Virus record (IMG/VR): IMGVR_UViG_3300035666_000090
Location: 1 to 36,072 of that record
DNA length: 36,072 nt
Reading direction: 5' to 3' (one strand)
DNA from: a virus
Shown: piece by piece, positions 1-36,072 of the stretch
Position numbering within the stretch: position 1 is the first letter of the stretch
Layout of the letters: the number at the start of each line of letters is the position of its first letter
Notes under the pieces: model-generated
Database searches by the model: none
Told to the model about the DNA's origin: nothing
The model's input: only the letters and a program-made list of their open reading frames with translations
Translations under genes and position numbers: made by a program

Positions 1-516
1 CCCCAGTCCGGGAAGACATTTGCGGCAACGGTCCTGGCGCATCGAGGCTTTCAGCCAGTGAGTTTCGCTGAACCACTGAAAAGAATGATTGTTGAATTTC
101 TAATTAGCCTTGGATACGAAAAAGATCAAGCGCTGAAACTTGCGTGGGTAGACAAGGAGTCGAATCTTCCGCAGCTTGATACAACCGCAAGGCGTTTGCT
201 GCAAACTCTTGGTACGGAATGGGGCAGGAATAATGTTTGCGAGGATGTTTGGATTCGCGTATGGAAAGCAAGGGCGCAAAAGCATGACTTGGTTGTTGTT
301 GATGACGTTAGATTTGAAAACGAAGCGGCTGCTGTAAAGGAGTCAGGGGGCGAGTTGTGGAAAATCGTTCGCCCGTCTGCTACTCACAACTCATCGCACG
401 TATCAGAAGGCGGGCTTGACAGCTGGGATGGATTTGACGTAGTTATAGAAAACAATGGCACAATTGAGGACTTTCGCGCAAAGATTGATCTAGCTATTTG
501 CAATGCAAAGCAGTAA
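1..516 (+). CDS. Deoxynucleoside monophosphate kinase (5'-truncated)
   Basis: Phosphorylates dNMPs to dNDPs with ATP, supplying precursors for phage DNA synthesis in the cytoplasm. The reading frame is open from base 1, so the true start lies before the window. The first residues read PQSGKTFAA, the end of a Walker A P-loop. The stretch VSFAEPLKRMI follows, typical of the T4 gp1-like dNMP kinase family. A VVVDDVRFENEA segment near the middle is also typical of these phage kinases, as is the C-terminal VIENNGTIEDF. The stop at 514-516 overlaps the start of the next gene. The family call is fairly sure; substrate specificity cannot be read from the sequence. Confidence 0.85.
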   Translation, partial: PQSGKTFAATVLAHRGFQPVSFAEPLKRMIVEFLISLGYEKDQALKLAWVDKESNLPQLDTTARRLLQTLGTEWGRNNVCEDVWIRVWKARAQKHDLVVVDDVRFENEAAAVKESGGELWKIVRPSATHNSSHVSEGGLDSWDGFDVVIENNGTIEDFRAKIDLAICNAKQ

Positions 517-1240
517 GGACGATATTTTTTACGATGCACGCTTGGTTGCAGATGCGCGACTGCATCTGTCAACCGTGATGAACGGACAATATTCGGAAGC
601 ATTTTTCGTTACAATGTGCAAAATACTGAGTAGAAAAACTTATTTGGGATACAAAACGTTTGCTGGAAAGGACGTAAAGCTTGGCGGCATTCTTGATTTT
701 ATCTATAATTCAAATTATGGTCTTGGCATAAAAACAAATAGCATCAATCAATTTGTTTCAAGCTGTGCGCGTGTAGCAATACAAGATAAAACACAAAGTC
801 AATATGCGTCGAAAATGATTTCATGGCTAAAAAACGAAGACGATCGCTTTGATTTCCCAGAAGAATACTTTCAATATAAAAGGCTTAGGACGTGTGTTCG
901 ATATATGTCAAGCAAAAACAAATTGCGAAAATATGAAGCAATAAGCTTACTGGACATGCTCTATAACGGCTACCCCCATCTACTTAAAGACATAGGCGCG
1001 GGAAGAAAATTCAAGGATGTTTTTGATTGCTGTGATCACTATTTACTTAGAAATAGGAGAGAAACACTAAAGCCAATCAAGCATCTTAGATTTGGAACTG
1101 TCGAAGGATGTCAAATAATCGCAGAAAAGCTCTACAAAAGATTTGAAAGGCGTCACATTCGCGCAATGATCGCTAAGTTGATCGAGCTTTACAAAGCGGA
1201 TCAGGAAAAAAGTGACGCTGCAGCTGCTGAGCAATCTTGA
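503..1240 (+). CDS. Hypothetical protein, 245 aa
   Basis: I do not recognise this protein. It begins with ATG 14 bases before the stop of the dNMP kinase gene, so the two are probably translationally coupled. The product is basic and rich in Lys, Arg and Tyr (for example YKRLRTCVRYMSSKNKLRKY), mostly predicted helical, with no signal peptide or membrane segment. Several Cys residues are scattered without a CxxC pattern. It is more AT-rich than the structural genes. Its position between a nucleotide kinase and a resolvase suggests a role in DNA metabolism, but that is inference from context only. Confidence 0.75.
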   Translation: MQSSKDDIFYDARLVADARLHLSTVMNGQYSEAFFVTMCKILSRKTYLGYKTFAGKDVKLGGILDFIYNSNYGLGIKTNSINQFVSSCARVAIQDKTQSQYASKMISWLKNEDDRFDFPEEYFQYKRLRTCVRYMSSKNKLRKYEAISLLDMLYNGYPHLLKDIGAGRKFKDVFDCCDHYLLRNRRETLKPIKHLRFGTVEGCQIIAEKLYKRFERRHIRAMIAKLIELYKADQEKSDAAAAEQS

Positions 1241-1751
1241 TCACTGCGCCGAGCAGAGCTTTTCGTTCTTCGTTGCAGGCAAGCCAGAGACACAGGGTTC
1301 AAAAAGCGCTTTCGGGCGAACGTGGACAGATGCAAACGGCAAGCAGCGTGTGGCCGTGGCGATGGTGGAGCAGTCGAAAGGCCTGCATCAGTGGCGAAGC
1401 AGCATCGGAAAGATGGCCCTGATCATGCGGCCAAGCATGTGGCGCACAGATGGCCTCTACGTGCTTAACGCTTTGTTTTATATGCCTCGCCCCAAGGCTC
1501 ACTACAACTCAAAGGGCGTGCTGAAGCCGAATGCGCCAGTCTTTCACAGCAAGCTTGGCGATGCCGACAAACTGTTGCGAGCATGTGGTGACGCCCTTAC
1601 AAAAATATGTTATGATGACGACGCCTTAATCGTCGCCGCTTCATCCGCCAAGCTTTTTTGCAGGCCTGACGGAGTTCCGGGCGCTCACATAACAGTGACG
1701 CGCCTCGATGAAGCAGCTGCCACCGGGGCCGCTCTTGTATTTGCCCCCTGA
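1212..1751 (+). CDS. RusA-like Holliday junction resolvase
   Basis: Endonuclease family that cuts branched DNA, used by phages to resolve recombination intermediates before packaging. The N-terminal strand FFVAGKPETQGSKS matches the 'G-P-x-xKqR/qGS' start of RusA-like proteins. The acidic catalytic motif is visible as GDADKL (residues 116-121; D117, D119), followed by D127 and the DDD cluster at 135-137 in KICYDDDALI. The best start is GTG at 1212, with AGGA at 1203-1206 as ribosome binding site; this overlaps the previous gene by 29 bases. Length (179 aa) is slightly above E. coli RusA (about 120 aa) because of the N-terminus and a short Ala-rich tail. The family call is good; activity is untested. 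Confidence 0.85.
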   Translation: MTLQLLSNLDHCAEQSFSFFVAGKPETQGSKSAFGRTWTDANGKQRVAVAMVEQSKGLHQWRSSIGKMALIMRPSMWRTDGLYVLNALFYMPRPKAHYNSKGVLKPNAPVFHSKLGDADKLLRACGDALTKICYDDDALIVAASSAKLFCRPDGVPGAHITVTRLDEAAATGAALVFAP

Positions 1752-1773
1752 CCGGGATACTTGCAAAAGCCGC

Positions 1774-1800
1774 TTGACTGTGCTAACTTGCATCAGTCAA
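1774..1800 (+). promoter_or_regulatory. Inverted repeat and possible promoter upstream of the cyAbrB-like gene
   Basis: A perfect 7-base inverted repeat, TTGACTG at 1774-1780 and CAGTCAA at 1794-1800, sits 14 bases before the ATG at 1815. Between the arms lies TGCTAACTT (1781-1789), which could be an extended -10 element, with TTGCAA at 1761-1766 as a -35 at 17-base spacing. The arrangement fits an operator overlapping a promoter, possibly autoregulated by the downstream DNA-binding protein. The -10 match is weak, so the promoter assignment is tentative; the inverted repeat itself is seen directly. Confidence 0.4.
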
Positions 1801-1814
1801 CCACACACGGCCCC

Positions 1815-2360
1815 ATGGCTCGCAAAAAACAGGACGCAGAAAACGTCCAAGATCCCACTATTTCTGAAATGGCAACCGAAACCCTCGCCCCCGAAGTCGA
1901 AGAAACCGAAGCTCCTGAAGCCGGTAAAACCAAAGTCAAGGGCGAAAAGATCACTGGTCAAGCTCTGCTTGATTACGTTGGTGCTCACAAAGAAGATCCC
2001 ATCGAGGAAGTTCTTTTCGCAACTGGTTACTACACCCTTGTAACCGATTCCGAGACCGGCGAAACCGAAACCCGCTATCACAAGCCCGCCTTCTTCAAGG
2101 CGATGACAGCGGCAAGCACCGGCTATGAGCCGCCCGCCAGCCGTCGCTCTTACACCACCCGTCGCAGCCGTCAGCCTGTGATCACCGTGGGCAAGACCGG
2201 CAACTGCGTGGTGGGCAACCGTCACAGCTCGATCGCTGGCTTTGAGGCGGGCTCCAAGGTGCAGGTGGTCGCAGAGGCTGGCCGGATCGTCCTGACCGCC
2301 TTTGAGGGCAGCGCAGACGCCGCAGATGCAGCCGACGAAGGTGATGACCTGGATCTTTGA
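1815..2360 (+). CDS. cyAbrB-like transcriptional regulator
   Basis: Probable DNA-binding regulator of the cyanobacterial AbrB (cyAbrB) type, 181 aa from ATG 1815. Residues 1-44 are a charged, Glu/Pro-rich leader. Residues 45-100 (ITGQALLDYVGAH, then GYYTLVT, then KPAFFKAMTAA) correspond to the N-terminal region conserved in cyanobacterial cyAbrB proteins (LTGxxLLxxV, CGYYs, FxxAll). Residues 121-162 hold the AbrB swapped-hairpin-like part, VITVGKTGNCVVGNRHSS then GFEAGSKVQV, comparable to 'xNGNivvGkaYt... GxepGdefei'. The C-terminus is acidic (ADAADEGDDLDL). An in-frame start at 1761 gives 18 more residues but would run through the inverted repeat; ATG 1815 is preferred although no clear ribosome site is visible. 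In cyanobacteria these proteins control carbon and nitrogen genes. The target of the phage copy is unknown. Confidence 0.7.
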   Translation: MARKKQDAENVQDPTISEMATETLAPEVEETEAPEAGKTKVKGEKITGQALLDYVGAHKEDPIEEVLFATGYYTLVTDSETGETETRYHKPAFFKAMTAASTGYEPPASRRSYTTRRSRQPVITVGKTGNCVVGNRHSSIAGFEAGSKVQVVAEAGRIVLTAFEGSADAADAADEGDDLDL

Positions 2361-2381
2361 TCCAATCGCCACCAGCAGACC

Positions 2382-2409
2382 GGCCTCGCTCACGCGGGGC
2401 CTTTATTTT
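2382..2409 (+). terminator. Intrinsic terminator after the cyAbrB-like gene
   Basis: GGCCTCGC (2382-2389) pairs with GCGGGGCC (2394-2401) around a TCAC loop, with one G-U pair, followed by TTTATTTT at 2402-2409. It starts 22 bases after the regulator stop and ends just before the MazG-like gene, so it would separate the regulator from downstream genes. Confidence 0.8.
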
Positions 2410-2417
2410 GCATTCTC

Positions 2418-2801
2418 ATGGGAACTCTTCAGAAACAGGCACAGGAATTCAGGGCAGTTTTTGAACTGCCGAGCGAATGGCAACAAGATTCATTTGAAAT
2501 GCAGCGACTGCTTATCAGAGAAGAATACAACGAGGCGGTGGTCGAAAGTTTTTCTTATGAGGCAAACAGGGATTCGGTAGAAATAAAAGAAAACTTTCTC
2601 AAGGAGCTGGCCGATCTCGTTTTCGTTTGCTATCAAATGGCAGAATATCTTGGTTGGGATCTTGATGAAGCACTGAATCGAGTGTTCGCTAGTAATATGA
2701 GCAAGGTTGGCGAGGATGGAAAAGTAGCAAGGCGTGAAGATGGAAAGGTCTTGAAAGGGCCGAACTACAAACCACCAACTCTTACTGATCTAGTCCAATG
2801 A
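2418..2801 (+). CDS. MazG-like nucleotide pyrophosphohydrolase
   Basis: Member of the all-alpha NTP pyrophosphohydrolase superfamily (MazG / PRA-PH / dUTPase-like), which hydrolyses (d)NTPs or related nucleotides to monophosphate and pyrophosphate. The metal-binding motifs are visible: EEYNE at 35-39 and ELADLVF at 63-69 (E63, D66). The C-terminus with RREDGKVLKGPNYKPP is typical of phage and bacterial small MazG-like proteins, where it follows an 'NmsKl...' segment (here SNMSKVGEDGKV). Length 127 aa suits a single domain. It lies immediately after a terminator with no obvious promoter, so it may depend on read-through. Cyanophage MazG proteins have been discussed as alarmone hydrolases, but dNTP house-cleaning is equally possible here. 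Confidence 0.8.
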   Translation: MGTLQKQAQEFRAVFELPSEWQQDSFEMQRLLIREEYNEAVVESFSYEANRDSVEIKENFLKELADLVFVCYQMAEYLGWDLDEALNRVFASNMSKVGEDGKVARREDGKVLKGPNYKPPTLTDLVQ

Positions 2802-2808
2802 ACATTGG
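2795..2808. promoter_or_regulatory. 14-bp palindrome at the end of the MazG-like gene
   Basis: CCAATG (2795-2800) and CATTGG (2803-2808) form an inverted repeat with a 2-base centre, overlapping the MazG-like stop codon. It is followed by a weak terminator-like hairpin and then a candidate promoter. It could be an operator or an mRNA-end structure. Seen directly; function inferred. Confidence 0.3.
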
Positions 2809-2818
2809 TAACAGAACG

Positions 2819-2838
2819 GCAAACGCTATTTGCTTTTT
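2819..2838 (+). terminator. Weak intrinsic terminator after the MazG-like gene
   Basis: GCAAA (2819-2823) pairs with TTTGC (2829-2833) around a 5-base loop, followed by TTTTT at 2834-2838. The stem is short and AT-rich, so termination would be partial. It sits between the MazG-like gene and a new candidate promoter. Confidence 0.4.
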
Positions 2839-2868
2839 GATCGCGACAGCATCTTTTTCTGTTATTCT
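2837..2868 (+). promoter_or_regulatory. Candidate promoter for the mini-ORF / thyX cluster
   Basis: An extended -10 element, TGTTATTCT (2860-2868), lies upstream of the ATG at 2886. A possible -35, TTGATC, lies at 2837-2842; the spacer of about 20 bases is long, so recognition would rely on the TGn extended -10. It directly follows a weak terminator, as expected for the start of a new transcript covering the three mini-ORFs, thyX and dcd. Confidence 0.4.
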
Positions 2869-2885
2869 TCATTCGCACATTCTCT

Positions 2886-3071
2886 ATGTCGCCAACTACA
2901 ACAGCACCAACCCAGAAAATGAAAACAAAAAGATTCGTGTTTCACATTCAGAGTCTGAACGTCATTCGTTCAATTCACGCAGTATCGGCAATTGAAGCTC
3001 GTCATCTTTTGATGAACAGCGACCTTGCGCCTTACTACGGTCAGGCGGTGCTCCTGACGGCCGATGACTGA
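2886..3071 (+). CDS. Small hypothetical protein, 61 aa
   Basis: Start ATG 2886 (alternative in-frame ATG at 2919, giving 50 aa). The product has no recognisable domain; its core reads KRFVFHIQSLNVIRSI then AIEARHLLMNSDLAPYYG, a mixed beta-alpha pattern. It is the first of four short to medium ORFs with overlapping or near-touching ends (2886-3533), which supports it over the alternative overlapping frame at 2798-2995. Function unknown. Confidence 0.55.
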   Translation: MSPTTTAPTQKMKTKRFVFHIQSLNVIRSIHAVSAIEARHLLMNSDLAPYYGQAVLLTADD

Positions 3072-3219
3072 TGCCGAGACCGATGCCATCATCAAGGCGG
3101 TCTGGAACCCCGAGGCGTCCCTGAGCGCCAACCTGAGGGCTCTGGTGCGTGCTGCTGCCTGTTATGGGTGGCGGTGCGCCCAGGCGGCTCGCTGGATTGA
3201 AAAACACAGCACTCATTGA
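3064..3219 (+). CDS. Small hypothetical protein, 51 aa
   Basis: ATG at 3064 lies inside the last codons of the previous ORF (8-base overlap), giving a short protein that starts MTDAETDAIIKAVWNPEA and ends ARWIEKHSTH. It is strongly helical and Ala/Trp-rich, without Cys pairs or a membrane segment. The base composition is GC-richer than its neighbours. Tight coupling on both sides (the next ATG is at 3221) supports it as a real gene. No function can be assigned. Confidence 0.6.
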   Translation: MTDAETDAIIKAVWNPEASLSANLRALVRAAACYGWRCAQAARWIEKHSTH

Positions 3220-3220
3220 C

Positions 3221-3376
3221 ATGCGTATTGATCCAATCGAAGAAAACAAAAAGCAGCAACGCCTGGAAGAATGGTTTCTAAAGGACGGGCGAGACAAAAA
3301 GGGGCATGAATTCTACATGCTTTATACTGGACTCGCTGATAAGTACATGAACAAAGAGGAAAGCGTCAATGTCTGA
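3221..3376 (+). CDS. Small hypothetical protein, 51 aa
   Basis: ATG at 3221 begins one base after the stop of the preceding mini-ORF. The product is a highly charged helical protein (MRIDPIEENKKQQRLEEWFL, ending YMNKEESVNV). The longer in-frame start at 3149 would overlap the preceding ORF over almost its whole coding 3' half and is less likely. The stop overlaps the next start (8 bases). No known domain is recognised. Confidence 0.6.
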   Translation: MRIDPIEENKKQQRLEEWFLKDGRDKKGHEFYMLYTGLADKYMNKEESVNV

Positions 3377-3533
3377 TCGAATTTCGCTTGAAGAACTCTT
3401 TCAGCAGTATTGGAAAGATTCTTTTCCGATGGCGCCCGCAAATAGGCAAAGTGCTGCATCGCATGTTGCATTTGCGCAATATGCACTGGCTCAACGTTTT
3501 GCTGAAAGGCAGGAAGTGAAGGATGAAGGTTGA
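3369..3533 (+). CDS. Small hypothetical protein, 54 aa
   Basis: ATG at 3369 overlaps the previous stop, and the stop at 3531-3533 overlaps the thyX start at 3523. The product (MSDRISLEELFQQYWKDS at the N-terminus, ending RQEVKDEG) is helical and amphipathic. The internal segment ASHVAFAQYALAQRFAER is a clear helix. Its position in a chain of stop-start overlaps leading into thyX is the main support. Function unknown. Confidence 0.6.
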   Translation: MSDRISLEELFQQYWKDSFPMAPANRQSAASHVAFAQYALAQRFAERQEVKDEG

Positions 3534-4152
3534 GCTTGTTCACTGCACGCCAGATGCGGAAAAATTGATTGTCAGGATGGCGCGGGTATCAAACCCCGCC
3601 AATCAAGACAATTATGAAACAGCGCCCAGACTGTTGCGCTACTTGATCAAACAGCCCCATTGGTCGCCATTTCAAATGGCCTCAATGTGCCTCAAGATTG
3701 ATACCGAGAGGGATATTGCGGCTCAAATTCTCAGGCACGCGAGCTTCTCTTTTCAAGAGTTTTCTACTCGCTATGCGCAAACAGAAATGGCGCAAATTCC
3801 TCAATTCAGGCGACAAGACAATAAAAATCGTCAAAACAGCTTTGACGATTTGCCAGAAGATGACGAGATTCGCTTTCGGTCTGCCGCAGGACAGATTATC
3901 GGAAGAGCCTATGGCTTGTATGAAGCAATGTTGGCGCAAGGCGTAGCAAAAGAAACAGCTCGCAGGGTTCTTCCCCTTTGCACCCCAACAACGTTGTATA
4001 TGCACGGCACATTGCGCTCATGGATACACTATATTCAGTTGCGCATCGGCAATGGAACTCAACTTGAGCATCGTGAAATTGCTGAGGAATGCAAGCGGGT
4101 ATTTACTGAATGCTTTCCGGTCATCGCGCAAGCGGCGTTTGGAGAGAATTGA
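3523..4152 (+). CDS. thyX: Flavin-dependent thymidylate synthase
   Basis: Makes dTMP from dUMP using FAD, NADPH and methylene-tetrahydrofolate. The ThyX signature RHRx7S appears as RHASFSFQEFS (residues 71-81) followed by TRY; the third position is Ala rather than the usual Arg. H46 in KQPHWSPF matches the conserved 'HxSPfE' strand, and RSWIHYIQLRIG with TQLEHREIA (165-186) matches the C-terminal substrate-binding region, including the conserved Arg at 174. Length 209 aa is usual. An AGGA about 8 bases before ATG 3523 supports the start. Many cyanobacteria and cyanophages use ThyX instead of ThyA. It works with the neighbouring dCTP deaminase and dNMP kinase toward dTTP. Confidence 0.93.
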   Translation: MKVELVHCTPDAEKLIVRMARVSNPANQDNYETAPRLLRYLIKQPHWSPFQMASMCLKIDTERDIAAQILRHASFSFQEFSTRYAQTEMAQIPQFRRQDNKNRQNSFDDLPEDDEIRFRSAAGQIIGRAYGLYEAMLAQGVAKETARRVLPLCTPTTLYMHGTLRSWIHYIQLRIGNGTQLEHREIAEECKRVFTECFPVIAQAAFGEN

Positions 4153-4342
4153 TCTTCTCCGCACACTGATCAACGCAAACTCCTGTTGCTCGCGCTGTGG
4201 GATCCTCTATGGCGAGCCCAGGGATGGCGTGAGCACCTCGATGCGGGGCGTTTGCAGCATTTGCAATCGCTCCGCTCTGCTCAAGGACACAAGGCACTAT
4301 GCTTATCTCCGCAAGGGGATCAAAAAGCTAAGTGATCATTAA
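4139..4342 (+). CDS. Small zinc-finger protein, 67 aa
   Basis: A small protein with two CxxC pairs, C17-x2-C20 (CCSRCG) and C39-x2-C42 (GVCSICN), which probably bind one zinc ion. The core CGILYGEPRDGVSTSMRGVC followed by NRSALLKDTRHYAYL resembles a recurrent phage zinc-finger pattern (CxxCGxxYG...G.sT...G.C.xC...xxRD..yL) whose function is unknown. The start is uncertain: TTG 4139 gives a 14-base overlap with thyX; an ATG at 4052 in the same frame would overlap thyX by 100 bases and is unlikely. It overlaps the dcd start. A nucleic-acid-binding role is plausible but unproven. Confidence 0.6.
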   Translation: MERIDLLRTLINANSCCSRCGILYGEPRDGVSTSMRGVCSICNRSALLKDTRHYAYLRKGIKKLSDH

Positions 4343-4889
4343 CGACATCGAGATAGAGCGTCTCTGCAAAGAACAAGCAATGATTCTCCCTTTCTCGCCC
4401 GATCAGCTGAACCCAGCTAGCTACGACGTTCGGTTGGGCGCAGAAATAATGATCGAGTCTGTTGCGACAAGAGATTTCATTCGTGCTCCTCTTGATGGCT
4501 ACACAGAAGAGAATCCGTGGATGCTGCGGCCAGGCCAATTCTGCCTTGGTTGCACGCAGGAAATCCTCAACATGCCAGAGGACATTGCTGGCACATTTGC
4601 CTTGAAATCAAGCCGTGGGCGAGAAGGGTATTCTCATGCCCTTAGTGCATTTATTGATCCTGGTTTTTACGGCAGCCGCTTGACACTTGAGCTGCACAAC
4701 ATTCGCCAAGTGCATCCAATTCCTCTTTACCCAGGAATGTTGATTGGGCAGATTGTTTTTCAGCGCATGGAAGCCGCTCCCCGTGTCAGCTATGCGGTGA
4801 AGGGGCATTACAATTTGAATCAAACCGTCATGCCGAGTGTCTGGCAGCAGTCACATGCGACGGAAGAGTTTGATAGGATTGCGGCGTAG
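4332..4889 (+). CDS. dcd: dCTP deaminase
   Basis: Deaminates dCTP to dUTP, the precursor route to dTMP. The family motif is clear: FALKSSRGREGYS (89-101) carries the Ser/Arg active-site residues, and SAFIDPGFYGSRLTLELHN (105-123) carries the catalytic Glu (E120). GQIVFQRM (139-146) is the conserved C-terminal strand. Length 185 aa is normal for Dcd. The start is GTG 4332, with GGGG about 14 bases upstream and an 11-base overlap with the zinc-finger ORF. It could be bifunctional (deaminase plus dUTPase), which cannot be told from the sequence alone. It is the last + strand gene before the convergent late arm. Confidence 0.92.
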   Translation: MIINDIEIERLCKEQAMILPFSPDQLNPASYDVRLGAEIMIESVATRDFIRAPLDGYTEENPWMLRPGQFCLGCTQEILNMPEDIAGTFALKSSRGREGYSHALSAFIDPGFYGSRLTLELHNIRQVHPIPLYPGMLIGQIVFQRMEAAPRVSYAVKGHYNLNQTVMPSVWQQSHATEEFDRIAA

Positions 4890-4890
4890 G

Positions 4891-4910
4891 GAGATTAGCA
4901 CTGCTATCTC
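4891..4910. terminator. Hairpin between convergent transcription units
   Basis: GAGATTAGC (4891-4899) pairs with GCTATCTC (4903-4910), with one bulged T and an ACT loop. It lies in the 52-base gap between the dcd stop (4889) and the stop of the convergent gene (4942). Neither strand shows a T-run directly after it, so it is a weak terminator candidate or an mRNA 3'-end stabiliser. Confidence 0.35.
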
Positions 4911-4941
4911 TTAGGGGGGCGGGTCTGTCGCAGCTTTGGCT

Positions 4942-5241
4942 CTACCCCGCAAACACTCTCACAGGCTGCTCCGGCTCAACGATGTAAGCGTCCCAGCCGT
5001 CGGGGAGGTCGCCCACGTAATTGACGTGCCAGCCGCTCAGCAGCACGGGTGGGGTGATCACCTCGCCGGTGTCGGGGTCGTAGGTGCCGCCTTTGTAGAT
5101 GGGGCCGATGACATCCAAGGCGTGGGTGTGGCTGGCGGTGAGCACCACGGTGTCGCCGTCGTCATTGGTGGTAGTGAAGCCAGCAGCATCCAGGGCAGCC
5201 ATGCCGGTGGATTCGTCGGGGAAGCGGATGTAGTGCGTCAT
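4942..5241 (-). CDS. Conserved phage protein downstream of the fibre gene, 99 aa
   Basis: Begins MTHYIRFPDESTGMAALDAA and ends with GWHVNYVGDLPDGWDAYIV and RVFAG. I recall this pattern (HALDVIG..., GWHVNY, PxGWxxyxVxPxxPxRVFaG) from small proteins that follow tail-fibre genes in many phages; no biochemical role is known to me. The ATG at 5241 overlaps the stop of the upstream HNH gene in an ATGA junction. The longer in-frame start at 5364 lies inside the HNH gene and is rejected. It is the last gene of the leftward late arm. Confidence 0.75.
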   Translation of the reverse strand: MTHYIRFPDESTGMAALDAAGFTTTNDDGDTVVLTASHTHALDVIGPIYKGGTYDPDTGEVITPPVLLSGWHVNYVGDLPDGWDAYIVEPEQPVRVFAG

Positions 5242-5248
5242 TGCGTGA
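5236..5248. repeat. 13-bp direct repeat, left flank of the HNH gene
   Basis: CGTCATTGCGTGA at 5236-5248 matches CGTCATTGAGTGA at 5826-5838 with one mismatch. The two copies lie exactly at the 3' and 5' ends of the HNH gene and contain its stop or start codon, each within an ATGA junction. This fits an insertion that preserved the coupling sequence. Confidence 0.6.
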
Positions 5249-5831
5249 TTGCCTGCAGCGTGGAGTTGGCTAGGCGCTGGGCTAAGCGATGCCTGTACCC
5301 CGAACTTGCAGCACCGGGCTTGCGTTTTGGTTGTACGGGTAAGTCTGCAGTTGCGTCTGCCCAAATCTTGCGATGTCGGATTTGGCTAATTAAATTGGAG
5401 TTAACGTTGTAATCTTGCGCAATTTCGCGGTTAGTCCTTGGGTCAAGATAAATATTTCTAACCGCTTCTGTAGTCAGCTTACTAGCTCCATTCCTTTGAC
5501 CTTTGCAGCTAACCCTGCGATTTTTTGCATCCATGTCATCAATATTCTCTTTGGCCGTTCCAAGAAACAAGTGAGCAGGGTTGACGCAAAGAGGTACATC
5601 ACAAACATGGCAGACCATCATTCCATCTGGAATGGGTCCATTTGCAATTTCAAAAGAAAGCCTGTGAGCCCGCTTTTGTATTTTCCAACCGAGCTGGAAG
5701 GCTCCGTACTTACCGCCACGGCCGCCTTGCTTTGCGCCAGTCCACAACCAGCAGTCTGTACTGCTGGACTCCTTGTCAACCTTTGACCAAAAATTGCTGA
5801 GCCGGGTTTCGGTCAAGACTCCTGTCGTCAT
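5238..5831 (-). CDS. HNH homing endonuclease with C-terminal HTH
   Basis: Free-standing homing endonuclease, 197 aa. FWSKVDK (14-20) then CWLWTGA (27-33) is the usual N-terminus of the HNH_3 family. AHRLSFE (55-61) follows, and the ββα-metal core is VCHVCDVPLCVNPAHLFLGT (73-92), with H75, N84 and H87 as the HNH residues and C74/C77/C82 as structural cysteines. Residues 117-156 (SKLTTEAVRNIYL, then NREIAQDYNVNSNLISQI) form a NUMOD/HTH-like DNA-binding part. The gene joins the upstream fibre gene and the downstream 99-aa gene through ATGA overlaps on both sides and is flanked by near-identical 13-bp repeats. It is more AT-rich than the fibre gene, which fits later acquisition. Confidence 0.88.
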   Translation of the reverse strand: MTTGVLTETRLSNFWSKVDKESSSTDCWLWTGAKQGGRGGKYGAFQLGWKIQKRAHRLSFEIANGPIPDGMMVCHVCDVPLCVNPAHLFLGTAKENIDDMDAKNRRVSCKGQRNGASKLTTEAVRNIYLDPRTNREIAQDYNVNSNLISQIRHRKIWADATADLPVQPKRKPGAASSGYRHRLAQRLANSTLQAITQ

Positions 5832-5838
5832 TGAGTGA
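5826..5838. repeat. 13-bp direct repeat, right flank of the HNH gene
   Basis: CGTCATTGAGTGA, one mismatch from the copy at 5236-5248. It spans the stop of the fibre gene and the start of the HNH gene. Confidence 0.6.
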
Positions 5839-7192
5839 CCTGCTGTAATACGTTATTTCCAAGTCTAACAGGCCAGTAGGTGAGGCGGCGGATGGTGCCG
5901 TTGTAATGCAAAGTGGCATTGCCTTGCATCCCAATACCTAGCGTAGTCAACAAAGTAGGCACAGAGCCGGAAGTATCAGAATTAGTCAGCACACCACCCG
6001 TGGCCCCAATAAAATCATTTGCTTTGTAAACCCATGCGCCGTTTACAGTAGTGTTAGCAGCAGGTGCAATTCCATTGTTGAGTCCGACTGCTTGGCCTGC
6101 GGCATCAGCGAAAACGCTGTAGTCCAGTCTGCGAGTGCTACTGCCTCGCACTGCGGCAATAAAATTAGTGCTAGCATCGGCTCTGTCAAGGCTAAACAAT
6201 CTTGGAAAATTTGTTTGCGTAAAATCTTGCACGCCCGCACTTGCAAACACCGTCCCCTCATCCTGCCGATACCAGGAGCTGAAGTTTGTGCCCGTGATGT
6301 TGGCAACGTCCGCGTTGCGGGTCTTCCCAAATGGTGCAGTGTTATCAGTCAATATCACGCTGGTCGCAAATGCACCCTGCTCTAGCTGGGGCAGGCCGAT
6401 GCGGAGAGTAATGTCTATTGGTGTACCGCCTGCTGCAGCGGTAATGCTGAGGACTGATTGAATTTGATTAGCGCTGGCTCCAAAAGAAGTTGTAATATTC
6501 TGCCTTCTAACAAAGTCAGAAGAAATACTTGAAACAAAGTTAGTGCTAATTTCACGGACATACGCCCCAGAGTTGAGTTCAAAATTTCTTAGGCTAATCC
6601 CTCCTATATTTGAAGTGCTTCCTCCTGCCAATGAAAGCCAAGCAGTGGCAGTCCAAGCCTGGGCCAGCGTTGCCGTTGTTACAGGCGATAAATACAGAGT
6701 GATTTCACCTGTTGAACTTGGAGTTCCATTAAAGCGAACGTCAATGTAGTTAATGCCATTGACGGTTCCACTGCCAACAATCGTGCGTGTTAGTCCAGTG
6801 GGGGAGACAAAGGTGCCCCATCCAGTCGGCAACGTTCCAGGTGTACCAGCAACTGCGCCCACCATTGTGTTATTGGTGACGCTGTTGGTCCTCTGCTCCT
6901 CCACCAGCAGGCCTAGGCTTTCGCCGGTCGTGGGGTTGTGGTCAAACCTCGGCACATCCACAGCTGCCGTCTGCAGCGTTCCCGCGCTGTCGATGTAGGT
7001 CGCGCTGCTGGCGCGGGTGAAGGTGACAAGGGATTGGTTACTTACCGCGTCGGTCAGACTTTTTCTTTCCGCAAAACGCAGATCGAGGCTGGGCACTGTG
7101 CGAGCTCGCCGCCAGAGCTCGTCACGCACCCACGGACCAGCCAGTACGCCGCCGGGCGATACTGCCGCCCTGAACGCTCCAGAGCCTCGCAT
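5828..7192 (-). CDS. Tail fibre / spike protein with lectin-like C-terminus
   Basis: A 454-aa virion protein. Residues around 50-110 (SLVTFTRASSATYIDSAGTL, then PRFDHNPTTGES and LGLLVEEQRTN) match a domain common at the start of phage tail fibre and head-fibre adhesins. The middle is Ser/Thr/Gly-rich beta sequence (about 110-290) similar to carbohydrate-binding modules. The C-terminus (about 300-454, ending IRRLTYWPVRLGNNVLQQVTQ) looks like a concanavalin A/LamG-type fold. It probably binds host surface polysaccharide. The start ATG overlaps the upstream stop by one base (TGATG). The downstream neighbour was probably the 99-aa gene before the HNH gene inserted. Confidence 0.78.
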   Translation of the reverse strand: MRGSGAFRAAVSPGGVLAGPWVRDELWRRARTVPSLDLRFAERKSLTDAVSNQSLVTFTRASSATYIDSAGTLQTAAVDVPRFDHNPTTGESLGLLVEEQRTNSVTNNTMVGAVAGTPGTLPTGWGTFVSPTGLTRTIVGSGTVNGINYIDVRFNGTPSSTGEITLYLSPVTTATLAQAWTATAWLSLAGGSTSNIGGISLRNFELNSGAYVREISTNFVSSISSDFVRRQNITTSFGASANQIQSVLSITAAAGGTPIDITLRIGLPQLEQGAFATSVILTDNTAPFGKTRNADVANITGTNFSSWYRQDEGTVFASAGVQDFTQTNFPRLFSLDRADASTNFIAAVRGSSTRRLDYSVFADAAGQAVGLNNGIAPAANTTVNGAWVYKANDFIGATGGVLTNSDTSGSVPTLLTTLGIGMQGNATLHYNGTIRRLTYWPVRLGNNVLQQVTQ

Positions 7193-7854
7193 CAGAGTCC
7201 GGCCTCCAGCAGATTCATGCGGACTTGTACTGTGCTTGCGCTGACAGGGGTGTAGGCGCCGCGAGTCTCCAGTTCGGCGTACAGCGTGGTACTAGCGGTA
7301 GCCAGCTTGAGTAGGCGGCCTGGGTAGTCCACTTGGGTATAGAGGCTACTGCCGAAGTCTTGGGGGGTGGAAAAGTCCACGTAGCCCATGTAGTTAGCGC
7401 GTTCGCCGCTCAGCAGATCGAAGGCGGCATTGTCGGCAGTAGCTGTAGGAGTGGCGTCGTAGAGATGAAGGCGGAAGGCACTCATACCGCTGGGCACCAC
7501 GCTGTCGCTGAACACCAGGGAAGCACTTTGGAGGAAGAGGAAGCCGCCGGAGGGGCCTGCGGAGGTGAAGGTGAGGATGGCGCTGCCACTGGTGTCGCCA
7601 ACGACATCACCAGCGGTGTAGGCGGTGGCGTTGCTTGGTCGGGTGATGGTGGTGGTGGTGCGATACGCCTTGCCGTCAACGGTCAGACTGCTACCAGCAT
7701 CAGCAACGGGGATGGGGTTGCCCGAGTCATTCTTGATTTCGACATCGCCAAGACTAATCGCGCCAACATCCGCTACAAGTTCGCCGTTGCTATTAACTTT
7801 AACTGGAATTGCATTTCCAGCCGTGGTGCGTCCAATTAAAAAAGAGCCTGGCAT
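7192..7854 (-). CDS. Virion structural protein, 220 aa
   Basis: A conserved-looking phage structural protein without a known enzymatic domain. It starts MPGSFLIGRTTAGNAIPVKV, has a TVDGKAYRTTTTITRPSNAT segment, then a beta-rich body with AFRLHLYDATPTA and a C-terminus DYPGRLLKLATASTTLYAEL. The AYRTTTTI..PSNATAYTAGDV pattern occurs in small virion proteins of cyanophages and other marine phages, recalled from memory. Its start is the first gene after a 57-base gap. Coupled to the fibre gene by a TGATG overlap. Likely a fibre-associated or decoration protein. Confidence 0.65.
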   Translation of the reverse strand: MPGSFLIGRTTAGNAIPVKVNSNGELVADVGAISLGDVEIKNDSGNPIPVADAGSSLTVDGKAYRTTTTITRPSNATAYTAGDVVGDTSGSAILTFTSAGPSGGFLFLQSASLVFSDSVVPSGMSAFRLHLYDATPTATADNAAFDLLSGERANYMGYVDFSTPQDFGSSLYTQVDYPGRLLKLATASTTLYAELETRGAYTPVSASTVQVRMNLLEAGL

Positions 7855-7911
7855 GAGACTGTGTGGCGCTATGGCTAAATCTTAGCGGCAATGGCAGCAG
7901 CAAGGATCGGC

Positions 7912-8163
7912 CTAATCCTCTGGACTGGGCATCTCGGATACCATTTGCATGTATTTTTCAATCTTAAATTCTTCGCTCATATTCTTTGATGCTTCGCAGA
8001 GCGCCCAAACAGCGCGACTGTTATTGAAGGAAGCTTGGTGATTCAGTAAAAGCGCAAGCTCCAGAAGCCCTTGATAGTCCTTTGAGCTAAACAATTCCTT
8101 CAGCCTTTCCGCGTTCAGCCTTTCCTGAAACTGATCCTCTGGGCGATACGTTGGGATTGACAC
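7912..8163 (-). CDS. Hypothetical protein, 83 aa
   Basis: Starts at GTG 8163 (MSIPTYRPEDQFQERLNAER) and is entirely helical, with LKELFSSKDYQGLLELALLLNHQA in two stretches. No membrane segment or motif is seen. It is transcribed divergently from the sigma-factor block; only 19 bases separate the two start codons, so any promoter for one must lie inside the other's coding region or further upstream. Function unknown. Confidence 0.6.
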   Translation of the reverse strand: MSIPTYRPEDQFQERLNAERLKELFSSKDYQGLLELALLLNHQASFNNSRAVWALCEASKNMSEEFKIEKYMQMVSEMPSPED

Positions 8164-8182
8164 GATCGAAAGAGGAATTGTT

Positions 8183-8380
8183 GTGACCGAGCATACCGAG
8201 CCCTGGCTTCAAGCGCCATGCAAAGAAAATGATTGGAAGTGGCGCGTTTACGGAATGGGCGTCGTGTGGGATCATTCGCAGGAGTGGCAAGCGGTTTGGA
8301 AGCTCCACTATCTGCAGGTATCCTCCGGCACCACCCAAGACAATGCCCCCAAAGGACTCGATTCAGGCTTATCTCAATGA
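8183..8380 (+). CDS. Trp-rich small protein upstream of the sigma factor, 65 aa
   Basis: GTG start at 8183 with GAGGA at 8172-8176 as a good ribosome site. The product is unusually rich in tryptophan ([33 protein letters not shown]), acidic to neutral, with no membrane segment. It overlaps the sigma-factor start by 38 bases, so translational coupling is likely. The strong ribosome site and the position directly before the sigma gene support it as real; it might be a small regulator of that factor, but this is only inference from position. Confidence 0.5.
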
Positions 8381-9233
8381 AATAGGTCGCTACCCGCTCT
8401 TGACGAAAGCTCAAGAGGTTTCCCTTGGTACGCAAATTCAAGCGTGGATTGTTTCTGAAGAAAAAAGCGAGTCCGATCAGACAGAAGAAGACAGGAAAAT
8501 TGCAAGAACTGGAAGAAGGGCAAAAGCAAAATTCATAAATTGCAATCTTCGATTGGTTGTCAATATTGCAAGAAAATATGAACGGCATTGCAATACTCTT
8601 GATTTCATGGATTTGATTCAAGAGGGCAACATGGGATTGGTTCGCGCAATTGAAAAATTTGACCCAACCAGAGGATACGCATTTAGTACATACGCATACT
8701 GGTGGATTAGACAGTCGATTCAACGCGCAATACAATCAACAGATTACTGCATTCGGCTTCCTATCGGAATTCACGAATCAATGAGCAAGATCAAGAAGAC
8801 AATCGAGGTTTTATCAAAAAAACTTGGGAGAGAGCCAACAATTTACGAAATAGCAATTGAGTCAAAAATTACTCTAGAGGAAGTCAAGAGTGCGATAGAG
8901 GCACCAAAATCACTAACAAGTCTTGACAAAATGATTGGCGATGGCGAAACGGGATCAACGATTATCGACATTATCCCAGACGAAAAAAATTCAAATACAG
9001 TTGACGACGCAGAATCGAGACTAAATATTATTGATGCGTATATGGCAATTGATCTTTATTTGGATGAGCAGACAAGACTTGTCGTGCTTGAGCGAAGCAA
9101 GAGTCCATCGACAACCTGGAAAGATCTGTCAGAAATGACAGGTATCTCCAAGGCGAAGCTGCAAAAGATGGAAAAAGATGGACTTCGCAGATGCGCTCTA
9201 CTTTTAGCAATAAAGAAAAGAATCGACTCCTAG
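8343..9233 (+). CDS. RNA polymerase sigma-70 family factor (group-2-like)
   Basis: Would direct host RNA polymerase to phage promoters. From ATG 8343 the protein has 296 aa. Region 1.2 is [17 protein letters not shown] (5-21). Region 2 runs about 67-136 with [30 protein letters not shown] and [26 protein letters not shown] (137-145) begins region 3, then [10 protein letters not shown]. Region 4 is about 222-293. The helix that usually reads TRAI after WWIRQ reads QRAI here (Thr to Gln at 127), and the region 4.2 recognition helix ([11 protein letters not shown], 267-277) departs from SRERVRQIE. Both changes suggest altered promoter recognition. It resembles cyanobacterial group 2 factors more than T4-type late sigma. 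Its stop abuts the convergent endolysin stop. Confidence 0.92.
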
Positions 9234-10316
9234 CTATTTTGGCTTCGGGCACGTACCAAGCCCATAGTCAACATACAGATCACGCGGATCTGCGTCACGA
9301 AGCCAGCTTACAAATTTTCTGTAATCGCTTTCATTTGCGATTCCAATGCAACCAGCCGTTCCGGGCGAGGTGCGTGCGTTGGAATCAATGTGAATTTCGA
9401 TCGCACTTCTTTCGGTTGTGCCAGGCCCGAGGTATCGCAGCGGCGTGCTGACGGGTCCGAGACCGGCTCCCCAGTTCCCGGAGTAGTTGTCCCTCCCGGC
9501 CTGCCATTGAACATCCTCGACGCCCCAGCGCCCTTCTGGAAGGGGCTCCAGGCTGCCCGACCGACTCCGCGTGCCAATCCTGAATTGCTGGGCTCCAGGC
9601 GCCCCAGAGACAACGGAGATCGAGCCCATCGAAGCCCCGGTCTTGAAGGACTCCAGCTTCAGAAGCTCAAGACCCGTTGCATTTTTCTTGCCGGTGCGAG
9701 TCAGCTTGAGGTACGGCTTGAGTGGCTGATCGGGTTTTTGTGCAGGCGCAGGAGCTTTTTCATTCATAATCCTTATGAGCTTTTCTGCGTATGCGGGATC
9801 AGTTGCATAGCCCTCTTGCACAAGCCAGCGAGCTGCGTCGTCTCTGTTTTCTGCGTTATTTGTTCCCTTGTAATCCTTCCAGTCTCGATGCCAGCGATCT
9901 ACAACGTACTCAACGCATTCCCCAAGGGATCTGAAATCAATAAACTCGTCCTGAATAGTAATTGTTTTTCCATTAATTACTTCTTGCGTTGTGACGACAC
10001 TGCCAGGCCCTTTCACGCCAAAGAAATTGTTTTTCCCTGATACCGATTTGCCCCAACCTGACTCAAGAGCCCACTGAGCGGCAACGAGGTCGGGATATAC
10101 GGCACCGGCTGCAAGCGCAGCTGCTTTTACGCCATCCCAAGAGTTGTCGAAATTGGTTATTTTGTCTGTAATATTTTGAGCAGCACGAAACATGGACAGA
10201 AACTCTTTTTTCTGTTCACTTTTCAGCTGCCCCCACGCCCAATTCCAGGCCGCAATTTGATGCGGCGCTGGATTCTTTTTATCGGTCCACTTGGCGGCAG
10301 AAAGGAAGTCGCTCAT
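9234..10316 (-). CDS. Two-domain endolysin: glucosaminidase plus L,D-transpeptidase-like
   Basis: Probable cell-wall lysis enzyme, 360 aa. Residues about 65-185 are a FlgJ/LytD-type glucosaminidase (GH73-like) domain: YPDLVAAQWALESGWGKSVS with candidate catalytic E85, KNNFFGVKG, FIDFRSLGECVEYVVD and YATDPAYAEKLIRIM. A Pro/Ala linker follows (PAPAQKPDQPLKP, 189-201). The C-terminal part (about 205-350) ends with AIEIHIDSN and SPGTAGCIGIANESDYRKF, a His/Cys pair (H309, C323) like YkuD or DUF2778-type transpeptidase folds. The second assignment is by motif only. Signal peptide absent, so release depends on a holin. It overlaps the upstream gene start by 4 bases. Confidence 0.85.
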   Translation of the reverse strand: MSDFLSAAKWTDKKNPAPHQIAAWNWAWGQLKSEQKKEFLSMFRAAQNITDKITNFDNSWDGVKAAALAAGAVYPDLVAAQWALESGWGKSVSGKNNFFGVKGPGSVVTTQEVINGKTITIQDEFIDFRSLGECVEYVVDRWHRDWKDYKGTNNAENRDDAARWLVQEGYATDPAYAEKLIRIMNEKAPAPAQKPDQPLKPYLKLTRTGKKNATGLELLKLESFKTGASMGSISVVSGAPGAQQFRIGTRSRSGSLEPLPEGRWGVEDVQWQAGRDNYSGNWGAGLGPVSTPLRYLGPGTTERSAIEIHIDSNARTSPGTAGCIGIANESDYRKFVSWLRDADPRDLYVDYGLGTCPKPK

Positions 10317-10594
10317 CGGGGTTGCCGCTGAATTCTTTCAGCATTCTTCAAGGGATTGTAGAGGGCTGCGATCAGGTCAATCACGTCTTCATTTGCAGGT
10401 CGGCCCGTCGTCTTCATCACAACATGCTCTATCTCTGACTTGATTATTCTTGGTGATGCACCATTGAAGAGAGCTACTGGTATTGTTACATCAAGTTTTT
10501 CGTAAATCTTTGGCAGAGCTGCTTTTATGCTTTTGTCAAGCAATGAAAGAAGAATCGTTTTGGCGAGGTTAAAGAGAAAGCGATTCATGGCCAC
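10313..10594 (-). CDS. Hypothetical protein in the lysis cassette
   Basis: A GTG at 10594 is preferred because AGGAAGG lies 10 bases upstream; the ATG at 10588 or TTG at 10603 are alternatives. The protein is 93 aa with an amphipathic N-terminus (MNRFLFNLAKTILLSLLDKS), which could associate with the membrane, and a helical C-terminus (ANEDVIDLIAALYNPLKNAE). No domain is recognised. It lies between a two-segment membrane protein and the endolysin, so a role in lysis is suggested by position only. Confidence 0.65.
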   Translation of the reverse strand: MAMNRFLFNLAKTILLSLLDKSIKAALPKIYEKLDVTIPVALFNGASPRIIKSEIEHVVMKTTGRPANEDVIDLIAALYNPLKNAERIQRQPR

Positions 10595-10599
10595 AGCTA

Positions 10600-10851
10600 T
10601 CAAGCCTTCCTGCTAAGGCTAATCAGGGTAGTCAGTACGCTCATCATTACTGTTATGGTTCTCGCATCGACATCGCTACATCCCATTGGTTGCGGATCTA
10701 GCGACTTTCCATTTTTTGAAAGCTGACTATTTGCATATATTGGCCACACCGCCGGAAGAACATAAAAACGGCATGACGCCCATTGCCCTACTGCCAAAAT
10801 ACTTATCCCGGCTGCAATGCTAACAATTGATCGCCAGAGCCAGTTTTGCAT
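10600..10851 (-). CDS. Small membrane protein, holin candidate
   Basis: An 83-aa protein with a hydrophobic N-terminal segment (SIVSIAAGISILAVGQWA, about 8-25) and a second hydrophobic stretch near the end (TITVMMSVLTTLISLS, about 65-80), finishing with RKA. Size and two membrane segments next to an endolysin are what a phage holin looks like. The C-terminal part LDPQPMGCSDVDARTITVMM resembles small cyanophage proteins recalled from memory. The start is ATG 10851, two bases after the stop of the previous gene. Holin function is inference. Confidence 0.65.
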   Translation of the reverse strand: MQNWLWRSIVSIAAGISILAVGQWASCRFYVLPAVWPIYANSQLSKNGKSLDPQPMGCSDVDARTITVMMSVLTTLISLSRKA

Positions 10852-10853
10852 AT

Positions 10854-11135
10854 CTACTTCCAGGTGTGACGAGTTTTCAATTTCAAGTCTTCGACACTTC
10901 CTTCGACCTGATCAACGCGATTCTCAAGAACACTGATGCGTTGAGTCATCGCTGTCATTTTCTCAAGAATCAAGTCAAGCCTTTGCGGGACAGTGAAAGC
11001 AATAAATCCAATCCCGCATGTTGCCATCAAAATAAGGCCAGCGGCGACCTGCTCCTCGACACCCCTCCAGTCGAACAGAGACCTCGACACATTACGATCT
11101 GTGTCGCCGCGAGGGGTGTCGTCTTCGCTGCCCAT
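10854..11135 (-). CDS. Membrane-anchored coiled-coil protein
   Basis: A 93-aa protein (ATG 11135; TTG 11141 possible) with a charged N-terminus (MGSEDDTPRGDTDRNVSRSL), one membrane segment (VAAGLILMATCGIGFIAFTV, about 28-47) and a coiled coil with heptads in LILEKMTAMTQRI and LENRVDQVEGSVEDL. This layout resembles hemolysin XhlA-type or spanin/antiholin-like accessory lysis proteins. It is the first gene of the lysis cassette after a 133-base gap. The topology is clear; the role is inferred from position. Confidence 0.65.
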   Translation of the reverse strand: MGSEDDTPRGDTDRNVSRSLFDWRGVEEQVAAGLILMATCGIGFIAFTVPQRLDLILEKMTAMTQRISVLENRVDQVEGSVEDLKLKTRHTWK

Positions 11136-11268
11136 GGTCAACTGGATCTCATTGACAGGGTAGCGAGCGTGACGACAGCCCTATACAGCGTCCAGCTTCA
11201 AAGACAGAGCATTTTAATGCTTTGTCCATATTGGGTGGTTGCAGCGCAGAGCAAACTGCACCGATGAA

Positions 11269-12699
11269 TCATTCAAAGTAACCGCGAACGACCACAACAC
11301 CACGAATAATCTGTGATGCCGTGGCGGTGCCGACGGGGATCTTGAGACCGATCACCATGATGCGGCCCGGATTGGTCACCAACGGTGCATTACTCAGGTC
11401 GCGGACTACGGGCGCTGCCAGGGCGCCGATTGCTGCACCGACAGCGAAGCTCTGCACTCCAAGGGGCACGCGACGGTTGGTGGCCGTTGCCAGGGAGATT
11501 GCGGTCTGATCGGGAGAGGTGAACCACTGCAGCACATGCGCTGTGGTCGCTACTGCCGCGCCAGCATTGAAGGTGTCGATCTCAACGCCGGTACAGACGA
11601 AGCTGTAAGGTGCGGGGACAGTGAAGCCAAACAGCGCAAAATCAGTTTCTGCACCAGCTACTGCTGCAAACTGAAACTGACCGCCGAGAGTGGTGTAACC
11701 AGCGGCGGTGTTGCTGAGGGTGGCGTTGGTTGGAGCTGCGCTGTTTGCGTAGTTTGCGGTCTGCGCGAACGTCGTCGGGTTGGTCTCTCCTCCGAACCCG
11801 CTCAGCGCTGAGATGTGAGTCCACGGCTTGTTCTGGGCCGTGTCCAGCATCATCACGTCCATCGAGGCCAGGATCAGCGTCGGCGCGAAAGCGGGAGCCG
11901 TGACGTTGTTGAGACGAGCGAATACAGGCAGACGCGAGGAGTTCCAGAGTCTGACTTGGGTCGTAGCAAGTTGGATCCGACGCTCGGCAATACTTGCGCC
12001 AGTTGTCGTGTCCTGAATAATGTAGAAAGCCTCGTCGTCATCAAGAATGATGTCCCAGACGTAGTAGTTGTTCTGCCAGCCGGACGGCATTGTGACCGCA
12101 CCGCCGGTGATGTCTACGCCGTTGAAGGTCAGAACTGGTTGGACGACACCGCCCGTTGTGATTTGCCAGTAGGCACCAATCGTGGGGGATGCCGTTTGGC
12201 TAGCGGGGTTGCCGAAGCCGAGTTCGATGACGGCGTTGGTGACGTGACCGGCGCGGGCGCGGAACTTGCAGTGCAGTGGAGCACGCTGCAGCTTGGCGAA
12301 TTGGCGGTTGCTTGTCAGTAAGGCTGCCGAAGCAGCTGCGGCGTTGTTGGCGCTGTTGAAGTTCAGACCGCCTGCAGCAGTCTGCGCTTGCGTGAATGTA
12401 GTAGTTGCAACTGTGACTCGGTTGGGGCTACTGACAGTTGCACCTTCAAAGGGTTCGTGCAGCAGTAGGTTTACCGTGCCGGGGACCATGTTCCCCAGGC
12501 GGTCTACCCGCAACGGTCGGTAGGTGTCGTCGTTGATGCCACCAACGGGCAGATGACCGTCAGACGAGCCACGTCCCTCGCCGCTGGTCTTGGGAACGGT
12601 CGTGCCATCCGCCGCCACCAGCATCGAAGCCAGGCCCTTGGAGGTGTTGAAGATGCGGGCAAGGATTCCGCCCGAGGTTCCGTCTTGGAGGACTGCCAT
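11269..12699 (-). CDS. Virion structural / fibre protein, 476 aa
   Basis: Begins MAVLQDGTSGGILARIFNTS and is rich in Ala, Thr, Asn and Gly. The N-terminal 70 residues (ADGTTVPKTSGEG, LRVDRLGNMVPGT) resemble virion proteins of marine phages. The middle (about 80-270; EPFEGATVSS, then FRARAGHVTNAVIELGFG and IILDDDEAFYIIQDTTTG) looks like a beta-sandwich, lectin-like domain, and the C-terminus (about 300-476) is another beta-rich domain ending VRGYFE. No catalytic motif is seen. I recall the overall pattern from cyanophage structural proteins; a host-binding or baseplate-periphery role is likely. Confidence 0.7.
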   Translation of the reverse strand: MAVLQDGTSGGILARIFNTSKGLASMLVAADGTTVPKTSGEGRGSSDGHLPVGGINDDTYRPLRVDRLGNMVPGTVNLLLHEPFEGATVSSPNRVTVATTTFTQAQTAAGGLNFNSANNAAAASAALLTSNRQFAKLQRAPLHCKFRARAGHVTNAVIELGFGNPASQTASPTIGAYWQITTGGVVQPVLTFNGVDITGGAVTMPSGWQNNYYVWDIILDDDEAFYIIQDTTTGASIAERRIQLATTQVRLWNSSRLPVFARLNNVTAPAFAPTLILASMDVMMLDTAQNKPWTHISALSGFGGETNPTTFAQTANYANSAAPTNATLSNTAAGYTTLGGQFQFAAVAGAETDFALFGFTVPAPYSFVCTGVEIDTFNAGAAVATTAHVLQWFTSPDQTAISLATATNRRVPLGVQSFAVGAAIGALAAPVVRDLSNAPLVTNPGRIMVIGLKIPVGTATASQIIRGVVVVRGYFE

Positions 12700-12708
12700 T
12701 GGTCTAAA

Positions 12709-13095
12709 TCAGGAGAGAAGGAGCAGAAAGGATCGAGTGCCCGCCACAGGCCCCGGAAAAGCCGTGACCCAGGCCTGAATTGTGTCGGTTGCGGTTACGC
12801 GGGCGGCGCAGGTGAAACCATCGAATTCAAGTTCATCACCATTATTACCCGATGCAACCATCATCACGCTTTGTCCAACTGTTGCGGGAATCGAAGTAAT
12901 TATAAATTGAGTTGACCACTGTGGATTGCTACCAAAATCAAGGGTAACGCTGTTAATTACAAGCCCACTTCCTGATCCCCATGTTGGAGGTACGCCAGGG
13001 CCTGCGGATTGCAGAACTTGGCCAGCAGCTCCAGGGCTACCGCTTACTTCAAGCGGGCCGCGTAAATTAGCACCAGTAAGTAATTCGCGTGTCAT
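12709..13095 (-). CDS. Small fibre-related protein, 128 aa
   Basis: Starts MTRELLTGANLRGPLEVSGS. The GSPGAAGQVLQSAGPGVPPTWG segment (in two runs) is a motif common in phage tail fibres and collagen-like adhesins. The rest (LDFGSNPQWSTQFIITSI, then FTCAARVTATDTIQAWVTAF) is a small beta-sandwich-like domain. Its start overlaps the upstream stop by one base. Likely a short fibre or fibre-tip component. Confidence 0.68.
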   Translation of the reverse strand: MTRELLTGANLRGPLEVSGSPGAAGQVLQSAGPGVPPTWGSGSGLVINSVTLDFGSNPQWSTQFIITSIPATVGQSVMMVASGNNGDELEFDGFTCAARVTATDTIQAWVTAFPGPVAGTRSFLLLLS

Positions 13096-13883
13096 CAGCC
13101 AATCACAACGACGCGATAAGCGTTAGAGGTGGGCGCAGTGGCAAACACAATCGTCAAGGTGTTGATCGTGGCGTGAGTAATATCAGTGATCACTTCTTCG
13201 CCATTGCTGTTGCTGAAAATAGCAACAGTGACATCAAGAGTGGCGAGGTTATGAGTAATTGTGTAGCTTGTGTTTGTGCCGTCGCCAATGCCGACCGCGT
13301 ACTTTTTGATACGGCCACTCCAGTTTGCAAGCTTGAGAGGCGTGATAAGACGGCTGTCGTCAGTACCAGTATTGACCTCGGCTTGTGTTGCAATTTCAGC
13401 GATGCCAGCAGTCGTCTCAGAGGCTGCTGGTGCGGCTGACCCAAATGTAACCCAACTGATATTGCTGCTATCAATTGTGCCATTGATTTGGTCTTGGCGA
13501 TAGCTTGTGCTAGCGCTTGTGCCTTCCTCCACCGTTGTTACGGCCTGCTCCAGCTCCGCAAAGGTGCTGGCGTCGAGCGCCCGCGTCATGGCAACGGCAG
13601 CGCCATTCCAGACATAGATGCCGTTCTGAGAAGCGACGCTCTGCGAGCGCACCAGCACGCGATCCTGTGACGCCATCGTGACGCCATCAATGGAGGCGCC
13701 GGGGCTCGCCAGGTTCAGGTTGGCCTGTGTGGAGACGCGGCAGCTGTCTTTCCAAGCAAGGCCTTCTACCAGGCTGTCAACGTATGCCTTTGAGGCTGCA
13801 TCGCCAGAATTACTGGGCGAGGGTAGATTCGTGACCTTGCTGACCGACTGAAAATCAAAGTCGGTAAAAATCTTCTTTGCCAT
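13095..13883 (-). CDS. Tail fibre protein, 262 aa
   Basis: Begins MAKKIFTDFDFQSVSKVTNL followed by GDAASKAYVDSLVEGLAWKD, the classic N-terminus of phage fibres with the 'P.. a..KayVD' repeat. The middle (ASQDRVLVRSQSVASQNGIY, then GTSASTSYRQD) is the domain that usually follows in cyanophage and lambdoid side fibres. ETTAGIAEIATQAEVNTGTD is another standard fibre repeat. The C-terminus (YAVGIGDGTNTSYTITHNLA) is a common terminal domain. Host recognition at the tail tip or baseplate is the likely role. Confidence 0.82.
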   Translation of the reverse strand: MAKKIFTDFDFQSVSKVTNLPSPSNSGDAASKAYVDSLVEGLAWKDSCRVSTQANLNLASPGASIDGVTMASQDRVLVRSQSVASQNGIYVWNGAAVAMTRALDASTFAELEQAVTTVEEGTSASTSYRQDQINGTIDSSNISWVTFGSAAPAASETTAGIAEIATQAEVNTGTDDSRLITPLKLANWSGRIKKYAVGIGDGTNTSYTITHNLATLDVTVAIFSNSNGEEVITDITHATINTLTIVFATAPTSNAYRVVVIG

Positions 13884-13884
13884 G

Positions 13885-14193
13885 TCAGACCAGCCTTGCG
13901 AAGCCAGCGATGGGGACTGCGAACAGAATACTGGTGGTGTTCAGGCTTGGATGCGAGATCAATCCTTCTATCTCCTGACTTCCAGCGTCAAACATTTGAA
14001 CGACCGGCTTAAATCCTAAATTGTGATTTATCAGCCAGGTTGTAGATGGACTTCCTTGCGTAAAAAGGAACCCGGCTCCAGCTGGGCCTTGTGGCCCTTG
14101 TGCGCCAGGTGTAATTACCGTTACAACAATGCCTTCGCTGCTATCTGTAGCAACAATAGTTTGTGTTACAGCTTCAACGTTTACGATTGTCAT
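13885..14193 (-). CDS. Small fibre protein with collagen-like motif, 102 aa
   Basis: Contains a short GPQGPAG collagen-like run (GAQGPQGPAGAGF, about 30-42), followed by STTWLINHNLGFKPVVQMFD and HPSLNTTSILFAVPIAGFAR, a conserved terminal domain of many phage fibres. The collagen-like run may promote trimerisation. The ATG overlaps the upstream stop by 4 bases. Confidence 0.75.
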   Translation of the reverse strand: MTIVNVEAVTQTIVATDSSEGIVVTVITPGAQGPQGPAGAGFLFTQGSPSTTWLINHNLGFKPVVQMFDAGSQEIEGLISHPSLNTTSILFAVPIAGFARLV

Positions 14194-14528
14194 GTCGTGT
14201 ACCCCTGAGAAACGTAAATTGTCCCTCCAAGGTAATATTCTTTTAGATTTGATGGATTTGTTAGCAACACGTCATAGTAAACTTCATCAGGAAATGTGGC
14301 TGTTTGAGTTTCCGTAAAACTTAGCTTGACTTTGCCGATTGATCTATCTGTATATTGGACCGCAAAATCTGCGTACTTTACAGTACGATCCTTGTTCCAA
14401 GCTTCTGCATCAACTACCCAACCGGTCAGGTTGATTGGAGTCCCCGTGCCACCTTTGAACTGCAGCATTAGGCTGTAGTCCGCCCGACGCTTCAGGGGAA
14501 AGTTGTAAGTGCCGGGTGTGACTGCCAT
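14190..14528 (-). CDS. Virion protein, 112 aa
   Basis: Starts MAVTPGTYNFPLKRRADYSL and has a predicted beta-sandwich pattern (LMLQFKGGTGTPINLTGW, then DRSIGKVKLSFTETQTATFP). The 'R.ady...l.fk..dGtpi.LtGw...a' pattern resembles the N-terminal domain of small phage baseplate or upper fibre proteins (BppU-like), a tentative match. It lies between a tiny basic protein and fibre genes, supporting a structural role near the tail tip. Confidence 0.68.
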   Translation of the reverse strand: MAVTPGTYNFPLKRRADYSLMLQFKGGTGTPINLTGWVVDAEAWNKDRTVKYADFAVQYTDRSIGKVKLSFTETQTATFPDEVYYDVLLTNPSNLKEYYLGGTIYVSQGYTT

Positions 14529-14537
14529 GGATGCAGC

Positions 14538-14672
14538 CTAGCGTCCCTGGCCACACATTTTCTTGCGACCATGACTGGGCTTGCTGTGCTTCCCTTGGCC
14601 TTGCCGGGTCATCTTCGGCTTGCCAGGTTGATGGTCAACGCGGCCAGTGCCGGTTTTGCTTTTGACGGTCAT
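14538..14672 (-). CDS. Tiny basic protein, 44 aa, cyanophage-type
   Basis: ATG at 14672 gives a very basic 44-aa protein: MTVKSKTGTGRVDHQPGKPK at the start, then TRQGQGKHSKPSHGRKKM, ending CGQGR. It is rich in Lys, Arg, Gly and His with almost no hydrophobic residues. I recall short proteins with the same RVDHQPGKP...TRQG...KPSHGRK...RGQG pattern from cyanophage genomes, next to structural genes; function unknown. It fills the gap between J and the 112-aa virion protein. Confidence 0.72.
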   Translation of the reverse strand: MTVKSKTGTGRVDHQPGKPKMTRQGQGKHSKPSHGRKKMCGQGR

Positions 14673-14696
14673 CGACAGATCACAGCTGTCTAGATA

Positions 14697-16949
14697 TTAG
14701 GTTGTCCCGTAGCCCGCAGCAACATAGTCGGCCTCGACATATGGACCGAGGGTATATTCTGCGCGAGCCGCTCTGCTTAAGCCGGAGCTGGGAGAAACGC
14801 TGAATACTTGTATGTGGTGTTTCCCAGGCACAGGATTTTCAACATCAAAAACAAACCCTTGAACATCAGCGGTTGTAAATATGTCTTCGTCTGCGCGATA
14901 TTTTACCCTAAACTGTCCTATGCCAATAGGCGCAGTCCAGAAAAATGTAAGTTTTTTAACAATAGTACCGTTGCGGTTGATGTCGATTTCTGTGCCACGT
15001 ACATTTTGTGGCGCTCCAGGCAGTGCGTTAAGCTGAAAACCCTGCCTGGGGGCAATCGGAATATCCGCTTCAACGTAATCATATTTTGCTGGATTATAGG
15101 CCACTGCGGTTATAGAATATTGCGCGCGATCGTCTTCTTTTATACTAAGTACGCGCCATAGCGTTGTTTCTACGATTTCATTTTCAAGCGCCCAAAGTGA
15201 ATTTACGTTTGGCGCGGCACTGAATGGCTGCGATACGGTAATTACTCCGTCTAGAATTGACTCAACTTGGCGGGACTCAAGCACTCCATCTGGAAGAATT
15301 ACTGATACAAGTGAGCTTGCTGGTGCTCCGCCAAGGTCCGTACCTGTTGTAGTGTCAACCGTAATTTGCGTGGCTGTTGACGCGGCGATACGTCCAGCAC
15401 GCCTTGAACCGGAATAGAGTGGATCAGAAATTTTTATGATTTGCCCAGGACGTATTTTCTGTCCAGCTTCTAAGCCGGATTGGAACGTCACAACATTTTT
15501 TTCGTAACGCTCTGTGTAAATAAGCCAGCGGCCCAGCCTACGCGCCTGCCCTCTGCTTGTGCAGCCAAAAGCGCTAATTTCTGTTTTTATTACACCGTAT
15601 TTATCAATAAGCTCGGGATCCTCCTCTACCTCATACGCAATATCGCGTGTTTCAATGTCGAGATAGCTGACTACGGCTACGTTTGGGCGCGTCTTGAGGC
15701 TTGAATTGCTATAAGCAAATCCTTCTTCAGAAACATTGGCCAATGTAAATAGATACGCCGGATCAGATGGTCTATCCTGAACAATAGTAAGAGCACCGGC
15801 ACTCCAGAACCCTTGACAACGCATTACAGATAGCAAGTCATTTACTGTTTTGTAGGCGTCTTCTGATATTTGTATATTTGCATTGCAAGAAAAGCGGGCT
15901 TCTTGCCCACCAAAGCCGTCAGGAACCAACTGATTGGAATATTTTGATGCAGCAAAGAAAGCCCATTTATCCAAATTCGCGGCCTTAATGTGATCGCCAA
16001 AACCATAGCGGCTTTCCGTTAAAACATCCCACAGGATCCAGGCTGGGCAGGATGTCCAAACTGCCGGTCCCAATGTGCCATCCCAAACAAAATTGAGCGG
16101 GTAAACAATGCGTCCTGTTTCTTGATCAACTTCAACACCCTTCGGGATTCGTACCTTGATTCCCTTGACCAAGTAACTGCGTTGCGGAATAGAATTAAAT
16201 TGTTGAGCGTTGACACGAAAAGCAACAAGAGCGCTATTTGGGTAACGTGGTTTTGAATAAATAATCTCTGTGTAGCTGATCCATATTGTTTTGTTGCTTA
16301 AAAGTTGATCCGTGCTATCGTCGGTTACACGTAAAACTTTTATGTCTACAGTTGCTCCAGAAGCGCGTTGCGGTAGCTGCACTAGATACTGCTTCCGGTA
16401 CTCATCTGGCGTTCTGCCAGATATTGTATCGTCTATACTTTCTGCAAAGCCACCGCCGTCATACTGCACAAATATCTTTAGCTGCACTGCCGTTCCTTTT
16501 GTGTCGCCCGTTTCGTTATCAATACGCTGCAACGACGGTATGGCTATCGTGATCCTTACTGCATCTACTTCAGAATCTGTAATGCTTCTTACAATAGGAA
16601 AGTTTTTAAGTATCTCAGTGTTTACTGGCTTTTCGTCTTCAATAGTCCCACTTCCCAATGGAATCCAACTTTGGGTTTGAGTGCCAACACGTTGATATAC
16701 TTTTACATCCTGGAAATTATACGTTCCGTCTGAATTTTGTAGTTGAGTATTATTGAGAAAAATAGATTGATAGCCATCCACCAGACCCTTTATTTCTCCT
16801 TCTGAAATTAGATCAACCAGATAGGCGTATTGCGTTGAATTTAGGCTGTCTTCGTCTGTTATCGGCTTGCGTGGAGCCGGTGCGTTTCCCTTGCCGCCTG
16901 CACCGGAAATAATAGTATTTTTTTGCCGTTCAGGAAAAGGAGAAGACAT
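14697..16949 (-). CDS. Tail tip / host specificity protein, gpJ-like
   Basis: Central tail hub protein of the lambda J family, 750 aa from ATG 16949. Early residues show RKPITDEDSLNSTQYAYLVD and ISEGEIKGLVDGYQSIFLNN, the typical J N-terminus. The middle has RVNAQQFNSIPQRSYLVKG, YPLNFVWDGTLGPAVWTSCP and WILWDVLTESRYGFG, all signature J segments. The C-terminus (LPGAPQNVRGTE onward) is a fibronectin III-like domain ending YGTT. The GTG at 16985 would overlap the zinc-ribbon gene and is less likely. It is shorter than lambda J (1132 aa), lacking the extended receptor-binding C-terminus, a task that the separate fibres may perform. Confidence 0.9.
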   Translation of the reverse strand: MSSPFPERQKNTIISGAGGKGNAPAPRKPITDEDSLNSTQYAYLVDLISEGEIKGLVDGYQSIFLNNTQLQNSDGTYNFQDVKVYQRVGTQTQSWIPLGSGTIEDEKPVNTEILKNFPIVRSITDSEVDAVRITIAIPSLQRIDNETGDTKGTAVQLKIFVQYDGGGFAESIDDTISGRTPDEYRKQYLVQLPQRASGATVDIKVLRVTDDSTDQLLSNKTIWISYTEIIYSKPRYPNSALVAFRVNAQQFNSIPQRSYLVKGIKVRIPKGVEVDQETGRIVYPLNFVWDGTLGPAVWTSCPAWILWDVLTESRYGFGDHIKAANLDKWAFFAASKYSNQLVPDGFGGQEARFSCNANIQISEDAYKTVNDLLSVMRCQGFWSAGALTIVQDRPSDPAYLFTLANVSEEGFAYSNSSLKTRPNVAVVSYLDIETRDIAYEVEEDPELIDKYGVIKTEISAFGCTSRGQARRLGRWLIYTERYEKNVVTFQSGLEAGQKIRPGQIIKISDPLYSGSRRAGRIAASTATQITVDTTTGTDLGGAPASSLVSVILPDGVLESRQVESILDGVITVSQPFSAAPNVNSLWALENEIVETTLWRVLSIKEDDRAQYSITAVAYNPAKYDYVEADIPIAPRQGFQLNALPGAPQNVRGTEIDINRNGTIVKKLTFFWTAPIGIGQFRVKYRADEDIFTTADVQGFVFDVENPVPGKHHIQVFSVSPSSGLSRAARAEYTLGPYVEADYVAAGYGTT

Positions 16950-16953
16950 TAGA

Positions 16954-17124
16954 TCACCATTTGTCGGCTGGGCACTTTGCACCATTAAACCAGACCTTGA
17001 TGCGCATAAAGCAGCCGCACATGCTACACCGCCCAGTAGCTTCAGAAAAGTTTTTGCAGGTAGCGCAAACAGCTAAGCGTGTACTTGCTAGATGCTGCCG
17101 ATTGGGAGACAAGGTGTGGTTCAT
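16954..17124 (-). CDS. Zinc-ribbon small protein, 56 aa
   Basis: From ATG 17124, the protein reads MNHTLSPNRQHLASTRLAVC, then ATCKNFSEATGRCSMCGCFM, ending KCPADKW. Six Cys (20, 23, 33, 36, 38, 51) form a likely zinc ribbon. Small proteins with the C.xC...T..C..CGCfM..K......CP...W pattern are found in many phages, often among structural genes; their function is unknown. It lies between the I-like and J-like genes, 4 bases before the J start. Confidence 0.72.
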   Translation of the reverse strand: MNHTLSPNRQHLASTRLAVCATCKNFSEATGRCSMCGCFMRIKVWFNGAKCPADKW

Positions 17125-17134
17125 AGAGCACTGC

Positions 17135-18319
17135 CTATGGAATTTTTGGACCCTGCCCATCAGCATAACCGTCCCATAGGGTTTCCAATTCTATAACCTC
17201 GACAGTCGTTTCGCCGTCCTGACTAAATTCAAATCCAAAGGGTGCGCCAATGCTGTAAGGCTCTTCTGGGCTTACCCCACCAACCCATTGCCCGAAAACC
17301 GCAAATATAGTATTATCGGACTTTCTGATGCCCCACAATGCGGCCAAAACCCCACCCATGCTACCAGATGCAACTCTGATTGTTGAGCCACCGAACCAAG
17401 CCTGAGATTTAGGGCTAGAGGCAGTCGGAGGATCATTGAACGGAGTGTACCAGTACGGGTAACCAGATGCTGTTGGAAACCACTCACTAACATAGTCCAG
17501 TCTTCTTGCCCGCCAGTACCTGAAGTTACTTGTATAGACTTGTACTACCGTGGGAGGTGTCGTGATTGTAGTGCCATCATTACATTTAATCATAGCAAAA
17601 ACCGTTTTACCTCCATCTAACGCTGAAGGGTAAAAAGCCTCACCTCTTTGACCGCTGTCGGCGCCGTTAAGAAACCATATTATTTCATTAACTATACATA
17701 TGTCTGATGGAACAGTAAGGAAGCTAAAATCATCAGCATATGTTATCTCTATTGGACCTGCGCCACCCCCGAGGTCTTCTATTTCATTCCCAATGCCTGC
17801 GGAAATAACGACACTGCCGACTAGCGTTTTACCGTAAACAAGTGGCACCGGTGTGCCTGCGCGACTGGTTTGTTGTATGCCAGAAAAGTTGTAACTCTTT
17901 TTTATGTCGGAGGTAGAATTTTCGCCTTGCCCTACTCTTGGGACTGGGGTAATGAGTTGAGCCACGCCGCCAAGCACTAGGCTTGCGCCAAGTCCGAAAA
18001 GAATAGGTGCCACAAATGGTACGAAAAATGATATAGCTATAAGCGCAATTCCAGCCAAAATGCGTCCAACGGCGCCAGAGCCTTCGATAACTGGAACGAT
18101 TTTTATTGCTTCTACATTTGTTATATCATGTAGTTCATCTGCTGCCAATGATGTATGTGTAATTACTCTGTAATGCTTGTCGGCCATGTGCTGCTCAAGC
18201 CCTTCAAAATTCGCCACAAGAAAGCGCACGGCCTCAGCCGCTGTGCTTATATCAGCCTCCAGAACTCTTGAGCCTACAAATTTTGCAAGGCTGCCATAAA
18301 GCCTAATCTTGCGAAGCAT
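17135..18319 (-). CDS. Tail assembly protein, gpI-like with long C-terminal extension
   Basis: The N-terminal part matches lambda gpI: MLRKIRLYGSLAKFVGSRVL, then VRFLVANFEGLEQHM, a membrane-like Gly/Ala-rich segment (IALIAISFFVPFVAPILFGL, about 90-110) and the LITPVPRV ... YNFSGIQQTSRAGTPVPLVYG segment (about 125-170) that normally ends the protein. Here it continues for about 220 more residues, beta-rich and aromatic (FPTASGYPYWYTPFNDPP), ending DGYADGQGPKIP. Lambda gpI has about 220 aa, so the extension is unusual. It overlaps the K-like gene by 17 bases. gpI assists J assembly. Confidence 0.85.
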   Translation of the reverse strand: MLRKIRLYGSLAKFVGSRVLEADISTAAEAVRFLVANFEGLEQHMADKHYRVITHTSLAADELHDITNVEAIKIVPVIEGSGAVGRILAGIALIAISFFVPFVAPILFGLGASLVLGGVAQLITPVPRVGQGENSTSDIKKSYNFSGIQQTSRAGTPVPLVYGKTLVGSVVISAGIGNEIEDLGGGAGPIEITYADDFSFLTVPSDICIVNEIIWFLNGADSGQRGEAFYPSALDGGKTVFAMIKCNDGTTITTPPTVVQVYTSNFRYWRARRLDYVSEWFPTASGYPYWYTPFNDPPTASSPKSQAWFGGSTIRVASGSMGGVLAALWGIRKSDNTIFAVFGQWVGGVSPEEPYSIGAPFGFEFSQDGETTVEVIELETLWDGYADGQGPKIP

Positions 18320-19013
18320 GACGCAACCTCCTTCCAGTGCATTTTAGGAGCCAACCCCCGTAAATATCACGACTGCTAAGCCTACTGCGTAAATGGTGAA
18401 GTATCATACCGTCTCCAATATATACGCCGCAATGGTTCAATCCTGTGTCTGATTGAATCGACATAAGCAGAGCATCCCCTGGCCGCAATTCTTCGTCATC
18501 ATTCAGTTCCCTGAATCCGGCCGCAGGCCAGCAGGAGTCAAACATGGGGGCCTTGATGAAATCCATTGGATTCACGGGCCGATCCCAGTCAGGAAGCTCG
18601 ATGCCCTGTTCTCCGTACCAGTCACGGACCAGTGTCCAGCAGTCCTGCACGCTCCACACCCATTCTCTGCCGACCAAAGGAGACATGTAGCCACATGGCG
18701 TATAAGTAGACCAAAACGAAGTCTGTGGATTGACTATGTGCCACGGCAGGTCAGTCTTTTCTGCTGCAACCTTGTCGGCGTTACTGGCTACTGCCGACAT
18801 TGTTGGATGACTATGAACTATGGCCATAATCTCACCTGCCTGCTCTGCCTGCGCGTAATCATCTGGATTTATGGTAAACATCTGCTCTGGATACACCGAT
18901 ATATTCTTGCACGGCCAGTACACTTCTTCTCCTTTTATGATGACAACAAGTCCGCACGATTCGGTTGGATATGCAGATTTTGCATGGTTTAACGCTTTTT
19001 CTTGCCAGCTCAT
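18303..19013 (-). CDS. Tail tip peptidase, gpK-like (JAMM + NlpC/P60)
   Basis: A 236-aa two-domain protein like lambda gpK. The N-terminal half is a JAB/MPN (JAMM) metallopeptidase domain with E18 in YPTESCG and the zinc motif HSHPTMSAVASNAD (67-80; exactly HxHx7Sx2D). The C-terminal half is an NlpC/P60 domain with C125 in VQDCWTLVRDWY, H194 in NHCGVYIG and possibly H206. Both catalytic motifs look intact. It probably processes tail-tip proteins and cuts cell wall during DNA entry. The ATG forms an ATGA overlap with the L-like stop. Confidence 0.9.
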   Translation of the reverse strand: MSWQEKALNHAKSAYPTESCGLVVIIKGEEVYWPCKNISVYPEQMFTINPDDYAQAEQAGEIMAIVHSHPTMSAVASNADKVAAEKTDLPWHIVNPQTSFWSTYTPCGYMSPLVGREWVWSVQDCWTLVRDWYGEQGIELPDWDRPVNPMDFIKAPMFDSCWPAAGFRELNDDEELRPGDALLMSIQSDTGLNHCGVYIGDGMILHHLRSRLSSRDIYGGWLLKCTGRRLRHASQD

Positions 19014-19768
19014 ACAAAAAATGTCCCGATACCAGGGAAGCCGCCGAACGGCAGCTCGGTGTATTGTCCGAATCTTAGCTCACATCCAGAAAGCTGCTTG
19101 CTGCATACATCCAAGGCGGCCGAGGTGACCTCTTCATCTTTTTCATTGAAAAAGTCAGTACCGCTGTACCCACATTCGGCGGATCTATACACCCATTGAC
19201 AGCGTGTAACGCACTGCCGCTTTGGCACTCGTACCCCGACAAGATCAAAAGCACTTGCAAGCTCATACTCAATTGCTACGCGAGTTTCCGATGATTTTCT
19301 GTCTACATAGTAAATCTCTGGCTCCCATGAGGCCGTTGGATCGGCCTCGGGATTCGTGTTAGATGGAAAATTCGCAGCATCCAAAAAACGCGCCAAAGTG
19401 CGTATGCGCACTACCCTGGCTCCCTCTAAACCATCGGGCAAAGAAAGAATGAGATTGGTTATCGTACCGAGAATGTTGGCTATGCGAATCTTTGGTCGTG
19501 GCAGGGATCCCTGTCCGTCCCATTCAAAGCCATCAGCTTCTATTGGAATGGCCGCGTATGTATTACCCTGCCAAATTACATTAGTATCTAGCTGATTGGT
19601 GCCCGCATGAAAATACAAAGTCTGGAGCAGTCCGTGCTGTTTAATATTTAGAATAAGCTGAAACAGCTCAATTACCGCACTCGGAGAAACATCCTGAAGC
19701 GCAGATGTTAGGGATGGACCGGTATCGACGTATCCAAATACGCAATACTCAGATACAACGTAATCCAT
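19010..19768 (-). CDS. Minor tail protein, gpL-like iron-sulfur protein
   Basis: Tail tip protein of the lambda L family, 252 aa. IELFQLIL, LYFHAGTNQ and YAAIPIEADGFEWDGQGSLP (32-90) are the typical N-terminal segments. C186, C190, C199, C222 and C229 (RQCVTRCQWVYRSAECGY, then CSKQLSGC) include the Cys set that binds a [4Fe-4S] cluster in lambda gpL. The extra 30 residues before the usual start (MDYVVSEYCVFGYVDTGPS) are unusual but in frame without another start. It caps the tape-measure end of the tail. Confidence 0.88.
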   Translation of the reverse strand: MDYVVSEYCVFGYVDTGPSLTSALQDVSPSAVIELFQLILNIKQHGLLQTLYFHAGTNQLDTNVIWQGNTYAAIPIEADGFEWDGQGSLPRPKIRIANILGTITNLILSLPDGLEGARVVRIRTLARFLDAANFPSNTNPEADPTASWEPEIYYVDRKSSETRVAIEYELASAFDLVGVRVPKRQCVTRCQWVYRSAECGYSGTDFFNEKDEEVTSAALDVCSKQLSGCELRFGQYTELPFGGFPGIGTFFV

Positions 19769-19771
19769 GTA

Positions 19772-20194
19772 TTATGTAATAGTTGCTTTGATTACTGCAA
19801 ATCCAATTAGAAGTGTTTCTGAAAGCGAGCTGTCTGTGATGTTTCGGATTGCGATCGTGGCAGCACCGGCACCGGCCCTAGCACTTAAAACATAGTTGCC
19901 AAACGTACCAAATGATACGTGATTCAGCACAATAATATCTGTTGCCGTAATTGTACTATTCGTAAGAGTAAAAGTAGCTACAGTATTGGCGGCCAAAGCT
20001 GAGCCATTTACTGTAATTTGCCCGCATTTTTTGTTAAGCGTTACGGAAGTTGTTTTATCGGTTGTTTGGGTTACCGACCCGCCTTCCCCTATAACGTATC
20101 CAGCCTTGTCAATATTTAAGTTGACAAAATTGCTATCAAGCTCTGTGTGCGTAAGCGGTACGCCCTTGCCGGAACGGGTTACGATGGTGCTCAT
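19772..20194 (-). CDS. Virion / fibre-like protein, 140 aa
   Basis: Begins MSTIVTRSGKGVPLTHTELD and SNFVNLN, a widespread N-terminal motif of phage tail fibres ('sGk.sPLT..ElD.NF.nLn'). The rest is beta-rich with repeated Thr/Ala (TLTNSTITATDIIVLNHVSF, then GAGAATIAIRNITDSSLSE). Its ATG overlaps the upstream stop by one base (TAATG), so the two are co-translated. It is probably a fibre-anchoring or baseplate-peripheral component. Confidence 0.7.
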   Translation of the reverse strand: MSTIVTRSGKGVPLTHTELDSNFVNLNIDKAGYVIGEGGSVTQTTDKTTSVTLNKKCGQITVNGSALAANTVATFTLTNSTITATDIIVLNHVSFGTFGNYVLSARAGAGAATIAIRNITDSSLSETLLIGFAVIKATIT

Positions 20195-20607
20195 TAGTTT
20201 TGCAGGGTGATAATGTTCTGTGCGACCGAGAAGGTTGCGGTGGAAGACACTACGTTTGATCCGAAGTCATCGTAGACCACCAGGCGGTCGCTGGATGCAG
20301 TGCCAGTAGACTGATAGATTACAGCTGCGCGAGCTGTAATTGTGCTAGTGGGCCAGTCCGTGACCGCAAACGTAAACGTAACTTTGTCGTTGGCAGTATC
20401 TTTAACTACGGTGCAGGCACAGGTTGTCCCACCAGCGCTATAACCAGTTCCGATTACTTCGTTGGTTACATCGCTTCTTTTTGTATGAGTGTCCTTATCT
20501 GGAACATAGGAACTCGTCACAAGCATCATCTTAAATGTATTGCCATCCATGTCGATGAGCCCCCTGGCGAGGTCATCCGAGAACGAGTTGAAAATGAGTG
20601 AGGCCAT
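20194..20607 (-). CDS. Conserved phage virion protein, 137 aa
   Basis: Starts MASLIFNSFSDDLARGLIDM and contains FKMMLVTSSYVPDKDTHTKR and SDVTNEVIGTGYSAGG, a strongly conserved pattern in small structural proteins of diverse tailed phages (recalled from memory). The rest (TFTFAVTDWPTSTITARAAV) is beta-rich. The exact place in the virion is unknown; occurrence next to tail adhesins suggests the tail tip. Confidence 0.72.
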   Translation of the reverse strand: MASLIFNSFSDDLARGLIDMDGNTFKMMLVTSSYVPDKDTHTKRSDVTNEVIGTGYSAGGTTCACTVVKDTANDKVTFTFAVTDWPTSTITARAAVIYQSTGTASSDRLVVYDDFGSNVVSSTATFSVAQNIITLQN

Positions 20608-20660
20608 TAGCTGCAGGATCTTTGCGGCAGTCTAAACGCTGAACAGGCAGTAGAGACCGA

Positions 20661-20956
20661 TCAACGCGAACGCAAGGGCTGGGCGTGCTCAGCTGGCATG
20701 ATGCCCCACTTGAATGCCAGCCACGTTTGCAATGAGTCTCGATCAGTGCTGTTTAGCACAAAAGAGAAAACGATGTATTCGCCAATCAAGCCACACCAGC
20801 CGCGATTAAGACTTGAGTAGCCACGATCATTGCCGATTTCAAACCCGCCAGTTGTGTTAAACGTAGCGCTGGAGGAATTATTAATGCGCATGATCGCAGG
20901 GTTGTCAATGGAGGGCGAAGTGAACAGGCTGGAGTATCTATTGCTGGTACCGCCAT
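20661..20956 (-). pseudogene. LamG-like adhesin fragment without start
   Basis: The frame ending at 20661 encodes the C-terminal end of a concanavalin A/LamG-type domain: GGFEIGNDRGYSSL, WCGLIGEYIVFSFVLNST, LQTWLAFKWGI. The first ATG in frame (20891) is in the middle of the domain and lacks a ribosome site; upstream the frame stays open into the exact 62-bp repeat (20957-21018) without a standard start. A 5' part of an adhesin therefore seems to have been replaced by the chaperone-start repeat. The 77-aa frame at 20786-21019 starts with the chaperone N-terminus but runs on as an unrelated frame. This 420-base stretch (20608-21027) holds no other supported gene. Confidence 0.55.
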
Positions 20957-21018
20957 AAAGCGGATGCGGTGCGGCAGGGGTGCTGGGGTAGCTTGGCAGT
21001 GGGAGTAGAGCATGATCA
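20957..21018. repeat. 62-bp exact direct repeat, copy 1
   Basis: Identical over 62 bases to 21981-22042. On the - strand it carries the start and first codons of the fibre-assembly chaperone (MLYSHCQATPAPLPHRIRF). At this copy the chaperone frame is cut after these codons and joined to a LamG fragment. Confidence 0.85.
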
Positions 21019-21027
21019 TGCGCGGGA

Positions 21028-21621
21028 TTAACTAATCGCTACCTTATTTGTTACATAGAGAGTGTCTTGGGTCACTACATTGAGACTTGTTCCGACTGTT
21101 ATGGTTGCCAGGCTGACAAAGTTTGCGTTGCTTTCGTTTGATGCGTTGAAATTAAACGATGCCGGGAATCTGGGGCCATACAATCCACCGCCATAGGTCA
21201 CAAAGATGCGAATGTGCGTAGGCGACGCTACGGCAGAGCCCATGTCGAAAGTAATGGTTGCTGAGCTTCGGATCCCGCTCCAGGATGTTCTGTAGTTTCG
21301 ATCGTTCGTGGTTCCATCAACGATGCCGCTATAGACTCCACCATCCCAAGTAAAGCTGCCAGTTGCTGTTACGCCTGTGATTACCGTGTTATTGTTGTAA
21401 AGTTCAACCTCTGCGATTTCGATGGTGTCTGCGTTTAGTGATGTGTTTGCAAATGTATCTAGCCTGTAATACCTGTAGAGTTCTGATGGTGATGCTGGCC
21501 AAAGCCCGGCACGCCTGGCCAGGTTCTGTTCCTCCAGCATCCAGATGCCTGAGGCCGCAGACAGGCTGGTGTTGCGCTTGGCGCCGGAGAGGCCGCCGTT
21601 GGTGGCGAAGACAGGAGACAT
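21028..21621 (-). CDS. Discoidin-like adhesin, copy 2
   Basis: A 197-aa protein with an F5/8 type C (discoidin)-like galactose-binding fold: YYRLDTFANTSLNADTIEIA then EVELYNN; VDGTTNDRNYRTSWSGIRSS; ATITFDMGSAVASPTHIRIF; FPASFNFNASNESNANFVSL. Its first 25 residues (ATNGGLSGAKRNTSLSAASG) match those of the other copy at 22040-22603 (GGLMGVRRTPTTGTASG). The two are diverged paralogs on either side of the chaperone gene. Predicted role: binding host surface sugars. Confidence 0.75.
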   Translation of the reverse strand: MSPVFATNGGLSGAKRNTSLSAASGIWMLEEQNLARRAGLWPASPSELYRYYRLDTFANTSLNADTIEIAEVELYNNNTVITGVTATGSFTWDGGVYSGIVDGTTNDRNYRTSWSGIRSSATITFDMGSAVASPTHIRIFVTYGGGLYGPRFPASFNFNASNESNANFVSLATITVGTSLNVVTQDTLYVTNKVAIS

Positions 21622-21623
21622 GG

Positions 21624-22037
21624 CTAGGCGGTGGCGGGTGGCTGCGGCCAGGTGATGTCGAATGGATTGGCAGCATCGGCCAGGTCGCGCAAGTCCTGGC
21701 GGTAGGTCGCCCAGGCATCACGATCGGCGCCGAGGTCGTAGTCGGTGATCTGCGTCCAGTCGCAAGACTGCAGCAGCTCGATGCGCTGCTGGCGGATCTT
21801 GGCGTGCTGCGTTTGCAGCTCATCGAAGCTGTAGGGGCGCACCAGGAACTGCGTGCCGTCCCAGTCGATGGTCTCCAGCTTCGGGTTGCACTCGGGGCGC
21901 TCGTAAGGGCCGCTGTAACCGGCACGCACCAGTTCGTCAGGCGTGAAGGTGCTGCTGTCGGTGCGGGTGCTGCCGTCCGCAAAGCGGATGCGGTGCGGCA
22001 GGGGTGCTGGGGTAGCTTGGCAGTGGGAGTAGAGCAT
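21624..22037 (-). CDS. Tail fibre assembly chaperone
   Basis: A 137-aa protein with ATG 22037 (the in-frame TTG 22043 is less likely). The C-terminal part has RIELLQSCDWTQITDYDLG, WATYRQDLRDLAD and PFDITWPQPPATA, the pattern of the phage tail-fibre assembly chaperone family (DWTQ...W..YR..LRd......WP.PP). The N-terminus (MLYSHCQATPAPLPHRIRFA) is repeated exactly near 21000. It sits between two discoidin-like adhesins and probably helps their folding or attachment. Confidence 0.82.
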   Translation of the reverse strand: MLYSHCQATPAPLPHRIRFADGSTRTDSSTFTPDELVRAGYSGPYERPECNPKLETIDWDGTQFLVRPYSFDELQTQHAKIRQQRIELLQSCDWTQITDYDLGADRDAWATYRQDLRDLADAANPFDITWPQPPATA

Positions 22038-22042
22038 GATCA
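21981..22042. repeat. 62-bp exact direct repeat, copy 2
   Basis: Identical to 20957-21018, covering the start region of the intact chaperone gene and the stop of the discoidin-like adhesin copy 1. The pair is about 1 kb apart and would recombine by homologous recombination, deleting one adhesin and the chaperone. Confidence 0.85.
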
Positions 22043-22603
22043 AAGAGCCACCTTGCTGCTGGCGTAGATCGCACCACTAACAAGAGACAAAGTTCCCACG
22101 GTCACTGTGGCAACGGTTGCGTAAGTCACATTGTCAGCTGAGGTTTGTAGGTCAAAAGATGCAGGAAAGCGAGGTTGAGTAAATAAACTAAAAATCTTTA
22201 TGTGACTTACGGTTTTAGTTGAGCCGAGATCCAGTGTAATCGTTGCTGTTGATCGTATGCTGCTCCAGCTCGTTGTGTACGACCGAGTTGCATCCAGGAT
22301 GCCATCAACCAAAAAGCTATCTTGACCACTATCCCATGTAATGTTGGTAGTGCATGTAATTCCAGTGTGTTTAGTTTCTTGATCGTAAAGCTCGATTTCA
22401 CCGAAATCTAACGCATTAGCATCAAGCGCGGTATTGGCAAAGTTTGCCAGCCGAAAGTATCTTGCTTCCTTTGGCCCTGCAGGGACTGTCCAAATCCCCG
22501 CCCGCTGTGCAACGCTTTGCTCATTCTGAAACCACAGACCAGACGCTGTGCCGGTTGTCGGTGTGCGCCGGACGCCCATTAAGCCACCGTTGAAGCCAAG
22601 CAT
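22040..22603 (-). CDS. Discoidin-like adhesin, copy 1
   Basis: A 187-aa protein with the same layout as the copy at 21028: GLWFQNEQSVAQRAGIWTVP, YFRLANFANTALDANALDFG then EIELYDQ, FLVDGILDATRSYTTSWSSI, ATITLDLGSTKTVSHIKIFS and FPASFDLQTSADNVTYATVA. This is the F5/8 type C/discoidin fold, mostly used for carbohydrate binding. The start overlaps the previous stop by one base (TGATG). It probably recognises host surface polysaccharide. Confidence 0.77.
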   Translation of the reverse strand: MLGFNGGLMGVRRTPTTGTASGLWFQNEQSVAQRAGIWTVPAGPKEARYFRLANFANTALDANALDFGEIELYDQETKHTGITCTTNITWDSGQDSFLVDGILDATRSYTTSWSSIRSTATITLDLGSTKTVSHIKIFSLFTQPRFPASFDLQTSADNVTYATVATVTVGTLSLVSGAIYASSKVAL

Positions 22604-22971
22604 CAGCTGATGTCCTCGTAGGAGATGACCAGCTCCAGGTCGTTGGCAGCACTGGCCTGTGCGCGGAGGCTGTGGCCTTCCTCCAGGTAGATGTACGCCT
22701 CGCGTGTCACGAGGACTTGAGTGGCATCAGCTGGCACGGTGATCGTCTTGCCAATGGCAAACCCCGTGGTGCCGTTGTAATGCTCCAGGCTGATGTCGGC
22801 TGTTGCGGCGCCATCCACGTTGGCGCAGTACACCGAGTTGATTTTCAGCACCTTGCCGCTGCTGGCGCCATTGCTCAGCGCTGCAGCCATTGATGTGGTG
22901 ACGGCATAGCCGACCGTCTTGCCGGTGACGGTCGTGACGGAGCTGCCAGATTTAATGTTGGGAGCTGCCAT
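22603..22971 (-). CDS. Virion-associated protein, 122 aa
   Basis: Begins MAAPNIKSGSSVTTVTGKTV and is beta-rich, with KVLKINSVYCANVDGAATAD, LEHYNGTTGFAIGKTITVPA and EGHSLRAQASAANDLELVIS. This is a small tail-associated protein type ('vlkinslyv.N.dg...vtv......'; '...LeeGdsl...asa...l....sYe.is') present in many marine phages, recalled from memory. Coupled to the discoidin gene. Role unknown, possibly a fibre collar. Confidence 0.7.
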   Translation of the reverse strand: MAAPNIKSGSSVTTVTGKTVGYAVTTSMAAALSNGASSGKVLKINSVYCANVDGAATADISLEHYNGTTGFAIGKTITVPADATQVLVTREAYIYLEEGHSLRAQASAANDLELVISYEDIS

Positions 22972-23026
22972 GTTAGGTACGAAAGAAGGTGAAGGTTGAC
23001 GGGTGCGAACTCAGCCTAGCAGTAGC

Positions 23027-23905
23027 TTACGTGGATTCTTCAAATATGAGTGGCGGATCCTCTGTCCACGACTGCCACCTGTTCCAGTACGCGGCACCAT
23101 CAACAGCGGCGGGAGTAGTGGGTTCGTCTTCGTAAAGAAGAATCTGCTCATCGGCTTCGCTGTATCTCCACTCCTGCCAGAATGTAGAGCCGTCTCCTGT
23201 CGGTACACCACCGCTACTGCCGGTTGCAGCACCAGATGCAAGTGTTAATGTAATTTGCAGGTTAGTCCCAGGCCCATTTCCGGGTACAAATGCTTCGCCC
23301 GGCGCAAACGCTAATGCAATTTGCAGATTGGCGCCTGGCGCGTATCCGGGCGGTATTGCGGCCCCCTGTATAAGTGATACAGAAATCCGTAGGTTGACGC
23401 CAGGAGCAAATGCCGGAGTACCGGCGGAGCCAGATACAAATGCCAGCGAAATCTGTGAACTAGAGCCGGGCGCATACCCCGGATAAATCGCTGCGCCAGG
23501 TGTGTACATAAGGCCAATAAATTGGCTGGAGCCTCTGGCGTAGCCGTAGATCAGTGGGGATGGGGGCTCAAATACCTGCTTAAATGTTACATCAATCCTG
23601 CTTCGATCAATATCGAACAATTCCCGCGTCCAAGAAGAGCAGATCCATCTGTAAGATGTTGGCGAATCTGGCGGCGTCCAATCGAATGGTTGGCAATCGA
23701 GCGCTCTTGCGTTCAGAAATGACTCAATCGCATCGGCATCTTGCTCTGAAACATTAAAAGATAGCGACCATTCCTTTGGATTTTGATTAAAGCCAAAGTT
23801 GACGCGCTGTTGATAGCCATCGCCAAAGCGAGTTTTTGTAGTCAGCGGCTCTGATTTTTTTGAGGCCGAATATGTTGGATTGTAAGGGGGAAAGTAAATT
23901 GCCAT
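23027..23905 (-). CDS. Minor tail protein, gpM-like, with 22-residue repeats
   Basis: A 292-aa protein. Residues 1-115 are a lambda gpM-type domain, clearly related to the preceding gene: YSASKKSEPLTTKTRFGDGY, NQNPKEWSLSF, FDWTPPDSPTSYRWICSSW. Residues 118-227 are five 22-residue repeats with consensus xxPGYAPGxNLQIxLxxxxGAA. Residues 228-292 are a Trp-rich tail (STFWQEWRYSEADEQILLYE) that may be another small domain. The repeats probably form a beta-solenoid or stacked array. Such an extension is unknown to me for gpM; it may form a side appendage. Confidence 0.82.
   Translation of the reverse strand: MAIYFPPYNPTYSASKKSEPLTTKTRFGDGYQQRVNFGFNQNPKEWSLSFNVSEQDADAIESFLNARALDCQPFDWTPPDSPTSYRWICSSWTRELFDIDRSRIDVTFKQVFEPPSPLIYGYARGSSQFIGLMYTPGAAIYPGYAPGSSSQISLAFVSGSAGTPAFAPGVNLRISVSLIQGAAIPPGYAPGANLQIALAFAPGEAFVPGNGPGTNLQITLTLASGAATGSSGGVPTGDGSTFWQEWRYSEADEQILLYEDEPTTPAAVDGAAYWNRWQSWTEDPPLIFEEST
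23225..23554 (-). repeat. Five 22-residue coding repeats in the second M-type gene
   Basis: Five tandem 66-bp units at residues 118-227: LIYGYARGSSQFIG..., IYPGYAPGSSSQIS..., GTPAFAPGVNLRIS..., IPPGYAPGANLQIA..., FVPGNGPGTNLQIT..., each ending in G-x-A. DNA identity among units is moderate, protein pattern strong; spacing is exact. Confidence 0.85.
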
Positions 23906-23908
23906 TAT

Positions 23909-24253
23909 TTATCCCAGATCGAACGTCTGCTCAAAAGTTGCACTTATTCTACTGTAGCCAACTTCAAACAGTTCTCTAGACCAGCCGCTGCATACCCATT
24001 TGTATGAAATCTGGGAATCTGGCGGTGCCCAGTCAAACGAATCGCAATCTGCTGCTCGCGCATCAAGAAATGCTTCTACCGTATTCGCATCCTCATCCGC
24101 AAGAATAAAAGACAGTGACCATTCCTTTGGATTTTGATTGATCCCAACGATCGTGCGCTGCTGATAGCCGCCCGCAAATTCAGCAGTTCGCACCGCCGGT
24201 TCGGACTTCTTTGTTGCGGAGTAAACAGGTTTGTAGGCTGGAAAACTGGCCAT
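23909..24253 (-). CDS. Minor tail protein, gpM-like
   Basis: A 114-aa protein of the lambda gpM type: YSATKKSEPAVRTAEFAGGY, NQNPKEWSLSFILADEDANT, FDWAPPDSQISYKWVCSGW and a C-terminal EQTFDLG. Its start overlaps the tape-measure stop by one base (TAATG). The next gene is a paralog with a repeat extension. M-type proteins link the tape-measure C-terminus to the tail tip. Confidence 0.87.
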   Translation of the reverse strand: MASFPAYKPVYSATKKSEPAVRTAEFAGGYQQRTIVGINQNPKEWSLSFILADEDANTVEAFLDARAADCDSFDWAPPDSQISYKWVCSGWSRELFEVGYSRISATFEQTFDLG

Positions 24254-27200
24254 TACCTTGCAAGAATGCCTCCGGGCCTTTGTTGTTTGATCAGTTCCTG
24301 TTGAACTGCCGCAGAGACAATGCGCCCGAGCTGGCCAGCTTGCTGGTCGTCACCCTGCACCTTGGAGCCGCTTGCATCGACGTTAACGGTCACGTTGTTG
24401 GTTATGCCACCACCACCAGAAACGCTCGCATCGACGCCTAGGCGGCCCCCTGGACCCCTGCTAAGAGGCAGGATGGCCTCTGGGCCAGCTTCGCCCATGA
24501 GGCCGGTCTGCATGGCCCCACCATCCGCAAACTTGAAGAGAGTGGGTGAGGAAACTATGCCACCCATTGCAAATGGAATCAGGCTGCCATTTGTGAATAC
24601 ACCGCCATTCGCGAATGTGTACTGAGCCGCCCCAAGATTAAAATTACCGACAACACCCGTTACGCCTGCACCAGCAGCACCGGCAGCACCGGCGCCACCA
24701 AACAAGCCACCAAGTAGCTGCTTGTAAATAAACATTTGCACCATATTTGCAATCATTTGCGCCGCCATATCCGCAAAGCTGTTTGCGAGGCCCTGGAAGA
24801 ACCCGGCAAGTATTTCTTGCGTCGATGCAGTACCGGCAGAAATTTGACGGAAAGCATTGCCAAAGGCATCGCCAATGGAATTTGCCGCCGTAACGCCAAT
24901 ATTTTCCCAAGTTGCAACCTGCTGAAGAGCTGTGGCCGCCTGGTTGTACGCCTCAAGCATTTGATTGCCATAGGCTGTTTGATTTTTTTGTGTTTCGTTT
25001 GCAATCTGCTTTGCTTTTTCCAGGTCTCCACTTGCACGCATTTCTGCCTCAAATGCAGCAGCTGCTTCACCTATGTAACCGGACCTGACTCCAATATTCC
25101 TAAATATTCCTTCTGACTTAACAGCAGCCATTTGTATTTCAAATCGCTTTTGCTGCGTTAAGTTAAGCGCTTCTCTGTCAAGATCAACCTGCTGTTTTTG
25201 TATTGCAAGGCCCGCAGCAAGCGACTGCTCCAATTGCTGCTTTGCCTCTCCCGTCAACTTCGTGGTAGCAAGTATTTTTCTGTCTTCTTCCGCTCTCAGT
25301 TCAATCCTTGTAAGAATATCGGCCTCAAGCTGAACCCTCTCTTGCAGTTCCTGGCTGCCTGCGCGAACAACAGTTATTTCATTCTTAAGCAATGCAATTG
25401 CATCGTTGCGCTGCTTCAGCCCAATCTCTCCTCTCGCGATTTCGCTAAGTCGCTGCAGTGCATTTTTTTCGCCAAGCTTATTCAGCTGTTCTTCAAGCTG
25501 AACACTTCGCCTCCTGATTTTTTCATCTTGAGCGGTGAGCCCTCTCATTGTTGCGCCAGTATCGCCAGCGCTGGCCATTGGAACGACCGGCCTGTTCCGC
25601 ACTTGCGATTGCGCACTTTGATACTGAGGGACAATGCTGCCGGGGGAGAGTGGAGTAATAGGCCTGCCGGTTTCCCATGCTTTTGTAAGCGTGTCAAGCG
25701 CCGCCCAGGCATCGGAAGTCGAAGCACCGCGACGCGGGTTTACGTGAGTTGTTACATGAGTGCCAAAAGTCCTGCCGGTTATACCCTGAGTCCCAAGTGA
25801 TGTACCCGCCGGAACCTGCATTCCCTTGGCAACATCGACGCGATCAAAATGTCCAAGCAGCAGTTCATAGTTCTTGCCGCCAAGCGAGAATTCCCCAGTA
25901 ATCCAATTTCCGTATCCTTTTCCAGTTGATCCCGCGCCACGTCCCTGGAATCCAGTCCCGGTAATCGTTAGTGCAATTGGTGATTTAACAGAGGCGCCTC
26001 GCCCACCGGGCATAGTGATGTCCCAGCCAGTTCTCTCTGCGTCTCGGTCTCTTGTCCTTGAGGTTCTTGCGCCGCCGGGAAAACCACCGGAAGAGGCGGC
26101 GCCGCCAGGGCCGTAATAGGAGCGGCCATCTGGAGACACTTGACCGGTGCCAGGAGCGCCAGCCGCAGCAGCCTGAGCAGCGTTGGTGATCCTGCGCTGA
26201 TCTTCTATCTTGCGCTCAATTTCAAGCCGATAATCGGCCACCTGCATTTCGTAGTTAAGCGTTGCACGACGAATATTGTCAATATCGCGAGAAAGCTGGA
26301 AAATATAGTTTTCTGTATCTCGCTTTTGCTTGGCAATATCGAGTTCAAGATTGCGTTTTTTGGCTTCAATGTCAGCTTCGCCCTGCTTTTTAACTTTAAT
26401 GAATTCAGCCTCTGCTGCAAGCACCTCAGCGACGCGCCCTTCTTCATTGCTAATACGCCTGCGATACTCAAGATCGACTGTCTCTATGGCAATTTGCTTT
26501 TTCTGATTCTCCGTATCAATAATTTTTCTTTGAATTTCTTGTTGCTTGTTAAAAATATCATCAGCGACTCGGCGCTGAAGATCAACGCCTTGGCGCTGAA
26601 GATCAATCGCTTGCTGCTGAAGCTGGAATCCTTCGCGATAAGCAGATCTGATTTCATCAGCAACCTGCTGAGCTGCCTTGAAACTCGCCTCCTGCTGCTC
26701 TGGGGTGAGTGCGCCTGCAACCGCTGGACGTGTAGATCTTGGCGCAAATTCGCGATAAACGCCAGAAACCTCTTTCCTTCTAGCTTCTTCGTTAAAAGCG
26801 TTTCCACCGGGGCGATTAAGAATCTCCGACTCCCTGCGCTTAAGCTCTTTTCTATCCTTTTCCGACAGACCGCGAAGAACGTCTTCCTGGAATGCAACTT
26901 CGCGACCAACTTCGTTTCCAAGGGCAAGAATGTTCGCAACCCATTTAAGAAGTCCCGCGAGCGGACCAGCAAGTGCAGCTTGTAGCTGAAGATTGAACTC
27001 AGCCCAAGCTTTGCTTAATTCATCCGATGACTTTCCGAGGGCCGCAAGATCATTTACACCCTTAGTACCGATCTTGGAAATAATTTGACTCTGAATTACC
27101 GCATTGGCTTCTGCTATCCTGCCGGATTCGATTAGTTTTTTAATATAAAACTCTTGCTGCTTTCCAGCAAGCAGACCCGCCTGCTTGAGTTGCTCAAAGC

Positions 27201-30200
27201 TTTCGGCTGGATAGCGAAGTGCTTTGCCGGTATCTTGAGCGGCTTTGGAAACCCCATCGAGAGCGCTGCCAAGAGCAGTGCCAATCAGTGATAGACCAAA
27301 CCCAAGGCCGCCACCAGCAAAGCCTCCACCAATACCACCAGCAAGGCCGCCAAGTGACGCGCCAACACCTTGCCCGAACAGGAGGGGGAAGGCGCCGCCA
27401 ACCAAGCCTTCGCTCAGGGCTCGTCCGCCAGCCTCTTGGCGCTTGCGCCCCTGCCTGACACGACGAAGACGATCTGCGCGGAGAGTCGCAGGATCAAAAA
27501 TGCCCTGCCCGACTCGCTCCTGCGGCGTCATTGCGGCAACCGGAGTTGCCCGCAGTTCACGATTTCGCTGCCTAATTATTTCAACGGAGCGCTCGTTTTC
27601 TGCATTAATACTAGCAAGTGTAATTTGCTCCTGCTGCATAACGCCAAGAGCAGTTCTTCTGGCAGCAACACCTTCGGAAACATTTCCAAGGGTTCTTCTT
27701 TCAATCTGCTCACTGGCAGCAGCAATTTTTTGCTGCTCTGTCATTGAGCTAATGACAGACTTTGGCAGATTTAGGCTTTCAATTGCTCTTTGGCGCAGAG
27801 CATTTAGCGACTCCTCGGCCGCTTGCGAAGCCTGTGCTGCCTGATTGAGCATTGCCCGATAGTCGGGCTGGCGGGTCTCGGTGCGACCACCCGGAAACAG
27901 CTCTCCGCGAACGGGAACCTGCGAAACCGAATACTGGCCGCCAAGCAACGAGCTAGAACGCTCGCGAGCTATTTGCTCACTTTTCTGGTTTTCAAGAATT
28001 GCGCGACCGCGCTCGCGTGTTTCACGTATAAACCGTTGAGTCGATGTTTCAGTTGTTTTTTGCAACTCTACCGCTTCGCGCAGGTAGTCCGTAATTGTTT
28101 TTGCTTCTTCTGCCGCCTGCCCAAGTTTCTCCGCAAACATAGACGTGGAGGCAGCGGCCTCTTCTGACCTTGCAACAAGAACGCCAGCCCCATTCGCCAT
28201 AAATTCTATCTTTGATCCGGCGCTCCCGTACACCTGAGAAAGCTTTTCTCCATTGAAAAGAGTTTGAGCAATTTCAGTGTTCAGCGCACGCGCTCCACCG
28301 CCAGCAAATGCGCCAATTCGCGGATCGTATTCAACTGCGCCCTTAAAAGATGTTCCTCCTGCGGCGGGAAGAGCGCGAGGAAGGCTTTCATATTCATCAT
28401 TAAGCTGTCTTGTAAGATTCTTGGATTCAGCGGCAATTTGCTGAAGATTGATAGCCTTTCCGCGAAGCTGATCAAGGCCATTCGTCAAAGCCTCGATGCT
28501 TCCGTAGGCTGCCGCCGCAAGTGGATTTATATTTGTCAGGAACTGGTTGACCGATGCGCCAATCTTTGTTTCACCTGCGGCCTTGCCAAGATTATACAAT
28601 CCCTCGCTGACATTTTTTATTGCCGGTGCAAACGCAAAAGCTGCAACAGCGGCAAGTCCAAGTGAGTCTGGTATCTGGCCAACCGCAGAAAGCATGTCAG
28701 CAACCACACCGGGCACACCGCCAAGTGCGTCATTCACCGCATTCCCAATTGAACCAAAGGTTTGAATGATTGCCTGAGCTGAGGCTGACATAGCCGCAGT
28801 GGGATCAAGCATTCCAAGCCCCTTAAATCCAGCGGCTTGAGTCGCGGCCTGTTGCGCGAGCGCAGCCGCAACACCAGAAGTCGCAAAGGCAGCTTTGCCG
28901 AGACCCAAGCCACCAAGACCAAGGCCACCACGAATAAGACTGTTTTTTAGTCCTTTGATTGTTTCTTCTGTTTTTTGTGCTATGACTCGCTCAATGTCAG
29001 ATCCTTTGCCGAACGAAACTGCATCAAGGAGGGACGAACTAATTTCCCCATATAATTTTTTTCGTTTTTGAGCATTCTTAAACTGTTGCTCTTCAAGCTG
29101 GAGCGTTTTTCTGATTGACTCTTCCCTAATTTGAGATATTTCTTTTTCTATCCCCAAGAGCTGTTTTTGCTGGTCCGCAATTTCTTGAAAATAGCGAGGC
29201 CCACCAGCTCTTCCAGCTGGAAGCGGACCAGCTTCTGTTTCGTAGGCATTCGGCGTGCCACGCAAAAACGCAAACTTAGAAAGCTTTTGGGTTCTAAGCC
29301 GATCCGCCTCCAGCCCAGCATCTTGAAAAAAGTTTTGCCAGGATTTTGCCGTGTCTTTCGCGTATTGCCTGATCTCAAGCGTTTCAGCAGCGGCACCATT
29401 GAAAAATGCCTGCCACTTGCTAGCGGCATCTTTCTGATCTTGCTTAATTTTTAATGTAGTTACAGCGGCTTCCGATAAGAACTTCTCCCAGGAGGCTGCG
29501 GCCTTGTCTGCCGATTTGATCCTTGCAACACTTTCTTCAAATTCTCTTGCGATACGCGCAAGCGTTTCTTTGATTTTCCTTGCAGCATCTTGCGCTTCAA
29601 ATTCAGAGCCACGAGAGGAGGCGGATCTGAATTCACGCATTTGACCGCCAACGCCAGAAAACGCGGAAGCCCGTACGCCAGAAGATCGCAATGTGGCAAT
29701 CTGCCTTTCAAATTGCTGAGCCTGAAAATAAGCCTTTGACTGAAAAGTAGACAGCCTGTTGATTTCGTTTTGACGCTCAACTACTCTGCCAAGCTCGGTC
29801 GCAAGGCTCCTGACAAGAGAAAGATTTTTTGTCCCGCCATTCGTGACTTCATCAAAGGCTCGCTTTATCTCCTGTACTTGATTCTTTAGTTCATCCGTAA
29901 GCTTTGAACCTGCGCCACCACGACTAAATTCTTCCAGTTTTCGCTGGTAAAGATCAGTCGCACTATTAAGTCTTGACTGAAGAAGAATTTGACTAGAAAG
30001 TTGATCGTTTTGCTCTTTTATCAGTCTACGTCTTGCGCTTGCAATGCGATCTTCGCGCTGCGAAATCTCCTGAAGACGGCGAAGCCTTTCCCTGTTTTCC
30101 CTGTTAGACGTAAATTGGCCCGTTTCGGGGTCTCGGCCACGAGGGCCAACGCCAAGCCTGTTTACATCAACTATTTGCTTCTCAATAGAGCGCAATCTAT

Positions 30201-30267
30201 CAGATAGGCGATCAAGTTCTCTAAGCCCGCCAACAATTAAATTAATTTGGGCGTCGTAGCTAGCCAC
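24253..30267 (-). CDS. Tape measure protein
   Basis: A 2004-aa protein that sets tail length and is ejected with DNA. The start is GTG 30267 (MASYDAQINLIVGGLRELDR). Long coiled coils fill about 20-430 and 1180-1390. Gly/Ala-rich hydrophobic segments lie near 440-560, 950-1010, 1100-1120 and 1845-1870, as usual for tape measures. An M23-like segment lies around 1405-1520 (GWDITMPGG, YELLLGHFDRVDV, GTHVTTHVNP). The C-terminus has FADGG and GLMGEAGPEAILPL, a standard tape-measure ending. At about 0.15 nm per residue the tail would be roughly 300 nm. It follows a strong terminator after the chaperone genes. Confidence 0.93.
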   Translation of the reverse strand: MASYDAQINLIVGGLRELDRLSDRLRSIEKQIVDVNRLGVGPRGRDPETGQFTSNRENRERLRRLQEISQREDRIASARRRLIKEQNDQLSSQILLQSRLNSATDLYQRKLEEFSRGGAGSKLTDELKNQVQEIKRAFDEVTNGGTKNLSLVRSLATELGRVVERQNEINRLSTFQSKAYFQAQQFERQIATLRSSGVRASAFSGVGGQMREFRSASSRGSEFEAQDAARKIKETLARIAREFEESVARIKSADKAAASWEKFLSEAAVTTLKIKQDQKDAASKWQAFFNGAAAETLEIRQYAKDTAKSWQNFFQDAGLEADRLRTQKLSKFAFLRGTPNAYETEAGPLPAGRAGGPRYFQEIADQQKQLLGIEKEISQIREESIRKTLQLEEQQFKNAQKRKKLYGEISSSLLDAVSFGKGSDIERVIAQKTEETIKGLKNSLIRGGLGLGGLGLGKAAFATSGVAAALAQQAATQAAGFKGLGMLDPTAAMSASAQAIIQTFGSIGNAVNDALGGVPGVVADMLSAVGQIPDSLGLAAVAAFAFAPAIKNVSEGLYNLGKAAGETKIGASVNQFLTNINPLAAAAYGSIEALTNGLDQLRGKAINLQQIAAESKNLTRQLNDEYESLPRALPAAGGTSFKGAVEYDPRIGAFAGGGARALNTEIAQTLFNGEKLSQVYGSAGSKIEFMANGAGVLVARSEEAAASTSMFAEKLGQAAEEAKTITDYLREAVELQKTTETSTQRFIRETRERGRAILENQKSEQIARERSSSLLGGQYSVSQVPVRGELFPGGRTETRQPDYRAMLNQAAQASQAAEESLNALRQRAIESLNLPKSVISSMTEQQKIAAASEQIERRTLGNVSEGVAARRTALGVMQQEQITLASINAENERSVEIIRQRNRELRATPVAAMTPQERVGQGIFDPATLRADRLRRVRQGRKRQEAGGRALSEGLVGGAFPLLFGQGVGASLGGLAGGIGGGFAGGGLGFGLSLIGTALGSALDGVSKAAQDTGKALRYPAESFEQLKQAGLLAGKQQEFYIKKLIESGRIAEANAVIQSQIISKIGTKGVNDLAALGKSSDELSKAWAEFNLQLQAALAGPLAGLLKWVANILALGNEVGREVAFQEDVLRGLSEKDRKELKRRESEILNRPGGNAFNEEARRKEVSGVYREFAPRSTRPAVAGALTPEQQEASFKAAQQVADEIRSAYREGFQLQQQAIDLQRQGVDLQRRVADDIFNKQQEIQRKIIDTENQKKQIAIETVDLEYRRRISNEEGRVAEVLAAEAEFIKVKKQGEADIEAKKRNLELDIAKQKRDTENYIFQLSRDIDNIRRATLNYEMQVADYRLEIERKIEDQRRITNAAQAAAAGAPGTGQVSPDGRSYYGPGGAASSGGFPGGARTSRTRDRDAERTGWDITMPGGRGASVKSPIALTITGTGFQGRGAGSTGKGYGNWITGEFSLGGKNYELLLGHFDRVDVAKGMQVPAGTSLGTQGITGRTFGTHVTTHVNPRRGASTSDAWAALDTLTKAWETGRPITPLSPGSIVPQYQSAQSQVRNRPVVPMASAGDTGATMRGLTAQDEKIRRRSVQLEEQLNKLGEKNALQRLSEIARGEIGLKQRNDAIALLKNEITVVRAGSQELQERVQLEADILTRIELRAEEDRKILATTKLTGEAKQQLEQSLAAGLAIQKQQVDLDREALNLTQQKRFEIQMAAVKSEGIFRNIGVRSGYIGEAAAAFEAEMRASGDLEKAKQIANETQKNQTAYGNQMLEAYNQAATALQQVATWENIGVTAANSIGDAFGNAFRQISAGTASTQEILAGFFQGLANSFADMAAQMIANMVQMFIYKQLLGGLFGGAGAAGAAGAGVTGVVGNFNLGAAQYTFANGGVFTNGSLIPFAMGGIVSSPTLFKFADGGAMQTGLMGEAGPEAILPLSRGPGGRLGVDASVSGGGGITNNVTVNVDASGSKVQGDDQQAGQLGRIVSAAVQQELIKQQRPGGILAR

Positions 30268-30303
30268 TCGATCGACCTGAAGTTAGCGACAGTCTAGCGA
30301 GGC

Positions 30304-30333
30304 AAGAAAAAGCCGCCCCCATGAGGGGGCGGC
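30304..30333 (-). terminator. Intrinsic terminator between chaperones and tape measure
   Basis: On the - strand, GCCGCCCCC pairs with GGGGGCGGC around a TCAT loop (30312-30333), followed by TTTTTCTT down to 30304. A nine-base GC stem is strong. It follows the T-like chaperone frame and precedes the tape-measure start by 37 bases. Confidence 0.88.
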
Positions 30334-30338
30334 AAGGG

Positions 30339-30560
30339 CTATCTGCGCTTTGCGTTTTTCTTGGCGTCTTCCATCATTTTATCATTCTGTCTTTTTTTGA
30401 TCGCAAAGTATGCGGCCCAAAGAGACATTTCCTCGTCTGTGACTTTCGTCTTCAGCTCATTGAGCGTGCAGTGAAGAGCCTCAGCGAGTGATAACTGAAA
30501 GAAAAGGCGCCCGTCGAACTCAAGCTCTTTTTCAACTGCTTTTGGCGTCAGGCTCGGCAT
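30339..30560 (-). CDS. Tail assembly chaperone, gpT-like frame
   Basis: A short helical, basic protein (LSLAEALHCTLNELKTKVTD, then EEMSLWAAYFAIKKRQND, ending KKNAKRR) immediately upstream of the tape measure, the place of the lambda T frame. It is offset by +1 (or -2) to the G-like frame. Expression could be through frameshifting near AAAA at 30540-30543, or from ATG 30560, which has GGAGG directly adjacent (poor spacing); GTG 30587 is another in-frame start. Role inferred from order and size: binding the tape measure during assembly. Confidence 0.72.
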   Translation of the reverse strand: MPSLTPKAVEKELEFDGRLFFQLSLAEALHCTLNELKTKVTDEEMSLWAAYFAIKKRQNDKMMEDAKKNAKRR

Positions 30561-30900
30561 CCTCCGAACCGCGAGGCCTGAGAACACAGAGAATCATTTT
30601 CTGAAGATCCTCGTCTTCAACTTCGCGCTTCAGGACGGGAATTTCACCAGCCTTGAATAGTTTTTCGCCGTTTTCATCAAGAGCTTTCTGAACGAGAAGC
30701 TGCATAGCAAAACCATTGCTATCCGAGCCTCCATCTTTTTGCGCCTTTTCGCGCTCCGCTGCATTCAGCGGGGAAACGTAAAACACGAACTCATCGCCAT
30801 TGCCAAGTGTAATTTCCTGGCGAATCGGCTCAAAGTTTGCTGCTTTGCGCAGGCGATCAATGGCCCTGATTGTCGAGGCGGGGGATGGTGCGGCGCTCAT
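30532..30900 (-). CDS. Tail assembly chaperone, gpG-like
   Basis: A 122-aa protein: RAIDRLRKAANFEPIRQEIT, FVFYVSPLNAAEREKAQKDG, then VEDEDLQKMILCVLRPRGSE. The pattern (phage tail assembly chaperone with a central VsPlt..Er) and position between the major tail genes and the tape measure match lambda gpG or similar. Its stop at 30532-30534 lies 28 bases after the ATG of the T-like frame. Needed for polymerising the tail tube around the tape measure. Confidence 0.8.
   Translation of the reverse strand: MSAAPSPASTIRAIDRLRKAANFEPIRQEITLGNGDEFVFYVSPLNAAEREKAQKDGGSDSNGFAMQLLVQKALDENGEKLFKAGEIPVLKREVEDEDLQKMILCVLRPRGSEDAEPDAKSS
30540..30543 (-). other. Possible programmed frameshift site
   Basis: Near the end of the G-like frame the mRNA reads GAC GCC AAA AGC AGU UGA. 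A P-site Lys tRNA on AAA followed by A could slip +1 and continue in the T-like frame (GCA GUU GAA). A canonical -1 heptamer that would reach this frame is absent, because the offset is +1/-2. Function inferred. Confidence 0.35.
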
Positions 30901-30964
30901 AAAAAGGAAGCGTTCAGCTCAAAGCTTACAGCATCAAATCAAAAAGCGCCAAGAACCAAGACCG

Positions 30965-32254
30965 TCAGCGAGTCACTTCCTCCCAGTCGATCGAGCCGTA
31001 GGCATTCGTCGTGTTCGTGTTGCAGGACATTGCAATCGCAAAAACAGAGGGCGTCGAGGTAAAAGTGTTTCTTTCAAGCTGCAAAGAAAACAACAACTGC
31101 CTGATAATGTCCGCGATTGGCCTAGACTGGTTTGAGGATACAAAGTAACCGGACGAAGTTATATTGCCGCCCGTGATGCTGGTTCCCCCAATATTATACT
31201 CGACTGAGGAATTCGCATCAATTGTATCCCAGGAGCCGCCAGTAACAGTCGAATCCGTGACTACTCTCCATTTGTAAATAAGGTTGTTTCCAGTGCCAAA
31301 GACTGATGCGGCTGTTGGAATTGTGATCGAATCAAGTTTTGTAGATTTAAGCCTAAGCGCAACAATTGGATAATAAGTTCCAGCCGTTGCCATTGAATAC
31401 GGTATGTTTATCGCTGTTCCGGCAGATCCATGCCTGCCCCTGATTTCGTATCCACCCTCAGAAATAACAGTTGAGCATATCTGCTTCATTGTGCTACTAG
31501 AAGCAGTAGCTCCAAGGTTTTCAATCTCATAGCGCAACGGCAGGCAGGCCGTTGTCATGTAAGTGCTGGTAATCAGGTTCGCGTGGTGAAAAGAGTGACA
31601 ATGGACGAATTTACCATTGATCACAAAGCCACATCTAACGGTTCCAACGCCAAGCCACTCAAAATTCGTCCAAAAAATTTGAGCTTTTGAAAGATCAAGA
31701 GTTATGCCCGATGGGCCGGCGCCATCGAGCTTGTCAGCGCCATTCCAAGATGATTGAACTACCGGAGTATCAATAATGCCGCCACTTACCTTACTGCGAA
31801 GAACAAAACTAACTTGACTGCCACTAAGTTCAATGTAAGCGCCATTCTCGCTACCAAAGTATCCACATCTTTGCCTGAGGTTTGTCTTGGCAGGCGAAAG
31901 AACAAAGGTATTAAGCGGAAGAAGCGACTTTCCTGGCTGATAAGCAAAAACTTTCTTGGTTTCTCGTATTACCTTCGATCCAGACGAAGAGGTAACAGTT
32001 AGATCGACCAAACCTTGATCTGCATTGAAATTCGCGGCTCCCCCGTTAGCGGTAAGCGTATTCCAAAGACTATTGTCCGAGAACCTATGACTTGAGTCAA
32101 AAAGAGTAAACGGCTGCGCAACCTTCAGCCTTCCAAAAGAATCAGCCGATGAACTGGAAAACTCTGCATCCACTTCAAGCCTGCCATCTTCTGTGGCGTT
32201 AATCTCCAGAAGCCTTCCGTCAGAAAGAGTCCCGTGCGTAACAGAAGTAGGCAC
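30965..32254 (-). CDS. Conserved virion structural protein, 429 aa
   Basis: Starts at GTG 32254 with GGAG 9 bases upstream. The segments FTLFDSSHRFSDNSLWNT, then YQPGKSLLPLNTFVL, GYFGSENGAYIELSG, SSWNGADKLDGAGPSGITLD, LSKAQIFWTNFEWLGVGTVR and CGFVINGKFVHCHSFHHANL form a pattern I recall from many tailed-phage structural proteins, including cyanophages ('YqPGKsqli...G..d..nG.ff...'; 'DWtk.QIf..DfeWLGvGrVr.Gfv'). The fold is probably a beta-sandwich. A place between the major tail protein and chaperones suggests tail decoration. It is separated from the tail-tube gene by a strong terminator. Confidence 0.78.
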   Translation of the reverse strand: MPTSVTHGTLSDGRLLEINATEDGRLEVDAEFSSSSADSFGRLKVAQPFTLFDSSHRFSDNSLWNTLTANGGAANFNADQGLVDLTVTSSSGSKVIRETKKVFAYQPGKSLLPLNTFVLSPAKTNLRQRCGYFGSENGAYIELSGSQVSFVLRSKVSGGIIDTPVVQSSWNGADKLDGAGPSGITLDLSKAQIFWTNFEWLGVGTVRCGFVINGKFVHCHSFHHANLITSTYMTTACLPLRYEIENLGATASSSTMKQICSTVISEGGYEIRGRHGSAGTAINIPYSMATAGTYYPIVALRLKSTKLDSITIPTAASVFGTGNNLIYKWRVVTDSTVTGGSWDTIDANSSVEYNIGGTSITGGNITSSGYFVSSNQSRPIADIIRQLLFSLQLERNTFTSTPSVFAIAMSCNTNTTNAYGSIDWEEVTR

Positions 32255-32269
32255 TGTGGTGGCTCCAGT

Positions 32270-32297
32270 AAAAAGAAAAGCCCCGCCGAAGCGGGGC
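32270..32297 (-). terminator. Intrinsic terminator after the major tail protein
   Basis: On the - strand GCCCCGC-TTCG-GCGGGGC (32280-32297) is followed by TTTTCTTTTT (32279-32270). The stem has a stable C(UUCG)G tetraloop. It ends 16 bases before the GTG of the next gene, limiting read-through from the tail-tube gene. Confidence 0.9.
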
Positions 32298-32316
32298 CAG
32301 TTGACCTAGGCGGTGA

Positions 32317-33084
32317 TCAAGCAGTAACAAGATCCAGGTTCACGGCGGCGGACGGACGGAAGTTGATCGAGATGCTTTGGGCATCGTCCGGGTTAACTGT
32401 GAAAGAAGCAGAAGTCAGAGTGACTTCGGTCTCGATCGAACGACTCTTGGTGTCATCCACCACGCCAGCGGTCTCCACACGGTCAATGTAGAGCTTCATC
32501 GTGGCGCCAACCTGCTTACGGCGCAGCACATCAGTGATGATGCGGTTGGCGAAAGCGTTGTCTTCGTCGGTCATGTAAACAGTGGCGCTACCGTTTGCGT
32601 CACCAAAACCGGAAATATACGAGCGGAAGGGCACGTATTCGGTTTGGGATTGGCCAATGGTTGTCACGTCGATTTCTGCGCGAGAAATCTCAATGCTCCA
32701 GTCGCGGACTTCAGCGACGGCACCAAAGCTTGCGTACTGAACGCGGAACTTGTTGGGCGAGACGATCGTGCCGTCGTTGGTGATGTCCTCAACAGTGCCA
32801 CCAGATGTCGAAGAAATCGTCATCAGGCCGGTGGTCTGCGAATAGGTCAACACGTAATAGGTGTTGGCGCCGACCAGCGTGGACGGGAGGGTGCCAGTAC
32901 CAGTTGTGTTGGTAGTGGTATTCCAGATGTCAAACTTGATGGGATCGCCAACGCGGAAACCCATGTAGGTTCCAACGAAAATGGTGTTGTTGGTGGCGTT
33001 GACATCAAGCTCGCCAAAAGTTGCATAGGTGCCTGCGGGCTTATAGTAGAAAGCCCCGGAAATACCGGACAGAACGGTTGCCAT
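32317..33084 (-). CDS. Major tail (tube) protein
   Basis: A 255-aa protein beginning MATVLSGISGAFYYKPAGTY. Its body RDWSIEISRAEIDVTTIGQS, EYVPFRSYISGFGDANGSAT and VYMTDEDNAF matches siphovirus tail tube proteins, which bind tail terminator and tape measure. An extra N-terminal domain (about 25-115; PIKFDIWNTT, LVGANTYYVLTYSQTTGLMT) looks like an added Ig-like fold that would decorate the tube. Its position between the tail terminator and chaperones and the strong terminator behind it fit an abundant product. Confidence 0.87.
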   Translation of the reverse strand: MATVLSGISGAFYYKPAGTYATFGELDVNATNNTIFVGTYMGFRVGDPIKFDIWNTTTNTTGTGTLPSTLVGANTYYVLTYSQTTGLMTISSTSGGTVEDITNDGTIVSPNKFRVQYASFGAVAEVRDWSIEISRAEIDVTTIGQSQTEYVPFRSYISGFGDANGSATVYMTDEDNAFANRIITDVLRRKQVGATMKLYIDRVETAGVVDDTKSRSIETEVTLTSASFTVNPDDAQSISINFRPSAAVNLDLVTA

Positions 33085-33142
33085 GACAAACAGGGGGTAG
33101 TGGCTTTAGCGGGCACTGCCCGGCTAAGGGCAGCGTAGCGAC

Positions 33143-33571
33143 TTACTTGACAGCAGCTTCCCAGCCAGCATCAAATCGGCCAATAAAATGAGTTAGGTCA
33201 TCTACTGATGAAAACCTCGGACCACTTATATCCCTGACCCTAACGTAAGTATCAACAGCTGTCTTGCGGGTTGAATTGATTTGATCAATAACAGTTTTCG
33301 CAATAGCAAGCATTTCTTGGCAGCGAGCGGGGCCTTTGTTCTTTGCGGCAAAGCAGCGGATGATCAATGCGCCCCTTGCATGATCGAAACACTGCTCAAG
33401 CGCAGATTCGGTCATCATGCCAAATGTTAAGTTTACGCGAACGTATTCATCCGGTGGGTCAGGTGGAACAAAAGTAATGTTGTCAAAGTAGACTGGAACT
33501 GCTGGTGACTGCGAATTATAGGCGGTGAGCAATGGGCCTTCAATTTTTGCGCGGATAGATTGGTAGTTCAT
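33143..33571 (-). CDS. Tail terminator protein
   Basis: A 142-aa protein with MNYQSIRAKIEGPLLTAYNS at the start and VYFDNITFVPPDPPDEYVRV in the middle, the typical pattern of phage tail terminators (lambda gpU-like/DUF4128): an N-terminal helix, PVxfdNx.f.PP......yvrv, then FGMMTESALEQCF and a C-terminal strand. It joins the tail tube to the neck. An ATGA overlap couples it to the upstream neck gene. Confidence 0.82.
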   Translation of the reverse strand: MNYQSIRAKIEGPLLTAYNSQSPAVPVYFDNITFVPPDPPDEYVRVNLTFGMMTESALEQCFDHARGALIIRCFAAKNKGPARCQEMLAIAKTVIDQINSTRKTAVDTYVRVRDISGPRFSSVDDLTHFIGRFDAGWEAAVK

Positions 33572-34176
33572 TGCACTGCCTCAAAGCCAAAAGAAAAACC
33601 AGCGCTCAAGTCTTGCTGGAGTCCACCGCCGCGTAAATAATTTTGATACCAAAAGGGTTCTGCCGTGATTTGAGACGTAACATCCTCCTCCATGTTATCG
33701 TCTCTTATTTGCCAGCGAAGGTGCTCGTTACTTGGCCTGCTGCTTCCGAATTTAACCACATCGCCAATTGGGTATGGCTGATAGGAGGGAGGTGCAAACT
33801 TTGCCTCCTCCTCGTCAATTGCGATTGCTGCGTGCTCCGATGTATTGGAAATGCTAAATTTTTCGTAGCCAGCCCTTAAGTAACGCTCTACCTCGTAGAT
33901 ATTTACATCGTTTTTCGTGTATCTGTAAATTCTTCCCGTCGTGCCAGGAGTATTTGGCGCTTGCCCCTGTGGCGCGAATCCCCACGATGCGGAAAATTCA
34001 CCGCTCCACGCCGGTCCCTGCTGAGCAAGGCTATTCATTGAGCGAATCGCAAACTCCTGTATTCCCCTTGCGAGTTTGCGCCTTGCTATTTTTTCTACTT
34101 CGGCCGCAATTCCCTTGTCAATTGTTTTCTGAAGTCCAGCCTGTCGCGCCGAGCTTCTTGCTCTCCTCGGTGCCAT
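33568..34176 (-). CDS. Neck protein, HK97 gp10-like
   Basis: A 202-aa protein with a basic helical N-terminus (MAPRRARSSARQAGLQKTID) and the segment SLAQQGPAWSGEFSASWGFA, typical of neck proteins of the HK97 gp10/minor tail Z group. NIYEVERYLRAGYEKFSISN and HAAIAIDEEEAKFAPP follow. Placed between the stopper and the tail terminator, as expected. Its fold is predicted from family resemblance only. Confidence 0.72.
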   Translation of the reverse strand: MAPRRARSSARQAGLQKTIDKGIAAEVEKIARRKLARGIQEFAIRSMNSLAQQGPAWSGEFSASWGFAPQGQAPNTPGTTGRIYRYTKNDVNIYEVERYLRAGYEKFSISNTSEHAAIAIDEEEAKFAPPSYQPYPIGDVVKFGSSRPSNEHLRWQIRDDNMEEDVTSQITAEPFWYQNYLRGGGLQQDLSAGFSFGFEAVQ

Positions 34177-34177
34177 A

Positions 34178-34552
34178 TCAGCTCAGCCTCGCAATGACTG
34201 TGTGCATAATAGGGTCATCGCCACGATAATTATTAATTGAAACTATCTCCGCGACCCTCATCCTTCCATCTTGTGCGTATTTGATGGAATCCGAAACCCT
34301 TGGATAGTAGCTGCCGAGGCTAGAAGCAGAAATGATAATTTTTATCATTGACTGCTGCGCGTCGTTTCTCTCTTCTGGCTTGAGATCGGCAATAACAATT
34401 TTTACGGCAATTTCTGTCGTTGCACCCAAAACCGTTCCGGTAACGGGATTATATGTTTGGTTCTGCGAAGTTTTGACGTAAGTAGCGTTGATCCCAAACT
34501 GACTAATCAGTGGCCCCGGAATCGAACTAAAAATGCTATCAACCAGCGACAT
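34178..34552 (-). CDS. Head-tail stopper protein
   Basis: A 124-aa protein (MSLVDSIFSSIPGPLISQFG) with YVKTSQNQTYNPVTGTVLGA and AVKIVIADLKPEERND, then IKIIISASSLGSYYPRVSDS. Small phage proteins with the 'a.y....g.ydp.tG.v....' pattern between the connector and neck genes act as stopper/head closure proteins. It is one gene after the connector. Assignment by order and pattern. Confidence 0.75.
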   Translation of the reverse strand: MSLVDSIFSSIPGPLISQFGINATYVKTSQNQTYNPVTGTVLGATTEIAVKIVIADLKPEERNDAQQSMIKIIISASSLGSYYPRVSDSIKYAQDGRMRVAEIVSINNYRGDDPIMHTVIARLS

Positions 34553-34558
34553 GGCTCA

Positions 34559-35218
34559 TCAAAGGGGATTGCTGGCCCACCCACCATAGGAGGGATAGAT
34601 TTGGCTGCCCACGACACGAATACGATTTGGGCGGAACGCGGAATTTCCGTAATACGGATCAAGTCGTGCAACGCTATCTCGCGTCACATACGGCTGATTG
34701 AAACTTGAGTCAATTGCGTAGCGACTCAGAATATCCATTGAAAAGGGAGGAATATAATCCATGCCCGTTTGAGGAGCATCCCCGCCTTTGAACTTGACGC
34801 GCAATGCCCCATCGCCAAGCTCAACTTCTTCGTATTGATTTGTATCACGCAGCGACGCACCGCCATCATTAACTGCAACCGCTGTATATCCGCCACCACT
34901 GCCAAGAAATGCAGCCATATAGGCTACTGCAATTTCAAAATCAATCGGAAGCTCGTCATATGGCAGAACTCGCCCATCAATTTTCATGCGACGAGGCCAA
35001 GCCAGAGATTGTTCTTGCGTCGCAACGGTTCCCTTCCACTTCAAGGGATTGATCGTCATTGACGCAGCAACAAGAGTTTGCTCTTTTTGCGTAGTCGTAA
35101 GTGCAAGCCAGGCCGTAATGCCCGCGCTTGCGGGTAGCTCACCGAGAAGGGTCGAGGCCCGAGCAACGCTCAAGAATGAGTTGGCGTCAGAAGCGCCAAT
35201 TGTTGATACAAAAGCCAT
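34559..35218 (-). CDS. Head-tail connector (adaptor) protein
   Basis: A 219-aa protein with ANSFLSVARASTLLGELPAS, then ALTTTQKEQTLVAASMTINP and KWKGTVATQEQSLAWPRRMK. This is the DnaT-like/adaptor family that caps the portal: 'DA.sY.s...a...l......W..l....ke.aLi.At..id...w.G......Q.L.wPR'. GGAG seven bases before ATG 35218 supports the start. The extra C-terminal part (about 150-219; YIPPFSMDILSRYAIDSSFN) is longer than usual. It should bind the portal protein, which is outside the window. Confidence 0.85.
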   Translation of the reverse strand: MAFVSTIGASDANSFLSVARASTLLGELPASAGITAWLALTTTQKEQTLVAASMTINPLKWKGTVATQEQSLAWPRRMKIDGRVLPYDELPIDFEIAVAYMAAFLGSGGGYTAVAVNDGGASLRDTNQYEEVELGDGALRVKFKGGDAPQTGMDYIPPFSMDILSRYAIDSSFNQPYVTRDSVARLDPYYGNSAFRPNRIRVVGSQIYPSYGGWASNPL

Positions 35219-35237
35219 CGACCCGCTCCGTTGTGAC

Positions 35238-35387
35238 TCAGCCCTTGGCTGCGGGCTTTGCCTTTGCAGTCACCGTAGCGGCCTTGGGCTGTTCCTCGGC
35301 TGCTGGTTTCGGCATCGGGCATTCTGCGGCTGCCGCTTCACGCTCTTGGCGCTCTTGCTCGGCAAGACGAAGTGCTGCCATTCCCAT
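35238..35387 (-). CDS. Small Ala/Glu-rich protein, 49 aa
   Basis: ATG 35387 with GGAGG eight bases upstream gives MGMAALRLAEQERQEREAAA, then a low-complexity tail of Ala, Pro, Lys and Glu (PAAEEQPKAATVTAKAKPAA). Low-complexity proteins of this sort follow the capsid gene in several phages, often without known function. The upstream terminator separates it from the major capsid gene. No membrane segment or Cys pair is seen. Confidence 0.6.
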   Translation of the reverse strand: MGMAALRLAEQERQEREAAAAECPMPKPAAEEQPKAATVTAKAKPAAKG

Positions 35388-35404
35388 TTCAAGTACCTCC
35401 AGGT

Positions 35405-35430
35405 AAAAAGAAAGCCCCCCGAAGGGGGCC
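35405..35430 (-). terminator. Intrinsic terminator after the major capsid protein
   Basis: On the - strand GCCCCC-TTCG-GGGGGC (35414-35429) is followed by TTTCTTTTT (35413-35405). It has a C(UUCG)G tetraloop like the one after the tail-tube gene. It lies 19 bases after the capsid stop and 18 bases before the next ATG. Confidence 0.92.
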
Positions 35431-35448
35431 GGTCTCATTCTACGTCGA

Positions 35449-36072
35449 TCAGACGTAGGCCTTCAGTTGAGTGATACGGATGTTGCGGTTATCCGTAAAC
35501 ACTTTCGTCCAGTTGGTGCCAGTAGCAAGCTCAGCATTGCTGGGCGAGTTTGCAGCAGCAGTGCCGGTCCAGCTCAGACCATTCGGATGCACCAGATAAT
35601 GCGTCCGGTTGATCAGGAAGTCGATACCTTTCAGGGAATCGCGATCCGTTTCAAGAGGGGTCTTTGCGGGAGCAGTTGCATAAGCGAAAGCACCAGGACC
35701 GAAGAAGTACGTGGAATACACGTTCTTGCCAGAGCCAGAGCCAGTACCGGCACCAGCATCAACAGGCAGGGTGTCATCCACGAACACAGGGCGACCAAGA
35801 TAGGTGCCTTTCTCCAGACGCTGCTCAGACAGGCGAGTGTCAAGCTGCGAAGTAGTGGAAGCGGGGATGATCAGATCCTGCTTCATCAGGGCGTAGTAGG
35901 TGGCCGAGTGCATAAACACACCGGTCAGCTCTTCGCCTGCATCACCAAGCTTGGCGATGGCATCAATCAGCGCATCGGGGGTCAGAGCAGTGCCCGTACC
36001 GCCGCTGGCGTGAGAAGAAACCAGGGGACCGCCAGTTGCAAACAGACCCTTGATCACTTGGATCAGGACTTT
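35449..36072 (-). CDS. Major capsid protein (C-terminal part)
   Basis: The frame is open to the right edge, so the N-terminus is outside the window; 207 residues are visible. LTPDALIDAIAKLGDAGEEL, then TGVFMHSATYYALMKQDLII, LEKGTYLGRPVFVDDTLPV and HPNGLSWTGTAAANSPSNAE match the C-terminal half of HK97-fold coat proteins ('...mHs..y..l...dli......tylGr.vivdD..p'; 'hp.G..w.......sPtna.La...nW..v...KNi....'). It ends RITQLKAYV and is followed by a strong terminator. It builds the capsid shell. Confidence 0.9.
   Translation of the reverse strand, partial: KVLIQVIKGLFATGGPLVSSHASGGTGTALTPDALIDAIAKLGDAGEELTGVFMHSATYYALMKQDLIIPASTTSQLDTRLSEQRLEKGTYLGRPVFVDDTLPVDAGAGTGSGSGKNVYSTYFFGPGAFAYATAPAKTPLETDRDSLKGIDFLINRTHYLVHPNGLSWTGTAAANSPSNAELATGTNWTKVFTDNRNIRITQLKAYV

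Follow-up and report, generated by a model that had tools for sequence, protein, structure and literature searches.

We asked whether a sigma-70-like gene carried by an uncultured cyanophage diverts host RNA polymerase to promoters of the phage's own. The window, that is, the whole stretch of 36,072 bases analysed here, comes from a virus record and not from a cellular contig, and the gene in question translates without a stop into 296 aa (Table 1). Pfam found Sigma70_r1_2 (4.7e-13), Sigma70_r2 (1.9e-21) and Sigma70_r3 (4.5e-14) in the product, and Sigma70_r2, with its core-binding and melting segment, was found in 23/23 relatives. The closest solved structures by fold were sigma subunits of transcription initiation complexes. 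The ORF is a real sigma-70-family factor and, with regions 1.2, 2 and 3 all detected, is not a T4-type late sigma, as the preliminary description of this locus had held. That description had also listed region 4 as present, which applies only loosely: Sigma70_r4 gave no match in the window sigma even at E<=1, and at this threshold the domain was weakly matched in only 9/23 relatives (best 6.5e-5). The clade profile can be aligned through region 4 of solved SigA/RpoD/RpoS, to position 282-288, and AlphaFold2 places region 4 helices at 242-251, 259-266 and 270-295 (mean pLDDT 76; pTM 0.48, with uncertain domain placement). Together, profile alignment and model suggest that region 4 may form a helix-turn-helix. 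Judged by its sequence, the protein is a divergent phage branch belonging to neither group 1 nor group 2, in that regions 1.2-3 fit and a canonical SRERVRQ-type region 4.2 is absent. The longest ATG-started ORF of the frame spans 8229-9233; the start at 8343 is preferred because close relatives have their Met at the same or an adjacent position and because the 8229 extension overlaps a conserved ORF in another frame.

The helix expected to read the -10 element carries Gln127 in the context WWIRQSIQR, and alignment confirmed that this residue occupies the position of E. coli sigma70 T440. Likewise, the region 4.2 helix differs from the usual SRERVRQIE, as had been noted. In E. coli sigma70, variants of Q437 and T440 alter -12 recognition, H455/E458 act on -14G, and R584/E585/R588 act on the -35 element (PMC2613000). 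A scan of viral contigs yielded 80 relatives, and the Gln127 sequences (23 aligned phage members) form a single clade with support of 100/99. The same position is Thr, Ser or Gly in the next phage group; among isolates it is Cys in S-CBS1, Ser in S-CBS3, Thr in KBS-S-2A and Ser in S-LBS1. Hosts sharing the Gln were not found: its DNA pattern occurred in 0/386 cyanobacterial genomes and the residue in 0/80 host loci, 79 of which have Thr. Several viral sigma lineages outside the clade also show the Gln pattern, and in some of them the SRERIRQ helix is canonical; Gln is therefore recurrent and not tied to an altered region 4. Paired adjacent sigma genes occur in G011 (16091-16963 and 17230-18066) and G411 (17494-18357 and 16619-17266).

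The ORF overlapping the sigma start has 65 codons and is conserved in the Gln127 clade and in a second Gln lineage (q45). Differences among its homologues favour third codon positions (414/269/664 at positions 1/2/3), and sigma follows directly after it in 42/42 contigs long enough to tell. In L028, and in those Thr-clade members and isolates that were examined, the region before sigma showed no homologue. That its product is a sigma partner is a guess. On the other side of this ORF lies a divergent 83-aa gene, which in most relatives examined is close to the dCTP deaminase gene; in the window a ~3-kb cassette (HNH endonuclease, tail-type proteins; 4942-7854, minus strand) stands between the two.

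To find promoter sequences, we counted every 4-2-3 gapped 7-mer, without prior bias, in the regions that precede late-strand genes in 11 clade genomes; genes were called with a simple in-house caller. This placed GCTANNCTG at the top by far (28 vs 0.66 expected, lnP -77.8; next best, -17.9). When the set was enlarged to 14 genomes, 34 sites were found vs 0.96 expected, distributed over 11/14 genomes; there were none upstream of rightward genes, and no motif of similar standing emerged when rightward regions were enumerated in the equivalent way. As a hold-out we used two clade genomes that joined the set only once the motif was known; they contained 6 sites vs 0.27 (Poisson p 4e-7). Pooling was what worked; run genome by genome, an EM motif search gave weak results in most cases and partly caught host-type promoters. 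Each of the seven fixed positions was specific, the consensus letter occurring 34 times vs 0.9 and most alternatives lying near background; at -12, only T was enriched (34 vs 0.9), and C was seen once vs 3.3. Confinement of a promoter class to late genes, the mark of a phage late sigma, was thus seen for GCTANNCTG, which is late-strand only, with lateness judged from gene content.

The sites lie mostly 18-48 nt from the start codon and the late element is kept across orthologous late regions of relatives. At 19/20 independent sites the base predicted as +1 is a purine, a feature that is only moderately discriminating, given 12/16 in a control with the motif elsewhere. No column of the -35 region exceeded 0.4 bit, and hence none is conserved; at several late sites, a terminator-like hairpin with a T run occupies this region. 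The altered region 4.2 fits the missing conserved -35. In the window, five candidate cores and one variant core were located on the leftward strand (Table 1). The candidate closest to its ORF shares bases with the stop codon of a small ORF upstream, which is also the case in relatives. A tail-tip J-type protein encoded at 14697-16985 has its nearest annotated counterparts (~35% identity) in phages that infect proteobacteria, not in cyanophages. In S-CBS3 (L162), acTAGCCTG is found ~40 nt before the sigma gene on the same strand, possibly reflecting autoregulation. Cyanosiphovirus sigma genes are already known; in a limited literature search we found no prior description of GCTANNCTG, which appears undescribed.

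Table 1. Positions of the sigma gene, its notable residues, neighbouring ORFs and candidate late promoter cores in the window
Feature	Position	Strand	Basis
Phage sigma-70-family factor, 296 aa (regions 1.2, 2, 3; region 4 shortened, divergent)	8343..9233	+	translation, Pfam, clade alignment
Gln127 codon, at the position of E. coli sigma70 T440; the residue is the same in all 23 aligned clade members	8721..8723	+	alignment
Gln131 codon (E. coli position 444, one turn further along the helix); His in the L028/L189 branch, Gln in the rest of the clade	8733..8735	+	alignment
Region 4.2 recognition helix, residues 267-277, without R584/E585/R588-type residues	9141..9173	+	alignment
ORF of 65 codons, conserved but unannotated, in a frame other than that of sigma, whose start it overlaps; candidate partner of sigma	8183..8380	+	
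Conserved divergent neighbour, 83 aa, no assigned function	7912..8163	-	
Candidate late promoter core GCTACGCT(G), separated by 47 nt from the start of ORF 32317-33084; kept in 7/7 orthologous regions	33132..33139	-	
Candidate late promoter core GCTAGACT(G), preceding the tape-measure gene and shared with G007, G008, G010	30291..30298	-	
Candidate late promoter core GCTAGGCT(G)	23013..23020	-	
Candidate late promoter core GCTAGGCT(G), with a gap of just 6 nt to ORF 14190-14528	14535..14542	-	
Candidate late promoter core GCTACCCT(G), preceding ORF 10854-11141	11157..11164	-	
Variant core GCTAAGAT, with ORF 7192-7854 starting 24 nt further downstream	7879..7886	-	

The check proposed earlier was for a motif absent from host promoters. 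Such absence holds for the longer GCTANNCTG only, which occurred 0 times in 792 host upstream regions where fewer than one was expected. Its core, TANNCTG, was enriched upstream of picocyanobacterial host genes (12 vs 2.3, and 17 vs 5.5 in a second count), and we rejected the view that TANNCTG is wholly phage-specific. TANNNT was also enriched upstream of Cyanobium-like host genes, where TAGGCT was found 8 times vs 0.8. TANNCTG is enriched in other phage groups as well, the Thr-clade phages and isolates using it without GC. With its enrichment in hosts, this makes the core host-like. What distinguishes the clade motif from this host-like core, on the sites compared here, is the addition of G-14 C-13: GC precedes TANNCTG at 32/54 sites in the clade vs 3/23 in the Thr clade, 1/9 in isolates and 0/17 in hosts (Fisher, 1.5e-4, 8.8e-3 and 4.9e-6, respectively, with related sites treated as independent). 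In the q45 lineage, GC was present at 1/6 TANNCTG sites (p 0.06; few sites).

Given the enrichment of TANNCTG in picocyanobacterial hosts, the host primary sigma might use the late promoters. The late motif would then be a -35-less (extended) -10 promoter of the host primary or a group 2 sigma, and the phage sigma would act elsewhere, for example in host takeover or at few sites. The TANNNT and TANNCTG enrichment upstream of Cyanobium-like genes and the GC-less use of TANNCTG by Thr-clade phages and isolates speak for this explanation, as do the early host-type promoters, in which GC also precedes TATAAT and is therefore not unique to late promoters. Against it stand the host counts of GCTANNCTG, small as the expectation was, and of GC-preceded TANNCTG, and the fact that, for a separate block, these phages rely on consensus promoters of another class. 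In seven relatives, 35 host-consensus TTGACA/TATAAT promoters were found, 4-6 per genome and all leftward, occupying blocks apart from the late sites. We regard use of the late promoters by a host sigma as possible but rather unlikely. By eye, an inverted repeat, CACGT...ACGTG, recurs in the spacers of several TTGACA/TATAAT promoters (G003, G005, G007, G405, G406), and could be a candidate repressor operator. G002, whose sigma is close, lacks GCTANNCTG, and many of its sampled leftward regions fall in its early block.

The proposal that Gln127 redirects -10 reading was not supported by these comparisons: T-12 is kept, the TANNCTG core is common to hosts, and q45, with few sites, carries Gln without a clear GC signature. 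A -12 change caused by Gln127 was thus rejected as the simple reading, and the q45 sites give no support to the idea that Gln127 by itself accounts for GC at -14/-13. Gln127 and Gln131 acting together are one candidate for the readers of G-14 C-13. In the L028-type branch, G012, G412 and L189 had no GCTANNCTG in the sampled regions and have His for Gln131, in few genomes. The correlation with Gln131 is only a lead, as it would depend on a single branch (G012, G412), whose late genes differ in content.

Taken together, it is probable from these sequence comparisons that the phage sigma switches host polymerase to the leftward late (virion, lysis) genes via GCTANNCTG-type promoters. This reading draws on features observed by computation, namely the residues fixed in the clade, the motif and its distribution by strand and distance, the purine at +1, the lack of a conserved -35 and the separation of the promoter blocks. 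The sigma gene ends the rightward module (RusA, ThyX and dCTP deaminase genes) and faces the lysin gene where present, an arrangement common to the isolate phages S-CBS1, S-CBS3 and S-LBS1. In the proposed sequence of events, the host primary sigma would first use the separate leftward TTGACA/TATAAT block seen in seven relatives. The rightward replication/nucleotide module, ending with the sigma gene, would presumably precede the opening of the late module by sigma. The phage factor would join host core RNA polymerase and start leftward late transcription at GC-TANN(C/A)T-G cores without a conserved -35. Of the earlier idea of a redirected polymerase and a late switch, the switch is thus backed comparatively by the late-strand-only motif and the separate host-consensus block, and the role given to Gln127 is not.

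In an extended form of the late-switch proposal, the 65-codon product would be a dedicated sigma partner, for example a co-factor that binds the beta-flap or sigma-4 and replaces -35 recognition, in a -35-independent late holoenzyme whose Gln127/Gln131 helix reads G-14 C-13; we hold this to be doubtful. It is improbable that the sigma instead drives host reprogramming or stress genes in a group 2-like manner while some phage activator binds the late motif. A degenerate region 4 could call for an activator and the small co-encoded protein is conserved, but the spacing from element to purine start is that of a -10 element and not of an upstream activator site. Decay of the divergent sigma to a non-functional protein is hardly credible, since region 4, albeit Pfam-negative in the window sigma, keeps its own conserved residues (W259, E277, C284), regions 1.2-2.4 are strongly conserved, and >20 relatives, 51-72% identical, keep an unbroken frame.

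The late-switch reading can be set against known sigma systems. The sigma proteins of S-CBS1, S-CBS3, KBS-S-2A and S-LBS1, annotated as rpoD or group 2 sigma, share 38-44% identity with the window sigma over the matched part. As in the window phage, the gene lies between rightward replication and leftward late modules near a lysozyme gene, clearly so in S-CBS1, S-CBS3 and S-LBS1. Unlike the window sigma, three of them have a near-canonical 4.2 (SRERIRQ in S-CBS1, SREAIRQ in S-CBS3, SRERVRQ in KBS-S-2A), and no homologue of the 65-codon ORF was found beside sigma in any of the four. The papers found describe no target promoters for annotated cyanosiphovirus sigma genes. T4 gp55 is a late sigma with a -10-only promoter and lacks the full domain set; the window sigma would resemble it in its late, -10-only promoter and differs in having regions 1.2, 2 and 3. 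RpoS has Glu, which is Gln-like, at the T440 position (WWIRQTIERAI), where the window sigma has Gln, and retains a canonical region 4 (LTRERVRQIQ), unlike the window sigma. At the 458 position, RpoS has a Lys that reads -13C, whereas the phage sigma has Glu/Asp. The RpoS consensus TNTGCYAAACTT shares G-14 C-13 and C-8 T-7 with the late motif (PMC4447067), a likeness of promoters that we treat as an interesting parallel only. In phiEco32 and phage 7-11, gp36 and gp47, respectively, act with host core polymerase on middle/late genes, and the single-element promoter of gp36 has been explained by absent region 4 homology (PMC8948821). Their consensus elements (tAATGTAtA for gp36; GTAAtg-(16)-aCTA for phage 7-11; PMC8948821) differ from the late motif. 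In the report on the siphovirus P-SS2 (PMC2784084), ORF113 is a group 2 sigma predicted to modulate host RNA polymerase, and sigma-70 promoters are predicted. Its authors assign it to canonical sigma-70 promoters, in contrast to the reading proposed for the window sigma, and the passages considered here describe neither a late motif nor an altered helix for it.

For a group of uncultured cyanophages, the motif predicts where late promoters lie, in a form that can be tested directly. In addition, sister phage clades differ both in helix residues and in the bases at -14/-13, and so provide a natural experiment on the way in which sigma region 2.4 reads DNA upstream of the -10 element.
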